Part shown: positions 1 through 64,000 of the stretch, piece by piece
How positions within the stretch are numbered: position 1 is the stretch's first letter
Layout: the number at the start of each line of letters is the position of its first letter
Assembly (NCBI GenBank): GCA_035274845.1
Contig: DATENU010000015.1
Coordinates: 62,001-126,000 of the forward strand
Length of the DNA stretch: 64,000 nucleotides
Reading direction: 5' to 3'
Origin: Chthoniobacterales bacterium
GTDB lineage: Bacteria; Verrucomicrobiota; Verrucomicrobiia; Chthoniobacterales; UBA10450
Translations under genes and position numbers: made by a program
The notes under the pieces: model-generated
Seen by the model: only the letters and a program-made list of their open reading frames with translations
Databases searched by the model: none
Told to the model about the DNA's origin: nothing

Positions 1-99
1 CTGCGCGCCCTGACGTGGACTAAGAACCGGGTCGTAGCGGTAGATCCGGCCGGAAAGAGAAGCGTGTGGCGAGATGATCGTGTTGTTGTCGTTATTCAA
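1..99 (-). CDS. Possible 5' end of a gene running off the window edge
   Basis: On the minus strand an open frame with GC-rich third positions runs from about 165 to the edge. It reads protein-like (for example SGRIYRYDPVLSPRQ) and is preceded by an in-frame TGA at 166-168. It has no ATG; a TTG at 97-99 is the only usual start I see. The plus strand of the same stretch is also open (to a TAG at 133-135), so the strand is not certain. No family recognised. It could equally be a decayed gene. Confidence 0.25.
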   Translation of the reverse strand, partial: MNNDNNTIISPHASLSGRIYRYDPVLSPRQGAQ

Positions 100-551
100 A
101 TGGTCCCGCAGCGTCCGGGCCTTTGGATGCCGTAGGCTGGGAAAGGAAGAATTAAGAAGGAAGAATCAAGAAGCCGGGAACCGGGGCGAGGGTGGAGGAC
201 CGAGGATGATGGTCTAGCGGAGTTCTTCGCCCGTCGGATTCTGTCCGGCACGAAGGAAGGTCTTCACGAGGTCACCTTCACCGCGAACGATCATGCCTGA
301 GAAGCGTTTGAATCATTGGTCGAAGAGCCGACGGCAGATTGTGCCGGCGAACCTTAGGCATGCTCTTTCGCGCCATAAAAGCCGCGCACAATCGTTTCGC
401 GGAAGCAGCGAGAGCCGGACTCGTCCAGCCGGGCGACGGGATTGCCGGATGCGAATGTGATTGCCTCAAAGAACTGCCCTCTTTAGTCTCCGAACCATGA
501 GGCGAGTTCCCCCTGTGTTCGTTGTCCGCCGTTCATTTGAGCCAGACACGA
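100..551. other. Non-coding stretch, no recognised content
   Basis: There is no convincing reading frame. It contains an AG-rich patch (about 145-175) of a kind seen again at 2440-2470 and 16075-16100, which appears to be a recurring intergenic sequence type here. Short open frames on the minus strand have no coding-like codon use. Confidence 0.4.
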
Positions 552-983
552 ATGAATGCGACGAGTGAAGCGCTGCCAGTCGCAGTGGCATCGCCAAAGG
601 AAAAGCACGACTTCTTGGTCGGGGTCCTTAAAGAGGTGCGGGCGGCGGTAATCGATTTCATGTTCAAGCAGGCGGCCATCCTCACTCTGATCATGGGTTG
701 GGTAATCTCCTCGCAACCCGCCCAGAGTTTCTTGGCTGCTCACTCCCCGGCCCGCTACGCCGCAGCGGGCGGAATCGCATTTCTTTGTCTGTTCTTGATT
801 GCCAGAGTAATGAGCTTTCGCAACCGTTCACACAGTGACTACAAATTTCTTCTTCAGCTTGGGTACATGCCTCAGGAGTTTTATTCCCGCATCGTCATCA
901 CATGGAGTTTAGCGCTTAGCTTAATCAGTCTATACGTCGTCGCTTGTCTTGTTTTGATCATATGTCTTTTTTGCACCGCGTAG
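552..983 (+). CDS. Hypothetical inner-membrane protein, three predicted TM segments
   Basis: This is a 143-aa protein. I start at the ATG at 552 rather than the in-frame TTG at 522. The N-terminus is hydrophilic (about 30 residues). Three hydrophobic stretches follow: around FMFKQAAILTLIMGWVI, around AAAGGIAFLCLFLIARV, and the C-terminal ITWSLALSLISLYVVACLV. This suggests a small integral membrane protein with little outside the bilayer. No family recognised and no operon partner: the next support on this strand is over 1.6 kb away. The function is unknown. Confidence 0.7.
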   Translation: MNATSEALPVAVASPKEKHDFLVGVLKEVRAAVIDFMFKQAAILTLIMGWVISSQPAQSFLAAHSPARYAAAGGIAFLCLFLIARVMSFRNRSHSDYKFLLQLGYMPQEFYSRIVITWSLALSLISLYVVACLVLIICLFCTA

Positions 984-1706
984 TCGGGGCTCTTTCGAGT
1001 CACGGCCAGACGAGAATGTGACCGCCGCAAACACACACCGCCCACCGTTGACCAGGGCGACCTGATGCCCGACCGCGCTCCGGACTACTACAGCGCCTAC
1101 CGCCTGAGCCGCAACGGAAACCGCGTCCTCGTCACCGGCAACCCGCCCCAGGCCACCGACGAAACAACCAAGTCACTGATTCTCGATTTGATCTGGCCAA
1201 CGGATCACTAACGAAACGACGCTCTGCCATCAGGCACCGAAGCGTGGAAGGCGATGTAGCGTCCGCTGTCGCCAGCGGACTTTCTGCGCTGGTGACGGCG
1301 CACACTACAACGTCAGCTTCTCGTTCTGCAGCCGCCCTTTTGGCCTCCGTCTCTGCGTCGTTCGTATCCATAGCGGGCGCTACCCTCGGGAACAATCGTA
1401 GACGCCAACGAAAGCGGTGTTGTGGTCTTCCAGCTCAGGCCGTCCGGCCGATTCTGGATCTACGCGATCGGATCGGCTTCCGAATCTGATGGTATGTTCC
1501 GCCTATGCCAGCCCGAATTTGCCGCTGAACGAAATGAGTGTCGAAGAGAAGCGCCAGACTTCGTGACGATCGAAATCCTCCCAGACGCGTTCGCGATTAC
1601 TTGATTCCGCAACGACCGGCGCTTTGGCTTCCGTAAGATTCGCGCTAATTCGCGTCCATTCGCGGGAAATTATCAGTTATCGTTCAGACTGCTCCCAAGA
1701 TTCAGG
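984..1706. other. Gene-poor stretch with coding remnants
   Basis: No complete gene is seen. A frame at 1044-1211 has coding-like third positions and is listed separately. A hairpin-like sequence at about 1255-1285 (core GTCCGCTGTCGCC) is matched in inverted orientation near 3203-3232. The stretch 1636-1668 carries the short AT/CGCG-type repeats common between genes in this window. Confidence 0.4.
1044..1211 (+). pseudogene. Probable C-terminal gene remnant
   Basis: The frame ending in TAA at 1209-1211 has strongly GC-rich third positions over about 50 codons and reads like the end of a real protein (for example DYYSAYRLSRNGNRVLVTG). It is open back to 984 but upstream of 1044 the codon pattern is lost, and the only internal ATG is at 1065. 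I interpret it as the 3' end of a gene whose front has been lost. A genuine 48-aa ORF from 1065 cannot be excluded. No family recognised. Confidence 0.3.
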
Positions 1707-2417
1707 TCATCTCTCCCGGACCGATGGCCCGACGATAACTTCACCCTTTGAGCCGGCGATAATGGGCCCAAGCACAGATGCCGGAGGCGGTGGGAGCTTG
1801 GCCTTAAACTTCCCGTCACGCGCCAGCGAGGGCCCGTTTTGATCGGCGTGGTAGGGCATTCCACCTGCGTTCGATGGGCGCACCGCCCAGCCTCTCCCGT
1901 GAAGGCCATCGGGCCCCTCTATTTCGACCCATCGCCCATCCGCTTTTTTTATGACCGCGAGCCGGGCGCAGCCCCAATAGTACATTTGATCGCCGCCAGG
2001 TATGTCGAAAGTAGGAAATGAGAGAAGCATGGTCCCATCGGCGGTGTGATAAACCAGAAGGTGGAGCATGATGGCGCCGTCCCGAAGATTGGTTAGCTCG
2101 CCAGTGGATCCGGTAATCTCGAAGTCGTTGGCGAATTTCAGAGCGAGCTGATCGTAAACCCCGCCGAGCTCGGAGCGAACTATTCTGGGCCCGCTGATAC
2201 GGCTGCCGACCCAACTCCCGCGGACAACAATCCAACCCTCAATCGGGGAGACCAGGAGACTTTTGTAGAACTTAGGACTGATGGATCTCTGCAGCACCTT
2301 GGTTGAGATAACATTCAGATCCTGGATTCTCTTGCCCTGCGAACTGGTGGGGGTTGCGGCCAGCGCGCTACTGCAAAGAAAACTGACGAGGATAAGCGGT
2401 GTGAGGAAGGGCTTCAT
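1707..2417 (-). CDS. Secreted hypothetical protein
   Basis: This 236-aa protein has a clear signal peptide (MKPFLTPLILVSFLCSSALA), so it should be exported. The mature part shows no domain I recognise. It has a GGDQMYYWGCARLAVIKK segment near the middle and a Pro-rich stretch near the C-terminus (KLPPPPASV). It is transcribed divergently from the small secreted protein at 2621, with about 200 bp between the two ATGs. The reading frame is intact and its GC-rich codon use matches the neighbours. The function is unknown. Confidence 0.75.
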   Translation of the reverse strand: MKPFLTPLILVSFLCSSALAATPTSSQGKRIQDLNVISTKVLQRSISPKFYKSLLVSPIEGWIVVRGSWVGSRISGPRIVRSELGGVYDQLALKFANDFEITGSTGELTNLRDGAIMLHLLVYHTADGTMLLSFPTFDIPGGDQMYYWGCARLAVIKKADGRWVEIEGPDGLHGRGWAVRPSNAGGMPYHADQNGPSLARDGKFKAKLPPPPASVLGPIIAGSKGEVIVGPSVRER

Positions 2418-2498
2418 GCGCCGAGTGTGAGCATGTGACGCAAGAAAAGGAAGAACTAAAAAGGAAGAGTTCGCGGCCAGTGACGTGTGACAAGGAGT

Positions 2499-2561
2499 GT
2501 AGGGCGGGCGGGTCGCCTGCCGGGCATTCGTGCGAAGGCAACCGACGCGGTCGCCCTACAA
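2499..2561. repeat. GTAGGGCG...CGCCCTAC inverted-repeat element
   Basis: This roughly 63-bp element is bounded by GTAGGGCG and CGCCCTAC arms and contains CAACCGACGCGGT. The same motif recurs inside the repeats at 3828-4012 and 5425-5577, so it is a dispersed family. Confidence 0.65.
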
Positions 2562-2620
2562 CACTGACGAGCGTTGAAATTGGCTCGCTCGCGGAGACTC
2601 GCTTCGGTAAAACCTTGAAC

Positions 2621-2932
2621 ATGACGAAATTATTCTGCGGTATTCTCGTGCTCGCCCTGATGGCCGGCGTGGCGGTGAACGCGGGTGAGCCGCCCACCTT
2701 CGAGGTGCGGAAAAGAGACGCGGTCGGGGAGTTGAGCGTGGTCCAGGTTCCGTTCCGGTCGCTACCCGAAAAGGACGGAATTGTTGTCCTGACTTTTAAC
2801 GCGCCGGAGCCAGGCGCCTACGTTTTCGTTTACACCAACGGCCCGGACAAGGGTAAAGCCGCGAAGGTTGTCGAGGTCAACAAACCTGGCCCGGTCACCA
2901 CGGAGGTGAAAACGAGGGCGCAAAAAGATTGA
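2621..2932 (+). CDS. Small secreted protein, paralogue of the gene at 17200
   Basis: This is a 103-aa protein. I start at the ATG at 2621 because it begins a good signal peptide (MTKLFCGILVLALMAG); the longer in-frame extension reads through a dispersed repeat. The mature part contains EVRKRDAVGELSVV and a C-terminal core YVFVYTNGPDKGKAAKV. It aligns along its whole length with the protein at 17200-17496 (KLFCGIL, EVRK, VYTxG, GKxA, PGPVT), so the two are paralogues. I recognise no domain. A short extracytoplasmic beta protein is a guess. Confidence 0.75.
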   Translation: MTKLFCGILVLALMAGVAVNAGEPPTFEVRKRDAVGELSVVQVPFRSLPEKDGIVVLTFNAPEPGAYVFVYTNGPDKGKAAKVVEVNKPGPVTTEVKTRAQKD

Positions 2933-2995
2933 ACCGCGGATGGCGCGGATTTAGACGGATATTCAGAGGTTCGGAATCCGCGTAATCCGCGGTTT
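2933..2995. repeat. ACCGCGGAT-type inverted repeat abutting a stop codon
   Basis: The element begins at the base after the TGA at 2930-2932. Its left arm (ACCGCGGATGGCGCGGAT) is matched by a right arm ending in ATCCGCGTAATCCGCGGTTT. The same family is at 19599-19696 and at the edges of 3828-4012 and 5425-5577. The position suggests it may act as, or replace, a terminator. Confidence 0.65.
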
Positions 2996-3309
2996 AATTC
3001 GGGCTTCCAGTCGCCCAATCGAAAGCGCTGAAGCCGACTCCCGGGAATTTCCTTGCGTGGATGGGCTTTTTCTGGGCAAGCTCCAGATTGCGCCGGATGG
3101 GGCGCGAACCCCCGGGGAAGGCCCTCAGACATGTTCAGTCGCGCGCACCCGACGAGATGCGAAAAGCGAATCGCTTTTCGGCGAAGGTCGCACACCTCAA
3201 AGGATCCGCAGGCGACAGCGGACGCTACAGCTTTTCGCCGGGAGAACCGGCACAGCGAAACAGACCGTCAGCGAACGCGGTCGTAACTCACCCCAACCCC
3301 AAACAGACC
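2996..3309. other. Non-coding stretch with hairpin sequences
   Basis: No gene is supported. It contains a perfect hairpin around 3161-3179 (GAAAAGCG / CGCTTTTC) and a palindromic stretch at about 3203-3232 that matches, in inverted orientation, the sequence near 1255-1285. Confidence 0.4.
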
Positions 3310-3765
3310 ATGAGCAACCTCACCCTTAACGCGCGGCTTCTTGCGATCATCGGCCGGCGTATTCCCGCCATCTACGACGTAATCCCGCGCGGTCCGCAGA
3401 GCCGCCTGGCCGAAGTCGCGCTTAACCCGCAACCGCTTCCACCTATCGACGTCGGCGCCGCGGTGGCGGCAGAATTCATTCACGCCACCTGGCTCGCCGA
3501 CCGGACGGGCCAAAATGAGGAACGCATCTTCGCCGATCTCGACGACTGGTGCCCGACCAAACCAAAACGGCTTAAACTACCGCCCTGGTGGCCGCCCGTT
3601 CCCGATCCGGAACCGCCGCATCCGGAGTGGTTCGTCGCCTTCCACCTCGGCTTTGCCGCAAGGGTCGCTGCTATCGCTGAAGTCTCCCAGATCGGAGGCG
3701 ATTCATTCAACAAGGCTATCGACCGGTCGCTTTCGGCGATCGAATCCACGCTGGGAAGGAAATAG
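3310..3765 (+). CDS. Hypothetical protein with an NPQPLPP motif
   Basis: This is a 151-aa cytoplasmic-looking protein. I start at the ATG at 3310 (MSNLTLNARLLAIIG) because the upstream extension runs through hairpin repeats. Notable features are ALNPQPLPPIDVG near residue 40 and a Trp/Pro-rich stretch (KLPPWWPPVPDPEPPHPEW) near residues 95-115. A mostly helical C-terminal third follows. No signal peptide or TM segment. I do not recognise the family, and the proline motifs give no firm function. Confidence 0.65.
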   Translation: MSNLTLNARLLAIIGRRIPAIYDVIPRGPQSRLAEVALNPQPLPPIDVGAAVAAEFIHATWLADRTGQNEERIFADLDDWCPTKPKRLKLPPWWPPVPDPEPPHPEWFVAFHLGFAARVAAIAEVSQIGGDSFNKAIDRSLSAIESTLGRK

Positions 3766-3827
3766 CAGCCAAGGCCGCAACAGTCTCAAAGTTCGAAGTT
3801 ACACAGCCTCCGTCCAATCCGGAGGTC

Positions 3828-4012
3828 CATCGTGCATCTTCAATTCAACCTCGGATTACTCGCCACAGGACGAGTCCGTCCGACTGGCGGACGCGGATGA
3901 CACGGATAGGAAACAGATTTTGTAGGCCGGGTGCTCCGCCTGCCAGCCTTTCGTTCGGCAACCGACGCGGTTGCCCTACAACCATCCGAGAAATCCGAGT
4001 AATCCGCGGTTA
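3828..4012. repeat. Composite dispersed repeat, copy 1
   Basis: It shares long near-identical stretches with 5425-5577. Both start CATCGTGCATCTTCAATT. Both then have an ACCGCGGAT-type arm, CGGATAGGAAACAGATTTT, a GGCCGGG-GCTCCGCCTGCC core with CAACCGACGCGGTTGCCC, and a closing AATCCGCGGTTAA-type arm. This copy has about 30 extra bp near its left end. The two copies flank the decarboxylase gene. Confidence 0.75.
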
Positions 4013-4074
4013 ATTTTTCCTGAGCGATATTCCCTTCGCGCCCTGGAAAACGAAACGTCGAAAGTCGGGTCGGC

Positions 4075-5427
4075 CTACAAGCGATTTGCGATTCGAATCA
4101 TCGCGGCGACGCTGCGGTCGACGTCGGCGTCGGTGGTCGACCAGGACGAGACGCTGATGCGCATGGCGGTGCGGCCTTGCCAGACGGTCACGCCGCACCA
4201 GCAGGTTCCGTCGTCCTGAAGTTCCTGGATGACGCGCTGGGTTTTTTCCGCGTCGCCGAAGGAGACGAGGACCTGGTTGAGGACGACTTCATTCAGGATC
4301 TCGAATCCGGCGGCGGCAAGTTGATCGGCGAAACGGCGCGCCTGTTCGCAATTACGCTCAATCATCCGGGCGAGGCCTTCGCGGCCTAACGAACGGAGAG
4401 CGGCCCAGACTTCGATGCCGCGAGCGCGGCGGGAGAGCTCGGGAGTGAAATCAGCCGGGTTCCGGTGCTCGGTTTCGGTCGGCAAATATTCGGCGGTGAT
4501 CGCCATGGCGGCCGGGAGGGAATGTTGGTCGCGGACGAAGGCCAGGCCGCAGTCGTAGGGAACGTTGAGCCATTTGTGGGCATCGGTCGCCCAGGAATCG
4601 GCCTCGGCAATTCCAGTGGCGAGATGCGCGCGCGACGGCGTCGCGGCGGCCCAGAGACCGAACGCGCCATCAACATGGACCCACGCGCCGGCGGCATGCG
4701 TGACCCGACAAATCTCGGCGACCGGATCGAACGCGCCGGTGTTTACGTTGCCGGCTTGGACACAGATGATGGTGGGACCGGAGATCGCGGGCAGATGATC
4801 GGCCCGCATTCGTCCCTGACCATCCACCGGAACTTTTACGACGCGGCTCCGGCCAAGGCCGAGCAGGCCAAGCCCCTTGATAACGGAAGGATGCACTTCT
4901 TCACCGACGATCACCGTAATGGGCGGCGCGCCGAAGAGTCCGTCCGCTTCCGCGTTCCAGCCGGCTTGTTTGAGAACGCTGTGCCGCGCGGCGGCCAGCG
5001 CGCAGAAGTTTGCGACCGTCGCGCCGGTGACAAACGCACCGCTGCATTCCGGCGGCAGCCGAAGAACGTCGAGAAGCCAGCGCAACGAAACTCGTTCGAG
5101 GAACGAGGCCGTCGGAGTCGGGCGCCAAAGCCCGGCGCACTGGTCCCAGGCGGTCGCCAGCCAATTGGCCGCGACCGTGACCGGCAGCGCGCCGCCGATG
5201 ACGAACCCGAAGAATCGCGGCCCCGCCATCGCCATCGTCCCCGGAGATCCAATTTCATCCAGGAGCCGCAACGTTTCCGCCGGATCGGTCTCCTGTTCCG
5301 GCAACGGCTCATCGAACGCGCGCAATTTTTCTACGGCATCAGCCGTCGGAGCTACCGAGCGGTCCCCGATTCCTTCCAGATAACGGATCGCGCGCGTGGA
5401 AGCGTCGGTGAGAAGGTCCTCATTCAT
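4075..5427 (-). CDS. PLP-dependent group II (aromatic-type) amino-acid decarboxylase
   Basis: This 450-aa protein matches the usual length of the DDC/glutamate-decarboxylase-like family. These enzymes use pyridoxal 5'-phosphate to decarboxylate aromatic amino acids or related substrates. The PLP lysine is visible as K285 in ATDAHKWLNVPYDCG. The cofactor-contacting HVDGAFGLWAA lies about 30 residues before it, and VTGATVANFCAL in the N-terminal part fits the phosphate-binding region. It is a cytoplasmic stand-alone gene. Its start codon lies at the very edge of the repeat copy at 5425-5577. Substrate specificity cannot be read from the sequence. Confidence 0.93.
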   Translation of the reverse strand: MNEDLLTDASTRAIRYLEGIGDRSVAPTADAVEKLRAFDEPLPEQETDPAETLRLLDEIGSPGTMAMAGPRFFGFVIGGALPVTVAANWLATAWDQCAGLWRPTPTASFLERVSLRWLLDVLRLPPECSGAFVTGATVANFCALAAARHSVLKQAGWNAEADGLFGAPPITVIVGEEVHPSVIKGLGLLGLGRSRVVKVPVDGQGRMRADHLPAISGPTIICVQAGNVNTGAFDPVAEICRVTHAAGAWVHVDGAFGLWAAATPSRAHLATGIAEADSWATDAHKWLNVPYDCGLAFVRDQHSLPAAMAITAEYLPTETEHRNPADFTPELSRRARGIEVWAALRSLGREGLARMIERNCEQARRFADQLAAAGFEILNEVVLNQVLVSFGDAEKTQRVIQELQDDGTCWCGVTVWQGRTAMRISVSSWSTTDADVDRSVAAMIRIANRL

Positions 5428-5577
5428 CGTGCATCTTCAATTTAACCGCGGATTACGCGGATGATACGGATAGGAAACAGATTTTGGAGGCCGGGCGCTC
5501 CGCCTGCCAGCCTTTCGTTCGGCAACCGACGCGGTTGCCCTACAACCATCCGAGCAATTCGCGTCATCCGTGGTTCT
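5425..5577. repeat. Composite dispersed repeat, copy 2
   Basis: This copy is near-identical over most of its length to 3828-4012. It carries the arms AACCGCGGATTACGCGGAT at the left and a degenerate TCATCCGTGGTT at the right. Its left edge coincides with the start codon of the decarboxylase on the minus strand, so that gene's 5' leader is repeat sequence. Confidence 0.75.
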
Positions 5578-5700
5578 CCTTTCCTCGTTCCCAAACTCCC
5601 CGGCGCGCCGAAGCCTTGGCAAAGGCGGCTGTTTGGGAACAAGGGCAAACGTAATTGGCGTAACTGTTGCCTCGATCCAAGCTCGCCTTAGACTGACACG

Positions 5701-6069
5701 ATGCGAGCGCGAATCATTGTCGGCTTCCTGATCTGCCTGGGTTGCTCGTCGCTCTTCGCTGACAAGGTGTCGCCGGATGATGTCCTTTACAGTGTTACGC
5801 CCCGGTACCCCCGAATCCTCCAGAGCGAGCGCATCGGCGGGACGGGTAGGTTCCGGATGATGGTCGACTTCAAGACAGGCAAGGTCACCGATGTCCTGAT
5901 TCTGAAAACAACCGGTTCCGACGTGTTGGACCGGGAGGCAATACTTGCCCTCCGCCGCTGGCGATTTAAGCCTGGCAAAGCGCGGCAAGTGGACCTGCCA
6001 ATTACATTTCACGATGGCAAGGAACCGCTCGTCTTGCCGCCAGGTTCGACGCTGGCTCCGCATCGCTGA
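5701..6069 (+). CDS. Secreted protein consisting of a TonB C-terminal domain
   Basis: This 122-aa protein starts with a signal peptide (MRARIIVGFLICLGCSSLFA). A TonB-C type domain follows: YSVTPRYPRILQSERIGGTG, then a strand-rich VDFKTGKVTDVLILKTTGSD, and the helix and strand LDREAILALRRWRFKPGK that are diagnostic of this fold. Classical TonB has an N-terminal membrane anchor and a Pro-rich spacer; both are absent. It is therefore a free periplasmic or lipid-free TonB-C protein rather than a working energy transducer by itself. Upstream of the ATG are only repeats. Confidence 0.85.
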   Translation: MRARIIVGFLICLGCSSLFADKVSPDDVLYSVTPRYPRILQSERIGGTGRFRMMVDFKTGKVTDVLILKTTGSDVLDREAILALRRWRFKPGKARQVDLPITFHDGKEPLVLPPGSTLAPHR

Positions 6070-6364
6070 GAGCAATCGACCGGCGAGTCACTCGGATAAG
6101 ATACGGGGAGGACTTGGTGATCATATACGTCACTGACGTATATGATCTGTTCACAGTCGAAAGTTCCTGAGGCGCGCGATGAACGCGGTGACGACATGCC
6201 GGGCTTCGCGATGCTCGAGCCGCGCATGGAGAAACTCGGTATCAAAGGCACGGCAACATCATGAGGTTGCAAGAGGCACTGCGAAACGGTGGGACGTCAC
6301 ATACCTTTCTGCATTCCTGGTTCCTTTTCTCACGATTGGGACCCATCGCAGCGACAGTCGGCGC
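6070..6364. other. Intergenic region upstream of the Kelch gene
   Basis: It holds the 29-bp palindrome listed separately. It also has a 40-codon frame at 6142-6264 with coding-like bias (ends LEPRMEKLGIKGTATS, then TGA) whose ATG lies inside the palindrome. No family recognised; it may be a small gene or the remnant of one. Confidence 0.4.
6119..6147. promoter_or_regulatory. Perfect 29-bp palindrome, operator-like
   Basis: Two perfect 14-bp arms (GATCATATACGTCA and its complement) are separated by one base. It is AT-rich compared with its surroundings. It lies 49 bp after the TonB-C gene and about 270 bp before the Kelch gene start. Arm length, perfect symmetry and isolation fit a binding site for a dimeric regulator. 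A strong RNA hairpin is the alternative, but there is no U-tract after it. Confidence 0.45.
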
Positions 6365-6392
6365 TTGACATTAGCATCGCAAAGCATAAAAA
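6365..6392 (+). promoter_or_regulatory. Predicted sigma-70-type promoter of the first Kelch gene
   Basis: TTGACA (6365-6370) is followed after 16 bp by TAAAAA (6387-6392); CATAAA at 14 bp overlaps it. The same box, spacing and flanks (TTGACATT, GCATAAAAA, GCGCGTTCC) occur before the paralogue at 10004-10031. Conservation between the two leaders supports it being functional. The predicted RNA start is only about 17-20 nt before the ATG and there is no Shine-Dalgarno sequence. Confidence 0.6.
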
Positions 6393-6415
6393 CGCGCGTT
6401 CCTCACGGCTCCTTC

Positions 6416-9400
6416 ATGCGCTCTTTCCCCAACCGTTTGTCGACCAGGCGCCTTTTCCTCACGGTCGCGATTGGTTCGGCCGTCGTATCCGCGCTCGTTT
6501 CGCTGCGCGCGGCACAGACCGAGCCGGAGGTTTTCCAGCGAACGCTGACGTTCGAAGAGCGCGTGGAGAATCAGCGGAAAATTGAGGAAGTGTACTGGCG
6601 TCATCGCATTTGGCCGAAGGAACGCACTGATCCCAAGCCGGAGCTACGGGCGGTGATGTCCCGCGACCAGATCGAAACCAAAGTGCGCGACCATCTTCGA
6701 AGCTCGCGCATGCTGGAGGATTACTGGCAGCGACCGGTCAGCTCTGCGCAAGTGCAGGCGGAGATGGATCGAATTGCGCAGGAGACAAAGGATCCCGAGA
6801 TGTTGCGCGAGTTATTTGAAGCGCTCGGCAACGATCCATTTGTCATCGCGGAGTGCCTGGTCCGACCGGCGTTGTCGGAGCGCCGGGCGAATGAATTCTA
6901 TGGAACAAGCCCAAAACCGGCGAACCAGCGCCGCGCTGCAGGCGGGAGTGACGCCGTTTTCACCGGCTACTCGCTGCCCGTTTTAACCAGTAACGCGGGC
7001 GTATGCACCGATAACACCTGGTCGCCCTTGATCGATGTCCCAGCGCACCGCTCCGGCCACACGATGGTGTGGACCGGCAGCGAAATGATCGTGTGGGGTG
7101 GGGGTAACTATGACAGGGCTTTGGCAACCGGCGACCGATACAACCCAGCTACTGACAGTTGGTCGACGGTGAGCCTGACGAACGCACCGACTGCGCGAAG
7201 TTCCCATACCGCGGTGTGGACCGGGACGGAAATGATCGTCTGGGGCGGCAGTGGCAGTAACGGCCTTCCTGTTGTTAGCGGCGGCAAGTACGATCCGGCA
7301 AGTGACAGTTGGACGCCGACCAGCCTGAGCAATGTACCTACGGCGCGATATTCTCATACCGCCGTGTGGAGCGGCATTGTGATGCTGGTGTGGGGTGGCT
7401 TCGAGCCCGGGGGGGCGTATCCGAACACCGGCGGTCGCTATGACCCAATTACCGACTCCTGGAGCGCGCTGACCACGACGAATGCGCCGGCGGGACGGAC
7501 TCGGTATTCGGCGGTCTGGACGGGAAGCGAGATGATCATTTGGGGCGGGCAGATTAGCGGCTCGGGTTCGCCAATGATCGGCGCGAAATATAATCCGGCG
7601 TCAGATACCTGGATGACGATGAGTGCGGTAAACGCTCCCGCCAACAGAACCAGCCACAGCGCCGTGTGGACGGGTGCCGAGATGATCATTTGGGGCGGGG
7701 AGAACGGCAGCTACTTGAATGACGGCGCCAGATACGACCCAGCGGCAGATACCTGGGTGACGTTAACTGCATCAAATCCGCCGCCCGGTCGCTATTCTCA
7801 CAGCGCCGTCTGGACCGGCAGCGAAATGATTGTCTGGGGTGGCATTTACAATTTTACGCAACCCAACGCGGGGGGGCGTTTTAATCCGGCCACGAATACC
7901 TGGAGTCCGATGACAATGAATAACGCTCCGTCCGCGTTAGCCGAGCGCCCGACTATCTGGACCGGAAGTGAGATGATCACTTTCGGGGGTGGATATGGGG
8001 ATTCAAACACCGGCGGGAGATATAATCCGACGGCAGATATCTGGACCCAAGTTCGCTCGACCAATACCCCGGCGGGCCGGTACCAGCACAAAACGGTTTG
8101 GACGGGGGCCGAAATGATCGTCTGGGGAGGCAGCAACGGTTTCAACTCGATCAACACCGGCGGCCGGTACGATCCTGCTTTAGACGCATGGACGCCGACC
8201 AGCACGGTGAATGCGCCCGACGCTCGGGAGCTTCACACGGCGGTTTGGACGGGAATGGAAATGATCGTTTGGGGCGGTTGGCGTAGCAAACCTTTCAATA
8301 TTCTGAACACGGGCGGCCGATACAATCCCGCAACAAACAGTTGGACTTCTACGACGCTCACCAATGCCCCGCAAGCAAGGCGTTGGCATTCCGCTGTCTG
8401 GTCGGGCAGCGAAATGATTGTTTGGGGTGGCGAAAAAGTCGGCGGCGGGAACGCGAACACCGGGGGCCGTTATAATCCAAATACCGACTCATGGATTGCG
8501 ACAAGCACAACGAACGCGCCCAGCGCGAGAAAGGACCATACGGCGGTCTGGAGCGGCAGCGAGATGATCGTCTTTGGCGGCGGTTATACCCCCGAGAACA
8601 CCGGTGGAAAATACAACCCGGTCACCGATACCTGGGTTGCGACGAGCACGGACACCGCGGCGCGAAGCAACCACACGGCAGTATGGACGGGCAACGAGAT
8701 GATCGTGTGGGGAGGATACAACGGCGCTCCTTTGAACACGGGAGCGAGGTACAATCCGAGCGCCGACACCTGGACTCCGACCAGCCTTGTCAGTGTGCCT
8801 ACTGGCCGATCCACTCACGCAGTTGTCTGGACCGGGGACGAAATGATCGTGTGGGGCGGTTACAATGGCAGCTTTTTAAACTCAGGTGGCCGATACAGGC
8901 CGAGCACGGACGCCTGGACGGCGACCTCGAGGATCGATGCTCCCCACGAAGCCGAGTATCCCACTGGGGTCTGGACCGGCAGCCGAATGATCGTTTTTGG
9001 CGGCTTCTACAGCATTAGCACTGATAATTTTCTGCTCAATACGGGCGGGGCCTTGTGTTCGAAGTTTGTGAGGCTCGCCAATATCTCCACGCGCGCCTTC
9101 GTCCAGACTGGTGATAACGTCTTGTTTGGTGGGTTAATCATCACCGGCGGCGGACCGAAGAAGGTGGTCTTGCGGGCGCTTGGGCCCAGCCTTTCAAACT
9201 TTGGGATTGCCGATGCCTTACTCGATCCGGTTTTGGAACTGCATGACTCAACCGGTGCGTTGCTCGCATCGAACGACAACTGGATGGACGCGACTAACAA
9301 ACAGGCAATTATCGATAGTGGGCTTGCGCCGAGTCACAATTTCGAATCGGTGATTTTCACCAGCCTCAATCCTGGGTCCTACACCGCCGTTATTCAGGGC

Positions 9401-9844
9401 GTGAATAATATGACCGGAACGGCGGTGATAGAGGCGTACGACCTCGATGAAACAGCCAGTTCCAAATTCGGCAATATTTCAACGCGCTCTTTCGTCAAAA
9501 CGGGAGACAACGTGATGATTGGCGGGGTGATTGCAAGGGGATCAGCTCCGCAAGACGTGCTCGTGCGCGGGATCGGCCCGTCTCTGACGCAGTTTGGGGT
9601 TCCAAACGCCCTCAGCGATCCGTTGCTCGAATTGCACGATGGCAACGGCGGCTTGGTCGCCTCCAACGACAACTGGATAGATGCCTCGAATAAACAGGCA
9701 ATCATCGATAGCGGCCTTGCGCCAAGCGACAAACTCGAAGCGGCGATCTTGACCGCGCTCAATCCGGGCTCTTACACCGCTATCGTTCGCGGAGTCCAAA
9801 ATGGTACCGGGGTCGCATTAGTCGAAGTTTTTGGGCTCAACTGA
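6416..9844 (+). CDS. Large secreted Kelch-like beta-propeller protein, first of a tandem pair
   Basis: This is a 1142-aa exported protein. I start at the ATG at 6416 because it opens a signal peptide (RRLFLTVAIGSAVVSALVSL) and lies just behind a conserved promoter. Residues about 35-200 form a helical N-terminal module shared with the paralogue (LTFEERVENQRKIEEVYWRH). Then come 13 full repeats of about 48-52 residues plus a partial 14th, each reading H-T-A-V-WTG-EMIVWGG...TGGRYNP-TD-W, a Kelch-type propeller signature. The C-terminus holds two copies of an approximately 125-aa domain (LRALGPSL, DPVLELHDSTG, SNDNW, PGSYTAV, AVIEAYDL). Kelch propellers usually bind proteins or glycans; the ligand here is unknown. 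No membrane anchor is seen. Confidence 0.88.
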   Translation: MRSFPNRLSTRRLFLTVAIGSAVVSALVSLRAAQTEPEVFQRTLTFEERVENQRKIEEVYWRHRIWPKERTDPKPELRAVMSRDQIETKVRDHLRSSRMLEDYWQRPVSSAQVQAEMDRIAQETKDPEMLRELFEALGNDPFVIAECLVRPALSERRANEFYGTSPKPANQRRAAGGSDAVFTGYSLPVLTSNAGVCTDNTWSPLIDVPAHRSGHTMVWTGSEMIVWGGGNYDRALATGDRYNPATDSWSTVSLTNAPTARSSHTAVWTGTEMIVWGGSGSNGLPVVSGGKYDPASDSWTPTSLSNVPTARYSHTAVWSGIVMLVWGGFEPGGAYPNTGGRYDPITDSWSALTTTNAPAGRTRYSAVWTGSEMIIWGGQISGSGSPMIGAKYNPASDTWMTMSAVNAPANRTSHSAVWTGAEMIIWGGENGSYLNDGARYDPAADTWVTLTASNPPPGRYSHSAVWTGSEMIVWGGIYNFTQPNAGGRFNPATNTWSPMTMNNAPSALAERPTIWTGSEMITFGGGYGDSNTGGRYNPTADIWTQVRSTNTPAGRYQHKTVWTGAEMIVWGGSNGFNSINTGGRYDPALDAWTPTSTVNAPDARELHTAVWTGMEMIVWGGWRSKPFNILNTGGRYNPATNSWTSTTLTNAPQARRWHSAVWSGSEMIVWGGEKVGGGNANTGGRYNPNTDSWIATSTTNAPSARKDHTAVWSGSEMIVFGGGYTPENTGGKYNPVTDTWVATSTDTAARSNHTAVWTGNEMIVWGGYNGAPLNTGARYNPSADTWTPTSLVSVPTGRSTHAVVWTGDEMIVWGGYNGSFLNSGGRYRPSTDAWTATSRIDAPHEAEYPTGVWTGSRMIVFGGFYSISTDNFLLNTGGALCSKFVRLANISTRAFVQTGDNVLFGGLIITGGGPKKVVLRALGPSLSNFGIADALLDPVLELHDSTGALLASNDNWMDATNKQAIIDSGLAPSHNFESVIFTSLNPGSYTAVIQGVNNMTGTAVIEAYDLDETASSKFGNISTRSFVKTGDNVMIGGVIARGSAPQDVLVRGIGPSLTQFGVPNALSDPLLELHDGNGGLVASNDNWIDASNKQAIIDSGLAPSDKLEAAILTALNPGSYTAIVRGVQNGTGVALVEVFGLN

Positions 9845-10003
9845 CTCGGAGTTAGAGACACCCGCCTGCAATGCTGTTTCACTCCGTCGATATCTGGACC
9901 GGACAGTTAGCCCGCGAATAACGCGAATTGGTGCGAATCAATCTGGCAGATCCCGGCCGGGTCAGATGTTCCACGTCACCGCTTTCCGCGAACCCCCTCG
10001 AGC

Positions 10004-10031
10004 TTGACATTTGCTTGAAGCTGCATAAAAA
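10004..10031 (+). promoter_or_regulatory. Predicted promoter of the second Kelch gene
   Basis: TTGACA (10004-10009) and TAAAAA (10026-10031) are 16 bp apart, with the same flanking bases as the promoter at 6365-6392. The ATG at 10055 lies about the same distance downstream, again without a Shine-Dalgarno sequence. Confidence 0.6.
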
Positions 10032-10054
10032 GGCGCGTTCCGTCACGCCACCTT

Positions 10055-13000
10055 ATGGGTTTTTCCTCCTGCTTTTTGTCGATCAAACGCCTTTTCCTCG
10101 TGGTCGCGATTGGCGGGGCGGGCTTTTTCAGTCTCGTTTCTTTGAAGGGCGCGCCGATCACAGCCGCCGCCTTCGACCGGACGTTGACGTTTGAAGAACG
10201 CGTGGATTACCAGCGGAAAATTGAGGAAGTTTATTGGCGTCATCGCATCTGGCCGAAAGAACGCACTGATTCCAAACCGGCTCTCGAGGCGGTGATGTCA
10301 CACGGACAGATCGAAGAGAAAGTCCGATCGTATGTGCGAAACTCGCGCGTGCTAGAGGATTACTGGCAGCAGCCGATTAGCTTTCAGGAATTACAGGCGG
10401 AAATGGACCGAATGGCGCGGCAGACGAAGAATCCAGACATGTTGCGCGAATTATTCGCAGCGTTGGGCAACGATCTATTTGTCATCGCGGAGTGTCTGGC
10501 CCGACCGGCGTTATCGGAGCAGTTGGCAAATCAATTTTATGAAATGAAACCACCCTCCGGCGGGGCAACCAGGCTCGGGGTGGCAGGGGTCCGTTCTCGG
10601 AACGTGCCGGCCTTCACCGGCTACTCGCTCCCGGCTTTAGGCGGAATTCCCTCCGGCACATGCATAGACGACACCTGGTCGGCGCTGGCCGACCTGCCGG
10701 CACGCCGTGCCACACATACGGCGGTGTGGACGGGCAGCGAAATGATCGTGTGGGGTGGAAGTAATTATGATCTGCCGATAGGCACCGGCGACAGGTACAA
10801 TCCAGCCACTGACAGTTGGTCCAAGGTGAGTCTGACGAACGCACCAACGGCCCGATATCGCCATACGGCGGTATGGACCGGTACGGAGATGATTATCTGG
10901 GGTGGCGCCGACCCTGGCTTTTTTTTAAGCAGCGGTGGCAAGTACAATCCGGCAAATGACACGTGGACCCCAACGAGTCTCAGCAATGCACCTACGCCGC
11001 GGTTTTTTCACACCGCGGTCTGGACCGGAACAGAAATGATTGTTTGGGGTGGCACTGATGCCACTTCCCCGATTACTGGTGGTCGCTATGATCCGAGCAC
11101 CGATTCGTGGCAGGCAATGAGCACCGCCAATGCACCGGAAGGCCGCATCGAGCACACGGCCCTCTGGACTGGAAGTGAAATGGTCGTTTGGGGCGGCAGG
11201 AGCTGCGACACCTGCTACTTAAAGAGCGGCGCGAAATACAATCCGGTGTCAGACACCTGGACGAGCACCAACACCGTGAGCGCCCCGGTGGCGAGAACGG
11301 CGCAAGGCGCGGTCTGGACGGGCAGTGAGATGCTGGTTTGGGGCGGCTGGAATGGCGCTTTCGTAGGTGACGGCGCCAAATACAACCCTGCCGCCGACAG
11401 TTGGGTCGGGTTGAGTGCAAGCAATCCGCCTGCGGCTCGCCAATCGCCTGTCGCTGTTTGGACAGGCACCGAAATGATTCTTTGGGGCGGCATAGTCGAC
11501 GGTCAATCCGGCGCGCCGGCGAATTCTGGGAGTCGTTACAATCCAGTCACGAATATCTGGAGCCCGATGAACACAAGTAACGCTCCGTTTCAAGGAGCGA
11601 CAAATACCGCGGTTTGGACAGGGAGCGAAATGATCGTGTTTGGCGGCGGCTATGGTGAAACCTTAAACGACGGGGGGAGATACAATCCGACGGCCGATAG
11701 CTGGACCCCAGTTCCCACTACGAATAACCCAGCCGGCCGATATGAGCACCAAACAGTTTGGACAGGCAGCGAAATGATCGTCTGGGGTGGCCAGCTCAAC
11801 AATGTCCTTACGACCAACAGCGGAGGCCGATATGATCCCGCTTTGGACAGATGGACGCCGACTTCGACGTTAAACGCGCCGGAACGCCGGGAATCTCATA
11901 CCGCGGTTTGGACGGGCACGGAGATGATTGTCTGGGGAGGCTGGGGTCCGGATCCTTTTCGCATCCTAAACACAGGTGGACGATACGCCCCCGCGACAGA
12001 CACTTGGACTTCTACGACCCTGACAAATGCGCCTGCTCCCCGACGATGGCACTCCGCTGCCTGGACCGGTAATGAAATGATTGTTTGGGGCGGGGAACTC
12101 GGAGGAGGCAGCGGTTTTACCAACACCGGTGGGCGATACAATCCGAGCACAGACTCGTGGATTGCAACCGGCACCGCAAACGCACCCGGCTCGCGAAAAT
12201 ACCATACGGCGATTTGGACGGGGACAGAGATGCTGGTTTGGGGCGGCGTTTTTCTTTCGTCGGGCCCTACCAATACAGGTGGAAGGTATAATCCGGTCGA
12301 CGACAGCTGGGCGGCCACTAGCACTATTGGGACTGCCGCGCGAAATCGGCATACCGCGGTATGGACGGGAGAGGAGATGATTGTGTGGGGAGGTTCTGCT
12401 GCCGGTCCTTCTGAAAACGGCGGGGCGCGGTACGACCCGAGAACCAATACCTGGGCTTCGACAAGCCTTTTCAATGCGCCGGCTGGTCGAGGCTCTCATG
12501 CCGCCATCTGGACAGGGGACGAAATGATCGTGTGGGGTGGAAATGGTTTACACCAGGACCCCTATTTGAACACCGGTGGACGATACCGTCCCAAGACTGA
12601 CAGTTGGATCCCCATTACTACCATCAATGCCCCTCTCGGCGTCGAGCTCCCGACCGCCGTCTGGACCGGCGATCGCATGATCGTATGGGGAGGATACTTT
12701 AGCTATTACGACCCTTTGCACCATTTTCATGCCTTTGTCGCCAGCACCGGAGGACAATATTGCCCGGGCTCCGGCCTACCGCCGGGGACGCTCGCTAATA
12801 TCGCCACTCGCGCCTTCGTCCAGACTGGCGACAATGCTATGATTGGCGGATTGATCGTCACCGGGACCGGACCGAAGAAGGTGATCCTCCGTGCAATCGG
12901 CCCGAGCCTGTCCAATCTTGGGATTACGGATGCGTTACCCGATCCGGTTTTGGAACTGCATGATTCGACGGGAGCAGTGCTTGCCTCCAGCGACAACTGG

Positions 13001-13564
13001 GGCGACGCGCCGAACAAACAAGCGATCATCGATAGCGGCCTGGCGCCGGGTCACAATCTCGAAGCTGCGATTTTGACCAATCTAAATCCCGGTGCTTACA
13101 CGGCCGTTCTTCGCGGCGCGAACATGGGCACCGGGACCGCGGTGGTCGAGGCGTACGATCTCGAGCAAACAGCCAGTTCCAAACTTGGAAATATTTCCAC
13201 GCGTGCTTTTGTGCAGACGGGAGACAGAGTGCTGATCGGCGGGTTGATCGTAACGGGCTCGGGTCCCGAAGTCGTGGTCGTACGGGCGATCGGGCCATCC
13301 TTGGCGCAGGTCGGAGTGGCAAATGCGCTAGCCGACCCGGTGCTCGAATTGCGCGACAGCAATGGCTCCTTGCGCGCTTCCAACGACAACTGGATCGACG
13401 CGGCTAACAAACAGGCGATCATCGATAGTGGCCTTGAGCCACGCCACAATCTCGAGTCGGCGATTTTGACGAGTGTCAGTCCCGGCTCTTACACCGCCAT
13501 TGTTCGCGGAGTCCAAAATGGTACCGGGGTCGCATTAGTCGAAGTTTTCGGGCTCGATCACTGA
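10055..13564 (+). CDS. Large secreted Kelch-like beta-propeller protein, second of a tandem pair
   Basis: This 1169-aa protein has the same architecture as the gene at 6416. It has a signal peptide (IKRLFLVVAIGGAGFFSLVS), the LTFEERVDYQRKIEEVYWRH module, 13 Kelch-like repeats plus a partial 14th, and two C-terminal RG-x-GPSL domains (LRAIGPSL and VRAIGPSL, DPVLELHDS, DPVLELRDS). Repeats correspond one-to-one with the paralogue: repeat 9 carries ILNTGGRY in both and repeat 11 is shortened in both. This indicates duplication of a finished gene. The last stretch (13502-13548) is identical to 9785-9831. It has its own promoter, so the pair need not be an operon. Confidence 0.88.
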   Translation: MGFSSCFLSIKRLFLVVAIGGAGFFSLVSLKGAPITAAAFDRTLTFEERVDYQRKIEEVYWRHRIWPKERTDSKPALEAVMSHGQIEEKVRSYVRNSRVLEDYWQQPISFQELQAEMDRMARQTKNPDMLRELFAALGNDLFVIAECLARPALSEQLANQFYEMKPPSGGATRLGVAGVRSRNVPAFTGYSLPALGGIPSGTCIDDTWSALADLPARRATHTAVWTGSEMIVWGGSNYDLPIGTGDRYNPATDSWSKVSLTNAPTARYRHTAVWTGTEMIIWGGADPGFFLSSGGKYNPANDTWTPTSLSNAPTPRFFHTAVWTGTEMIVWGGTDATSPITGGRYDPSTDSWQAMSTANAPEGRIEHTALWTGSEMVVWGGRSCDTCYLKSGAKYNPVSDTWTSTNTVSAPVARTAQGAVWTGSEMLVWGGWNGAFVGDGAKYNPAADSWVGLSASNPPAARQSPVAVWTGTEMILWGGIVDGQSGAPANSGSRYNPVTNIWSPMNTSNAPFQGATNTAVWTGSEMIVFGGGYGETLNDGGRYNPTADSWTPVPTTNNPAGRYEHQTVWTGSEMIVWGGQLNNVLTTNSGGRYDPALDRWTPTSTLNAPERRESHTAVWTGTEMIVWGGWGPDPFRILNTGGRYAPATDTWTSTTLTNAPAPRRWHSAAWTGNEMIVWGGELGGGSGFTNTGGRYNPSTDSWIATGTANAPGSRKYHTAIWTGTEMLVWGGVFLSSGPTNTGGRYNPVDDSWAATSTIGTAARNRHTAVWTGEEMIVWGGSAAGPSENGGARYDPRTNTWASTSLFNAPAGRGSHAAIWTGDEMIVWGGNGLHQDPYLNTGGRYRPKTDSWIPITTINAPLGVELPTAVWTGDRMIVWGGYFSYYDPLHHFHAFVASTGGQYCPGSGLPPGTLANIATRAFVQTGDNAMIGGLIVTGTGPKKVILRAIGPSLSNLGITDALPDPVLELHDSTGAVLASSDNWGDAPNKQAIIDSGLAPGHNLEAAILTNLNPGAYTAVLRGANMGTGTAVVEAYDLEQTASSKLGNISTRAFVQTGDRVLIGGLIVTGSGPEVVVVRAIGPSLAQVGVANALADPVLELRDSNGSLRASNDNWIDAANKQAIIDSGLEPRHNLESAILTSVSPGSYTAIVRGVQNGTGVALVEVFGLDH

Positions 13565-13595
13565 CATGTGACGAGCACGGCGACGCTGCGGCCGG

Positions 13596-14012
13596 CTAGG
13601 ATTTCTGAAAGATCTCTTTTGGCAGGAAGGGGAATGTCTTCCGTATGTTCTTCTGAAAACCGGGGCCGTACTCCTCCTCGTTGGGGTTTGGCGGAACTTT
13701 CGAGAGATCGAGTTCCTTCCATCCTTTATCGGCGCCGTTAGGGCCGCGCACGTGATGTAATACCGCCACCTTCTGCTCGGCGAGCGGGTGGCCGGCCTTG
13801 TCGAGCGGCGTGACGTCGGCAAAGGCCCAGTCGCCGCTGATGTTCAGGATGTTCACCTTGAACGTCGCCACTTTGCCGTTCGGCGTCATTTTGCTCAGGG
13901 CCGAGAGGACGGCTCTGCGCTCGGGCGTCATGCGCGAGATGACGGGCTTGGCCTTAACACCGGCGATCAGGCTCAGCGATAGGAGCGACAGGGCGAGGTA
14001 GCGTAATGTCAT
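13596..14012 (-). CDS. Secreted hypothetical protein
   Basis: This 138-aa protein has a signal peptide (MTLRYLALSLLSLSLIAGVKA). The mature part includes SGDWAFADVTPLDKAGHPL and VAVLHHVRG followed by GWKELDLSKVPPNPNEEEYG. That pattern of short strands plus a tryptophan-rich end is seen in small periplasmic binding or inhibitor-like proteins, but I recognise no family. It is convergent with the second Kelch gene (31 bp between stops). Frame and start are unambiguous; the function is unknown. Confidence 0.75.
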   Translation of the reverse strand: MTLRYLALSLLSLSLIAGVKAKPVISRMTPERRAVLSALSKMTPNGKVATFKVNILNISGDWAFADVTPLDKAGHPLAEQKVAVLHHVRGPNGADKGWKELDLSKVPPNPNEEEYGPGFQKNIRKTFPFLPKEIFQKS

Positions 14013-14054
14013 ATGGACCTATCGTTCAGATGAGGTGTTAGCCTGGGTAGTGTA

Positions 14055-14264
14055 TCAGTTTGAATCGGAATTGCCCTCGCGCTTCACGATGGCTTGCCAA
14101 AAGTAAGGATGTGCACCTTCATCGGCATGTGCAGCAACGCCCCCTATCGGCTCCCATCCCTCGGCAATCGCCTGATTTACGAGGATCACCAAGTTTTCGA
14201 TTCTGCGACGCTCCCCAATGCCAGAAGAACTCAGAATTTTGTATTCGACGATTCGCCCGATCAT
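14055..14264 (-). CDS. DUF1737-like small protein
   Basis: This 69-aa protein has the DUF1737 pattern: a first strand (IVEYKILSSSG), a helix (IENLVILVNQAIAEG), then GWEPIGGVAAHADEG and a final strand (YFWQAIVKR). In that family these are small stand-alone domains of unknown function. It is the last of four closely spaced minus-strand genes (15655 to 14055), 21 bp after the preceding stop. Start at the ATG, with no alternative upstream inside the gap. Confidence 0.75.
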   Translation of the reverse strand: MIGRIVEYKILSSSGIGERRRIENLVILVNQAIAEGWEPIGGVAAHADEGAHPYFWQAIVKREGNSDSN

Positions 14265-14285
14265 GGCCTTAGCCTGGGTAGTGCC

Positions 14286-14570
14286 TTAATTTGAGCGCGG
14301 CTTTCGAATTGGGCGAGGTTCGATCCGCGTCGCGAACGGAGGCTTTGCCGGGACGTGGTATTTGATCTCTTTTTCTAGGTCAAACAGGCCATGAACGAGG
14401 TCCGGGTGATCCTCATCAAATTGTGGATCAGGCTCGCTTGTGTTCCATCCACGAGCTTCTTCGAGTCCTCGCATTACAAATTTCATCCGCTGGTGAAGAT
14501 TGCCAAATTGTTTCGGCTTGGCTGCTTCGTATGCTCTCGCCACTTCTCGATCTTTTGGGCTGATTTTCAT
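14286..14570 (-). CDS. Hypothetical protein
   Basis: This is a 94-aa protein. I prefer the ATG at 14570 (MKISPKDREVARAYEAAKP) because the extension to 14618 is an unusual Arg-rich stretch; the longer form (110 aa) would leave a 12-bp gap to the gene before it. The sequence is charged and soluble (MKFVMRGLEEARGW, FDEDHPDLVHGLFDLEKEI), with a basic Pro-rich tail. No family recognised. It is the third gene of the four-gene cluster and probably co-transcribed. Confidence 0.6.
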   Translation of the reverse strand: MKISPKDREVARAYEAAKPKQFGNLHQRMKFVMRGLEEARGWNTSEPDPQFDEDHPDLVHGLFDLEKEIKYHVPAKPPFATRIEPRPIRKPRSN

Positions 14571-14630
14571 AAAACCATTGTCTGGCCTGCGCCGCAATCG
14601 ACGCTCTGACCGCCGCATTCGGGTGGCGCG

Positions 14631-14816
14631 TTAATTTGAACTGTGGTTTGCCTGTTTACGCTGTTCGAGCGCCGTCCGGGCTGCTTCTTCGTTCTCAAAA
14701 AACTCGAAACGCACCGCGTCCTGTTGCCTCGATGCGCAGAACCAACGGCCCTGCTCGTCCATCGCGACCATCGGCAGCTTCTTTTCTAACTCCGCGTCGA
14801 AGTTTTTTCGGTTCAT
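14631..14816 (-). CDS. Small hypothetical protein
   Basis: This is a 61-aa protein. I start at the ATG at 14816 (MNRKNFDAELEKKLP), 8 bp after the stop of the upstream gene; a longer frame would overlap it. The core MDEQGRWFCASRQQDAVRFEFFENEEAARTAL suggests one strand-strand-helix unit. No family recognised. Close spacing on both sides supports co-transcription with the neighbours. Confidence 0.6.
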   Translation of the reverse strand: MNRKNFDAELEKKLPMVAMDEQGRWFCASRQQDAVRFEFFENEEAARTALEQRKQANHSSN

Positions 14817-14824
14817 AACTGAAA

Positions 14825-15655
14825 TTAGATCAGTCCTCGCTCCGAGAGGTGTTCCAAGCCTGCGCGCAGGATAAACCACTGGCGCGGTGTGTTGAAATTA
14901 GGGGCGGCTTTATCGCTTGCCATGTTTCTCTGGCGTAGTCGCACCAAGAGAAAAAGTGCCATTGGAGCGGTGCCGTGCAGCGACTCGGCAACTTCGTCTG
15001 GGGATGCGCCTTCGCTTTCGTTCCTTGCCAGCAACAGCAATATCGTTTCCTCACTGCTCGTAAGCTCCCCGTGCTGCGAGCGCTGTGGCTTTATCTCTTT
15101 TGGCTCCTCCTCGCCCGCCCAGCGCTTGGACACGACGAGTTGATTTCCTTTCGGACTCCGGCGCCATGTCGTCCCCTCCATTCGATTGTGGAACCGATTA
15201 ACGAATCCCTGGGCCTCCAAGCTCTGCGTGTAGAGTTCGGCCTCATCTACTGGCACGCTGACCGAGCGACCAATTTCATGGATATCCATCGCTTGCCCGC
15301 TGTATTCACTCGGCAATTTTCTGAGAATTTTAAGCTGAATTGGGTCAATCTCGCGCTCGGCCTCTTGTTGTTTCTCCCTTTCTGCGCGAAACGCCTCTAC
15401 TTCGGTCCTGAGGGGTTGTAGCTCGGTCTTAAGATTGCGCTTCTCCTCCTCCAATTTTTCAAGAGCCGCCTTCTGAGCCTCTATCTGAGCTTCCAAATCG
15501 CGTACGACCGTGCCGTCCTCCAGGGTCTGCGTGAGGCCGAGGCAAGGAACCAGTTCGCCCTTGATGTCGGCCATGCTCGGCGTTGGCAATTCGCCGACTC
15601 GATTTATGAGCGCGGAAATGCGCTCAGTCAGGCTTTGATCTTTCTTTTTGGCCAT
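14825..15655 (-). CDS. Coiled-coil protein with winged-helix-like C-terminal regions
   Basis: This 276-aa protein begins MAKKKDQSLTERI. Residues about 50-100 form a strong coiled coil (EAQIEAQKAALEKLEEEKR, TEVEAFRAEREKQQEAE). Two helix-turn-helix-like modules follow: residues about 105-170 (IDPIQLKILRKLPSEYS, SVPVDEAELYTQSLEAQGF, TTWRRSPKGNQL) and about 198-260 (LTSSEETILLLLARNESEG, ASPDEVAESLHG). Both look like winged-helix domains counting down from 'ILxLL' helices. It heads a four-gene minus-strand cluster. A DNA-binding or stress-sensing role is an inference; no named family was recognised. Confidence 0.7.
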   Translation of the reverse strand: MAKKKDQSLTERISALINRVGELPTPSMADIKGELVPCLGLTQTLEDGTVVRDLEAQIEAQKAALEKLEEEKRNLKTELQPLRTEVEAFRAEREKQQEAEREIDPIQLKILRKLPSEYSGQAMDIHEIGRSVSVPVDEAELYTQSLEAQGFVNRFHNRMEGTTWRRSPKGNQLVVSKRWAGEEEPKEIKPQRSQHGELTSSEETILLLLARNESEGASPDEVAESLHGTAPMALFLLVRLRQRNMASDKAAPNFNTPRQWFILRAGLEHLSERGLI

Positions 15656-16114
15656 AGGGGCAGTTCTACCGTTCTCGACCCTAGAGCAACGCGATCACTT
15701 CTTCCAGAGTCGAGACACCCTCTCGCGCGCCCATGCAGATTCCGACGCGCAAACTGAGCCACTGCCTGATCCGGCAATCTTGCGGCCGACCGGCCGCGTT
15801 TGTTTCTAGACTATCCGAGTCATTCGCGTAAACCGCAGTCGATTTGGCGGGGTGGGTGAGCGGTTGTCGTAATTTCCGAGCTCGACCATCGCGCGGCGAA
15901 TCAGGGCGTCCCAAATCCGGCGCTTGAGCGAGGGGGTCAAAACCAGCGGGCGGGTCACTCCGCGCCGGACAACATGAAAATGGGGATGGCTCATGTCGCG
16001 GGAGATTGAATCGTCGAATCCGATTCTGCCCGATCGCGCGCGGTCGGCAATCGGACCTTGGTCCAATTGTCTAAAGGAAGAAGGAAAATTAAGAAACGTG
16101 TTCGTCTTCGGAGG
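15656..16114. other. Mostly non-coding region between divergent genes
   Basis: It contains a repeat fragment with a GCGTAAACCGC-type arm (15815-15845), the possible small minus-strand frame at 15806-15994, and a short minus-strand coding-like end (CMGAREGVSTLEEVIALL, TAG at 15681) that may be a gene remnant. No other gene is supported. Confidence 0.35.
15806..15994 (-). CDS. Possible small protein whose C-terminus runs into a repeat
   Basis: This is a 62-aa frame from the ATG at 15994: MSHPHFHVVRRGVTRP, then PSLKRRIWDALIRRAMVELG. Codon use over the first 45 codons is typical of genes here. The last dozen residues are encoded by the GTTTACGCGAATGACTC-type dispersed repeat, so the original 3' end may have been replaced. 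No family recognised. It could be a truncated gene. Confidence 0.4.
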   Translation of the reverse strand: MSHPHFHVVRRGVTRPLVLTPSLKRRIWDALIRRAMVELGNYDNRSPTPPNRLRFTRMTRIV

Positions 16115-16453
16115 ATGACGATCTTTCGATCGATTCTGTGCGGCGCCGTTCTGGTATTTAGTTTTGGGGCGCTCGGCGGCGAGCCGAAAAGCATGCCGGC
16201 CTCCATCGGGACGGCGGAGATGAAAGCCGACGGGACAATTCTGTTGCGACTGCGGGGTGAGCTTCCGGGTGGCGGTAACGGGGAAGGACAGCTCGTTTAT
16301 CCAAAGACCCATCCCGATTACAGAATGATCCTCGAACACATCAGTCCCATCGCGCCCGGCCAGAGTGTTTCGGCGCGTCCCTGGCCGGAGCGCAAGTCGT
16401 CTCCAATTTCGGCCCCTGTTTCCGCTCGCTTACCTGATCCGACGCGATCTTAA
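16115..16453 (+). CDS. Secreted hypothetical protein, possibly altered at the C-terminus
   Basis: This is a 112-aa protein. I start at the ATG at 16115, which opens a signal peptide (IFRSILCGAVLVFSFGALGG); the extension from 16058 is highly basic. The mature part (DGTILLRLRGELPGGGNGEG, LVYPKTHPDYRMILEHISP) looks folded. The last 25 residues are Pro/Ser/Arg-rich and unlike the rest, so a frameshift near 16380 is possible. The next gene begins 11 bp after the stop. No family recognised. Confidence 0.6.
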   Translation: MTIFRSILCGAVLVFSFGALGGEPKSMPASIGTAEMKADGTILLRLRGELPGGGNGEGQLVYPKTHPDYRMILEHISPIAPGQSVSARPWPERKSSPISAPVSARLPDPTRS

Positions 16454-16464
16454 ATGACGCACCT

Positions 16465-16809
16465 ATGGAATCTTCATTCGATCAAGTCAGGGTATTTCTC
16501 TCCATGTTGGTGGTGCACGTGCCGACGCTTGTTGTCTGCGCTATCGCTCTGGTGGTGATCATGGGCCGGCGTCAGGAGGGATCATCGGCTTCGTTCTGGG
16601 CGATAACCGGGTTCGGGGCAGCACTGCTGTTGTGCTTTGTTATCCCGGCTGTGCAGACAGCGCTGCAACAATGGGTCTTTGCAAGCGACGGACGAATGGG
16701 CCGGGCGTGGGTCTTTACCGCGTTCGGGTTCGTCGTTTCCGCCCTGCACGCCGGGATCTATGGCTGCCTTTTGATGGCGATAATCGATGACAGGCGGGTG
16801 CAGCGGTAA
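16465..16809 (+). CDS. Hypothetical membrane protein, three TM segments
   Basis: This 114-aa protein has three hydrophobic segments: VFLSMLVVHVPTLVVCAIAL, ITGFGAALLLCFVIPAVQT and VFTAFGFVVSALHAGIYGCL. It probably sits in the inner membrane. It begins 11 bp after the secreted protein at 16115 and overlaps or abuts the membrane protein that follows, so the three look like one transcription unit. No family recognised. Confidence 0.7.
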   Translation: MESSFDQVRVFLSMLVVHVPTLVVCAIALVVIMGRRQEGSSASFWAITGFGAALLLCFVIPAVQTALQQWVFASDGRMGRAWVFTAFGFVVSALHAGIYGCLLMAIIDDRRVQR

Positions 16810-16822
16810 GCGAGGACCGCGG

Positions 16823-17128
16823 GTGAACGCGAAGCCGATCATCTATTCGGTCGTTAACCTCGTCGGGGCGGCGTGGATTTATTATTATCTGAAGACGGGC
16901 GGCTGGCTGACCCACCATTATCAGTTGAATGATCCGAACGTCGTCAATCTGGCCCTGGCGATTTTCGAGCCGCTTGTGGTAGCCGGCGTCGCCGCTTACT
17001 GGATCTGGCGGACACCGTTCTTTTACAGACTCCTCTTCATTTTCTTCATCATCCAACTTGTCATCGACGCCGGGTTTCTCGCGCTCATCGGGTTCTTCGC
17101 TTTGACGTGGAAACCGAAGATGATGTGA
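16823..17128 (+). CDS. Hypothetical membrane protein
   Basis: This is a 101-aa protein. I prefer the GTG at 16823, which has a GAGG motif about 8 bp upstream and follows the previous stop by 13 bp. An ATG at 16787 would give 113 aa and a 23-bp overlap. TM segments are IYSVVNLVGAAWIYYYL, VNLALAIFEPLVVAGVAAYW and a long FFYRLLFIFFIIQLVIDAGF region. It is probably co-transcribed with 16465. No family recognised. Confidence 0.65.
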   Translation: MNAKPIIYSVVNLVGAAWIYYYLKTGGWLTHHYQLNDPNVVNLALAIFEPLVVAGVAAYWIWRTPFFYRLLFIFFIIQLVIDAGFLALIGFFALTWKPKMM

Positions 17129-17199
17129 GGACAAAGCAGTGACATGTCACTGCGAAATTGGCTGGAAGGAGAAGTTCAGTTTTGTTAGAAACATCGGGC

Positions 17200-17496
17200 A
17201 TGAGAAAGTTATTCTGCGGGATTCTCGCGCTGGCGCTGATGGCTGGCGCGGTAGCGAACGCGGCCGAAACCCCGGGCCTCGAAGTGCGGAAGCAAAGCGC
17301 CATCGGCCGGATGGGTCTGGTAAACGTTGAGGTCGCGGTCAAGGCGGAAGCGGACGGAAGTTTACTCGCATCGTTCCAGGCACCGGATGCCGGGACTTAC
17401 ATTCTAGTTTACACGAGCGGCCGGCACACAGGGAAAACGGCGACGAGGATCAACGTTTCAAGACCGGGACCGGTGACGGCGAAGATCAAGGGATAG
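17200..17496 (+). CDS. Small secreted protein, paralogue of the gene at 2621
   Basis: This is a 98-aa protein. The start at the ATG at 17200 gives the signal peptide MRKLFCGILALALMAGAVA. The mature sequence follows the 2621 protein throughout (LEVRKQSAIGRMGLV, GTYILVYTSGRHTGKTAT, PGPVTAKIKG). Identity is highest in the signal peptide and around VYTSG. The family has at least two members in 15 kb, in different surroundings. The function is unknown. Confidence 0.75.
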   Translation: MRKLFCGILALALMAGAVANAAETPGLEVRKQSAIGRMGLVNVEVAVKAEADGSLLASFQAPDAGTYILVYTSGRHTGKTATRINVSRPGPVTAKIKG

Positions 17497-17633
17497 TGAC
17501 GAGCGACATGTGACGAGTGACATGTTGGGCGTCGCGGGTGCCGCGCTCATCCGACCTCCGACCTCGTAAACCAAGACCGGTCATACTCCGCAGTCACTCT
17601 GATTGGCGCCGGGTTGATCTCGTCACACGTCAC

Positions 17634-18134
17634 ATGTCACTCGTCACTGCATTGAAAAGGGTTATTTCTGGCGGGCAGACGGGCGTAGACCAGGCGGCGT
17701 TATGCGCGGCGAGGGATTGTGGATTGGAAATCGGCGGGTGGTGTCCGCCGGGACGCGTGAGTGAAGACGGCGTTATTTCGGCGGAGTTTCCGCTGGAGGA
17801 AACGGAACGGGAACGAAGTCCGGATGCGCCAGATGTGCCTCGATCGCAACGGACGGAATGGAACGTCCGCGATGCGGATGGAACACTAATAGTTAGGCGG
17901 AACGATTGCTCCCCAAGCGCCGACGTTGACTGGACGATCGAATGCGCGAGGCGTTTCCAGCGGCCGCTGCTGGTTTGCGACGTGGGCGATCCGGAGGCCA
18001 AACAGAAGATCGACCGATGGCTGGCGGTAAACAAAATTACAACGCTGAATGTGGCCGGACCGAGCGAAGCAACCGCGCCGGGAATTGGCGAGAAAGCCTA
18101 CGCATTATTAAAGCAGGTTCTAACCGGGTTGTGA
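17634..18134 (+). CDS. SLOG/YpsA-type putative molybdenum-carrier-like protein
   Basis: This is a 166-aa protein. I start at the ATG at 17634 (MSLVTALKRVISGGQTGVDQ). The N-terminal motif VISGGQTGVDQAAL is the nucleotide-binding loop of the SLOG/YpsA-related group often annotated 'putative molybdenum carrier'. GWCPPGRVSEDGVI and a later GTLIVRR fit the same fold, and the length is typical. These Rossmann-like proteins are thought to bind a nucleotide-derived ligand; none of the function is proven. It is monocistronic, with no molybdenum genes nearby. Confidence 0.85.
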   Translation: MSLVTALKRVISGGQTGVDQAALCAARDCGLEIGGWCPPGRVSEDGVISAEFPLEETERERSPDAPDVPRSQRTEWNVRDADGTLIVRRNDCSPSADVDWTIECARRFQRPLLVCDVGDPEAKQKIDRWLAVNKITTLNVAGPSEATAPGIGEKAYALLKQVLTGL

Positions 18135-18254
18135 TTTGGCTCAGGAAAATTCGCGTTTATCCGCGTTATTCGCGGGCCCGCTGGTTTCCCCTTGTCATGG
18201 GCTTCCCCGATTTCCTAGTCTGCGGCGCTTCCGATAACCACTACTCAAAATTTT

Positions 18255-18935
18255 ATGCAAATTCATATAGCCAAGAACGGACAACGGATGGGACCCTATT
18301 CCGACGTGCAGGTGAGAGAGATGCTCGCGGCCGGATCGATCGCCGGCACGGACCTGGCCTGGCACGAAGGAATGGCGGATTGGAAACCCGTTAGCCAGGT
18401 CCTCCCCGCGAGCACACCACTGGTGGCCGGAGCTCCGCCCGCCGTCTCACCTGTTCCCGGCACTCAGCCGGCCGCTGCCGTCGCCGTGCGACCGATCGAT
18501 TCAAACCTGGCAGGCCGCGGGACCCGGTTGGCGGCCGTTTTGATCGATGGGTTGCTCTTCTGCCTCTGCTGCGCTCCGGGAGGCATAATGCTGGCGATTG
18601 GAGCTGATGATAACAATGACACACTCCAAATAATCGGCGGCATCCTGCTCGGCCTTGGCTTCCTCGCGCTGCTCATCGTGCAGATTTATCTGCTGAGCAC
18701 CCGCGGCCAGTCAGTCGGCAAAAAGATGATGAAGGTGAAGATCGTGAAGTATCTCGATGACTCCAGCCCGGGGTTTGTCCATGCCTGCTTGCTCCGGCTG
18801 ATCGTTCCCGGATTCATCAACGGGATCCCCATCGTGGGCAGCATTTTCCCGCTGGTGGACGCCTGTTTTATCTTTAGCGAGGAACGCCGCTGCATTCATG
18901 ACTTGATCGCGGGCACCAAAGTCGTGAACGCGTAG
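18255..18935 (+). CDS. GYF_2 / RDD-family membrane protein
   Basis: This is a 226-aa protein. Residues 1-50 form a GYF_2-type domain (NGQRMGPYSDVQVREMLAAG, WHEGMADWKPV), which usually faces the cytoplasm and binds proline-rich peptides. A Pro/Ala linker follows. The RDD domain begins near residue 85 (LAGRGTRLAAVLIDGLLFCL, the R-D residues visible) with hydrophobic segments, TRGQSVGKKMMKVKIV and a final CIHDLIAGTKVV. RDD proteins are integral membrane proteins of uncertain role, some linked to transport. Stand-alone gene. Confidence 0.88.
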   Translation: MQIHIAKNGQRMGPYSDVQVREMLAAGSIAGTDLAWHEGMADWKPVSQVLPASTPLVAGAPPAVSPVPGTQPAAAVAVRPIDSNLAGRGTRLAAVLIDGLLFCLCCAPGGIMLAIGADDNNDTLQIIGGILLGLGFLALLIVQIYLLSTRGQSVGKKMMKVKIVKYLDDSSPGFVHACLLRLIVPGFINGIPIVGSIFPLVDACFIFSEERRCIHDLIAGTKVVNA

Positions 18936-18958
18936 GCGACGGGTTCAGCGCTCTACCC

Positions 18959-19012
18959 GTAGCCGCGGCGCTCTGTCGCCGCGTCAGGCGCCCCGAGAGC
19001 GGGGTGGCTACA
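18959..19012. repeat. GTAGCC...GGCTAC inverted-repeat element
   Basis: The roughly 54-bp element has GTAGCC / GGCTAC ends and internal palindromes (CGGCGCTCTGTCGCCG, CCCCGAGAGCGGGG). It lies between convergent genes, 23 bp after the RDD gene stop and touching the stop of the gene on the other strand. Confidence 0.6.
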
Positions 19013-19550
19013 GCGATTGCTCTACGTTCCTCGCGAGCCGCCGGCGGATGCCGGCTGCGTAAGCGAGATAATAACCGATCACCAGCGCGCCGACGGCCAT
19101 CGAGCCGGCAATACCGGCCGAAGCCAGCCACGAGGCGTCGGGTCCCGTTGTGCGCCAGTGGTGCCAGACACGCCACAGGCTGTAGAGGAGCCGGCTCGTT
19201 AGGGCGAGCGTGATGAGCAACACCAGCCAGCGATTAGGCGTGTAGTGAAGAGCTCGCGGCGATCGCTCCCAACGGGTCAGGGCCAACCCGAGGAGCCCCA
19301 GCAGCATCCCGGCAACGAGACCGGCGAGCGAGTAGAGGAGCGCCCGGGGGATCCAAAGCCCTGTGATGGCGGCCGCCCAAAGAAAAAGTCCCGCCGATGA
19401 AATCATCATGATGAGATTGGTAGTCGCGACCCAGGGACGGCCCATCCGGCGAGCGGTGCCGACGCGGTACCGCAACACCAGCAAAAGTGGCATCGCGAAA
19501 ATCAACGCCACGATGAGGAGCAGCACTGCAAGCAAGGCAATCAGCGGCAC
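19008..19550 (-). CDS. Hypothetical polytopic membrane protein
   Basis: This 180-aa protein starts with GTG at 19550. It has about five hydrophobic segments (IALLAVLLLIVALIFAMPLL, LIMMISSAGLFLWAAAITGL, ALLYSLAGLVAGMLLGLLGL, WLVLLITLALTSRLLYSL, AGSMAVGALVIGYYLAYAAG) with basic loops. The arrangement resembles CcdC/DUF1453-type proteins, but I saw no decisive motif. It is convergent with the RDD gene and preceded by a repeat that may contain its promoter region. The function is unknown. Confidence 0.65.
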   Translation of the reverse strand: MPLIALLAVLLLIVALIFAMPLLLVLRYRVGTARRMGRPWVATTNLIMMISSAGLFLWAAAITGLWIPRALLYSLAGLVAGMLLGLLGLALTRWERSPRALHYTPNRWLVLLITLALTSRLLYSLWRVWHHWRTTGPDASWLASAGIAGSMAVGALVIGYYLAYAAGIRRRLARNVEQSL

Positions 19551-19598
19551 GCGGACAACTTACCCCGAAGAGGAACCCTGGAAGCGAGGAATCTAAAT

Positions 19599-19696
19599 TT
19601 AACCGCGGATTACGCGGATCAAACGGATGAAGAAAAAAGATTCGGGCAAGATGCCGGGTTTTTGAAAATCTGTGTTATCCGCGTCATCCGCGGTTA
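19599..19696. repeat. ACCGCGGAT-type inverted repeat
   Basis: The ends TTAACCGCGG and CCGCGGTTAA are perfect complements; inside them are ATTACGCGGAT and ATCCGCGTCAT. It is the most intact copy of the family seen at 2933-2995. It fills most of the gap between divergent genes. Confidence 0.7.
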
Positions 19697-19781
19697 AGAG
19701 TCTGGAAAAGCAAACGGCAGCGTGGAATTTGCGTCGGCGCGATCGTCCGCCGGAGCGGCCGATCCACCAGGAAATGCATTG

Positions 19782-20501
19782 ATGAGCCAGATAACAAATT
19801 CGTATTCGGAGAATTGGTTCCGGTTCTTTCATGCCGGCATCCCGGAGAGTCGCACCAGGCAGGAAGTGGATTTCATTTGCGCGTGCGCGCCTTTGCCGCG
19901 GTTTCGGGATGTCCTTGATGTCTGTTGTGGAATGGGAAGGCATGTCCGTGCGCTGGCTCAGCGGGGTTATGCGGTGACAGGCGTCGAGCGTGATGCCGCT
20001 GCGATCGCCGCGGCGCGCGAACGGGAGGGTGGCGTGACCTACGTCGAGGCCGACATCCGCGACTACGCACCGCGTCTGGACGCTTATGATCTCACGATTC
20101 TGATGTCGCAAAGCTTTGGTTATTTCGATCCGCCCGCCAATCGCGACCTGCTGAAACGATTGGCGAACGGGCTACGCGAGGGCGGTCGCATGATTCTCGA
20201 TCTGTGGAACCCGGAGTTCTTTGCGAGGCATCAGGGAACCCGGGATTTCGAGCTGCCGTCCGGGATTGTGCGCGAGCAAAAAGAAGTCAGGGACGGGCGG
20301 CTCTACGTCCATCTCGATTACCCCGGAGGCGGTGCCGATGCGTTCGAATGGCAATTATTTACGGCCGAGGAAATGCAATCGCTGGCTGAATCAGTTGAGC
20401 TCTCCCTCGCCATTGCGTGCACAGATTTCGACGCGGCGACAAAGCCGGACAGCAGTAATCCCCGTCTTCAGTTTGTTCTCGAGCGGCAGCCAGAATCTTG
20501 A
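19782..20501 (+). CDS. Class I SAM-dependent methyltransferase
   Basis: This is a 239-aa protein. I start at the ATG at 19782 (MSQITNSYSENWFRFFHAG); the extension to 19722 is low-complexity and runs toward a repeat. Motif I is VLDVCCGMGRHV (residues 44-55), an acidic residue follows in VTGVERD, and motif IV is LTILMSQSFGYF. Then come GGRMILDLWNPEF and a C-terminal substrate-side region. It is a cytoplasmic methyltransferase of the Methyltransf_25-like group; the substrate is not predictable. The stop codon lies inside a perfect hairpin (20494-20522). Confidence 0.88.
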   Translation: MSQITNSYSENWFRFFHAGIPESRTRQEVDFICACAPLPRFRDVLDVCCGMGRHVRALAQRGYAVTGVERDAAAIAAAREREGGVTYVEADIRDYAPRLDAYDLTILMSQSFGYFDPPANRDLLKRLANGLREGGRMILDLWNPEFFARHQGTRDFELPSGIVREQKEVRDGRLYVHLDYPGGGADAFEWQLFTAEEMQSLAESVELSLAIACTDFDAATKPDSSNPRLQFVLERQPES

Positions 20502-20522
20502 CGGCTTAAAGCCGTCAAGATT
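20494..20522 (+). terminator. Perfect hairpin overlapping the methyltransferase stop codon
   Basis: AATCTTGACGGC and GCCGTCAAGATT form a perfect 12-bp stem with a TTAAA loop; symmetry extends to 14 bp. It includes the TGA at 20499-20501. There is only TT after it, so it is not a textbook rho-independent terminator. The core is repeated exactly at 44795-44817. Confidence 0.5.
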
Positions 20523-20525
20523 GCG

Positions 20526-20611
20526 ATGGAATGGAAGCCGGCACGGCATCGTGCCGGAGGCGGAAAGCGAAGCTGCGGTTTATCTCACCGGCCTGAGGGC
20601 AGGCCGTCTCC
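20526..20611. repeat. Two-hairpin dispersed element, copy 1
   Basis: It contains the hairpins CCGGCACGGCATCGTGCCGG and CGGCCTGAGGGCAGGCCG and ends in GGCCGTCTCC. It matches 36814-36894 in reverse complement over its whole length. Confidence 0.7.
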
Positions 20612-20646
20612 AATATTTCTGTTTCGAATCAGAGACGGCCGCTCGG

Positions 20647-21240
20647 CTATTTCAGAATCCGGAAGCGGAAGCGGAGTTTTTTGTGCTCGAGGAGCTGGCG
20701 CCAATCGACGAACAGGAAAGCGCTGATAATGATGAGGCCGGCGGCGAGGGTCAGGATGCCTTTCCAATTCGCCTCGCCGTGAAGAAGCTCGCTCAGGTTC
20801 TTGCTGGCGTATTTGCCGGAGAAAACCAGGACGCCGTCGGTAATGAGGCGCCCGAAAAAGAAGGGGATGAGGATATGAAACGGACGTTTCAGTCCGGCCA
20901 TCGCCACCGCGGTGAAGAGAGCGGTCGTCGAGAGTGGCGTGAGAGTATAAAGAAAGACAAAAACTGCAGAGGACCATTTCGCTTTCCCGATTTTGTTACC
21001 GATGTAGCGAAGGTTGGCGTCCTCGCGCCGATTTACGAGGCGTGACGAAATTTTCGGGATGTAACGAGTGAGAATGTAGCGGCCGATGGTCGAGCCGGTC
21101 ACGCCAATGGCGACGGTGAGCCATGGATTGAGCTTAAATTTCACCAGGAGAACAACGAGAAGGATCCAGGCCGGCGGGGCGAAAACCGGGATGGTGTCGA
21201 CCGCCAGGGCGGCGAAGAAGACGAGGAGGTACGGCCACAT
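20647..21240 (-). CDS. VTT/DedA-like membrane protein
   Basis: This 197-aa integral membrane protein has hydrophobic segments at LLVFFAALAVDTIPVFAPPA, WILLVVLLVKF, LTVAIGVTGSTIGRYILTRY, SAVFVFLYTLTPLSTTALF and ILTLAAGLIIISAFLFV. The small-residue motif GVTGSTIGRYILTRYIPK and the following PLSTTALF loop recall DedA/VTT or YqaA-type proteins, some of which scramble lipids. The match is by pattern only. It is followed on the same strand upstream by the VOC gene (33 bp apart), so the two may be co-transcribed. Confidence 0.65.
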   Translation of the reverse strand: MWPYLLVFFAALAVDTIPVFAPPAWILLVVLLVKFKLNPWLTVAIGVTGSTIGRYILTRYIPKISSRLVNRREDANLRYIGNKIGKAKWSSAVFVFLYTLTPLSTTALFTAVAMAGLKRPFHILIPFFFGRLITDGVLVFSGKYASKNLSELLHGEANWKGILTLAAGLIIISAFLFVDWRQLLEHKKLRFRFRILK

Positions 21241-21273
21241 TGATATTGCGAAGACGCCGCGAACGAAAAGGGC

Positions 21274-21696
21274 TCAGCGCTGCGTCTTCTTCGAAAACTT
21301 GATTCCCTGTTTCTGGACTTCGGCGTAAGGCAGCATCCAGACAAGGGATTCGTCGTGGAGATCGACAACCTGGATGCGATTGCCAAAGGGATCGCGGAAG
21401 TCGCACCGAAATCCGGGGATTAGTTTGATTCCGTATTTACCCGTTAGCTTCTTGCGCACTTCGGCGATCTGCGCTTCATCCCGAACCATGATGCCGAAGT
21501 GGCGCATCCGGTCGCGCCTCAGCTTTTTCACTTCGAAGATCGCCAGGAACTGGTGCTGCCCGAGCTTGAAGAAAGCGTCGCCTTCGCCTTCATCGAGCTT
21601 CCTGAGATTGAAGACGTCCCGGTAGAACGCGACCGCTTTTTTTACGTCGTCGACTTCGATCGCGATATGGTTACAGCCGTAAACCTGGACGCTCAT
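21274..21696 (-). CDS. VOC-superfamily (glyoxalase-like) protein
   Basis: This is a 140-aa protein. I start at the ATG at 21696 (MSVQVYGCNHIAIEVDDVKK); the longer frame would begin in the divergent gene's leader. The beta-alpha-beta pattern of a VOC module is clear: HIAIEVDDVKKAVAFYRDVF, FLAIFEV, HFGIMVRDEAQIAEV, FRCDFRDPFGNRIQVVDL. Candidate metal ligands are the first His, the His of RHFGIMV and an acid near the end. It could be a glyoxalase, dioxygenase or resistance protein; nothing here decides. It is divergent from the serine hydrolase. Confidence 0.85.
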   Translation of the reverse strand: MSVQVYGCNHIAIEVDDVKKAVAFYRDVFNLRKLDEGEGDAFFKLGQHQFLAIFEVKKLRRDRMRHFGIMVRDEAQIAEVRKKLTGKYGIKLIPGFRCDFRDPFGNRIQVVDLHDESLVWMLPYAEVQKQGIKFSKKTQR

Positions 21697-21814
21697 GGAC
21701 GGTGTCGGTGACGAATCATCTTTCGCATGCGGGAAATCGGCGCGCAATGGGGTGAGCCGGGCGTCTGTAGTTCCGCTGGAAATTCCACGAGTCGGCAGCC
21801 AGAGTGGAACGCGA

Positions 21815-22804
21815 ATGAAGAAATGGCTTCTCCTTTCGGTGTTGGTTTTCGCGGGCTCGGCGTTGGCGGCTCCGGTTAATCCAAATGCGTTGCGGGCAGC
21901 AGCGGCTTATTCGCGGAGCGCGGGAGGAACCTCGTTCCTCGCTTTGCAGAATGGGCAAGCCCTCCTCGAGCAGAATGCGAACGAAGGGCACAAGATTTAT
22001 AGCGGGACGAAAGCGTTCTGGTGTCTGGCAGCCCTGGCGGCGGCCGAGGATGGATTGCTCAGCCTCGATGAAAACGTCGCCAACACGATCCCGGCGTGGG
22101 CCAGCGATTCGCGGAAGTCTCGGATCACGATCCGGCAACTCCTCGATTTCTCCGCCGGCTTGGAACCGGTCAACGGCCTTCACAACAACAATCCGGGCGA
22201 CCGCGACGCGATTGCGATCCGGGCGCCGATCGTCGCCCGGCCGGGCAGCACTTTCATTTACGGGCCGGCGGCGCTCCAGGTCTTTCACGCGGTTCTGAAA
22301 GCGAAACTGAATGGCGAATCGCCCACGCATTATCTGGAGCGGCGCGTTCTGGGCCGAATGGGACTGGGTTCGCAGCGTTACCTGACCGATAGCGCGGGCA
22401 ATCCGCTCCTGGCGGCCGGTTGGGTTTTGAGCGCACGGCAGTGGTCGAGGATGGGTGAGCTGGTCTTGAACGGCGGCGCCCCCGTGGTCAGCCCGAGCTC
22501 GCTAGCGCAATGCTGGCGCGGTTCGGGCGCGAACCGGGCCTTCTCGTTAGGCTGGTGGAATAATCGAAATGCTCCCGGAGGCCGCGAGTTCGACATTGAA
22601 AAGATGCTGGTGCCTCCGTGGCATCGGCAGAGCTGGGGCGGGACCGTGCTTTGCCGCACCGCGCCTTCGGAGGTGGTGGCGTGTATTGGATCCTATTACC
22701 AGCGGCTCTACGTCATTCCGTCGATGGGCCTGGTAGTGGTCAGGAATGGCGCCGGCGGGAGATTTTCTGATGGGCAATTCCTGCGACTACTGGTCGGGCG
22801 ATAG
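21815..22804 (+). CDS. Secreted serine hydrolase (class C beta-lactamase / penicillin-binding fold)
   Basis: This is a 329-aa protein. The start at the ATG at 21815 gives a signal peptide (MKKWLLLSVLVFAGSALA). The catalytic SxxK is S63-G-T-K66 (IYSGTKAFWCLAAL). The second motif is Y149-G-P in FIYGPAALQVF, where YxN is usual. The third is represented by WHRQSWGG near residue 270 in place of HTG/KTG. IRQLLDFSAGLEPV is typical of this family. It should act in the periplasm as an esterase or peptidase; beta-lactamase activity cannot be claimed. A 26-bp-armed repeat starts 4 bp after the stop. Confidence 0.88.
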   Translation: MKKWLLLSVLVFAGSALAAPVNPNALRAAAAYSRSAGGTSFLALQNGQALLEQNANEGHKIYSGTKAFWCLAALAAAEDGLLSLDENVANTIPAWASDSRKSRITIRQLLDFSAGLEPVNGLHNNNPGDRDAIAIRAPIVARPGSTFIYGPAALQVFHAVLKAKLNGESPTHYLERRVLGRMGLGSQRYLTDSAGNPLLAAGWVLSARQWSRMGELVLNGGAPVVSPSSLAQCWRGSGANRAFSLGWWNNRNAPGGREFDIEKMLVPPWHRQSWGGTVLCRTAPSEVVACIGSYYQRLYVIPSMGLVVVRNGAGGRFSDGQFLRLLVGR

Positions 22805-22807
22805 GGC

Positions 22808-22923
22808 CAAGGAGCGGCGCTTTCCAAACCGCCGACTGGTTGATTGCGGCGAAGCCGCCACACTTCAAAATAAGGCGATGCGATCGCCTCTAAGAACGGC
22901 GGTTTGGAAAGCGCCGCTCCTTG
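22808..22923. repeat. MITE-like element with 26-bp perfect inverted ends, copy 1
   Basis: The left end 22808-22833 (CAAGGAGCGGCGCTTTCCAA...) is the exact complement of 22898-22923. A small central hairpin (GGCGATGCGATCGCC) lies inside. It sits between two convergent genes, 3 bp from one stop and 1 bp from the other. A second copy at 52792-52911 has the same position relative to its neighbours. It may serve as a bidirectional terminator. It encodes nothing. Confidence 0.85.
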
Positions 22924-22924
22924 C

Positions 22925-24049
22925 TCACTTCGGCGTGGCGATCATGATGGCCGACTGGCTCGGTTTCCATTGGTAGCCAAAGCTGAAAGGCAAAGGCGCC
23001 GGGTGGCTGGCGTTGGCATCCTTCTGGAGGTCGAGCTGGCCGTGTTTCAGGAAGCGGTTGATCGGCCCGATGTAATGTCCGTGGAAACGAATGTCCCACT
23101 TGTTCTTCGCAAAGTAGCGATAGGGAATTCCCGAATCTTCCTGGACGATCATCTTGCTATGGGTCAGTAGGTAATCACGAACCTGGGAGAAGTTGTCTGA
23201 GTGCATCAGATAAGAGGCGGCCTTTAACAAACTGACGCCCGTACCTTGCTGCTCGCAAAACTTCATGAAATTCGGGTTCACTTTGATGGCCCAATCCGCC
23301 AGGTCGGTCGTAAAATAATAAAGCGTTTGGGGCCGGCCGGCCGGCCCGGTGAACATGATCTTCACTCCCGGGGTGGTGCCTTTCCCTTCCGGGACAAAGG
23401 CGCCGGCCTTGTCGAGCGCGACGAGTTCGACCGAGTCGATTCTGCATCCAGCGCGGGCGAGGAAAACGTAGAGGACCGGCAGGGTGCCACTGAGCTGCTG
23501 TTGCCGCAGATCGACCTTCATGTTTTTGGTGATGAAAAAGCTGAAGCTGAGGACGGAATCCAGTGACTTGCGCAGATTTGCCAGGGCCGAAGCGAGGGCA
23601 GGGTGCGCGACTTTCGTCACATCGGGGATGGGACCGACGGGTTCGACGCCGCAAAGAATGTAAGTGCTGGCGTTGGGAAAGAAGACGTTGGCGTAAAGAA
23701 AGTCCGGGCCGCTGAACATGTAGTACATTGGGCCCTGGTCCTGATAAGCGGGGCCGAGGACCTCGGGTGTCCAGGTGCGAAGTTTCGAAAGCTGCCGCTG
23801 CTCCAGTTGGTTCCACGCCTTGTCGAGATCGGTGGCGTGGGTGGTCCAGCCGGCAACGTTCACGTAGTTCTCGAGGGGAGTGTCCCGGACCGGCAATCCG
23901 GCGAGGTATTTTGCCGTGGCATCGGCGACCGGATCGGCCGCGAAAGCGGAAGAACAGGACGCAATCGAAATAACTAAAAGGAGTAATTTATTACGCAACG
24001 CGTGTAACGATAAGGTATTAGCTAGAATAGCTTTACGAAGTGCGCTCAC
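22925..24049 (-). CDS. Secreted protein of unknown family, paralogue of the gene upstream
   Basis: This is a 374-aa protein. It starts with GTG at 24049 in a GTGA overlap with the stop of the upstream gene. The signal peptide (NKLLLLVISIASCSSAFA) begins about residue 20. Aligned features shared with the 24046 gene are GPMYYMFSGPDFLYANVFFP, TYILCGVEPVG, FFITKNMKVDL, GTLPVLYVFLAR, QTLYYFTTDLAD, SLLKAASYLMHSDNFS, QEDSGIPYR and a final FSFGYQWKPSQSAIMIAT. I do not recognise the family. The first 30 codons are strikingly AT-rich compared with the rest. Confidence 0.8.
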   Translation of the reverse strand: MSALRKAILANTLSLHALRNKLLLLVISIASCSSAFAADPVADATAKYLAGLPVRDTPLENYVNVAGWTTHATDLDKAWNQLEQRQLSKLRTWTPEVLGPAYQDQGPMYYMFSGPDFLYANVFFPNASTYILCGVEPVGPIPDVTKVAHPALASALANLRKSLDSVLSFSFFITKNMKVDLRQQQLSGTLPVLYVFLARAGCRIDSVELVALDKAGAFVPEGKGTTPGVKIMFTGPAGRPQTLYYFTTDLADWAIKVNPNFMKFCEQQGTGVSLLKAASYLMHSDNFSQVRDYLLTHSKMIVQEDSGIPYRYFAKNKWDIRFHGHYIGPINRFLKHGQLDLQKDANASHPAPLPFSFGYQWKPSQSAIMIATPK

Positions 24050-25071
24050 TTGTGCGTCGCCAGCATCAGAATGCCGCGGTCCCGTTGCCAGTGGTAGCCA
24101 AAGGCGAACCCGAGCTCGGGCGGCGGCGGCTCCCGATTGTATATCGCCGCCAGATCGGGTTGATGATATTTCCCGAACATCTCCGCGTGCGGCACATAGC
24201 GCCCATAGAAATCAACCTTCCAGCTCTTCGGAAACGCTTTCAGAGGAAGGCCGGTATCGTCCTGGATAATTACGCGGCTGTGTTCGAGCAGGAAATTGCG
24301 GACGCCTGAGAACCCCTCGGTGTGCATCAGGTAGGAAGCGGCTTTGAGCAGGCTGTTTCCCGGGCCTTGCTCAGCGCACCATTTCAAAAACGGGCTCGGA
24401 CCGCCGGAGAGATCGGTCTTGAAGTAATACAATGTCTGGGGGCTGCCGCCCCGGGTGGTGAAAGTAATTTTCACCCCTTCGGCCGGGGATTTGACGTAGG
24501 TGGTGGAGAGAACGGTGCAGTTCAGCCGGGCGAGGAAAACGTAAAGGATGGGAAGGGTGCCGCCGAGATTGGGGCGGGTGAGGTCGGCCCGCATGTCCTT
24601 GGTGATGAAGTAATGGGTCTGGAGGACGGTATGCATCGAAGCGCGCAACGCGTTGAGATCGGTCCGCAACGCCGCGATATCCATCTTGTTTAGATCGGGC
24701 ACCGTCCCGACCGGTTCGAGTCCGGCGAGGATGTAAGTCTTGGCCTGGGGATAGAAGAGGTTGGCGTAAAGGAAATCGGGGCCACCGAACATGTAATAAA
24801 CCGGCTTCGTGCTCGAATACGGCTCGGGCGCGTTGGCCAGCATCCAGGCGCGGATCGGGCGGATCTGGAAGAAATCCTTTTTCACCCAGGCGCCATCGAG
24901 GGTGCGGGCATGGTCCTGCCAGGCGGGATCGTGGGTGAGCGGCTCCAGCGAGGAGCGATCTCCCTGGGTGCGAATGCCGGCGAGAAAACGCGCGGTTTCG
25001 TCGAGGGTGGCGGCCGGAGCGAAAGACGGGAGAGCGAGGGCGATAAGTAAAATGAGCAAGAATCGTTTCAT
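24046..25071 (-). CDS. Secreted protein of unknown family, first of an overlapping pair
   Basis: This 341-aa protein has a signal peptide (MKRFLLILLIALALPSFAPA). It shares an ordered set of motifs with the gene that follows: PVYYMFGGPDFLYANLFYP, TYILAGLEPVGTVPD, YFITKDMRADL, GTLPILYVFLARLNC, SPQTLYYFKTDL, NSLLKAASYLMHTEGFS, DDTGLPLKAF and FAFGYHWQRDRGILMLATH. The conserved aromatic/acidic clusters suggest an enzyme or carbohydrate-binding protein, but there is no known signature. The stop overlaps the GTG of the next gene by 4 bp, so translation is probably coupled. It lies 8 bp after the permease gene stop, perhaps one operon. Confidence 0.8.
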   Translation of the reverse strand: MKRFLLILLIALALPSFAPAATLDETARFLAGIRTQGDRSSLEPLTHDPAWQDHARTLDGAWVKKDFFQIRPIRAWMLANAPEPYSSTKPVYYMFGGPDFLYANLFYPQAKTYILAGLEPVGTVPDLNKMDIAALRTDLNALRASMHTVLQTHYFITKDMRADLTRPNLGGTLPILYVFLARLNCTVLSTTYVKSPAEGVKITFTTRGGSPQTLYYFKTDLSGGPSPFLKWCAEQGPGNSLLKAASYLMHTEGFSGVRNFLLEHSRVIIQDDTGLPLKAFPKSWKVDFYGRYVPHAEMFGKYHQPDLAAIYNREPPPPELGFAFGYHWQRDRGILMLATHK

Positions 25072-25079
25072 GAACTCGG

Positions 25080-26405
25080 TTAGGACGCGCGCGGGGCCGC
25101 AGTTTTCGGAGAAAGAAAATAAACGGTCAAACCTAGCGCCATTGTGGCAAGTCCCCAGAGGGACGGCGCACGGGTGGAGGCATCGGCCAGGAGATGTTCC
25201 AGCATCCAGAGGCTGATGGCGAGAAAGATCAGCGGCGTGACCGGATATCCCCAGGTGCGATAAGGGCGGGGGAGATCGGGGCGTTTCCAGCGTAAAACGA
25301 AGACGCCGAGCACGGTCAGGGTCGAGCAGAGGGTGAGGCTGAATTGCACGTAGTTGACCGCCTTTTCAAAAGTCGCCGTCAACAACAGGACGATGACGAT
25401 GGCAAACTGGGTCAGGATCGCGTTGACCGGGACCCCGTGCGGATTGCGGCGGCCGAGCCAGCTCAGCGCGCGCAGGTCTTCGCCCATCGCCGCGGTGATG
25501 CGCGGCCCGATCCACATCATGCCGCTCACGCTCGAAATAAGGCCGAGACAAATGAAAACACCGGTAATTTTGCCACCGGCCGAGCCGAAAATATGGGAAC
25601 CGGCGATGAGGGCGACCTGCTGTTTGCCCGCCATTTCCGCAGTGGGCGTCGTGCGGAGGAAGGCGGCGTTCGTGGCCACGTAAAGAAGAATGACCAGGAT
25701 CGTCCCGAGCCCGACCGATAAGGGCACGGTCCGAGCCGGATTCCGCAGCTCGCCGACGATGTAGGTCGACGCGTTCCAGCCCGAATAAGCGTACATCACC
25801 CAGTAAAGGCTCACCGCGAACGGGGCGCTCAGGATCAAAGCTCCGTCGCCTTTGGCCGGAAGAAATGAAACCGGCTGGTCCGCTTTAACGAAAAGACCGG
25901 CCGCCACGATGATGAGGATGAGCGCGATCTTCAAAATGGTGGAGCCGTTTTGAAAGACGCTGCCCAGCTGGAGATCGCGCAGCAGGACCAGCGTGCAAAT
26001 GGTCACAATGGCGAGTGAAAGGACGAGCGGGTTAAATCCTGGGAAAACGTCGGCAAAATAAGTGCCGAACGCGATCGCAGCGATCGCCACCGGCGCGGCG
26101 AACCCGATGGTGGACGAGATCCAGCCGGCGAGAAACCCGAGCGACGGATGGTAGATTTCGCGAAGGAAATGGTATTCCCCGCCCGAGCGCGGCAGGGCGG
26201 CTCCGAGCTCAGCGTAGGAGAGGGCCCCGCACAAGGCGCAAACTCCGCCGGCGATCCAAAGCGCGAGGATCGAAAAGCCAGTTGGCAACCCGGTGACCTG
26301 GAAACCCAGGCTAGTGAAAATCCCGGTGCCCACCATGTTGGCGACCACGATGCAGGTGGCGGTGAGCGGCGAAATTGTATGAGGGCCGTTCCGCCGCGAA
26401 GTCAT
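25080..26405 (-). CDS. APC-family amino-acid permease
   Basis: This is a 441-aa, 12-TM transporter. The first TM has the family motif VANMVGTGIFTSLGF with the GTG that binds the amino-acid backbone. AGGVCALCGALSYAELGAAL and PRSGGEYHFL follow; the central PFAVSLYWVMYAYSGWNASTY corresponds to TM6 and adjacent parts; DLPRPYRTWGYP near the end is typical of LAT-like members. It imports or exchanges amino acids across the inner membrane; the substrate is unpredicted. The two secreted paralogues follow closely on the same strand. Confidence 0.93.
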   Translation of the reverse strand: MTSRRNGPHTISPLTATCIVVANMVGTGIFTSLGFQVTGLPTGFSILALWIAGGVCALCGALSYAELGAALPRSGGEYHFLREIYHPSLGFLAGWISSTIGFAAPVAIAAIAFGTYFADVFPGFNPLVLSLAIVTICTLVLLRDLQLGSVFQNGSTILKIALILIIVAAGLFVKADQPVSFLPAKGDGALILSAPFAVSLYWVMYAYSGWNASTYIVGELRNPARTVPLSVGLGTILVILLYVATNAAFLRTTPTAEMAGKQQVALIAGSHIFGSAGGKITGVFICLGLISSVSGMMWIGPRITAAMGEDLRALSWLGRRNPHGVPVNAILTQFAIVIVLLLTATFEKAVNYVQFSLTLCSTLTVLGVFVLRWKRPDLPRPYRTWGYPVTPLIFLAISLWMLEHLLADASTRAPSLWGLATMALGLTVYFLSPKTAAPRAS

Positions 26406-26508
26406 GCGGCGATCATTTAGAGGGGGAGAGCGAGCGAGTCAATGCCCGCCGTTCGGGTGGTCCGGCCCGGGCATTTCAAGTTTTCACGATGCGTCTCGAC
26501 ATTCGTGG

Positions 26509-26600
26509 CGGACGGCGCAGCGCGCCGTCCCTACCAGATGGGGTGGGGTCTCGCTTGGCGAAGGGGCGTCTTTGGTAGGGACGCCGCGCTGCGGCGTCCG
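26509..26600. repeat. GACGGCGCAGCGCGCCGTC-type palindromic element, copy 1
   Basis: The left arm CGGACGGCGCAGCGCGCCGT...CCCTACCA and right arm TGGTAGGGACGCCGCGCTGC...CCG are near-complements; each arm is itself palindromic. It lies 28 bp beyond the stop of the sortilin-like gene. Another copy is at 55598-55678. Confidence 0.75.
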
Positions 26601-26628
26601 AATCGCAGCCCAAGGACCGACGCAAACC

Positions 26629-29600
26629 CTACTTCTCGGAGGCGCTGAGCTCTATTTTGCCCAGCCCGGCTTTTTCCAGTTCCTGGTTCAGCGCCGGCAG
26701 GTCGTGCGAAACAACCGCTTTCCATTTTTCGATGATGGCCGGCGCGGTCCGAAGAACGTCCGCGACGGCAGTCTTCGCCGCGGAAGTCGGTGCGGCGTCG
26801 GCTCCCTGGAGGATACCGAACAAACGTTCCAAGGAGTCTAACAAATGAAAGGAGAGCGGCGCGCCCGGGCGGGGATTAGGCGGCGCGAATTCCTCCAGTT
26901 TCTTTGCGAACGCATCCAGCTGTTCTTTCGCCGGATTGTTTGCGGCGCGCCCTTTGGTCTTGGTCACTTCTGCCGCCAGATCGCCGAAAGCTTTGCCGAT
27001 CGGTTCCACCGTTGGCCTTAACTCGTAAAGTTTGCGCGAGAGATCGAACTGTTCCTGTAATGCCTGCGCGGTCGCATGCACTCGTGGATCCATTTTCACG
27101 GTCAACGGTTGCGAATAGCTCTTCCCATTCGCGGTGAGCACCACCCGATATTCTCCCGGCAGCGCCCAGGGTCCCGTCGCAGCCGGCGGCGTGTTCGCGA
27201 AAATCGCCGACATCGGATAGTCGGGCTCAACGTTGGGAACCGGCGCGAAGTGCAGGTCCCAAAGGAAACGGTGCAGGCCGCGCGTCACCGGCAGCGGTTG
27301 CGGCGGCCGGATCCAATATTCGGGGATGCGCAGCTTTTTCGCATCCGGTAGAATGGGTTTGTCGGTGTTGGAATAGCGGCGGACGAGGTTTCCCTTGCTG
27401 TCCTTGATCTCGATGGTCACCGGGCCGGACGAATCTTCGGCGAGGAAATAATCGATCATCGCGCCATCGGGCGGATTTTCAGCGCCCGGTTCGTCTGGCG
27501 GGAGAGGAGTGTCGGTGTTCAAACTCCACCGAATGCGGAGCGCGACCTGCGGCTTGAAGAGCGCCGTAGCCTGGTTCTCCAGCGCGATCTGGCGCAGCGG
27601 CGTGATGTTGTCGAGAATCCAAAATCCGCGGCCGTGGGTCGCGACCGCAAGATCGTCGTCTTTGACGATGAGATCGCGGACGGAGGTCGCTGGCATGTTG
27701 AGGCGCAACGGCAACCAGTTCTCGCCGTCATCGAAGGAAACGTAAACGGCGCGCTCCGTGCCGGCGAAGAGAAGGCCTTTCCGCTGGGGATCTTCCCGGA
27801 CCACATTCACCGTCTGCCCGTCGGGGATTCCCCGGACGATTTCCTTCCAGGTCTTGCCCGAATCGCCGGTCCGGTAAATATGGGGCCGGAGGTCGTCGAG
27901 CCGAAGCGTGTTCACTGCCGCATAGGCGGTGTTGGCGTCGAAATGGCCGGCCTCGATGATCGAAATCTTTTGCCAGGCGGAAATCAACGAAGGGGTCACG
28001 TCCTTCCAGGCTTTGCCGCCGTCGGTCGTTAGGTGAATCAGGCCGTCATCCGTTCCGGCCCAGATCCGCTTCACGTCGAGCGGGGAAGGGGCGACCGCGT
28101 AAATGACTCCTCGCCGTTTCGCCTCCGCTGTCGGCGCGGTTCGATACTTCCCGATACTGACCGGCAGCTCGTAGGTGGTACGCGAAAGATCGGGACTGAT
28201 TCGCTCCCAATTATCTCCGCGGTCGCGCGTTTGCCAGAGCGTATTCCCGGCAAAGAAAAGGAGGTGCGGATCAATTGGCGAGAAAACAACCGGCTGGGTG
28301 CGCAGCATCCGGAAGTCCGGCGAACGGAGCGGCACCGGCAAAATGTTTTGATCCTGCCCAGTTCGGCGATCGTAGCGGCTCAACTTTCCACCATAGACAA
28401 TGTCGGGATCGAGCGGATCAGCGACGACATAGCCGTATTCCTCCGCGCCCACCGGCCGCCAATCGCGAAAGTTGATCGCGCCATCATTTCCGCGGCTGGC
28501 GATGCCGACCGACCCACTCTCCTGCTGGCCGCTGTAAAGGCGGTAAGGAAACGCGTTGTCCGCGCTGACATGATAGAGCTGTGCGGTGGATTGGTTGTAC
28601 CAGGAGCTCCAAGTCGTGCCGCCATTCAAGGTCACAATCGCTCCCTGATCGCTGGCGAGTAAAACGATGTTGGAATCGTTCGGATTAATCCAAACGTTTT
28701 GATAATCGTCGCCACCGGGCGCGCCTCGCCAGCCGGTCCAGGTCTTTCCTCCATCGGTCGATTTCCAGCAAACGATACTCGCGGAATAAACGACGTTGGG
28801 ATCCTTGGGATCGATGCGCACGACCGGCAAATCGCCGCCACCGATTCCAGAGCTGGGCCGCTTGTCTTCCGTCGCTAGCCGCCAGGTTTCCCCGGAATCG
28901 TCGGAGCGATAGAGTTTGGAACCGCCCGGCGCGGCGACCGCGGCGACGAGCGTGTTAGGAGAACTCGGTGCGATGGCCAGGTTCGCCTGGATCAGATTGT
29001 CCGGGAGCCCGCCGCCGAGGCGCTTCCAGGTCTTGCCGCCGTCGACCGATTTGAAGATGCCGCCGCCGTCGCCGGTCCAGCTGCTGTTTTCCCAAGGACC
29101 TTCGCGCGCCTCCCAAAGCGACGCGTAAACGATCTCCGGATTGCGCGGGTCGATCTGCACATCCGCGCCGCCGGTGTTCTCGTCCTTGGAGAGAACTTTC
29201 TCGAAGCTCGCGCCGCCATCGAGGGAACGAAAAATTCCGCGCTCTTCGTTAGGCCCGTAGGGATGGCCCGCGACGGCAACGAACAGACGGTTGGCATCCC
29301 GGGGATCGATCGCCAGTTGGGCGATCTGTTGTCCATCTCGGAGACCGAGATGCGTCCAGGTCTTGCCGCCATCGGTCGACTTGTAAATGCCATCCCCAAC
29401 CGAAAGGTCAGGCCGATGCAACCCTTCGCCGCTCCCCACATAAATGATCTCCGGATTGGAAAGCGACACCGCCATCGCTCCGATCGAACCGGTCGGTTGG
29501 TCGTCGAAAATCGGCGTCCAGGTCCGGCCGGCGTCCGTCGTTTTGAAGACGCCGCCATTGACCTGCGCCATGTAAAAAACGTGCGGCTGACTCGGAACTC

Positions 29601-29772
29601 CAGCGATGGCGCGAACGCGTCCGCCGCGGAACGGCCCAACGTTCCGCCAGTGCAAAGCAGTGCCGAAGTCCGTTTGCGCATCCAGTTTGGCCACGAGGAA
29701 AAACAACGCCACCGTGAACGCGGCGGTCGAAATACGAGCATGAGAAACGGAGCGGAAGAACGAGAAGAGCAT
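26629..29772 (-). CDS. Secreted sortilin/Vps10-like Asp-box propeller protein
   Basis: This is a 1047-aa protein. I start at the ATG at 29772 (MLFSFFRSVSHARI...), which gives a signal sequence (FTVALFFLVAKLDAQ) and avoids overlap with the divergent transporter. About ten Asp-boxes are visible (TTDAGRTW, STDGGKTW, SLDGGASF, SVDGGKTW, SDDSGETW, TRDRGDNW, TTDGGKAW, TGDSGKTW, SFDDGENW), forming one or two BNR/Vps10-type propellers. LAVATHGRGFWILDNITPLR is characteristic of this bacterial group. A beta-rich segment (SSGPVTIEIKDSKGNLVRRY) and a helical C-terminus follow. The group is often labelled glycosyl hydrolase, but catalysis is unproven. Confidence 0.9.
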   Translation of the reverse strand: MLFSFFRSVSHARISTAAFTVALFFLVAKLDAQTDFGTALHWRNVGPFRGGRVRAIAGVPSQPHVFYMAQVNGGVFKTTDAGRTWTPIFDDQPTGSIGAMAVSLSNPEIIYVGSGEGLHRPDLSVGDGIYKSTDGGKTWTHLGLRDGQQIAQLAIDPRDANRLFVAVAGHPYGPNEERGIFRSLDGGASFEKVLSKDENTGGADVQIDPRNPEIVYASLWEAREGPWENSSWTGDGGGIFKSVDGGKTWKRLGGGLPDNLIQANLAIAPSSPNTLVAAVAAPGGSKLYRSDDSGETWRLATEDKRPSSGIGGGDLPVVRIDPKDPNVVYSASIVCWKSTDGGKTWTGWRGAPGGDDYQNVWINPNDSNIVLLASDQGAIVTLNGGTTWSSWYNQSTAQLYHVSADNAFPYRLYSGQQESGSVGIASRGNDGAINFRDWRPVGAEEYGYVVADPLDPDIVYGGKLSRYDRRTGQDQNILPVPLRSPDFRMLRTQPVVFSPIDPHLLFFAGNTLWQTRDRGDNWERISPDLSRTTYELPVSIGKYRTAPTAEAKRRGVIYAVAPSPLDVKRIWAGTDDGLIHLTTDGGKAWKDVTPSLISAWQKISIIEAGHFDANTAYAAVNTLRLDDLRPHIYRTGDSGKTWKEIVRGIPDGQTVNVVREDPQRKGLLFAGTERAVYVSFDDGENWLPLRLNMPATSVRDLIVKDDDLAVATHGRGFWILDNITPLRQIALENQATALFKPQVALRIRWSLNTDTPLPPDEPGAENPPDGAMIDYFLAEDSSGPVTIEIKDSKGNLVRRYSNTDKPILPDAKKLRIPEYWIRPPQPLPVTRGLHRFLWDLHFAPVPNVEPDYPMSAIFANTPPAATGPWALPGEYRVVLTANGKSYSQPLTVKMDPRVHATAQALQEQFDLSRKLYELRPTVEPIGKAFGDLAAEVTKTKGRAANNPAKEQLDAFAKKLEEFAPPNPRPGAPLSFHLLDSLERLFGILQGADAAPTSAAKTAVADVLRTAPAIIEKWKAVVSHDLPALNQELEKAGLGKIELSASEK

Positions 29773-29840
29773 CGAGCCCGCCACCATCAACTGCGCGGAA
29801 GTTGAGCGCAACCAGCTCGCGCCACACGAACCAATTGGGA

Positions 29841-31982
29841 ATGAAGTTGAGTTCATTCATGGGGAAGATGCCGGTCCCGTTCGCGGTGCACTGGTGGATG
29901 CTGGTTCTGACCGGCCTCCTGTTGGGAGTGGTGGCGACCTTCGTCGATCTCAAGCCGGTGGTGGAAGAGAATTTTTTCTTCGCCGCAAGTGATCCCGGGG
30001 TCCGCCAGTCCCAAAAGATCGAGAAGCGTTTTCCGGCTCAGCCCGAGATGATCCTCACGGTATCGGCACGGGATATTTCTTCTCCAAAATACCTCAGCAG
30101 ACTTCAACGGCTAACCCAGAAAGTCGAAGCGATCGATGAGGTGAGTAGCGTCAAAAGTTTGACGAACGGTCCGAAGAGTTTCCAAGACGCGCGAGCCAGC
30201 CCGTTTTGGAGCCGGCTGCTGATCGCCAAAAACGGCAAGGCCAGCAATCTCATTGTCTTCATGGAACGCGGCAAAGACCCGGGCAAGCCCATCAAGCGTC
30301 TCGAGGAGATCATGCATGAGCTCGAGGAGAAGGATTTTGAAATTCATTTGGCTGGCGCGCCCTATGTCGTCGAGAGAATCCGGCGCAGCCTGACCCACGA
30401 CTTCTGGTATTTCAGTCTTACCGCCGTGGTTCTCTTTGGGCTGACCATGGCGGCGATGTTCCGATCGGTGCGCGTCTTTCTCGGAATGCTCGCCACCTGC
30501 ACGAGTGCGGTCTTGTTGACGTTGCTCCTCCAGTCACTCTTCGGGAAAAAGATCGGTGTCCTGACGGTCAACCTCGGCACCATCGTGTTTGTGGTGGCGC
30601 TGTCGCACCTGGTTTACCTGACCTTCAATTGGCAAACCCTCTCCAAACGCCTTGGAAAGGAATCGTCCAGCCTCGTGGCGGCCGCGTTGCGCATGACCTT
30701 TCCCGCTTCTTTCTGGTCGATGATTTGCGCTTCGCTTGGGTTCGCCAGCCTGTTGATTGTTCAAGCCCAGCCGTTACGCGAATTGGGATTCGGCGGCGTG
30801 CTCGGATCTGTGGTGGCCTTGCTTTGCGCCTACCTGATGTATCCGCCGTTTCTGCGCTGGGCGGTCCCGCACAAAACCAAATTGGTCGAGGTGGAGCCTC
30901 CCCGCCGTTTTTGGTCGCGCCGGTTCGTTCTGCCCGCGGCTGCGGTCATTCTGATCAGCGTCGTTTTGGGGTTTGGCCTGTTTCGAGTAAACACCGATCC
31001 GAGTCTGCTCGACTACTTCAAGCCGAACGAAGAATTGCGCGAAGGACTCGAATACGTGGACCGCAACGGCGGCTCGAACCCGCTCACCCTTGTCGTCTCC
31101 GCGGCGGATGGCAGCAAATTGAACACAGACGCCGCCTACGAGAAGCTCTGGACGCTCCAGGCGGCGCTGGAGAATTACAAAAGCGTGGGAGCGGTAGTTT
31201 CCCTTCCGATTCTCCTGGCCGAAGGCGATCGCGCGCCGTTCTCATTTTTCATCAGCTACGAGACGATGATGCGAATGCTCGAGCAGCCCAAGTACTCGCG
31301 GATTGGCAAGAGTTTTGTAAACGAGGATCGCACCCAGGCGGTGTTCCTCCTTCGCATGATTGAAACCCGCCGGGACAAACTCCGGTCAGAAGTGGTCGAC
31401 GATCTGCGGTCCATCGTTCGAAAGCACGGATTCAAGCCCGCCCTGGTCGGCGGCATTTATTATTTGCAAGGTCGACTGGCGGAGATGGTCGCTTCCAGCC
31501 TGGTGACCGGCCTGTTTTGGCTGAACGTCTTGTTTGTCGGGATCGCCTGGGTCGTCGCCCGGTCGGTCCGCGGGGCCCTGGCCATGATTGTGAGTTTATG
31601 CCTGGTGCCGCTTTGCATGCTCGGCGGCATCGGTTGGTTGCACGTGCCGATGGATATCATCTCCGCGCCCGCCACTAATGTTTGCATCGGGATCGCGATC
31701 GATTCGATGATTCATCTCGTCTTCGGCGTTCGCCGCGCTCAACGCGACGGGAAAAAAGGATGGGAAGCCTGGGTCGCGGCCCGCGAGGAACAGTGGCGCG
31801 GAATCGTTTATTCCGACGTGATCATTGCGGCCGGTTTCGCCATTTTTGTGTTATCGGATTTCCCCCCGACGCAGCGTTTTGGCCTGGTAGTGCTCGCCGG
31901 CACGATTATCGACATCCTGGCCAATCTTGTCGTCCTGCCCCTTCTTGGCGGCGCCCAGTGGAAGACGAAACGGACCGCATAG
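29841..31982 (+). CDS. MMPL/RND-superfamily exporter
   Basis: This is a 713-aa protein. I start at the ATG at 29841 (MKLSSFMGKMPVPFAVHWWM); a start at 29859 is possible. The layout is RND-like in two halves. Each half has one TM, an extracytoplasmic domain (SDPGVRQSQKIEKRF in the first; FRVNTDPSLLDYFKPNEELR in the second) and five further TMs (FSLTAVVLFGLTMAAMFRSV...; FWLNVLFVGIAWVVARSVRG..., then IGIAIDSMIHLVFGVRR with the acidic residue in TM4-equivalent). Such proteins use the proton gradient to export lipids or hydrophobic compounds. It is a single-gene unit without membrane-fusion partner, as usual for MMPL. Divergent from the Asp-box gene. Confidence 0.9.
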   Translation: MKLSSFMGKMPVPFAVHWWMLVLTGLLLGVVATFVDLKPVVEENFFFAASDPGVRQSQKIEKRFPAQPEMILTVSARDISSPKYLSRLQRLTQKVEAIDEVSSVKSLTNGPKSFQDARASPFWSRLLIAKNGKASNLIVFMERGKDPGKPIKRLEEIMHELEEKDFEIHLAGAPYVVERIRRSLTHDFWYFSLTAVVLFGLTMAAMFRSVRVFLGMLATCTSAVLLTLLLQSLFGKKIGVLTVNLGTIVFVVALSHLVYLTFNWQTLSKRLGKESSSLVAAALRMTFPASFWSMICASLGFASLLIVQAQPLRELGFGGVLGSVVALLCAYLMYPPFLRWAVPHKTKLVEVEPPRRFWSRRFVLPAAAVILISVVLGFGLFRVNTDPSLLDYFKPNEELREGLEYVDRNGGSNPLTLVVSAADGSKLNTDAAYEKLWTLQAALENYKSVGAVVSLPILLAEGDRAPFSFFISYETMMRMLEQPKYSRIGKSFVNEDRTQAVFLLRMIETRRDKLRSEVVDDLRSIVRKHGFKPALVGGIYYLQGRLAEMVASSLVTGLFWLNVLFVGIAWVVARSVRGALAMIVSLCLVPLCMLGGIGWLHVPMDIISAPATNVCIGIAIDSMIHLVFGVRRAQRDGKKGWEAWVAAREEQWRGIVYSDVIIAAGFAIFVLSDFPPTQRFGLVVLAGTIIDILANLVVLPLLGGAQWKTKRTA

Positions 31983-32015
31983 GGCATCTCTGAGGCACAG
32001 CCGGAGCATTTGCGG

Positions 32016-32043
32016 TTGCGTTCGAAGTCTGATGCTGCATAAT
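32016..32043 (+). promoter_or_regulatory. Predicted promoter of the tRNA pair
   Basis: TTGCGT (32016-32021) and CATAAT (32038-32043) are 16 bp apart. The implied RNA start falls a few bases before the initiator tRNA. Confidence 0.5.
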
Positions 32044-32055
32044 CACGCTCCTAGA

Positions 32056-32132
32056 CGCGGGGTGGAGCAGCCTGGTAGCTCGTCAGGCTCATAACCTGAA
32101 GGCCGCGGGTTCAAATCCCGCCCCCGCAACCA
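32056..32132 (+). tRNA. Initiator tRNA-Met (CAT)
   Basis: 77 nt with encoded CCA. The loop reads CT-CAT-AA. It is the initiator type: C1 faces A72 unpaired, while pairs 2-71 to 7-66 are all G:C or C:G. The anticodon stem is TCAGG/CCTGA, so the third pair from the loop (29:41) is A:U instead of the usual G:C. Confidence 0.95.
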
Positions 32133-32228
32133 ATTTCTGAATGGTAGGGCGAGACTCTGTCGAGCCGTCGATCGAATTCGCGCTTGCCCATTATGGGTCG
32201 GCAGGCATTTTACGAATCGCCATCACGA

Positions 32229-32303
32229 TCCAGCGTAGCTCAGTGGTAGAGCGGTCGGCTGTTAACCGATTGGTCGTAGGTTCAAATCCTACCGCTGGAG
32301 CCA
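32229..32303 (+). tRNA. tRNA-Asn (GTT)
   Basis: 75 nt including CCA. Acceptor stem TCCAGCG/CGCTGGA, loop CT-GTT-AA, T-arm GTAGGTTCAAATCCTAC. It lies 96 bp after the initiator tRNA and is probably co-transcribed with it. Confidence 0.95.
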
Positions 32304-32358
32304 CTCCGGAGGTCTCTCCACGATTTACTTTCGCTGCGAAAAGGAATCGAATCGCGAC

Positions 32359-33294
32359 GTGGGGAAAAAGGCTAAGACGGAATCCAACATCCTCGTCGGC
32401 ACGGCGAGCTGGTCGGACCCGGGGTTCGTCGAGCATTGGTATCCGAAGAAAATGCCGGCGGGCGATCGGCTGGGTTGGTACGCCGGGCATTTCGAGATGG
32501 TCGAGGTGAACTCGACGTTTTATTCGGCGCCGGATCCGCGAATGGTCGAGCGCTGGTGTTACGCCACGCCAGCGGGGTTCGTTTTCGACGTGAAACTGCA
32601 TCAGTTGCTTTCGCGGCATTCGACGAACCTGAAGCTGCTTCCGCCGGCTTTGCAGAAAGCCGCCGAGACCGATGCTAAAGGCAAAGTGACGCTGACGCCG
32701 GAAATCGAAATGGCGATGGTCGAACAATTTCGCCGCTCGCTCGCCATCCTGGAGGCCGCGGGAAAGCTCGGCGCGTTGCTCCTGCAATTGTCGCCCGGCT
32801 TCTCGCCCCGAAAAAACAATCTAGGAGAGCTCGATGATTTGTTGGACGCGCTCGAAGGTTACCGGCTGGCGATTGAGCTCCGGAATCGAAACTGGGTGAG
32901 CGACGAAAATCGCGAAGCGACCTTCGATTTTTTCCGGCGAAAGTCCGCAACCCTCGTGGCGGTGGACGCGCCGGTGGAAAAACACTTCACCATCATGCCG
33001 CCGGACCTCAATACGATTACCAATCCGAAGCTAGCTTACTTGCGGCTTCACGGACGGGATGCCCGCGCTTACACGACCGGCAAGACTGTCGCCGCGCGCT
33101 TCAATTACGATTACAGCGACGAGGAAATCGACGAAGTCGCGAATCGTGCTCGCAACCTGGCGAAGGAGACAAAAGAAGTGCACGTGGTGTTTAACAACAA
33201 TGCCCGAGACTATGCGCCGCACGCCGCCTTGCGAATGCGGAAGGCCCTCGGCCAAATGATTCCGCCCACGGCCCGGCAATCGGAGCTATTCTAA
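32359..33294 (+). CDS. DUF72 (YecE-like) protein
   Basis: This is a 311-aa cytoplasmic protein. It starts with GTG at 32359; no ATG fits without removing the first strand. DUF72 hallmarks are LVGTASWSDPGFVEHWYP, VEVNSTFYSAPDP, TPAGFVFDVKLHQLLSRHST, LLLQLSPGFSPR, LAIELRNRNWV, and near the C-terminus AYLRLHGRDA and KEVHVVFNNNARDYAPHAA. The fold is a TIM barrel and the activity of the family is unknown. The DUF2062 gene begins 4 bp after its stop, so the two are very likely one operon. Confidence 0.92.
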   Translation: MGKKAKTESNILVGTASWSDPGFVEHWYPKKMPAGDRLGWYAGHFEMVEVNSTFYSAPDPRMVERWCYATPAGFVFDVKLHQLLSRHSTNLKLLPPALQKAAETDAKGKVTLTPEIEMAMVEQFRRSLAILEAAGKLGALLLQLSPGFSPRKNNLGELDDLLDALEGYRLAIELRNRNWVSDENREATFDFFRRKSATLVAVDAPVEKHFTIMPPDLNTITNPKLAYLRLHGRDARAYTTGKTVAARFNYDYSDEEIDEVANRARNLAKETKEVHVVFNNNARDYAPHAALRMRKALGQMIPPTARQSELF

Positions 33295-33298
33295 AATC

Positions 33299-33832
33299 AT
33301 GAGCGAGCCGGCCTCGAAGGAAACGAAACCGGAAGACGCGAAAGAGCGTCCCGGGCTCTGGCGCCGGCTGAACCGCTGGATGCGCGCCCATCACATGACC
33401 TTGATGACGCTGCCGGATACTCCTCACGCGATCGCGCTCGGATCGGCCATCGGGATGTTTTTCGGGTTTACGCCGCTCTTCACGATGAAGACGTTGCTCG
33501 CGTTTCTGATCACGTGGCTCTGCCGCGCCAACAAGACGGCCGCTGTGATCACGGTGACGTTGCACGACGTTCTCCTGCCGCTCGTCCCGGCGATGTTCTT
33601 CTGGCAATACCGGCTTGGAATGTGGGCCCTGTATGGGCGCATGCCCCAACGTCCCGGCTTCCGGCGAGTGGCTCTCTGGGACTTTATGGAATGGACCACC
33701 TTCCTGACGGTGGGCCGGCCGATTCTGGTGGGATCGCTTTTCTTCGCCGTTCCCGCGGCTCTTCTCGTCTATTTCGGGCTTCGCGGAGTTCTCATCCGGG
33801 CCCACGCGCGCCGGGTGGAAAAAACAGAATAA
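33299..33832 (+). CDS. DUF2062 membrane protein
   Basis: This 177-aa protein has the DUF2062 pattern: a basic amphipathic N-terminal region (RLNRWMRAHHMTLMTLPDTPH), the glycine-rich first TM AIALGSAIGMFFGFTPLFTMK, then LLAFLITWLCRANKTAAVI and two more TM segments (PLVPAMFFWQYRLG; RPILVGSLFFAVPAALLVYFG). These are small inner-membrane proteins of unknown role. It starts 4 bp after the DUF72 stop. It is convergent with the large secreted protein that follows (27 bp between stops). Confidence 0.88.
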   Translation: MSEPASKETKPEDAKERPGLWRRLNRWMRAHHMTLMTLPDTPHAIALGSAIGMFFGFTPLFTMKTLLAFLITWLCRANKTAAVITVTLHDVLLPLVPAMFFWQYRLGMWALYGRMPQRPGFRRVALWDFMEWTTFLTVGRPILVGSLFFAVPAALLVYFGLRGVLIRAHARRVEKTE

Positions 33833-33859
33833 TTACTGCGAAGACCGAGAGTCGCCTCA

Positions 33860-36013
33860 CTACTGAGCGCCACGGTCGTAGACCTCGACAAGACCGACTC
33901 CGGTTCCGCCGTTCAGTCCGGCCAGGATTGCCGTGTAGGCGCCCGCCGGGAGCATAATTGCGATCGCGGCGTCCTCCGGGAAGAGCGGGGCAAGGTGAGC
34001 TGCGCTCAATTCCGCGGCTTGGGCGGGATCGTCCTGCCAATTGTTGTTGGCGATGAGAAGCGCTCCGTTGCTATCGCGCAATTCCAGGGTCGGATCGGCC
34101 AGCGCGTTTGGAATACCATAAAGGGCAAGAATCGGCCCGAGACCACGGATCACGATTCGGCCCGGGCCGGTTGCGGGAGGATTTCTCCATTCACCGCTGA
34201 GGATGAAACCCGCAATCACGACATCGTTACCCGTGCCGACCAAGCCGCGGGTGCTGATATTTTGCAGCGGGAAGTAAGGGGTACGTCCGAGGTTATAAAT
34301 CTCCACCAAAGCCGCCCCGGACGTATCATTTTTGCCTTGCAGGATGGCGGTATAACTTCCGGCTTCCAGCAGCACCCCAGTCGCTGCTTCCAGATCGTAA
34401 AAGGGCGCCAGATTTGAGCCTTGGATCAAAATCGCCTCTGGGTCGTCTCTCCAATTATCGTTCGTCCGCACGTCGAACCCGAAGGGGCCATGCAACTCCA
34501 GGACGGGATCGGCGAGAACGTTCGGGACGCCGCTGATTTCCAAGGTAGGTCCCAGACCTCGAAGGACTATTCTGGTGCGGCCATTGATGATAAACCCGGC
34601 GATAGCGGCGCTGTCCCCAGTTCCGACTCGCATCCGCGTCGATAGGTTGAGGGCGTGCATGGGGTAGCCATTCGGGATGGGGGTTGCGGTCGGGACTGGT
34701 GTCGGGGTGGCGGGGGGTGGCGTCCCGGTCGCGCTTGGCGTGGCTGTCGGAGTTGCATTGCTGGGATCCGGACCCTGAATCGCAGCCACGAAAGGGGTCC
34801 CGGTCTTGAAGAAGCCGATCGTCGCCGTCGCCGCATGCGGGGGGCGGTTGGAATCGAACCGGAAATTGTACAACGTCCCCCAGCGAATGGCGTTCGCGTT
34901 CTGGTTTTGCGCGAACGTCTCCGAACTCCAGCTGAGCGAGCTGGCGGTTTCGTTCGAACTCCAGGCCGCGTTGCTGTAACCCGCATCCCCGAGAGTTCCA
35001 TCGTGGGGGAACCCAGGATGATTCAGCGGCGCATGGAACCCCGCGTTGCTCACCGCGATCGTGCCTCCCAGGGGCACACTGACGGATTGAATCGCGCGAT
35101 CCAGATTCATGTTGTAAATCGCGTACTCGTAATGCCACATCCCGCCGGCTGGGCCGGAGACTTTGCTGGCGATAAAGGCCCGGCCATCTTCTCCCGGCAC
35201 GGGTTCGATGGCGGTGATGGTGGCTCCGGACCAGGCGTTGAGCGCAGGGGACATTCGGACCGTGTTTTCCGCTGGGGCAAAGGTTATATCCGCCCCTACC
35301 GAGAACCGGCGATACGAAACGTTGTTGAACATGTTGCACTCCCCAGGATGCGCCTGACACCACGCATATTCGCTTGGGGTGACGTATTGAACCTCGGCGT
35401 AATAGGTCGCCCCGGGGTTCGTCGCAGGCACCAGGTCATTGCGTTCGACAAGGAGCCGATGAGATGTGCCGGTCTCGGTGTGGCCAGTGTGGTCCATGGC
35501 ATTCGACGGAAAGACACCTGTAAAAGGATTCACCCAGGCTCGTGAGCCCAGGCCGTTCTGCATTGCATTTTGGGACGAGAAGTAGGGGTCGGAGCACCCC
35601 GGCTCGAGATGAGTGGATTCGCTGGCGCTGCAGCCGAAGCCGCACTCATCGGCGTTCGCCGATCCGAACGTGTGCTTGATCCAGGCCTGGCCCACCTGCT
35701 CAAAGCGTTCGGCGTTACCGGTTCCTCCGCTCATTCGATAGAGATTCTGTGCTATCACAGCGTGGCTCGTATTGGGGAGGGGTATAAAATCAACCTGGAC
35801 GTTTCCGGCGTTGCAACTGTCCGTTCCCATGCCGAGACCGAGCTGGGAGGACGATGTTCCGCTGGCGCCATACACAGCGAGGTTAGGGACATCGCCGACA
35901 ATGATGTCAGGACCAGGGACAAGACTGCCCGCCACGCTGAAATCGGCGGCCCCAAGCCAGGCGAATAACAGTGAGAGTGCGAAAGTGAAATGCCGGGATC
36001 GCCTGGTTAACAT
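33860..36013 (-). CDS. Large secreted protein with two RG-x-GPSL C-terminal domains
   Basis: This is a 717-aa protein. I start at the ATG at 36013, which opens a signal peptide (FTFALSLLFAWLGAADFSVAG); the open frame upstream is chance extension. The N-terminal two-thirds (GSLVPGPDIIVGDVPNLAVYG... SFGCSASES... AIYNMNLDRAIQSVSVPLGG) is beta-rich with no family I know. A TPTATPSATGTPPPATPTP linker follows near residue 440. Two copies of the domain also found at the end of both Kelch proteins come next (LRGLGPTLEISGVPNVLADP, RTNDNW, GSYTAIL, ALVEIYNL; then IRGLGPILALYGIPNALADP, NNNWQDDP, GVGLVEVYDRG). Probably a surface or secreted protein. Confidence 0.85.
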   Translation of the reverse strand: MLTRRSRHFTFALSLLFAWLGAADFSVAGSLVPGPDIIVGDVPNLAVYGASGTSSSQLGLGMGTDSCNAGNVQVDFIPLPNTSHAVIAQNLYRMSGGTGNAERFEQVGQAWIKHTFGSANADECGFGCSASESTHLEPGCSDPYFSSQNAMQNGLGSRAWVNPFTGVFPSNAMDHTGHTETGTSHRLLVERNDLVPATNPGATYYAEVQYVTPSEYAWCQAHPGECNMFNNVSYRRFSVGADITFAPAENTVRMSPALNAWSGATITAIEPVPGEDGRAFIASKVSGPAGGMWHYEYAIYNMNLDRAIQSVSVPLGGTIAVSNAGFHAPLNHPGFPHDGTLGDAGYSNAAWSSNETASSLSWSSETFAQNQNANAIRWGTLYNFRFDSNRPPHAATATIGFFKTGTPFVAAIQGPDPSNATPTATPSATGTPPPATPTPVPTATPIPNGYPMHALNLSTRMRVGTGDSAAIAGFIINGRTRIVLRGLGPTLEISGVPNVLADPVLELHGPFGFDVRTNDNWRDDPEAILIQGSNLAPFYDLEAATGVLLEAGSYTAILQGKNDTSGAALVEIYNLGRTPYFPLQNISTRGLVGTGNDVVIAGFILSGEWRNPPATGPGRIVIRGLGPILALYGIPNALADPTLELRDSNGALLIANNNWQDDPAQAAELSAAHLAPLFPEDAAIAIMLPAGAYTAILAGLNGGTGVGLVEVYDRGAQ

Positions 36014-36274
36014 CGTTGGAACGCTCCTACTGCAGGGCCCATTCGGAAGGCGATGGAAGTCCCCGTTTAAGACGCCAATCGCCCCCGCGCAGGCGGTGAC
36101 TTCGCTTTTAGAAGTTTTGGGCGGGAAAAGCGATCTTTTTTTCTGGTCCTGGACGTGGCATCGATAAAGCGGCCGAAAGCCGGTCGGCCACCGCTTCCTG
36201 GTTGTTCGGCCCGCGGCAACACTGCCGATCAGGAATCTGCTTTGATCAGGGGAAGGGGGCGGATAGTTTGCCCC

Positions 36275-36796
36275 ATGAAATCCAAGATTATCGCGTTCGC
36301 TCTGGCCCTGGCATTCTTCCTTCCCGGTCTTGCGAAGGCCAAGACGCTCAAGTTTCCCAAGGACGATCCGGAATTCTCGGTCACCTTCACGAATAACTGG
36401 AAGGCTGAGATCACCAGCGCCGGAATTATTAGCGCCCAGCCCAAAGGCGCCGGCTACGCCCTGAGCATATTCCCGGTCGCTTCGAAGAACGCGCGGGACG
36501 CGATCGATGAAACGGCCCAGGAAGTGGAGAAGCGTTTCACCAACATCAAGCCGGATGAGCCGGTCGAATACAAGAACGCCAATAACATTACCTTTCTCGA
36601 GCGCGACATGACGGGCAAAGACAAAGGGGAAGCCCGCGCCCTGGCCATTGTGGCTTTCAGTCCGGGCGGGAAAAGCTTTTATGCGCTTTTCCAGGCGAGC
36701 ACGCCGGAGGCCGACAAAAAATACACGCAAGACGTCATCGCCATCGTCAAATCAATTACGTCATTGAAAAAGAGCAGCAATGACGACGACGAATAG
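36275..36796 (+). CDS. Secreted hypothetical protein
   Basis: This is a 173-aa protein. I start at the ATG at 36275 (signal peptide IIAFALALAFFLPGLAKA); the frame extends upstream without coding signs. The mature part FPKDDPEFSVTFTNNWKAEI, GAGYALSIFPV, ITFLERDMTGKDKGEARALA, FSPGGKSFYALFQASTPEAD looks like the small beta-alpha proteins with a PsbP/DcrB-type outline, but the match is weak. Acidic C-terminal tail NDDDE. Divergent from the large secreted gene, 261 bp apart. Confidence 0.75.
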   Translation: MKSKIIAFALALAFFLPGLAKAKTLKFPKDDPEFSVTFTNNWKAEITSAGIISAQPKGAGYALSIFPVASKNARDAIDETAQEVEKRFTNIKPDEPVEYKNANNITFLERDMTGKDKGEARALAIVAFSPGGKSFYALFQASTPEADKKYTQDVIAIVKSITSLKKSSNDDDE

Positions 36797-36813
36797 ACTC
36801 CGCGTGCCTTGTT

Positions 36814-36894
36814 GGAGACGGCCTGCCTTCAGGCCGTTGAGGGAAACCGTGGCCTTGCGTTCCGCCACCGGCACGATGGCGTGCCGGCTCCATG
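36814..36894. repeat. Two-hairpin dispersed element, copy 2
   Basis: GGAGACGGCCTGCCTTCAGG... and a second hairpin CCGGCACGATGGCGTGCCGG. It is the reverse complement of the element at 20526-20611 with moderate divergence. It starts 18 bp after the stop of the secreted protein gene. Confidence 0.7.
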
Positions 36895-36915
36895 AAGGCG
36901 GTTGCGGAAAGAGAC

Positions 36916-36990
36916 TGGCAGCGCGTACGGGAATCGAACCCGTCTTTCGGCCTTGAGAGGGCCACGTCCTAACCGATAGACGAACGCGCC
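36916..36990 (-). tRNA. tRNA-Glu (CTC)
   Basis: 75 nt with CCA. Acceptor stem GGCGCGT/ACGCGCT (first pair G:U), anticodon loop CT-CTC-AA, T-arm ACGGGTTCGATTCCCGT. The CTC anticodon reads GAG. No TTC isoacceptor is in this window. Confidence 0.93.
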
Positions 36991-37076
36991 ACGCTTGTCG
37001 GCGAAAAGGCTAGCGGCAAATCCGAGTTCGGCAAGCCGTCGCCAAGGGGAGCAAATTCGTTAGGCTGACCACCAGC

Positions 37077-37640
37077 TCAACGAGGGCGGGCGGTCGCTTC
37101 CGGGTGAACTCTTGGTTGGGCGAGGCTGTCGAGGACCGCTTTCTTTTTTCCTTCGAGATAGGCCTTCACGTCGGGCGCCGAAGCGAGCGATTGCATGCGA
37201 GCGTAAAAGACCCGGTAGTAGGCGCGCATCCGCTCGCGCTTTTCCAGGTCCGTCCGGGCGGTTTTAATCTCGGCTTTCGCCGCGATCACTTCCGGATCGA
37301 GCGACGCTCGATTCTGGAGCTGGCGCCATTCGACATGGAGCCGGTATTCCTCAGCCGCCTGGCCGAGAGAGGATTTTTGGAACGCGGCATCGAGCTCGGT
37401 CAACGGAGGAACGCTTTTCTTCGGCGCAGAGGAGGAGGAAGAGTTGGGGACATTCGGAGCCGGCACCAGCGGGGAGGGTTCCACGGCCATAGGGATTTCG
37501 GGAATGTTGAGCTGAGGGCGAGCGCTGGCGCTGGGGGAAGGCGCTTCCGTCGCGGCCGGGAGTGGCGGTTCCTGCCCGCGAGACATTGGCCGGCAAAACA
37601 AGAGGACTGCGCACACAGTCGTCACCAAAAGAGATTTCAT
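37077..37640 (-). CDS. Secreted, Pro/Ser-rich hypothetical protein
   Basis: This is a 187-aa protein. The signal peptide is MKSLLVTTVCAVLLFCRPM. A low-complexity segment of about 60 residues, rich in Pro, Ser and Ala, follows. The C-terminal half is helical (LTELDAAFQKSSLGQAAEEY, KAEIKTARTDLEKRERMRAY, FYARMQSLASAPDVKAYLEG) and looks coiled-coil-like. It probably faces the periplasm. It lies between tRNA-Pro and tRNA-Glu on the same strand. No family recognised. Confidence 0.75.
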   Translation of the reverse strand: MKSLLVTTVCAVLLFCRPMSRGQEPPLPAATEAPSPSASARPQLNIPEIPMAVEPSPLVPAPNVPNSSSSSAPKKSVPPLTELDAAFQKSSLGQAAEEYRLHVEWRQLQNRASLDPEVIAAKAEIKTARTDLEKRERMRAYYRVFYARMQSLASAPDVKAYLEGKKKAVLDSLAQPRVHPEATARPR

Positions 37641-37655
37641 TCGAGCCTTTGACGA

Positions 37656-37732
37656 TGGTCGGGGTGACAGGATTCGAACCTGCGACCTCCTGGTCCCAAA
37701 CCAGGCGCTCTACCAAGCTAAGCTACACCCCG
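37656..37732 (-). tRNA. tRNA-Pro (TGG)
   Basis: 77 nt with CCA. Acceptor stem CGGGGTG/CACCCCG, loop TT-TGG-GA, T-arm CAGGTTCGAATCCTG. It is 15 bp upstream of the secreted protein gene. Confidence 0.95.
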
Positions 37733-37939
37733 GGGTCGCGCGTCACTTACCACGCTCCCGGTCAGGTTGCACCCGGAATCTCAGTTGCGCGTCCGATCTC
37801 GAGAGATCGGACGCGGATTAGTAACGTGTGCGCGCGCGATGAGGTTCGGAAATAAGGCCTTGCGGCTCTTCAGATAAGGCCGAAGCTAAGACCCTCGATC
37901 GCAATTCCGGAACGTGCGCGGGCGTTCCAAACGCGCCTC

Positions 37940-38863
37940 ATGTTTAAGCACGATAAGCTCAACCTTTTTCTTTTCATCATCCTGGTCGGGCTTCAGGTGC
38001 TCGGATTCATTGCCCTCTGCACGCAGTTTGAATGGATTTATCTGCCGATCATGCTCGCCATTTATTTTTGGGCGGGAATCAGCACCACGCTTTATCTGCA
38101 CCGCTACCTGACGCATCGCGGGTTTGAAATGCCGGGCTGGCTGAAATTCTTTTTTGCCACCGGTTCGGCCGTCGCCCTCTCAGGTGATCCGGTGACGTGG
38201 GTGGGAGACCACCGCTATCACCATTTGAAATCGGACACCGAGGAAGACATCCACAGCCCGCTGCACGGATTTCCCTATGCCCATATGATGTGGCTGGTGC
38301 GTAAGCCGCCCGGTTTTCGGGACCGGTCGCTGCGTTACGCGGCGGATGTGCGGAAGTTCTGGTACTGCCGGCTTTGGGAACGCCCTTACCTTTATGTGAT
38401 CCCGCATCTCTGTGTCGCCGCGCTGTTCTACTTCACCCTGGGAGGAACAGGCCTGCTCTGGTGCCTCTATGTTCCGATGCTGGTCGTTTACAATTTCACC
38501 TGGGCGGTGAATTCAATCTGCCACATGCCGTCGTTAGGCTACCGCAGCTTCGAGACGACGGATCACAGCAAGAACAACTTTTGGATCGGGCTCGGCGCTT
38601 TTGGGGAAGGGTACCATAACAACCATCACGCCAAACCGCGTTGCGCGGCCCACGGCTTGAAATGGTGGGAGTTCGATCTGACCCGCTACTTGATCTGGGC
38701 GCTCGAGAAGTGCGGGCTCGTCTGGAACGTGGTCTGGCCAAAACCTGATGACGTTCCCGTAGATCCGGTCACCGCTGATCAGGCGGGAGCGCTGCTTCTC
38801 TTCGGCGCGCAAATTCGGGATCCTCGTCTCGATGCCAAGCGAGAGAAATCCGGCCGTCAGTAG
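37940..38863 (+). CDS. Membrane fatty-acid (acyl-CoA/delta-9 type) desaturase
   Basis: This is a 307-aa di-iron membrane enzyme that introduces a double bond into fatty acyl chains. All three histidine boxes are present: HRYLTHR (residues ~54-60), GDHRYHH (~88-94) and GYHNNHH (~228-234). Further ligand-region sequence is [20 protein letters not shown]. Four hydrophobic segments flank them ([64 protein letters not shown]). Length is typical of the bacterial group. It overlaps the 3' end of metH by 7 bp, tail to tail. Confidence 0.93.
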
Positions 38864-41800
38864 TCCAGGTTAGGCGCCAGCCACTTCTGGACGAACTCGG
38901 GACTTACCTTTTTCCGTGCCGCGTAGTCGCGCACCTGGTCCTCGCCGATTTTGCCGACCCCGAAATATTTGGAGTCGGGATGGGAAAAATACAGACCGCT
39001 CACGCTCGCGCCGGGGTGCATCGCGAATGATTCGGTCAGGCTGATCCCGGTAGCGCTAGTGGCATCGAGCAACCGGAAAAGCGTCTCCTTTTCTGTGTGA
39101 TCCGGCGAGGCCGGGTATCCCGCCGCTGGCCGGATGCCGCGATATTTTTCGCGGAGCAATTCGTCCTGCGAAAGTTTTTCGTCACGGCCAAAGCCCCAGG
39201 CGATTCGGGCTTCACGATGCAGGAATTCCGCGAAGGCTTCCGCGAGCCGGTCCGCGACCGCCTTGGTCAGGATCGCGTTGTAGTCATCGTGATCGGCGGC
39301 GAACCTGGCGGCCAGTTCATCCGCGCCGATTCCGGCGGTGACGGCAAAGCCGCCCAGGTAATCTGTGGTCTCCGGAGCGATGTAATCCGCCAATGAATGA
39401 TTGAATTGATCGGCGGGTTTTTTCATCTGCTGTCGCAGGAAATGGAAGGTGGCGAGCCGCTCCGACCGCGTGTCGTCGTGAAAAACTTCCACGTCATCGC
39501 CCTTCGCGCGGGCAGGCCAGAAGGCGAAGACGCCGCGCGCCGTCAGCAATTTTTCGTTCCGAATGCGCTCCAGCAATTTCTGCGCGTCATCGAACAGTTC
39601 GCGGGCCTGTTGGCCGACGACGGGATCGTCGAAAATGGCCGGGTAACGGCCGCGCAATTCCCAGGTATGGAAAAAGGGCGACCAATCGATGTAGGGGATG
39701 AGATCATGGAGCGAGATAGTTCCGGCGTCGGATGAATAGCTGCGTGACCCTGCAAATTCCGGTTTCGGCGGCGCGTAGCCGGTCCAATCGATCGGCGTCC
39801 GGTTCGCCCGCGCTTCTTCGAGCGGGATCAATTTCTTCTCGCGCGATTTGCTGGCGTGTTCTTCCCGGAGCCGCTCATAGTCGGCCCGGGTTTGTTTGTC
39901 GAACGATTCCTTCGTCTCCGCGTTCAACAAATTGCTGACCACCCCGACCGCGCGCGAGGCGTCGAGAACATGCACCGTGCTGGCTCGATAATGCTGCGCG
40001 ATTTTCACCGCGGTATGCGCCCGGCTCGTTGTCGCCCCGCCGATGAGCAGCGGCAGCGTAAATCCTTCCCGTTCCATCTCCTGGGCCACATGGACCATTT
40101 CGTCGAGCGACGGCGTGATGAGTCCGCTCAAGCCGATCACGTCGGCTTTCAATTCACGCGCCGTTTCCAAAATCTTCGGAGCCGGCACCATCACCCCGAG
40201 ATCGATGACTTCGTAGTTGTTACACTGGAGCACGACACCCACGATGTTCTTGCCAATGTCGTGCACGTCGCCTTTCACGGTCGCCATGACGATGCGCGCC
40301 TGCGGTTTCGCGTCGGCGCGTTTCTCGGCCTCCATGAACGGCAGCAGATAGGCGACGGCTTTCTTCATCACCCGCGCGCTTTTTACCACCTGCGGCAAAA
40401 ACATTTTCCCGGCCCCGAACAAATCGCCCACCACGCTCATCCCGGCCATGAGCGGCCCTTCGATGACCTGGAGCGGGCGGCTGAATTTCTGGCGCGCCTC
40501 TTCGGTATCGGCTTCGATAAAATCGACGATGCCTTTGACCAGCGCGTGGGAGAGCCGCTCTTCGACCGGCCCGTCGCGCCACGCTTCTTTTTCGGCAGCG
40601 GTCTTGCCAGTCGCTTTGACGCCTTCGGCGAACTCGACCAGCCGCTCGGTAGCGTCGTCCCGCCGATTCAGGAGGACGTCTTCGACGCGCGTCTTCAGTT
40701 CCGGCTCGATCTCTTCGTAAACCGCGAGCTGTCCCGCGTTGACAATCGCCATGTCGAGCCCGGCCTGGATGGCGTGATAGAGAAACGCGGCGTGCATCGC
40801 TTCGCGCACGGTGTTGTTGCCGCGGAACGAAAACGAAATATTACTCACGCCCCCGCTGGTCCGCGCTCCCGGCAGGTTCGCCTTGATCCAGCGAACCGCC
40901 TCGATGAAATCGACGGCGTAATTGCGGTGCTCTTCCAGACCCGTTGCGACCGTCAGAATGTTTGGGTCGAAAACGATGTCGCTAGGCGCGAGCCCGGCGC
41001 GCTCGGTCAGGAGCCGGTACGCGCGTTCGCAAACTTCGATGCGCCGCTGGTAGTTGTCCGCCTGGCCGGTTTCGTCGAAAGCCATGACGATGACCGCGGC
41101 GCCGTAGAGTTTCACCAGCCCGGCCTGGCGGAGAAATTCTTCCTCGCCGTTCTTGAGACTGATCGAATTCACGACCGCTTTTCCCTGGACACATTTCAGG
41201 CCCGCTTCGATCACGCTCCATTTCGAGCTGTCGATCATCATCGGGACGCGGGCGATCTCGGGCTCGCTGCCGATGAGATGGAGGAATTTCGTCATCGACG
41301 CTTCGGAATCGATCATTCCTTCGTCCATGTTGACGTCGAGAATGTTGGCGCCGCCATTCACCTGCTGGCGGGCGACGGCCAGCGCCGCTTCAAAATCGCC
41401 GGCCAGAATCAGCTTCGAGAATTTCGGGGAACCGGTGATGTTGGTTCTCTCACCCACGACGACGAACCCCATCTCGGGAGTGATGTTCAGCGGCTCGAGC
41501 CCGGAGAGTTGGAGCGGCGCTCTCGGAGCGTCGAAATTTTGTAGCGGCGCTCTCTGAGCGTCGGAATTCTGTAGCGGCGCTCTCTGAGCGTCGAAATTGT
41601 CCAAGCCTCGACGGTCAGAGACCGCCGCTACAGGAATCTTTCTCGGGGGGAGATCGCGCACTCTTTCGGCGATCAACCGGATATGGTCCGGCGTCGTGCC
41701 GCAGCAGCCTCCCACCACATTCAGCCAGCCGTTGCGCGCCCATTTTTCCAGCTGCGGCGCCAGGCTTTCCGGCGTTTCGGGAAAACCGGTCGGCGACAGC

Positions 41801-42711
41801 GGGTCGGGCAGGCCGGCATTCGGATACGCGCTGACGAACCGGCGGGTGGTGTGAGCCAGTTCCTCGATGTATGGCTCCATCTCGCCGGGTCCGAGCGCGC
41901 AGTTCAATCCGACCACGAGCGGATCGGCGTGCGCGATCGAAGTGAGAAACGCTTCCACGGTTTGGCCGCTGAGAATTCGCCCCGAGCGATCGGTAACGGT
42001 TCCCGAGATAATGAGGGGCACGCGCTTCCCCGATTCCTCGAACAATTCCGTGATGGCCGCGATCGCCGCCTTCGCATTGAGCGTGTCGAAAATCGTCTCG
42101 ACCATGAGAAGGTCGACGCCGCCCTCGAGCAGAGCGGCCGCCTGTTCGCGGTAGGCCTTCCGGATCTGATCGAACGTGACCGCGCGAAAACTGGGGTCGT
42201 TCACGTCTGGTGAGAGTGAAGCGGTCACGGGGAGGGGACCGAGCGAGCCACCGACGAAACGACGCTGGCCGCTCTGGTTCGAAACGACATCCGCCGCATG
42301 ACGCGCCACCCGCGCCGCGCTCAGGTTGATTTCGGCGACCAGGTCGCAAAGCTGGCGGTCATCGACGACTCCCTGGAAGAACTCAGCGTCCTTGCGCCCA
42401 CTTTTCGGTTCTGCCTGGTAGAGAAAGTCGTGCAGGCCGATGGTGGTGCCGCTGAACGTGTTGGTCTCGATGATGTCGGCGCCGGCTTCGAAATAACGGC
42501 GATGAATTTCGTCGATGACCTCCGGCTTGGTGAGGAGGAGGATCTCGAGGCAGCCTTTGAGATCCTTTCCCTTCCAGTCTTTGAACCGCTGGCCGCGATA
42601 CTCCGCCTCGGGAAGTTTGTATTGCTGGACCATGGTGCCCATGGCGCCGTCGAGCACGACGATGCGCTCGCGGAGGAGGGCTTCGAGAGGATGGAGACCA
42701 TTATCCGGCAT
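38857..42711 (-). CDS. metH: Cobalamin-dependent methionine synthase
   Basis: This 1284-aa enzyme makes methionine from homocysteine using methyl-cobalamin and methyltetrahydrofolate. I start at the ATG at 42711; a TTG lies 9 bp upstream. All four modules are intact. Homocysteine module: [10 protein letters not shown], zinc cysteines in NCALG and [12 protein letters not shown]. Pterin module: [13 protein letters not shown] onward. Cobalamin module: [13 protein letters not shown] near residue 816. SAM-activation module: [19 protein letters not shown] near residue 1200. A linker at about residues 359-400 contains three tandem copies of a 10-residue repeat ([10 protein letters not shown] type) made by a dispersed DNA element. 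No metF or cobalamin genes are adjacent. Confidence 0.96.
41511..41635. repeat. Palindromic element inside the metH reading frame
   Basis: Three direct 30-bp units (41511-41540, 41541-41570, 41571-41600; core GTAGCGGCGCTCTCTGAGCG) are followed by an inverted arm CGACGGTCAGAGACCGCCGC ending TACAGGA. The inverted arm matches the intergenic element at 48842-48914. Because 30 bp is ten codons, the frame is kept. It falls between the homocysteine and pterin modules. Confidence 0.85.
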
Positions 42712-42758
42712 GGTGGACAACTAAACTGCAGTTCCCGTGCACGGCAAGGAACAAATTG

Positions 42759-42774
42759 ACGCATCATGATGCGT
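42759..42774. promoter_or_regulatory. Perfect 16-bp palindrome upstream of metH
   Basis: ACGCATCATGATGCGT is a perfect 8+8 palindrome, 48 bp before the metH start codon. It could be an operator for a dimeric regulator of methionine synthesis or a short RNA stem. I could not fit the leader to a known SAM, SAH or cobalamin riboswitch. Confidence 0.4.
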
Positions 42775-42793
42775 AGATGTGTTAGCGAAGCAT

Positions 42794-42870
42794 CGTGCTC
42801 GTGCTCCTACTCGTGCTCGTAATCGAATTGGCGCGCTTAAGAATCGAGCACGAGCACGAGCACGATTACG
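42794..42870. repeat. CGAGCACGAGCACG-type inverted repeat
   Basis: Left arm CGTGCTCGTGCTCCTACTCG...TAATCG and right arm CGAGCACGAGCACGAGCACG...ATTACG are complements around GGCGCGCTTAAGAA. The right arm includes the TAA stop of the gene at 42866. Confidence 0.75.
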
Positions 42871-43249
42871 AAGAAGCTCGCAGCTTCTTCAGAAAAAGTT
42901 CGCCTTGACCCGCCAGCTTCGCCTCCAGCTTCGCGGTACAATCGCAATCGCAGCAGGCCCAAGGCTCGGTTCCGTTTTCGTGCCGGCAGTTCCGCCGGGA
43001 ATGCGCGTCTTTCACGGAGAGAAGCTCGAAGTATTTCTCCCAATAGGGCCGCTCTTCCTCCAGCGGCGGATCGCAAAAACAGGTTTCAACCCAGGTCGCA
43101 ACCCCGGCGGGATCGACCCGCGCCTGTTGCATGTCGTGCTGGTATTCGTCACCCGCGATGGAGCCTTGACCGAGCGTTCGCTGGTCGATGGCGCGGAGAA
43201 GCGGATTCTCCCGACCAGGTTTCACGCGGGCTTTGACGAGGTAGCGCAT
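42866..43249 (-). CDS. Conserved-looking Cys-rich hypothetical protein
   Basis: This is a 127-aa protein. The N-terminal strand MRYLVKARVKPGRE is followed by LLRAIDQRTLGQGSIAGDEY, then WVETCFCDPPLEEERPYWEK and a Cys cluster NCRHENGTEPWACCDCDCT. Six to eight cysteines near the C-terminus suggest metal or Fe-S binding, though this is inference. No signal peptide. It lies upstream of metH on the same strand, separated by a repeat, so a shared transcript is possible but unsupported. Family not recognised. Confidence 0.75.
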   Translation of the reverse strand: MRYLVKARVKPGRENPLLRAIDQRTLGQGSIAGDEYQHDMQQARVDPAGVATWVETCFCDPPLEEERPYWEKYFELLSVKDAHSRRNCRHENGTEPWACCDCDCTAKLEAKLAGQGELFLKKLRASS

Positions 43250-43277
43250 GGGACAAAGTTAGCGCGCCCCCAGGCCT

Positions 43278-43370
43278 TGTCATCCCGAGCGCAGTCGAGG
43301 GATCCCGTCGAGAGTCGAGCGGCGGCAACGGGGTCCCTCGACTGCGCCTTCCGCTCCTTTTGCGATGACA
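43278..43370. repeat. TGTCATCCCGAGCGCAGTCG-type inverted repeat
   Basis: The left arm TGTCATCCCGAGCGCAGTCG...GGGATCCCGT and right arm ACGGGGTCCCTCGACTGCGC...GATGACA are near-complements. It lies between the divergent genes at 43249 and 43420. Confidence 0.75.
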
Positions 43371-43419
43371 CGCTTTTTTTGATTACACGCGTTCCGGCTG
43401 TGCGATTAAATTCGCCCCC

Positions 43420-44649
43420 ATGGAATCGCTCCGCCTCTTTCGAGAACTGACCCCGGTCCAGCGGAAGACGTTCCTGGCCTGTTTTCTCGGCTGGGCGCTC
43501 GACGCGCTCGATTTCTTTCTCGTTACCTTCGTCCTCGCTCAAATTTCCCAGGACTTTGGCCGAAGCATTCCGGAGGTCGCCTTCTCGATTACGCTCACCC
43601 TGATGATGCGCCCGTTAGGCGCTCTCATTTTCGGCTGGTTAGGCGACAGGTTCGGCCGGCGGATCCCGCTCATGATCGATATCGTCTTTTATTCGGTCAT
43701 GGAATTGGCGACGGCGTTCGCTCCGAATTTCACGGTGTTCCTCATCCTGCGCGCTCTCTTCGGGATTGGGATGGGGGGTGAATGGGGCCTGGGCGCGTCG
43801 CTCGCGATGGAGTCCCTGCCGACGAAGGCACGCGGGTTGTTTTCCGGGATTCTGCAGCAGGGCTATGCCGTCGGCTATCTTCTGGCGGCCCTGGTTTATT
43901 GGATTGTATTCCCTTTGTTCGGCTGGCGGGGTCTGTTCGTGGCGGGAGCGTTGCCGGCGTTCCTCGTGATCTACATTCGAGCGCACGTCCCGGAATCGCC
44001 GGTCTGGGAGAGACATCGCGAAACGCGCCAGCACCGGCCGCGGTTTTCGGTGCTCGTCCGGCAACACGGCGCGCTCTTTCTTTACGCGGCCCTCCTCATG
44101 ACCGCATTCAATTACATGTCGCACGGCACGCAGGATCTTTACCCGACGTATCTGGAGAAACAGCGAGGGTTCGGGGTCAGCGCTAAATCCATAATCAGCA
44201 TCGTTTATGCGATGGGCGCCATCTGTGGCGGCGCCATCGTCGGTTCGCTTTCCCAAACCTGGGGTCGCCGGCGCGTGATCATTCTTTGCGCCATCGGCGG
44301 CATGCTTTTGATCCCGCTCTGGATATTCGCGCCGAACACCGCCTTGCTCATGCTGGGCGGCTTCCTCATTCAATTCATGGTGCAGGGGGCCTGGGGCGTG
44401 GTTCCCGTCCATCTCAATGAGCTCTCACCGCCGGCGTTTCGCGGATTGTTTCCCGGCCTGGCCTATCAAATGGGAAACTTCGCGGCGGCGTACGCTGCTC
44501 AGCAACAGGCCTGGCTGGCGGAAAAATTTCGATTACCCAACGGCGAACCAAATTACGCGCTGACCATGGCGCTCGTGCAGTGCGTGGTGTTCCTGGCGGT
44601 GATCATCCTCGCTGCTGTTGGGCGCGAGAAACGCGGGATCGAATTTTAG
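43420..44649 (+). CDS. MFS transporter of the sialate/lactate (SHS) type
   Basis: This is a 409-aa, 12-TM major facilitator protein. The start GWALDALDFFLVTFVLAQIS is typical of the SHS/NanT-JEN1-like group. Motif A is GWLGDRFGRRIPLM between TM2 and TM3, and its counterpart GSLSQTWGRRRVII is in the second half; FGIGMGGEWGLGASLAMESL covers TM4-5. It probably imports an organic acid or acidic sugar with protons. The stop codon merges with the start of a palindromic repeat. No catabolic genes are adjacent to name the substrate. Confidence 0.9.
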   Translation: MESLRLFRELTPVQRKTFLACFLGWALDALDFFLVTFVLAQISQDFGRSIPEVAFSITLTLMMRPLGALIFGWLGDRFGRRIPLMIDIVFYSVMELATAFAPNFTVFLILRALFGIGMGGEWGLGASLAMESLPTKARGLFSGILQQGYAVGYLLAALVYWIVFPLFGWRGLFVAGALPAFLVIYIRAHVPESPVWERHRETRQHRPRFSVLVRQHGALFLYAALLMTAFNYMSHGTQDLYPTYLEKQRGFGVSAKSIISIVYAMGAICGGAIVGSLSQTWGRRRVIILCAIGGMLLIPLWIFAPNTALLMLGGFLIQFMVQGAWGVVPVHLNELSPPAFRGLFPGLAYQMGNFAAAYAAQQQAWLAEKFRLPNGEPNYALTMALVQCVVFLAVIILAAVGREKRGIEF

Positions 44650-44732
44650 GTGGATCGAGCGCTCCGTCGCTCGATGGGTGCAGACGACATTGGCGCAAAC
44701 TCCCATCGAGCGGCGGAGCGCTCGATCCACCC
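44649..44732. repeat. GGTGGATCGAGCG element, copy 1
   Basis: 30-bp inverted ends (GGTGGATCGAGCGCTCCGTC...) with one mismatch. It starts at the last base of the MFS stop codon. Related copies: 44853-44933 and 49624-49731. Confidence 0.8.
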
Positions 44733-44794
44733 CGAGAAACGGACGAGCCTCGCTCCGGTGCGATCCTTCATCGCCCCAGACGCGCACGTCGCAT

Positions 44795-44817
44795 CTTGAC
44801 GGCTTAAAGCCGTCAAG
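44795..44817. repeat. Perfect hairpin, second copy of the 20494 sequence
   Basis: CTTGACGGC-TTAAA-GCCGTCAAG is exactly the core of the hairpin at 20494-20522. It stands between two GGTGGATCGAGCG elements in the gap between convergent genes. Confidence 0.75.
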
Positions 44818-44852
44818 TTTGCGCCGGGTCTCGCTGGGGCAGGTAGGCAAAT

Positions 44853-44933
44853 GGTGGATCGAGCGCTCCGTCGCTCGATGAGTGATCCACCCGAATTGGG
44901 GAACGAGCATCGCGCGACAGAGCGCGTGATCCA
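44853..44933. repeat. GGTGGATCGAGCG element, copy 2 (degenerate right arm)
   Basis: The left arm matches copy 1 exactly over GGTGGATCGAGCGCTCCGTC and beyond. The right arm (CGCGCGACAGAGCGCGTGAT) has drifted. It ends 1 bp before the stop of the amidase gene. Confidence 0.65.
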
Positions 44934-44934
44934 A

Positions 44935-45633
44935 TTAATTCCCGTGCTCGGAGCTACTCGCGGCGGAATCGGACGCGGTGGAGGGCGCGTGATAGGTTCC
45001 CTTGCCGTAGCGTTCATCCACGATCGCCTCCGCGATCTTGTCGGCCAGATCATCGCGGCGACTCGCGCTTCGCGCAGCGGCGCCTTCCTTGCGGTTGCTC
45101 AGGAAACCGCACTCCACCAGCACCGCCGGGTAGGCAGCTTTTCGAAGGACACGAAAATTGGCGGTCTTTACGCCGCGATTGACCGCCCCGGGCAGCGTCA
45201 TGATCCGCTCCTGGATTTTGTAGGCGAGATTCCGGGCGACCGGTGAGTGGTAATAAGTCTCGAAACCGCGGATGCCGCGGCGTCCGGAATCGTTGAAATG
45301 GACGCTGACAAAGATCGCGTTCTTTTGCCGGTTTGAAATCGCAGCCCGTTCGTCGAGGTCGACAAACAGATCGCTCGACCGGGTCATCACGACCCGGAAT
45401 TGCGACTCGCGCAGCTTGGTGGCGAGCCGGGTCGCTACATCGAGCGTTGCGTTCTTCTCCGCGCCGCCAAAACGGCGAAAAGCTCCGTTATCCTTTCCGC
45501 CGTGGCCTGCATCGACCACCACGGTGGTGAAGCTTCGCGTGGTATCCTTGACCCGGATTTCACGGGTGGTGCCGCAGCTGGCGAGCAAAAGGCAGGCAGC
45601 CGATCCAAGCACCATGGAGAGGGAGCGCATCAT
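44935..45633 (-). CDS. N-acetylmuramoyl-L-alanine amidase lipoprotein (Amidase_3)
   Basis: This is a 232-aa protein. I start at the ATG at 45633 (MMRSLSMVLG) because it gives a lipoprotein signal with lipobox LLASC near residue 20. The zinc-dependent Amidase_3 domain cleaves the amide bond between MurNAc and L-Ala in peptidoglycan. Zinc-binding and catalytic positions are visible: H in VVVDAGHGGKDNG, E in GGAEKN, H in IFVSVHFNDS and the catalytic E in VLVECGFLSN. It ends in a Ser-rich tail. It acts in the periplasm, anchored to a membrane. Gene order suggests it is monocistronic. Confidence 0.93.
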   Translation of the reverse strand: MMRSLSMVLGSAACLLLASCGTTREIRVKDTTRSFTTVVVDAGHGGKDNGAFRRFGGAEKNATLDVATRLATKLRESQFRVVMTRSSDLFVDLDERAAISNRQKNAIFVSVHFNDSGRRGIRGFETYYHSPVARNLAYKIQERIMTLPGAVNRGVKTANFRVLRKAAYPAVLVECGFLSNRKEGAAARSASRRDDLADKIAEAIVDERYGKGTYHAPSTASDSAASSSEHGN

Positions 45634-45741
45634 GCGACTTGATAGCTGAAAGCGAAGAGAGCGCCACAGATTTCTAGGGGGAATGAACCAAAAACCGCTT
45701 GTTTTTTTCACGCGGCAAACTAAAGGCCCCTTACCTCACTT

Positions 45742-47076
45742 ATGCGTAATCGATTTGCACTTTTAGCGCTGTTTTTTGCGCTCAGTTTATCTGCCTGCAA
45801 AAAGCCCGCCACGGCGGCTGATGCGAGCGCGGGCCCAAACCAATCGTCCGCGAAGGCCTCAGCCACGCCGTCATCCAATTCATCCGCTACTCCCACCCCG
45901 GCCACTTCGGTGGCCATCACCAAGCCGGCGGTCGATCAAAATGCGCAGGTGGTGATTTTTGGTTACCACCGCTTCGTTAACAGCGTGCGGCGCCCCGACA
46001 CGGAGATCACGCCGGCGTTGTTCGAGCAGCAAATGCAGGAGCTGAAGAACAAGGGGATCGCCGTGATCCCGATGCAGGATTTCCTGGCCTGGAGACGCGG
46101 GGAAAAGGCGATTCCGGCGAAGAGCGCGATCATCACCTTCGACGATGGCTGGAAGTCGCAGTACGAAGTCGGCTGGCCCATCCTGAAGAAGTTCAATTTT
46201 CCCGTCACGCTGTTCATTTACACGGAAGGGATTCGGCCCGGGCATTTCAGCGGCGGCGAGTCGATGACCTGGGAAATGCTCGCCGAGATGCGCGATGCCG
46301 GCGTCGACATCCAGGGGCACACCGCAACCCATTCCGATTTGAGAAAGCCTTACGACAAGGTGGCCAAGAAAAAACTGAACCCGGAAGAGTATGAGCAATG
46401 GCTGAACCAGGAAATCGCTGGTTCCAAGCAGATGATCGAGCAAAAGCTCGGGGTGAAGGTGAACTGCTTCGCCGTGCCCTACGGATTTCACAACGACCAC
46501 ATTCGCGACGTAGCAATGAAGGCGGGATATGAAGCGCTCTTCACCGTCTACGGCCAGCCGATCACGATGCATACGCCGCTGAATTCCGTCGGCCGATACC
46601 TGATGGAGAATAACAAGCCGAAGACGTTCACCGATGCGGTGGCATCGATCGCGACGACAGCAGTCGGGCCCGCGGTCGCGGAGGTGGCGCCGTCGAACCT
46701 GCAAACGCAGCCGGCGGACGGCGAGACAATCAAGAACGCGTTGCCGCTGATCAAAGCGAACATCTCATCGTTAGGCGCAATTGATCCGGGCACGACTCCG
46801 GAAATGCGGGTGAGCGGTCTCGGGAAAGTCGATTCCAGCTTTGACCCGAAAACCTCCACCGTGGCCTACCAGGTAACACAAAAGTTGCGGGACAAAACCT
46901 GTACCGTGATCGTGAGCGCCACGTCGGGCGGCAAGAAGGTGGAAACGCATTGGTCGTTTAAGATCGATGATGGCAGTCCGTCCGCCGCGCCACCGGCGCC
47001 CATTCCATCGGTCGCTCCGGCCACGGCGCCGCCCGCCGCGCCTCCCGCGGTGAAACCCAAGAAGAAGAAAAAGTAG
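45742..47076 (+). CDS. Polysaccharide deacetylase lipoprotein
   Basis: This 444-aa protein has a lipoprotein signal (LLALFFALSLSACKK, lipobox LSAC). A Ser/Thr/Pro/Ala linker runs to about residue 65. The NodB-like domain has IFGYHRFVNS, SAIITFDDGWKSQ (catalytic and metal-binding aspartates) and GHTATHSDL (metal-binding H-x3-H), then NCFAVPYGFHND. A beta domain (residues ~310-410) is followed by a Pro/Ala tail ending in polylysine. It should deacetylate peptidoglycan or another N-acetylated glycan at the cell envelope. It lies next to the amidase gene but divergent from it. Confidence 0.92.
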   Translation: MRNRFALLALFFALSLSACKKPATAADASAGPNQSSAKASATPSSNSSATPTPATSVAITKPAVDQNAQVVIFGYHRFVNSVRRPDTEITPALFEQQMQELKNKGIAVIPMQDFLAWRRGEKAIPAKSAIITFDDGWKSQYEVGWPILKKFNFPVTLFIYTEGIRPGHFSGGESMTWEMLAEMRDAGVDIQGHTATHSDLRKPYDKVAKKKLNPEEYEQWLNQEIAGSKQMIEQKLGVKVNCFAVPYGFHNDHIRDVAMKAGYEALFTVYGQPITMHTPLNSVGRYLMENNKPKTFTDAVASIATTAVGPAVAEVAPSNLQTQPADGETIKNALPLIKANISSLGAIDPGTTPEMRVSGLGKVDSSFDPKTSTVAYQVTQKLRDKTCTVIVSATSGGKKVETHWSFKIDDGSPSAAPPAPIPSVAPATAPPAAPPAVKPKKKKK

Positions 47077-47136
47077 GCGGCCTGAGGAATTGAGGAGGAG
47101 ACGCGCTTTCGGGGGCGCTCCCCGCGTTAACCAGTT

Positions 47137-48456
47137 ATGTTTTCACAGCTCGGCGATAAGCTTCAGGACATTTTCAAGGATCTTCGCGGTCACGGGACGA
47201 TCAGCGAGAGCAACATAAACGACGCGCTCCGTCAGGTGCGGCTCGCCTTGCTGGAAGCGGATGTCGATTTTCAGGTCGCGAAGAATTTCATCGGACGGGT
47301 CAGGGAAAAGGCGCTCGGCGAAGAGGTTCTTCGGAGCGTCACGCCCGGTCAGCAAATCGTTAAGATTTTCCACGATGAGTTGACCACCTTGCTGGGGAGC
47401 GATGCCGCCCCGCTCAATCTCGAGAAGCCAGCCCGTATCCTGATGGTCGGCCTGAATGGCGCTGGCAAAACGACCTCGTCGGCAAAGCTCGCCCGTTATT
47501 TGAAAAAGCAGGGGCGTGCTCCGTTGCTCATTGCCTGTGACTTGCAGCGGCCGGCCGCAATCGAACAGCTTGCTACCCTGGGCCGGCAGGTGGAAGTCCC
47601 GGTTTACACCCCTGCGCCGGAGGAAAAAAATGTGCGCCGGTCAGCTGCCGCGAGCCTCGAATGGGCTGCGCAACAAACCGGCAACGTCCAGATCTTTGAC
47701 ACGGCCGGCCGGCAGGAAATCGACACGGAGCTGATCAAGGAAATCAAGGAGCTGAAGGAATTCCTCAAGCCGCAGGAGATCCTCCTCGTGGCCGACGCGG
47801 CGACGGGGCAGCAGGCGGTCAGCGTTGCCACTCATTTTCACGAAGCGCTCGGCCTCACCGGGATCATCCTGACCAAGCTCGACGGCGATGCGCGGGGCGG
47901 GGCGGCGCTTTCCATGCGGGAAGTGACGCAGCGGCCGATCAAGTTCGCCGGCGTGGGTGAGAAACTCGATCAGTTCGAGGCCTTCGTGCCGGATCGCCTG
48001 GCCGGCCGGATCCTGGGCATGGGCGACATCGTCGGCCTGGTGGAAAAGGCGGCCGAGGCGGTGGATGAGGAGGAAGCCCGGCGGATGGAGCGCAAACTCC
48101 GAACGGCCTCGTTCGATTTCAACGATTTCCTGGCCCAGTTCAAAATGATGAGGAAGATGGGCCCGCTGGAGAATATCCTTGGCATGATCCCGGGGATGAG
48201 TAACGTGCAGGGCCTCTCCGTGGACGAGAAGCAGCTCAAGCGGACGGAAGCGATTGTGCTTTCGATGACGCACGAGGAGAGAACGCGGCCCGACATTCTA
48301 AATGCGCGGCGGCGTCAACGAATCGCCCGCGGCAGCGGCAGCAGCGTCACCGAAGTGAACGACTTGCTCCAGCGTTTCAATCAGATGCGAAAGATGATGA
48401 AGAACGCCGGGAAAATGAAGAAAATGATGGCGCAGATGGCGCGGATGAAAAATTAA
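47137..48456 (+). CDS. ffh: Signal recognition particle protein Ffh (SRP54)
   Basis: This is a 439-aa GTPase that binds signal sequences and 4.5S RNA and delivers ribosomes to FtsY. The N domain has ISESNINDALRQVRLALLEA. G domain: G1 GLNGAGKTTSSAKLA near residue 105, ACDLQRPAAIEQL, G3 FDTAGRQEID and G4 LTKLDGDARGG. The M domain has the Met-rich FNDFLAQFKMMRKMGPLENI, IPGM, GSGSSVTEVNDLL (RNA-binding) and a Met/Lys tail. Full length for the family. rpsP starts 4 bp after the stop, as in many bacteria. Start at the ATG; no competing start. Confidence 0.97.
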   Translation: MFSQLGDKLQDIFKDLRGHGTISESNINDALRQVRLALLEADVDFQVAKNFIGRVREKALGEEVLRSVTPGQQIVKIFHDELTTLLGSDAAPLNLEKPARILMVGLNGAGKTTSSAKLARYLKKQGRAPLLIACDLQRPAAIEQLATLGRQVEVPVYTPAPEEKNVRRSAAASLEWAAQQTGNVQIFDTAGRQEIDTELIKEIKELKEFLKPQEILLVADAATGQQAVSVATHFHEALGLTGIILTKLDGDARGGAALSMREVTQRPIKFAGVGEKLDQFEAFVPDRLAGRILGMGDIVGLVEKAAEAVDEEEARRMERKLRTASFDFNDFLAQFKMMRKMGPLENILGMIPGMSNVQGLSVDEKQLKRTEAIVLSMTHEERTRPDILNARRRQRIARGSGSSVTEVNDLLQRFNQMRKMMKNAGKMKKMMAQMARMKN

Positions 48457-48460
48457 CGAT

Positions 48461-48841
48461 ATGGCAGTTTCAATCAGATTACGCAGAGAAGGCGCGAGGA
48501 ATCGCCCGTATTACAAGGTGGTGGTGGCCGACAGCCGCAGCCCGCGCGACGGCAAATTTATCGAGATCATCGGGACCTACGATCCGAAGAAGCCCGATCC
48601 GAACAGCGCCCTCGACCTGGACCGGATCGATCACTGGATTTCCAAAGGCGCGCAGCCGTCCGATACCGTTCGGAGCCTGATCAAGAAGAATAAGAAGCAG
48701 AAGGCGTCCGCTCCGGCGGAAGCCGAGGCTCCCGCCAGCCAGGCAGAGGAAGCAAGCGCTCCCGTGAACGAAGCACCCGCTGCTCCGGCAGCGGAAGAAT
48801 CCGCTCCGGGAGAAGAGGCGCCTGCGGCGCCGCCAGCGTAA
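48461..48841 (+). CDS. rpsP: 30S ribosomal protein S16 with acidic Ala/Pro tail
   Basis: This is a 126-aa protein. Residues 1-80 are S16 (MAVSIRLRREGARNRPYYKV, VADSRSPRDGKFIEIIGTYD, LDLDRIDHWISKGAQPSDTV). The remaining 45 residues form a low-complexity Ala/Glu/Pro tail (EAEAPASQAEEASAP), longer than in most bacteria. Such tails are probably disordered. It is 4 bp downstream of ffh and so translationally coupled to it. A palindromic element begins right after the TAA. Confidence 0.97.
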   Translation: MAVSIRLRREGARNRPYYKVVVADSRSPRDGKFIEIIGTYDPKKPDPNSALDLDRIDHWISKGAQPSDTVRSLIKKNKKQKASAPAEAEAPASQAEEASAPVNEAPAAPAAEESAPGEEAPAAPPA

Positions 48842-48914
48842 TTGTAGCGGCGGTCTCAGACCGCCGAAACGATTCCAGGTTCGCGTTGTCGACGGTCAGA
48901 GACCGCCGCGACAG
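48842..48914. repeat. GTAGCGGCGGTCTCAGACCGCC element
   Basis: Left arm GTAGCGGCGGTCTCAGACCG and right arm GACGGTCAGAGACCGCCGCG. It begins at the base after the rpsP stop. The right arm equals that of the insertion in metH (41601-41635). Confidence 0.8.
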
Positions 48915-48991
48915 GAGAGGCGAAACCGACGGAAGCGCTCGACTTTGAAAAATCTTTTCAAGTCCGCCAGCGGCGTGCGTTGATAGTGCAA

Positions 48992-49624
48992 ATGAAGCAC
49001 ACAAGCCTCCTCTTGGCCCTCCTGACCGCGCTGATTTCCCCGGCTCTCGCGCAGTCCGTCTCTGTGAAAGACGGCAACATCCAGTTCACCGATCAATCCG
49101 GAAAGACCACGGCCCTGACCTCCGGCGGCCGCGATTCTGATCCGATCCTGGCGCCTGACGGCAAATGGGTGGCGTTCGTCCGCAAAGTGGACGGTAAGAA
49201 AATCGCATCCGGCTCGGAGGAGATGAACCCAACCGAGCTCTGGCAGGTTCGCATCGATGGAAAAGAGCCGTCGCTCCTGGTTAAGGTCCGGGAGTCCGAG
49301 AAGGTGGAGTCGCTTATTGCCGCCTTCCAAAACCTGCAGTTTTCGACTAGCGGGAAGCTGCTTTATTTCGTCACGCCAGCCTGGGCGACCTCCGGGGCGG
49401 TCCACGTGGTCGATACCACCAATCGCAAAGAACGTTACCTTTTCCCGGGCAGCGACTTGAAACTCGTTCCGGCGGGTGAATACAAGGATTGCCTGCTGAC
49501 CCAGCAACACCGCTATTTCATCGGTGGCGGAAGCTACGATTGGTACTGGCTGCTGCGCCCGGATGGCAAGGAAATCGGTCCGGTCGGGGAAGACACTTCG
49601 AATTTCGAGGCGTCCTACCAGTAG
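48992..49624 (+). CDS. Secreted TolB/PD40-like beta-propeller fragment protein
   Basis: This is a 210-aa protein. I start at the ATG at 48992 (signal peptide MKHTSLLLALLTALISPALA). The mature sequence has PD40-like strands: GGRDSDPILAPDGKWVAFVR, LWQVRIDGKEPSLLVKV, LQFSTSGKLLYFVTP and VHVVDTTNRKERYLF. It is too short for a full six-bladed propeller. It is probably periplasmic. It sits between rpsP and khpA, where rimM or nothing is usual, and is separated from both by repeats, so it looks like an insertion into a conserved cluster. Confidence 0.8.
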   Translation: MKHTSLLLALLTALISPALAQSVSVKDGNIQFTDQSGKTTALTSGGRDSDPILAPDGKWVAFVRKVDGKKIASGSEEMNPTELWQVRIDGKEPSLLVKVRESEKVESLIAAFQNLQFSTSGKLLYFVTPAWATSGAVHVVDTTNRKERYLFPGSDLKLVPAGEYKDCLLTQQHRYFIGGGSYDWYWLLRPDGKEIGPVGEDTSNFEASYQ

Positions 49625-49731
49625 GTGGATCGAGCGCTACGTCGCTCGATTTTTTCACGCGTCTGATTTATTAGACAGTGAATTTCCAGGGCGACGCCGC
49701 ACTCATCGAGCGGCGTAGCGCTCGATCCACC
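49624..49731. repeat. GGTGGATCGAGCG element, copy 3
   Basis: Left arm GGTGGATCGAGCGCTACGTC and right arm GCGTAGCGCTCGATCCACC are complementary, with about 55 bp between them. It begins on the last base of the upstream stop codon and separates the secreted protein from khpA. Confidence 0.8.
49629..49655 (+). terminator. Rho-independent terminator-like hairpin made by the repeat arm
   Basis: ATCGAGCG-CTACGT-CGCTCGAT followed by a run of T. An 8-bp stem with a U-tract, 4 bp after the stop of the secreted protein gene, fits an intrinsic terminator. It is created by the left arm of the repeat. Confidence 0.6.
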
Positions 49732-49768
49732 TCGTGACAAATTCGAAAGTTCGAATACACTCGGGCTC

Positions 49769-49999
49769 GTGAAAGAGTTCCTCGAGTTTGTCATTCGCCA
49801 GTTGGTCGAGTTTCCAGATGAAATGATGCTCTCGGAGATTCCGTCGGGGAAGACAACGATTTTCCGGGTGCAACTGCGCCAGACCGATGTCGGCCGAATT
49901 ATTGGCCGCAATGGCCAGACGATCCAGGCCATTCGCGCGCTTCTGGCCAGCTCCGCGGCCCGGCACGGCCAGCGCGCCACGCTCGAAATCGTGGAGTAG
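49769..49999 (+). CDS. khpA: KH-domain RNA-binding protein KhpA
   Basis: This is a 76-aa single KH domain. It starts with GTG at 49769 ([20 protein letters not shown]). The RNA-binding GxxG loop is seen in [19 protein letters not shown], and the last strand is RATLEIVE. KhpA forms a complex with KhpB/Jag in other bacteria and affects cell division and small-RNA biology. It lies 16 bp before trmD, the usual order rpsP-khpA-(rimM)-trmD, with rimM missing. Length is as expected. Confidence 0.93.
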
Positions 50000-50015
50000 G
50001 GCCCGCATTCGTCCG

Positions 50016-50732
50016 ATGCGGATCGACATCCTGACGTTGTTCCCGGAAATCTGCCGGGCGCCGCTAAACGAAAGCATGATGAAGCGAGCCCAGGAATGCG
50101 GGGCCTTGGAGCTGCACATTCATAACCTGCGCGACTGGACCACGGACAAGCACCACGTCGTCGATGATGCGCCGTTTGGCGGAGGCCAGGGGATGGTCAT
50201 GAAGCCCGAGCCGATTTTCGCGGCGGTGGAGGATTTGAAGAAAACGTCCAACGCCCAACGTCCAACATCCAACGCCGAATTACAGAGGCCGAAGGTGATT
50301 GTGATGTCTCCGGCGGGGAGAAAGTTTGATCAGCGGGCTGCGACAGAGTTTTCGAGCGAAGAACACTTGATCATTATCTGCGGGCATTACGAGGGAGTAG
50401 ATCATCGCGTCATCGAGCACCTGGTCGACGTTGAAGTTTCCATCGGTGATTATGTCCTCACGAATGGTGCGATCGCGGCGGTCGTGTTCGTGGACGCCGT
50501 CGTGAGATTGCTGCCCGGAGTGCTCGGGGATGAACAGTCAGCAGCTGATGACAGCTTTGCCGGCGGTTTGCTTGAAGGACCGCAATACACGCGGCCGTCG
50601 GACTTCCGCGGCATGACCGTTCCGGACGTGTTGTTATCGGGGAACCACGGCGAGATCGCGAAGTGGCGGAAAGAGCAGGGATTGAAACGGACGCAGAAGA
50701 ATCGGCCGGATCTGCTAAAGGACAATTTGTAA
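50016..50732 (+). CDS. trmD: tRNA (guanine-37-N1)-methyltransferase TrmD
   Basis: This 238-aa SPOUT enzyme methylates G37 of tRNAs reading CNN-type codons and prevents frameshifting. I start at the ATG at 50016 ([12 protein letters not shown]), 16 bp after khpA; the longer frame lies within khpA. Hallmarks are [40 protein letters not shown] (trefoil knot, SAM binding), [14 protein letters not shown] and [13 protein letters not shown]. Between AVEDL and [11 protein letters not shown] there is an extra segment of about a dozen residues ([12 protein letters not shown]) that looks repeat-derived. The knot and active site are intact. Confidence 0.96.
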
Positions 50733-50760
50733 GGCAAGCGGTCGCCGCGGCGACCTTGCC
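50733..50760 (+). terminator. Hairpin directly after trmD
   Basis: GGCAAG-GTCGCC...GGCGAC-CTTGCC stem beginning at the base after the TAA. No U-tract. With the GGCGGAGCGCCCGCC hairpin at about 50781-50795 it fills the 80-bp gap to the convergent KAS gene, so it may terminate both genes. Confidence 0.5.
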
Positions 50761-50812
50761 TCGGATTGGCATTAGACCAGGCAGGCGGAGCGCCCGCCCT
50801 ACAATTCAACCG

Positions 50813-52054
50813 CTACACCCGCCCGAGAATCACACACGAATTGATCCCGCCGAAACCGAAGGAATTGCTCAGGACATAATTCAATTCGGCATCGCGACCC
50901 TGATTTGGCACGACATCGAGATCACAAGCGGGATCGGGCTCGTTACGGTTCAAAGTGGGCGGTATCCATTTTTGTTCGATGGCCAGGGCGCAGATCGCCG
51001 CTTCGATTGCGCCGGTCGCGCCGAGGGGATGCCCCGTGTAGGCCTTGGTTCCGCTGGTCGGCAAAGTTTTCGCGTGCTCGCCGAACACCTGCTTAATGGC
51101 CATGGTTTCGGTGCTGTCGTTCAGTTGGGTCGAGCTGGCGTGGGCGTTGACGTAATCAATCTGCTCGGGGCCAAGCTGAGCGTCGGCGAGGGCGTCCCGG
51201 ATCGCCCGAATGCACGATTCGCCGCTGGGAAGAGGTGAAGTCATGTGGAACGCATCGTTATTCAAACTGTAGCCGAGCACTTCCGCAAAGATGCGGGCGC
51301 CGCGTTTCCGCGCGTGTTCGAGCTCCTCAATTACGAGCGAGGTCGCGCCTTCTCCCATGACGAACCCGTCCCGCCGGAGATCGAACGGCCTGCAGGCCAG
51401 CGCCGGGTCACCTGTCCATTGGCTCATTGTTTTGATGATGGCAAAGGCGCCGAAGGTGAGGGGACTAAGGGGCGCTTCCGCTCCCCCCGCCACAATGACG
51501 TCCGCGAAGTCGTCCCGGATATAACGAAGCGCTTCGCCGACGGCGACGGTCCCGCTGGCGCAACTGTTTGAGTTGGTCGTGCCGACACCCCGAAACCCAA
51601 ACTCGATCGCAATATTCGAGTGCGCCGAGCCGCCAAAAACCTGGAGCGCGAGCGTCTGGTTCACGCCGCGGGTCCCCTTCTTCAGGAAATGCGCGTGCTG
51701 GTATTCGGCATTCGCCACGCCTCCGAGAGCGGTCCCAAAACTGACGCCCACGCGATGTTGCGGCGTCTGTTGCGAATAGGGCAGGCCGGCGTCGTCGAGC
51801 GCCATTTTTGCCGAGGCCACCGCGAACTGGGCGTAGCGGTCGAGCCGCTTTAAGCGATGCGGCGGAAAGTGATCTTCCGGGGTCCACTCCGGAATCTCAC
51901 CGCCGCAATGCGCGTTGAACTCCGAGGTGTCGAAGCTGGAAATGCGCTGAATGCCACTCTTCTCCGCGCGCAGGCCATGCCAAAAATTCTCCCGCCCGAT
52001 CCCGATGGACGTGATTGGGCCGATGCCGGTAATGACTGCGCGACGCCTAGGCAT
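50813..52054 (-). CDS. Beta-ketoacyl-ACP synthase II (FabF-like)
   Basis: This is a 413-aa condensing enzyme of the KAS II family. The catalytic Cys is in NSNSCASGTVAVGEAL. The two active-site His are in VNAHASSTQLNDSTE and YTGHPLGATGAIEAA, and the Lys-containing GTKAYTGHP segment precedes the second. The fold starts VITGIGPITSIGIG. It extends an acyl-ACP with malonyl-ACP. It overlaps the SRPBCC gene by 8 bp and has no fabD, fabG or acpP beside it. It may therefore serve a specialised lipid or polyketide route rather than primary fatty-acid synthesis; this is inference, so no symbol is given. Confidence 0.93.
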   Translation of the reverse strand: MPRRRAVITGIGPITSIGIGRENFWHGLRAEKSGIQRISSFDTSEFNAHCGGEIPEWTPEDHFPPHRLKRLDRYAQFAVASAKMALDDAGLPYSQQTPQHRVGVSFGTALGGVANAEYQHAHFLKKGTRGVNQTLALQVFGGSAHSNIAIEFGFRGVGTTNSNSCASGTVAVGEALRYIRDDFADVIVAGGAEAPLSPLTFGAFAIIKTMSQWTGDPALACRPFDLRRDGFVMGEGATSLVIEELEHARKRGARIFAEVLGYSLNNDAFHMTSPLPSGESCIRAIRDALADAQLGPEQIDYVNAHASSTQLNDSTETMAIKQVFGEHAKTLPTSGTKAYTGHPLGATGAIEAAICALAIEQKWIPPTLNRNEPDPACDLDVVPNQGRDAELNYVLSNSFGFGGINSCVILGRV

Positions 52055-52517
52055 TTTCGATTTTCGATTCTCGATTTTCGATTGAGTTTTCCAAGTATGC
52101 TTTCATGCAACGGAGAGTTTTGCTGGCCACCGGATGGATGAATCCGTGTCCGATGATCGGCTCGGCGACGGGGGCGAGGATGGGGATTCGGAATCGAAGA
52201 TCATGCACAATCTCCACCAGAACGCCCGCCGGTGTTTCCTGGAAGGACCAGACCACATGCATCCCTTTTGTCCAAGCTTTCAGGTGATGGAAATGAACTT
52301 CCATTTTCTCCCGATCGATAATTTGTTCGGAGGTCCACGAGATAGGGATTCCCCCGCGGACGGCGGCCATGACCACGAGATTGCGATCGGGGCCGCGCTC
52401 GAGGTATTTTATGTAGCGGTAGTGGGGCAGAATCTTTGGCCACAGTTCGAGGTTCGCGGCCGTTTCGAAGATAGCGCTCCGGGGGGCCTGCATGAGGATG
52501 GAATTGCCGGTATGCAT
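52047..52517 (-). CDS. SRPBCC/polyketide cyclase-like protein
   Basis: This is a 156-aa protein. I start at the ATG at 52517 (MHTGNSILMQAPRSAIFETA). The START-like helix-grip fold is suggested by FETAANLELWPKILPHYRYI, WTSEQIIDREKMEVHFHHL, VVWSFQETPAGVLVEIVHDL and a long C-terminal helix (FIHPVASKTLRCMKAYL). Relatives bind hydrophobic ligands, act as aromatase/cyclases or COQ10-like lipid carriers. The last dozen residues (NSIENRESKIENA) come from a TTTTCGATT-type DNA repeat. It overlaps the KAS gene, so the two are translated together. Confidence 0.82.
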   Translation of the reverse strand: MHTGNSILMQAPRSAIFETAANLELWPKILPHYRYIKYLERGPDRNLVVMAAVRGGIPISWTSEQIIDREKMEVHFHHLKAWTKGMHVVWSFQETPAGVLVEIVHDLRFRIPILAPVAEPIIGHGFIHPVASKTLRCMKAYLENSIENRESKIENA

Positions 52518-52594
52518 GGAGCGGATTCGCTCGTGCTCATCCGCCAGTGAGGATAGACTCGCCCTGAATGAGCGCAACGCAGTGAAAGGTAACA

Positions 52595-52789
52595 ATGGCC
52601 CTTGAATTGAAAAAATCGTGTGAGAAGTGCGGGCGCAAACTGGAGCCGAGAGATGAGGCGCACATCTGCGTCTACGAATGCACTTTCTGCCCGGCTTGCA
52701 TGGAAACGCTCAGCGCCATCTGTCCGAATTGCGGTGGTGAGCTGGTGCGACGACCACGACCGGCGGCGAAGGAGCCGCCGTTGTTTTAG
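52595..52789 (+). CDS. DUF1272 small zinc-ribbon-like protein
   Basis: This 64-aa protein has the DUF1272 pattern of paired cysteines: LKKSCEKCGRKL, EAHICVYECTFCPACMETL and AICPNCGGELVRRP. At least four Cys pairs are suitable for zinc. GAAAGG 5-6 bp before the ATG is a good ribosome-binding site. The family's function is unknown. It is divergent from the SRPBCC gene and convergent with the reductase gene, with a MITE-like repeat filling the gap. Confidence 0.88.
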   Translation: MALELKKSCEKCGRKLEPRDEAHICVYECTFCPACMETLSAICPNCGGELVRRPRPAAKEPPLF

Positions 52790-52791
52790 TA

Positions 52792-52911
52792 CCAAGGAGG
52801 GGCGCTTTCCAAACCGCCCTCTGGCCTACGGAGGCATTGCCGCGGGATTTAAGAATGAGGCGATGAAATCGCCTCTTGCAGATCGGCGGTTTGGAAAGCG
52901 CCGCTCCTTGG
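52792..52911. repeat. MITE-like element with inverted ends, copy 2
   Basis: Same family as 22808-22923. Ends CCAAGGAGGGGCGCTTTCCA... and the complement ...GGAAAGCGCCGCTCCTTGG (one mismatch), with a central GGCGATGAAATCGCC hairpin. It is 2 bp from one stop and 3 bp from the other, again between convergent genes. The inner sequence differs from copy 1 more than the ends do. Confidence 0.85.
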
Positions 52912-52914
52912 GCC

Positions 52915-53646
52915 TTATCGCCGCGGACGCTTGATTCGATACGTCAAAAAACATTCCTCGCCGACGGTTCGCATCTCGGTCAGCGTGCACTGAACGCTTC
53001 GGGGCAAAAATTCCTTGCTCAGGCCGGTCAAGGTTGGGGCGTCGGCGCCACCAAAGAGGAACGGGGCGATCGTCAGATTGAGCTGGTCGACCAGGTCTTT
53101 CTCGAGCAAGGCGCGAAAGAGCGTGGCCCCGCCTTCGCAGGCCACCGATCGAATGCCGTAGTCTCTTCGCAGCTGTTGCAACATCCACCCAAGATCGACT
53201 GACCGCGCGTCGCTCAGGTGAAGCGTCGCTTTTTCCCGGAGCGCTTTCTGATACCGGGCCGGCATCCGGAGCGTGGAAAAAATGACGATTGGTGAAATGT
53301 CGGTTTGGAAGAGTTTCAGGTCCGAATCAATCCGGCCTTCGTTTGAGACAATCACGCGTAGCGGATAGGGCGTTTGTCCTCGCGCCACGCGGGCCTCGCG
53401 CATTTTCGGATCGGGCACGCCGAGCCGGACGTTGTCGTGCTTGAGGGTGCTGTGGCCGATCAGGACGGCGTCGCCCAGGGCGCGTTGCCGCAAAAGATGA
53501 GTCTTGTCTTCGCGCGAAGTGAAATCGACCGGCGTGAAGTTTTTCGTCGTGATTTTGCCGTCGAGGGTCATCGCGAACGTCACCGCAACGAACGGACGCC
53601 TGCCCTTCGTAGAAGATTTCCTATTCTTCTTTCTCGGCGATTTCAT
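52915..53646 (-). CDS. RibD C-terminal-type (dihydrofolate-reductase-like) reductase
   Basis: This is a 243-aa protein. After a basic N-terminus (MKSPRKKNRKSSTKGRRP) comes the RibD-C fold: FVAVTFAMTLDGKITTKNFT, a central AVLIGHSTLKHDNVRLGVP, PLRVIVSNEGRID, GIRSVACEGGATLFRALLEK and DQLNLTIAPFLFGGADAPTL. These NADPH-dependent enzymes reduce a pyrimidine intermediate of riboflavin synthesis or related substrates. There is no deaminase domain or other rib gene nearby, so its exact role is open. Its start overlaps the 3' end of the membrane protein gene by 26 bp. Confidence 0.9.
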   Translation of the reverse strand: MKSPRKKNRKSSTKGRRPFVAVTFAMTLDGKITTKNFTPVDFTSREDKTHLLRQRALGDAVLIGHSTLKHDNVRLGVPDPKMREARVARGQTPYPLRVIVSNEGRIDSDLKLFQTDISPIVIFSTLRMPARYQKALREKATLHLSDARSVDLGWMLQQLRRDYGIRSVACEGGATLFRALLEKDLVDQLNLTIAPFLFGGADAPTLTGLSKEFLPRSVQCTLTEMRTVGEECFLTYRIKRPRR

Positions 53647-54682
53647 GCTCGAGGGTGGCGAACTCCTCCTTCATCTCGCGCATCCTCACATGGCCGGTGG
53701 CGCCGCTCGGTTTGTAGAAGAAATAGACAATTCCGCCGGGGAGGCAGCAAACCACGATCACCAGAAAGCCGGTGAGCCCGATCATTCGCGCGACGGCCGG
53801 AGGAACCGCGCAGAGATTGAAGAGCATGACCTGGAGAATGAACTCGCGCGTCCCGACCCCAGCGAAACTGATCGGCAACGATGAAATCGTGCGCTCGATC
53901 GGCATGATGGCGAAGAAATCGACCACTGCGACGTTGGCCTGGAAGGCGTAGGCGACGCAAAGGAAGGTGGCAAAGGTCCCGAGGTGACAGACCCATGATG
54001 CGGCGAAGGCGGCGGCGGTCGCGCGCCAGTGCCGCGCGTAAAGATGATAAGCGGCCGAGATTTCAATCAGCTTGTCCCGGCCCGGAAATCGATGGGGAAG
54101 TTTTCGCAGGAGATTGAACCCGCTCACGATAAAAGTTGTGCCCAGGAAGAGGACGGATGCCCCGAAAACGGCCAAAACGACCCAGACGTAAAAGCGCGGA
54201 TTATGAAGCGGATTGGTGTCGAGCTGCGCGGCGGTTTCGCGGGTCAGCCAGCCGTAGCGCAGGAAAATCAGAATGCCGGTGATAATGATCAAGGCAATCA
54301 GCCCGACCATTCGATCGAAGAGCACGGCGAGAAGCGCCCCAGGCCTTTGCTTGGGAGTCTCCTTCCAGAGCAGGTAGGTTTTGATGATGTCGCCGCCCGT
54401 GCCTCCGGGAAGAAACTGATTATAAAACATTCCAATGAGAAACAGTGCACCGAGCCGTCCGGTGCTCAGGTTGATTCCCTGGACTTTCAAGAGAATCTGC
54501 CAGCGGACGACTGCGGCGAGCTCGACCAGGAAGTAGGCAAACATCGCGGCGACAATCCAGCGGTAGTCCGCGTCGCGAATCGCCACCGCCATCGCGCTTC
54601 GCACCGCCGGGTCGTGAAAAACCCAGTAGAGGAGCCCGCCAGTGACGGCCAGTTGGATAATCGTCAGGATCGTTTTTTTCAT
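53621..54682 (-). CDS. AglD/LPG-synthase-type integral membrane protein (UPF0104)
   Basis: This is a 353-aa protein. I start at the ATG at 54682 (MKKTILTIIQLAVTGGLLYW), giving a 4-bp ATGA overlap with the gene upstream. About eight hydrophobic segments are present, with family motifs FLIGMFYNQFLPGGTGGDII and LLAVLFDRMVGLIAL and the later SLPISFAGVGTREFILQV. The family is related to the flippase half of lysylphosphatidylglycerol synthase and to AglD. It probably moves or modifies a lipid-linked compound. A charged C-terminal tail (MREMKEEFATLEHEIAEKEE) follows the last TM. Confidence 0.88.
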   Translation of the reverse strand: MKKTILTIIQLAVTGGLLYWVFHDPAVRSAMAVAIRDADYRWIVAAMFAYFLVELAAVVRWQILLKVQGINLSTGRLGALFLIGMFYNQFLPGGTGGDIIKTYLLWKETPKQRPGALLAVLFDRMVGLIALIIITGILIFLRYGWLTRETAAQLDTNPLHNPRFYVWVVLAVFGASVLFLGTTFIVSGFNLLRKLPHRFPGRDKLIEISAAYHLYARHWRATAAAFAASWVCHLGTFATFLCVAYAFQANVAVVDFFAIMPIERTISSLPISFAGVGTREFILQVMLFNLCAVPPAVARMIGLTGFLVIVVCCLPGGIVYFFYKPSGATGHVRMREMKEEFATLEHEIAEKEE

Positions 54683-55590
54683 TCGCCGAAGTGTTCTTTC
54701 CAACGCGCGACAGATTGGCGGATTTCCTCGGCGGTCCTGCGCGGGCCCATTTCCCAGACAAATAAGCAGTTCGCCGGAAGAAGCGGAACAAGATTCTCCA
54801 AATTCACCATGCCGGTGAACGGCGCCTGGTGGTCCTGCGCCGGCCATTTGCAATCCTGGAGGTGACAACCGAAAGCCCGCGGTCCAATTGCGCGCAACCA
54901 CTCGGCGTGATTGAGGAACCCGAGATTTTCCTTGATCTGGATGTGGCCCATGTCGTGCCAGTAGCCGAGTTGGGACGAGTTCAATTCGTCGAGCAACGCG
55001 GGCAGCTCGCGTTCGGTCGGGATCTCTTCGTAGCCGCGCCGGCCTTCCACTCCGAGCCGGATGTTTTTCTTCGCGGCGTATTCGGCGATGCGCTTGAGCG
55101 AATCCTTCACGCGTTCGAGATAAGGTGGCGCGGCGGCTTCGCGCGTTTGGACGGATTTCACTTTCTTGCGCACATATTCGCGGGAGAGCAGCTGTCCGGC
55201 CTTAGCCAGGGCGATCAATTCGTCCGTGATGGGATTCATTTCCACTTCGCCGCAGTGCAGAACCACAAAGGGTGCGCCGAGCCGCTCCGCGAAATCGATG
55301 GTTTTAAACGTGTGTTTGATCGCGCGTTCCCGTTCCTTCGTGTAGGCGGCCGAGATTTTGTAGCAATCGGGTGAGGCGTGCGTGATCTCGACTGGGAGCG
55401 GACAGAAATTATGCAGGCTCGTGAACTCCACTTCACCGGCTTCGAACATTTTCTGGATGCCCGGCATGAGCGAAATGCGGATGCCGTGCCCGAGCTCGAC
55501 GCGGTTGAAGCCGAGGTTCTTGATCTCGCGCAGCATTTCGGCGCCGTCGGTATGGCGGCCGGAGTTCCAACAGGTGGAGAAGGAGATCAT
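54679..55590 (-). CDS. Sugar phosphate isomerase/epimerase (AP endonuclease 2-like TIM barrel)
   Basis: This is a 303-aa protein. TIM-barrel strands and metal ligands of the xylose-isomerase-like group are visible: GFNRVELGHGIRI (E), FTSLHNFCPLPVEI, APFVVLHCGEVEMN (H), IRLGVEGRRGYEEI (E), QLGYWHDMGHIQIKE (H, D, H) and GCHLQDCKW (H). It probably isomerises a sugar or polyol. It overlaps the AglD-like gene by 4 bp, so the two are co-translated. This pairing could point to a glycolipid pathway, which is inference. Confidence 0.88.
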   Translation of the reverse strand: MISFSTCWNSGRHTDGAEMLREIKNLGFNRVELGHGIRISLMPGIQKMFEAGEVEFTSLHNFCPLPVEITHASPDCYKISAAYTKERERAIKHTFKTIDFAERLGAPFVVLHCGEVEMNPITDELIALAKAGQLLSREYVRKKVKSVQTREAAAPPYLERVKDSLKRIAEYAAKKNIRLGVEGRRGYEEIPTERELPALLDELNSSQLGYWHDMGHIQIKENLGFLNHAEWLRAIGPRAFGCHLQDCKWPAQDHQAPFTGMVNLENLVPLLPANCLFVWEMGPRRTAEEIRQSVARWKEHFGE

Positions 55591-55597
55591 GTTTTCA

Positions 55598-55678
55598 AGG
55601 TAGGGACGGTGCGCTGCGCCGTCCGTAGGCGTGCAGCGGGTCGCGGAAACGGACGGCGCAGCGCGCCGTCCCTACCAA
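55598..55678. repeat. GACGGCGCAGCGCGCCGTC-type palindromic element, copy 2
   Basis: Left arm TAGGGACGGTGCGCTGCGCC and right arm GGACGGCGCAGCGCGCCGTC...CCTA. Same family as 26509-26600. It begins 8 bp upstream of the isomerase start codon, so that gene's promoter or leader must lie in or beyond it. Confidence 0.78.
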
Positions 55679-55698
55679 AGGCAATTCAATTCGCATCG

Positions 55699-56988
55699 TT
55701 AAGGAACAGTTGCTGTCGCTGGACTGGCGGGAGTGCCGATATGCGCTGTGGCCATTCCTGGACCCGAGCATTCCTTGCGCACGCGCAACAACACCAGGAC
55801 CGTGATCGCGCCGTACGCGGTCGCGGCGATGGCCAGGGCGGTTTTCATTCCAATGAAGTCGGACAAACTGGTGACGCCCAGGCCGGCGATCGGCATCAGG
55901 CCGACGAAGCTCAGCATGAACACGGCCGAGACGCGGCCACGCAAATAGTCGGGCGCCCGTTCCTGGACGATGGTGCTGGCGAGCCCGAAATTCGTCGCCA
56001 GACCCAACGAGTTAACTACCAGCAGCGCCGTGGCGACGTAGAAACTCGGTCCGAGCGAGAGCCCCAGGATTGCTCCGGTCACGCCCAGCGCGCAGAAAAT
56101 CATGAGCGGCACCCGTTTTTCTCGCGCCAGGCCGATGAGAAAAATCGAGCCGACCAGCGATCCGATGGCCGAAGCGCCCATGAGAAAGCCGAGGCGATCC
56201 GGGCCCAGTCCGAGGACCAATCGCACATAGAGCGGCATCATCACGGTGATGATCGGAAAGATGCAGACCGACTGGGTGGCGATCAGCGTGACCATGGCGA
56301 GACTCGGTCTGTCGTTGGCTACAAAACGGAAGCCGTCTTTGATTCCGCTGGTTCGCTTTTCTTCCTCCTCCGCGCTGCCTTTTGAACGAGGTGGCAGCGA
56401 GAGCAGCGCGATGATCAGGGCCACGAAGGAAAGGGCGTTGGCGAAAAAGGCGGAGGCGGTCCCCCAGAGACTGATGAGAATGCCGCCAATCGTCGGCCCG
56501 AACACGCGGGAGCCGTGGAAGACCGAGCGATCGATCGCGATGGCGCTTGGAATTTGCTCCTTTTCGACCAGCTCGGGCACAAGCGCGGAGAGCGTCGGCA
56601 TTTCGAACGAATTCGAAACACCGAGGATCGCCGCGAACGCCAGAATATGCCAGATGGCGATCTGGTTTTTCCAGACCAGATAACCGATGGCGAGAGCGAG
56701 CGTGATCTGGACGTATTGAGTGACGAGCAGGATTTTGCGCTTGTCGTATTTGTCGGCGGCGGCCCCGCCGACCATCGTAAGCGCCAGCATCGGGAGGCCC
56801 GCCGCGAACTGAGCCATGCCCAACCAGACCGCTTTCGTCGTCAGCGTGCTCATGACGTAGCCCTGCGCCATGACCTGCATCCAGGTGCCGGTATCGGAAA
56901 TCGCCGAACCAATGATGTAGCGCCGGTAGGGCGCATTGCGCAGTACGCGCAATGCGCTTCGTCCCGTCAATTTTGCTTCCGCGCTCAT
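55699..56988 (-). CDS. MFS exporter (MFS_3 / EntS-like)
   Basis: This 429-aa, 12-TM protein has the features of the MFS_3 exporters. These are APYRRYIIGSAISDTGTWMQ at the N-terminus, TM2-3 motif GGAAADKYDKRKILLVTQYV, FEMPTLSALVPELVEKEQIP, then AIDRSVFHGSRVFGPTIGGI. The second half has GLGPDRLGFLMGASAIGSLV and LRGRVSAVFMLSFVGLMPIA. Relatives export siderophores or drugs; no such biosynthetic genes are in the window. The frame is intact and the start is at the only suitable ATG. Confidence 0.92.
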   Translation of the reverse strand: MSAEAKLTGRSALRVLRNAPYRRYIIGSAISDTGTWMQVMAQGYVMSTLTTKAVWLGMAQFAAGLPMLALTMVGGAAADKYDKRKILLVTQYVQITLALAIGYLVWKNQIAIWHILAFAAILGVSNSFEMPTLSALVPELVEKEQIPSAIAIDRSVFHGSRVFGPTIGGILISLWGTASAFFANALSFVALIIALLSLPPRSKGSAEEEEKRTSGIKDGFRFVANDRPSLAMVTLIATQSVCIFPIITVMMPLYVRLVLGLGPDRLGFLMGASAIGSLVGSIFLIGLAREKRVPLMIFCALGVTGAILGLSLGPSFYVATALLVVNSLGLATNFGLASTIVQERAPDYLRGRVSAVFMLSFVGLMPIAGLGVTSLSDFIGMKTALAIAATAYGAITVLVLLRVRKECSGPGMATAHIGTPASPATATVP

Positions 56989-57107
56989 CGCGGAGACTCA
57001 TACGCGGGGATGAACAGGCCTGCAACGCGTGAACTCCGTCGGTGTCAATTACCAGATTGCCGAGGTCGGCGCACAGGCCGGGCCGAATCGCGTTGCATAC
57101 CATCTCA

Positions 57108-57272
57108 ATGGCGAAAACCCAAACGAGAAAATCGCAACGCTTTCCTAATTCCGACGGCCCCAGGAGATTCGCATATTACGTAGCCCCCACCTTTGTCCCA
57201 AAAGCGACCATTTTTGGTCTGGCTTCGCAAACTTTTGTTCTTAGTATGCAGTCGCATATGAACCCCAGATGA
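57108..57272 (+). CDS. Possible small ORF overlapping the start of the STAND gene
   Basis: A 54-codon frame from the ATG at 57108 (MAKTQTRKSQRFPNSDGPRR, then FVPKATIFGLASQTFVL) ends in TGA at 57270-57272, overlapping the ATG at 57269 by 4 bp. That geometry fits translational coupling. The N-terminus is basic and the C-terminal half hydrophobic. Codon use is not decisive and no family is recognised. It may simply be open leader sequence. Confidence 0.25.
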   Translation: MAKTQTRKSQRFPNSDGPRRFAYYVAPTFVPKATIFGLASQTFVLSMQSHMNPR

Positions 57273-60200
57273 CTCCTGATTCCGACGGACTTCACGAGAT
57301 TGCAAATACTGCAGATTCACGCCGGCAGGCCGACGTCGTATTCGTTCATGGCCTAGGAGGTGGGTCACATGGAACCTGGACGCACGCGAAAAAAGGAAAC
57401 CCGGCGTACTTCTTTTGGCCAGAAGAGTTGGGAAAACGCTTCCCACAGTGTGGAATTTGGGCGGTCGGCTACCCAGCAGGACTAACAACACTCGGCAAAC
57501 CCGGAATGATCATCGATAAAAGGGCGGGCAACCTCGCCTTAAAGCTTGCCAACGCGGGTATTGGCATGCGTCCCGTAGTATTTGTGACTCACAGCATGGC
57601 CGGGTTGATTGTGAAATCTCTAATCGTAGGCAGCCAAACGCTTGCTGATACGGATCGGAAGCGACTAGTTAGTGTAATTCGAGGGATTGTATTCTGCGCC
57701 GTTCCCCATAAAGGCTCCGCCTTTGCCGACGCTGCGGGCGTATTGGGAAGATTTTTCGGCGGTAGTCAGGCTCATGTGAATGAGATGCGTGCCAATGCCG
57801 AATCGCTTGACATTCTTCATGACGAGTTCATCGAATGGCACCACCACCACCCGATTCCAATCGATAGCTACGCAGAGAGTGTTGGACTGTTCAGAGGACG
57901 GTGGTGGTGGCGACCCCTAGCTCTAGGCCTTGTGGTTCCTCGGGCGTCGGCAAATCCGGGAATCGCTGGGTATACCATTCACGACGTGGATGACGATCAC
58001 TTGAGCATCGTCAAGCCGCGAGACGCCAAGCACGACGTTTGCGCGGGTGTGCTGCGGTTTGTTGAGAGAATTGTGTCTGTAATTTCAGCGGAAGGAAGTC
58101 CTACAACCTCCGTTGTTCTACCGCTTTCTGTTCGTTCTTCGGAGAGCGCCGCCAACTTCGACGTATCCCGCATAATCAAGTATGCACCAGTTGAACTCGT
58201 GGGACGCAAAGAAGAACTCCAGCTGCTAAACGACGCTTGGGGTAGAGCAGTTCGCGGGGAAGCGAACCGCCCTCATGTCCTTAGCATCGTTGCGGTCGGT
58301 GGGGAAGGGAAAACCTCTCTCGTGAGCAAGTGGGTTACAGATTTGGCTCGCAACAATTGGCCCGGCTGCGAAGCAGCTTTCGCATGGTCCTTCTACAGCC
58401 AAGGGACTAGGGAAAATTTATCTTCGTCCGACGTGTTTATCAAAGAAGCGCTCTCATTTTTCGGTGACTCCGATATGGCAGCTAGCGGCGATGGGGCGTT
58501 CGAGAAAGGACAGCGCCTTGCTCATCTAATCGGTGGGCGGCGGACGCTTCTCGTCCTTGACGGTCTTGAGCCGATGCAATATACGCTAACATCACCGACT
58601 CCAGGGGCACTAAGGGATTTGGGGTTAGCCGCGCTGCTGAAAGGTCTTGCTTCCGCGAGCAATGGCTTGTGTATCATCACTACACGCTATTCAGTTTCCG
58701 ACCTGCATTCTTACTTGCAGACAAGTGTCGCTGAGGAGCGACTAAACCAGCTTTCAAAACCGGCCGGCGTGGCGCTGCTCCGATCCCTTGGAGTGTTGGG
58801 AACACTCCGAGAGTTAGAGTCACTCGTCGGGGATGTCAAAGGCCACGCATTAACGTTGAACCTGCTCGGGAATTGGCTTCATACCGTTCACGCCGGAGAT
58901 ATTCGTCGGCGGGCGTTGGTGAAGTTGGAGCAAGCCGATTCGGAGCAACAGGGAGGCCACGCCTTCCGCGTCATGGCTGCATACGGACGCTGGTTCGAGT
59001 CCGAAGGCGAGCCAGGAAAATTCGCATTCGCGATGTTACGGCTGCTTGGATTGTTCGATCGTCCAGCGACCGCAGACTGTCTCGCTGCTTTGCTTCAGAA
59101 TCCCGCAATACCGGGGTTAACCGACGCACTTGTCGGTGCCAGCGAGGCCCAATGCAACGCGGCATTCATTCGATTGGAGGCTGCCAGCCTGCTTGCAGTA
59201 AACCGAGGCTCGAACCGAAGATTGATCTCGCTCGACGCTCACCCGCTGGTGCGCGAATACTTTTCTCGCCAATTACGCACCAACAACCCAGAGGCGTGGC
59301 GTATTGCACACCGGCGGCTCTATGAACATCTTTCGCAGAACACGGCGGACAAGGCCGAGCCCACGCTGGAGGATCTCCAACCTCTCTACCAAGCGGTTGC
59401 CCATGGCTGCAACGCAGGACTGCAGCAGGAGGCCTTAGAACGCGTATACTACGATCGGATCAAGCGGCGAGCCCAAGGCTACAGTGATAAGAAACTTGGC
59501 GCGTTCGCTTCTAATTTAGGAGCTGTTGCGTGCTTTTTTGATCAACCTTGGAGCCGCCCGTCGGCTCTGGTTGCAGACGGGGCACAAGCGTGGCTCCTGA
59601 ATGAAGCCGCGGTATGTTTGCGCGCGTTGGGTCGACTGACCGAAGCGCTAACTCCGATGAGGGTATCTGGGGAAATGGATGTCAAGGTTGGGCGGTGGAA
59701 TGGTGCGGCCATCAGCTATGGTAATCTGAGCGAGTTGGAATTGACATTGGGCGACGTTGCTTCGGCAGTGGTGAACGCCGAGCTGTCCGTGGCCTACGCC
59801 GACCGAAGTGGCGAGTTGGAGGAGCGCGTGACCAAGCGAGCGGTGCACGCTGAGGCTCTCGATCGGGCGGGTCGCCGAACTGAGGCGCAAGCGCGCTTCG
59901 AGGAAGCCGAGCGGATACAAGTCCAGGAGTGTCCGGACTACCCACTGCTCCATTCGGTGTGGGGATTTTGGTATTGCGACTTCCTTATGGGTGAGGCGGA
60001 ACGTGTCGCGTGGCAACTAATTCTAAAACTGCCCCTTTGCTCCGCCGTTAAGGACGCAGCGCTTTCTTGCCGTGCAGTCGCCGAGCGTGCTGCCCAAACC
60101 TTGAAATTAGCTGAATATTCTGGCGCGGACATCCTTAGTATTGCGCTTGACCGTCTTAGCGTAGGCCGCGCTGCAATTTGCGCTGCTATTCTGGAAGCAA

Positions 60201-60586
60201 ATCGTTCAGACTTCGCTTTTGGCGTACGCCGCTCAGAGTTAGACTCGGCGGTGTCGGGACTCCGACGCTCTGGCAATATCGACGACCTTCCTCGCGGACT
60301 TATCGCGCGCGCCTGGTTGCGCTCGCTCACCGGCGCACGCACGGGAGTCGACAGCGCGCAGTCAGACCTAGACGAAGCTTACGACATCGCTGAGCAGGGA
60401 CAGATGAAACTTTTTCTCGCCGACATTCACCTGCACCGCGCGCGGCTATTCTTGAATGAGGAATTCTACCCTTGGCTGTCTGCCGCAGGCGATCTAGCCG
60501 CCGCGAAGCAACTCATTGAAAAATATGGCTACGGGCGAAGAACAGACGAATTGCAAGACGCAGAAGAAGCGTTGAGGCGCGCCTAG
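57269..60586 (+). CDS. Alpha/beta-hydrolase + STAND NTPase + TPR-like protein, candidate immune receptor
   Basis: This is a 1105-aa cytoplasmic protein. Residues ~20-265 form a PGAP1/SesB-type esterase: VVFVHGLGGGSHGTW, nucleophile S109 in FVTHSMAGLIVKSL and a likely catalytic H244 in DVDDDHLSIVKP. VGRKEEL (311) opens a STAND/NB-ARC ATPase: Walker A VAVGGEGKTS (K348), Walker B RTLLVLDGLE (D431), sensor IITTRYSV (R473), GHALTLNLLG and winged-helix DAHPLVREYFSRQL. Residues ~735-1105 are helical TPR-like repeats, a likely sensor. The order effector-switch-sensor is that of bacterial Avs/bNACHT-type and fungal SesB NLR proteins. Less GC-rich codons and isolation suggest transfer. The antiphage role is inference. 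Confidence 0.88.
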   Translation: MTPDSDGLHEIANTADSRRQADVVFVHGLGGGSHGTWTHAKKGNPAYFFWPEELGKRFPQCGIWAVGYPAGLTTLGKPGMIIDKRAGNLALKLANAGIGMRPVVFVTHSMAGLIVKSLIVGSQTLADTDRKRLVSVIRGIVFCAVPHKGSAFADAAGVLGRFFGGSQAHVNEMRANAESLDILHDEFIEWHHHHPIPIDSYAESVGLFRGRWWWRPLALGLVVPRASANPGIAGYTIHDVDDDHLSIVKPRDAKHDVCAGVLRFVERIVSVISAEGSPTTSVVLPLSVRSSESAANFDVSRIIKYAPVELVGRKEELQLLNDAWGRAVRGEANRPHVLSIVAVGGEGKTSLVSKWVTDLARNNWPGCEAAFAWSFYSQGTRENLSSSDVFIKEALSFFGDSDMAASGDGAFEKGQRLAHLIGGRRTLLVLDGLEPMQYTLTSPTPGALRDLGLAALLKGLASASNGLCIITTRYSVSDLHSYLQTSVAEERLNQLSKPAGVALLRSLGVLGTLRELESLVGDVKGHALTLNLLGNWLHTVHAGDIRRRALVKLEQADSEQQGGHAFRVMAAYGRWFESEGEPGKFAFAMLRLLGLFDRPATADCLAALLQNPAIPGLTDALVGASEAQCNAAFIRLEAASLLAVNRGSNRRLISLDAHPLVREYFSRQLRTNNPEAWRIAHRRLYEHLSQNTADKAEPTLEDLQPLYQAVAHGCNAGLQQEALERVYYDRIKRRAQGYSDKKLGAFASNLGAVACFFDQPWSRPSALVADGAQAWLLNEAAVCLRALGRLTEALTPMRVSGEMDVKVGRWNGAAISYGNLSELELTLGDVASAVVNAELSVAYADRSGELEERVTKRAVHAEALDRAGRRTEAQARFEEAERIQVQECPDYPLLHSVWGFWYCDFLMGEAERVAWQLILKLPLCSAVKDAALSCRAVAERAAQTLKLAEYSGADILSIALDRLSVGRAAICAAILEANRSDFAFGVRRSELDSAVSGLRRSGNIDDLPRGLIARAWLRSLTGARTGVDSAQSDLDEAYDIAEQGQMKLFLADIHLHRARLFLNEEFYPWLSAAGDLAAAKQLIEKYGYGRRTDELQDAEEALRRA

Positions 60587-60695
60587 GCTAGTCACTCATC
60601 AAACGCGATCTCCTCGCTATTTACGAACCCACAAGCGCAGGCCTTGATCACAAGCACGTATTTGCGGAAGTGATCGCAAAGACTACGTGTACATC

Positions 60696-63266
60696 ATGCG
60701 GCCGGATAAATTTACCCAGAAGATGCAGGAGGCGCTGCACGCGTCGCAGACGGTGGCGTCGGACCTCGGGCATCAGGAAATAACGAATGAGCATTTTCTC
60801 GTGGCCCTCCTCGACCAGAGCGAAGGGGTGACCCGGCCGCTCCTGGAAAAAATGGGAGTGGCGGCCGGTGACTTGCATCAGCGCCTGATGAAGGACCTGG
60901 AGCGGCGCCCGAAAATCCAGGGCGGCAATCTGAACCAGGGGATCGGCAACGATTTGCGAACGACGATCGACGCGGCCGAGAAAGAAATGGCGCGGATGAA
61001 GGATGAATTCCTCAGCGCCGAACACTATCTCCTGGCGCTGTCGGACGGCAAGGGGGCGGCGGCGAAGCTGTTGAAGGACGCCGGCGTGACGCGCGATAAG
61101 CTGATGCAGGCGCTCCAGCAGGTGCGAGGTTCGCAGCGCGTGACCGACCAAAACCCGGAAGGAAAATATCAGACGTTGGAAAAATATGGGCGCGACCTGA
61201 CGGAAATGGCCCGGCGCGGGAAGATCGATCCCGTCATCGGACGCGACAACGAAATCCGGCGGGTGATGCAGGTGCTGTCCCGGCGGACAAAAAACAATCC
61301 CGTCCTGATCGGCGAGCCAGGCGTGGGGAAGACCGCCATAGTGGAAGGCCTGGCTCGGCGCATCATCAGCGGCGACGTCCCGGAATCGTTGAAGCAAAAG
61401 AAGATCATCGCGATGGACATCGGGTCGATGGTCGCCGGCGCGAAGTTCCGCGGAGAATTCGAGGACCGGCTCAAGGCGTTCCTGAAAGAAGTGACCGATT
61501 CGCAGGGCGAGATCATTTTGTTCATCGATGAGCTGCACACTATTGTCGGCGCGGGCGCGGCGGAAGGATCGGTGGACGCGTCGAATCTGTTGAAGCCGCA
61601 ATTGGCCCGCGGCGAACTGCGAACGATCGGCGCCACCACGCTCGATGAGTACCGAAAATACATCGAGAAAGACGCGGCGCTCGAGCGGCGTTTCCAGCCG
61701 GTCATGGTGGAGGAGCCTACCGTCGAGGACACCATAGCCATCCTGCGCGGACTGAAGGAACGCTATGAAGTCCACCACGGCGTCCGAATCCAGGACGCGG
61801 CCCTGGTGGCGGCGGCGGTGTTATCGCATCGTTATATCAGCGATCGATTTTTGCCGGACAAGGCGGTCGATCTCGTGGACGAAGCGGCTTCGCGGCTCAA
61901 GATCGAGCTCGATTCCATGCCGACCGAGGTGGACGTCGTCGAGCGCGAGATCATGCAGCATGAGATGGAGCGCCAGGCGTTGAAGAAGGAGAAGGACGCG
62001 GCCAGCAAGGAACGGCTGAAAAAACTGGAAAAGGAATTGGCCGAATTGAAGGAGAAATCGTCGGCCCTCAAGGCCGAGTGGCAGAAGGAAAAGTCGATCA
62101 TCGAGACCCAGCGGAAATTCAAGGAGGATCTCGACCACGCGCGGACGGAATTGGAACGAGCGCAACGCCGCGGCGAGCTGGCCCAGGCGAGCGAACTGCA
62201 ATATGGCCGCATTCCCGATCTCGAGAAAAAGCTGCGCGAAGTCGAGGAGAAGATCAAAGAGGGCGGCAACCGGTTGCTCCGCGAAGAAGTGACCGAGGAA
62301 GACATCGCCCAGGTCGTCTCGAGCTGGACGCACATTCCGGTCTCGCGTTTGCAGGAAGGCGAGCGCGAAAAGCTAGTCCGGCTGGAGGAGCATTTGCATC
62401 AGCGCGTCATCGGCCAGGATGCAGCCGTTAATTCGGTGGCGAGCGCGATCCGCCGGGCCCGGGCTGGATTGCAGGACGAGAACCGGCCGATCGGCTCCTT
62501 CATTTTTCTCGGGCCAACCGGCGTCGGCAAAACGGAGCTTTCGCGGGCCCTGGCCGAATTTTTGTTCGACGACGAGCAGGCCATGATCCGGATCGACATG
62601 AGCGAATACATGGAGAAACACACGGTTTCGCGCTTGATCGGGGCGCCGCCGGGCTACGTCGGTTATGAGGAGGGCGGGCAGCTGAGCGAAGCGGTCCGGC
62701 GCAAACCGTATTCCGTGGTCCTGTTCGACGAGATCGAGAAGGCGCACCAGGATGTTTTCAATGTGCTCCTCCAGGTGCTCGACGACGGCCGGATCACGGA
62801 CGGACAGGGGAGGACGGTGGATTTCAAGAATACCGTCATCATCATGACGTCGAACATTGGGTCGCAGTACATCATGGAGGAATCTTCGCCCGAAGCGCGG
62901 GAGCGCCTGGTGATGGACGCCTTGCGGCAGCATTTCCGGCCGGAATTCCTGAATCGGATCGACGACATCATCATCTTTGACCGGCTGAACGAAGAGGAGC
63001 TGAAGAAGATTGTCGAAATACAGCTGAAGCGCCTGGTGCGCCGGCTGGAGAACCAGAAGATCACCCTGCAGTTATCGGACGCGGCCAGGGCGCTCATCGC
63101 GAAGCACGGATACGATCCGGTCTATGGCGCGCGCCCCTTGAAACGCGCGATCCAGAAATTGGTTCTCGATCCGCTGAGCATGGACATTCTCGAGGGAAAA
63201 TTCCGGGAGGGGCAAACCATCAAAGTCGACGTTGCGGGCGAGGGTCTGACGTTCGCGGCGGGATGA
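60696..63266 (+). CDS. clpB: ATP-dependent disaggregase ClpB
   Basis: This is an 856-aa Hsp100 chaperone that, with DnaK, extracts proteins from aggregates. I start at the ATG at 60696 ([18 protein letters not shown]); a GTG 9 bp upstream is possible. The order is: N domain (residues 1-145), NBD1 with Walker [16 protein letters not shown] (~205) and Walker [16 protein letters not shown], a coiled-coil M domain (~405-525, [20 protein letters not shown]), NBD2 with [14 protein letters not shown] (~607) and [11 protein letters not shown], then the C-terminal domain ([15 protein letters not shown]). Full length. No CIRCE or sigma-32-like site was seen upstream. Confidence 0.97.
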
Positions 63267-63310
63267 GAATTCGAGCGACACGGGCGGGCTGATGTCTTAG
63301 GCTCCACCCC

Positions 63311-63637
63311 TTGAAAAGGTTTACTGCAATCGCTTTGCTGGCGGCGACAGCTTTCGCGGTGACGCCTGCCTTCGCCGGCGATAAAGAGAAGAACCGCAGT
63401 TGCTGCGCGGCAAAGGGCGAGATGGATTGCGCGGCGACCTACGCGAATCTCAAACTCACCCCGGACCAGAAGGCGAAGATGGATGCGTTGGTGGAGAAGT
63501 GTAAGGGGGCTGGCTGCACGAAGGAAAGCACTGCGGAGTTCATGAAGTCGGCCGAATCGATTCTCTCGAAGGAACAGATGGCTGTTTTTAAGACCGAGTG
63601 CGCCAAGGCGCACGAGAAGAACAAGGCTAAGTCGTGA
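63311..63637 (+). CDS. Small secreted Cys-containing protein
   Basis: This 108-aa protein starts with TTG at 63311; no ATG or GTG is available before the signal peptide (MKRFTAIALLAATAFAVTPA). The mature part is helical with several Cys (NRSCCAAKGEMDCAATYANL, EKCKGAGCTKESTAEF, KTECAKAHEKNKAKS) and contains LTPDQKAKMDALVEKCK, which recalls Spy/CpxP-like metal-responsive proteins by its LTPDQ start only. Cys spacing suggests disulfides or metal binding. It follows clpB by 44 bp; co-transcription is possible. Confidence 0.75.
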   Translation: MKRFTAIALLAATAFAVTPAFAGDKEKNRSCCAAKGEMDCAATYANLKLTPDQKAKMDALVEKCKGAGCTKESTAEFMKSAESILSKEQMAVFKTECAKAHEKNKAKS

Positions 63638-63654
63638 CGCGCGCTGCGCCGCCT

Positions 63655-64000
63655 GCACCTCAGTCCCGAAGGGACGTCGGAATAAGGCCCGGAGTGAAGC
63701 GAACCGAACTCCGGGGGACGCAGCCCTGGCGGTCAAACCCCTGCAAGGCGTGACGGACCGCGGCAGCGTGCATCGGCGTCTCGATCCGTCGCCCCTTCGG
63801 GGCTGGCTTCGTTTTTGGGAAGCCGTCCCGGAGTTCCGCTTCGCTTCACTCCGGGCTTTATTCCGGCGTCCCTACCGGACTCAGACTCGGAGCTTCTGCG
63901 GTGTCCCTTTGGGACTGAGAAGCGCCGGAGGCGCGAAGGATTAGAGCCCGGAGTGGAGCGAAGCGAAACTCCGGGAGTCTCGTTTCGCAGCGGGATCAGC
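63655..64000. repeat. Cluster of palindromic repeats to the window edge
   Basis: No gene is supported. The stretch is made of short palindromic units: AGTCCCGAAGGGAC-type, CCCGGAGTGAAGCGAA and its complements CTTCGCTTCACTCCGGG, GGCGTCCCTACCGGACTC, GTCCCTTTGGGACTGAGA and GCGCCGGAGGCGC. CCGGAGT...ACTCCGG arms occur at least three times in alternating orientation. Short open frames here are side effects of the repeats. Confidence 0.7.

Follow-up and report, generated by a model that had tools for sequence, protein, structure and literature searches.

The C-terminal domains (CTDs) of type IX secretion are reused across many unrelated secreted proteins, and their position at the C terminus is obligatory. 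Substrates of the PEP-CTERM/exosortase system bear a genome-wide tag on exported proteins, which is composed of a short motif, a membrane helix and a basic C-terminal tail. Modular enzymes combine a Pro/Thr (PT) linker with a β-sandwich. PPC domains (PF04151), exemplified by the s3a–s3b tandem of ColG, s3 of ColH and the PPC of B. anthracis, share a β-sandwich and a C-terminal, tandem arrangement on secreted proteins with the domain pair described here.

Excerpts of one study (PMC3327674) report that two C-terminal PPC domains bind proteins through residues D26, D28, Y30 and Y/W65, that secretion of MCP-03 does not need its PPCs and that the PPC domains of proteases are usually cleaved once secreted. 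Collagen binding by PPC domains is stated in an excerpt of a second study (PMC6168687), and the two sources together cover collagen and casein (PMC3327674, PMC6168687). In Myxococcus, a tandem-PPC fragment of FibA is placed in the extracellular matrix (PMC3236237, excerpt), and the P-domain of AprV5, a different C-terminal extension, is described as likewise dispensable for secretion (PMC3480457, excerpt).

Three exported proteins with a shared C-terminal pair

The window, by which we mean the whole 64,000-nucleotide stretch of Chthoniobacterales DNA analysed, encodes three proteins that a sequence-only reading had proposed to end in two tandem domains of about 125 residues. This proved correct: the six copies can all be aligned with one another, each domain spanning about 125 residues. 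The first protein, P0001 (717 residues), is encoded by an open frame at 33860..36013 on the minus strand, and its front part has no Pfam or NCBIfam match. Its translation, read by eye, begins with a signal-peptide-like N terminus (residues 1–28; 35930..36013, minus), and a Pro/Thr-rich linker (residues 420–450; 34664..34756, minus), a pattern that recurs genome-wide, connects the front part to the pair. Copy A (residues 451–575; 34289..34663, minus) and copy B (residues 580–714; 33872..34276, minus) are defined by HMM alignment and predicted fold, and only three residues separate the end of copy B from the C terminus.

The other two proteins are Kelch propellers identified from their open frames and Pfam matches, both on the plus strand. 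Kelch protein 1 lies at 6179..9844, its true start probably being downstream of the listed ATG, and HMM alignment places its domain copies at 9065..9445 and 9458..9838. Kelch protein 2 lies at 10055..13564, with copies at 12782..13162 and 13175..13555. The pair thus occupies residues 451–714 of 717 in P0001, 963–1220 of 1221 in Kelch protein 1 and 910–1167 of 1169 in Kelch protein 2. P0001 gave no match to the Pfam PPC model (PF04151) at an E value of 1, and at the same threshold the NCBIfam matches of the three proteins were Kelch-type families and one stray family, with nothing over the pair. The front parts had been described as unrelated; since the two Kelch proteins have their Kelch family matches in common and appear to be paralogues, the window holds two kinds of front part rather than three, and it is across the genome that the fronts are varied.

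Three other features of the window were recorded. A protein of 1105 residues (57269–60586, plus) contains an AAA_16/NACHT-like NTPase region just below the Pfam cut-offs, and its N-terminal region matches PADLOC DUF626_VIII (E 1.8e-16), making it a candidate STAND-type defence protein. Two neighbouring, similar exported proteins of 374 and 341 residues without a Pfam match are encoded at 22925–25071 (minus). Direct and inverted repeats of 28–32 nt at 44649–44913, by a gene junction, resemble a small palindromic repeat element.

Expansion of the pair in the home genome

The genome from which the window derives comprises 4.54 Mb in 24 contigs. One search with the pair returned 142 matches, and the stretches round all 142 were examined with a domain HMM that was seeded with the six window copies and spanned 124 positions once iterated. 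This HMM found 254 domain copies in 126 distinct open frames, which takes the shared domain beyond chance resemblance. The number of frames slightly exceeds that of genes because a broken gene on contig C9 is counted as two pieces and fragments at contig ends are counted too. By script count, 112 frames hold two copies, nine hold one and five hold three, one of the three hits in the latter being short and partial; two nearly full copies are present in 113 frames. Measured from stop to stop, domain-bearing frames make up 7.4% of the genome.

The pair has a uniform layout and a variable sequence. The linker between copies is seven residues long in 103 of 122 gaps, the pairs are 34–95% identical (median 50%), their median net charge is −10 and just 10 of the 113 contain cysteine. 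Single copies occur but are few, one example being a 172-residue frame on contig C7 that has no Pfam match. In the largest array, 15 pair frames follow one another almost back to back on one strand over about 49 kb (contig C22:154796–203587, L079–L082). Copies A and B separate with 89% support in a tree of the home-genome domains, trees that are weak given such short sequences. Copies from another family, f7, cluster by family and not by A/B position, so a one-time duplication is doubtful and repeated or homogenized duplication may apply.

Fold and relationship to PPC domains

AlphaFold2 predicts the pair as two confident β-sandwiches (pLDDT 93.2, pTM 0.87). The top PDB match of the pair in Foldseek is the tandem collagen-binding domain (CBD) s3a–s3b of ColG (E 9.7e-8) with a poor overall TM-score (0.29), which may reflect a different rotation of the two units; in a second structure comparison the whole pair reached a Z score of 7.4 at most. 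Copy B modelled alone (pLDDT 91.2) gave higher scores. Its best fold match is the β-jelly-roll C-terminal domain of Tk-SP subtilisin (Z 10.2, r.m.s.d. 3.0, 95 aligned residues), but this is a single domain on a Thermococcus protease. The ColG CBD (Z 9.0, r.m.s.d. 2.6, 92 aligned), the PPC of a B. anthracis collagenase (Z 8.6, r.m.s.d. 2.4, 91 aligned) and the ColH CBD (Z 8.4) follow, and Foldseek E values for Tk-SP, the ColG CBD and the B. anthracis PPC range from 2.7e-5 to 9e-5 (best PPC/CBD value 5e-5). The predicted model hence has the β-sandwich fold of PPC domains, its Z scores against PPC/CBD structures being 8.4–9.0. This is a broad class of fold, in which DeCLIC N-terminal domains, PliG and GOLD domains reach Z 8–8.8 and calpain C2-like and LipL32 sandwiches are also little behind. 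Since unrelated sandwiches trail so closely, the fold by itself is no proof of PPC descent.

Profile comparison points the same way. In hhalign, copies A and B aligned with a profile of 30 PPC domains of the phylum at 87–93% probability, compared with at most 0.7% in 40 column-shuffled comparisons and 0.2% in two reversed ones, and the likeness runs across a common core from D-P-x-L-E-L to G-x-Y-T. We regard this as supportive, though not decisive, of homology at the profile level. The Pfam PPC model itself matches only weakly (21 of 113 pairs, best E 0.0022) and gives no match in the home genome at 0.001, for which reason we call the domain PPC-like and not a PPC member; its suggested PPC homology rests on fold and on profile–profile scores. 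With the register taken from the hhalign alignment, which does not include E495, the first Asp and the late Tyr of the PPC binding residues are kept, and the second Asp and first Tyr are replaced. The aligned core would thus appear to miss part of the D-x-D-x-Y motif that is important for binding in E495.

Other resemblances were examined. Pfam Secretin matches in 27 of 113 pairs (best E 0.0016) and designed Kelch-like chains found by searching sequences of solved structures were both rejected, the single stretches being insignificant; that search returned nothing else useful. GBD_IRG7_N matched 33 of 113 pairs (best E 0.00015), a further jelly-roll resemblance. In Pfam and NCBIfam we found no model that convincingly matches the pair domain, and in the open-access literature, which excludes subscription papers, no description of the pair.

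The pair domain also differs from PPC domains in several respects. It is about 125 residues long, contains an R-x-x-G-P-x-L segment and goes unrecognized by the Pfam model, it is fixed as a pair and occurs mostly on non-proteases, in more than 100 proteins per genome, and in searches within the Verrucomicrobiota it is known from few families.

Passengers, linkers and export

That the pair proteins are exported, as the sequence-only reading assumed, agrees with the signal-peptide-like starts that a simple script detected in 100 of 110 intact pair frames, compared with 12 of 110 internal control windows. Several of the ten frames missed by the script carry a signal-like start by eye, among them P0001, in which the start lies beyond the scanned stretch.

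We then compared 111 passengers, in two batches of 58 and 53, with Pfam and considered the 25 commonest of the 80 and 49 families matched. Propellers are the most frequent: Kelch_6 was found in 11/58 and 3/53 passengers, DUF5122 in 5/58 and 8/53, and WD40 in 3/58 and 7/53. GDSL lipase, M14, S8, M4 and M12B-like peptidases, Cu-oxidase and β-helix also appear among the families listed. The 40 residues preceding the pair are at least 40% Pro and Thr in 48 of 111 frames, as against 1 of 111 stretches taken from the middle of passengers.

This PT-linker and sandwich layout is like that of modular enzymes, and the pair might accordingly be thought to bind an outside substrate such as a plant, fungal or soil polymer, much as the carbohydrate- or protein-binding modules of enzymes do. 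The lipases and peptidases among the passengers would fit such a role, as would the binding of collagen and casein reported for PPC domains in the excerpts cited above. The commonest recognized passengers, however, are propellers and not enzymes, and a single substrate for more than 100 proteins is less natural than a single shared place. We hold binding of an outside substrate to be distinctly unlikely.

A removable pro-region or an aid to folding or stability, cleaved after export, is a role suggested by the PPC-like fold and by the cleavage that excerpts of PMC3327674 describe as usual for PPC domains after secretion. Few passengers are recognized as proteases among the families listed, so cleavage would depend on some other protease, and simple trimming is ill-suited to the N-terminal and internal pairs described below. 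This role is very unlikely.

Position of the pair

The sequence-only reading asked whether the domain is always C-terminal. In the home genome 119 of 126 frames are closed, the last copy ending 0–7 residues before the end of the frame in all 119. Three of the other seven are cut by contig ends and were excluded, leaving 123 judgeable frames, and four run on long past the pair. L114 is the clearest of these, with the order signal peptide, pair, CHRD and DUF1800 (DUF1800 E 2e-88), and L113, L115 and L070 carry long sequence C-terminal to the pair. Among named relatives, 107 of 114 closed frames end within 10 residues of the domain; six of the seven exceptions are clear, the remaining one, L196, being doubtful (one partial hit in a 528-residue frame). 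The 17 pair frames from family f7, which are best-scoring loci with chance neighbours and not a random sample, comprise 11 C-terminal pairs, three N-terminal pairs just behind a signal peptide, one internal pair and two with a membrane tail. Two of the three N-terminal pairs, from different genera, share similar C-terminal parts. The claim therefore describes a strong tendency: it fits 119 of 123 home frames and fails in four of these, in seven of 114 in relatives (one doubtful) and in the four N-terminal or internal pairs of the 17 from f7. Frequent internal or solitary occurrence had been set against an anchor or sorting role; in the home genome such cases are rare but clear, L114 being one.

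Two observations concern sequences that follow the pair. In L070, L115, L151, L178 and L203, a second recurring domain (ENFDGVTAPALPAGW...FRNNFNTE...) lies behind an internal pair, mostly after a Pro/Thr linker. At L252:1151–7240 (minus), an f7 protein of 2030 residues carries a divergent pair that leads into a Gly/Ser stretch, a membrane-spanning helix and a tail of basic residues, an arrangement like that of a sortase-type anchor.

Comparison with sorting signals

The strong C-terminal bias (119/123) need not arise in a plain binding module, and it keeps alive the alternative that the pair is a C-terminal secretion or sorting signal for a dedicated outer-membrane system, like the type IX CTD. 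Indeed, the pair lies within seven residues of the end in 119 of the 123 judgeable home frames, the seven-residue linker is constant in 103 of 122 gaps, the passengers are unrelated, as with type IX CTDs, and the expansion is lineage-wide. Unlike that of the type IX CTD, however, the position of the pair is not obligatory, N-terminal and internal cases occurring at home and in other families, and the three window proteins have no match to an NCBIfam sorting-tail model. As a genome-wide tag on exported proteins the pair resembles PEP-CTERM, but it is a folded unit of about 255 residues with only 0–7 residues, and thus no membrane helix, behind it (119/123 home frames). A tail of the PEP-CTERM kind was seen only in the f7 proteins L126/L252 and L127, in which the pair is followed by a Gly/Ser-rich segment of about 55 residues, a membrane helix and a basic tail.

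Nor did we find a dedicated system that co-occurs with the domain, as the sequence-only reading had envisaged. Across the 197 genomes of the order, exosortase, which the home genome also has, was present by hand count in 31 of the 38 with the pair and in 112 of the 159 without it. Secretin occurs in 194 of these 197 genomes, all 38 pair-positive ones among them, so neither follows the pair. SprA, the type IX marker, was not detected in the home genome, a search in which 14 control genomes gave no signal either, and the surroundings of the C22 array showed no private export system. Elsewhere in the home genome (L245, C11:310434–321970), a pilus-like operon whose last gene is a secretin is followed directly, without a change of strand, by two pair genes. 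This operon was set aside as a private exporter and is not built upon here because secretin is so widespread (194/197).

N-terminal or internal pairs in 4/123 home and 4/17 f7 frames, membrane tails in 2/17 and the failure of exosortase and secretin to track the pair together weaken the case for a C-terminal sorting signal, which we consider unlikely.

Taxonomic spread

With an alignment of the 113 home-genome pairs as query, the pair was found at phylum level in 10 of 194 genomes, at class level in 26 of 286 and at order level in 38 of 197; the order-level matches cover all eight genomes examined from the home genus. The pair-positive families are the home family (f1), f54, f7 and f98, and first-look candidates per genome range within f1 from 184 down to near zero. 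Genera g1, g109 and g111, for example, are rich in pairs, whereas g108 and most of g110 are free of them. Named relatives with the pair are soil and permafrost assemblies of Chthoniobacterales, Spartobacteria and Verrucomicrobia, from which 77 distinct loci were retained after confirmation of 526 stretches. None of the plasmid records searched matched. The pair domain is thus a new PPC-like family, lineage-restricted within the Verrucomicrobiota search and used as a fixed tandem.

Discussion

Our preferred explanation, to which we assign a probability of roughly 0.48, is that the pair consists of two PPC-like β-sandwiches, a distant relative of PPC and clostridial collagen-binding domains, that serve as an attachment module for a ligand in the envelope or matrix. 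Such a module fits the PPC-like layout, the flexible linkers, the varied passengers and the tolerance of other positions. Pair proteins would leave the cell through Sec and then a general route across the outer membrane. Once outside, the pair would bind one common envelope or matrix ligand, a polysaccharide or surface protein, and, where a Pro/Thr linker is present, the passenger (Kelch, DUF5122, WD40 or BNR propeller, lipase or peptidase) may be left hanging free. That the ligand would belong to the cell's own surface is suggested by the varied passengers sharing one tail. The module would have been copied onto many passengers in few families of Verrucomicrobiota, where it is mostly last in the chain and at times in other positions. 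The original idea of a surface anchor or sorting signal survives best as anchoring by binding, the N-terminal and internal pairs speaking against an obligatory C-terminal signal.

A bolder possibility, for which the odds are rather low, is that a PPC-derived two-domain address tag and its own putative surface or matrix receptor make up a separate surface-display system. This would operate in Chthoniobacterales and at least one other family of Verrucomicrobiota and in each genome would place more than 100 propellers and enzymes independently of sortase, exosortase and type IX components. What we describe is an expanded new form of a known type of domain, and we do not claim a new mechanism.

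Little is known of how soil Verrucomicrobiota display their exported proteins. These bacteria are abundant and hardly cultured, according to an excerpt of one report (PMC11596606). About 7% of the DNA of the home genome lies in frames with a single domain family that has no name in Pfam or NCBIfam, and a named model would let annotators spot very many secreted proteins at once. The ligand of a single pair would reveal the attachment target of a large share of the exported proteome.
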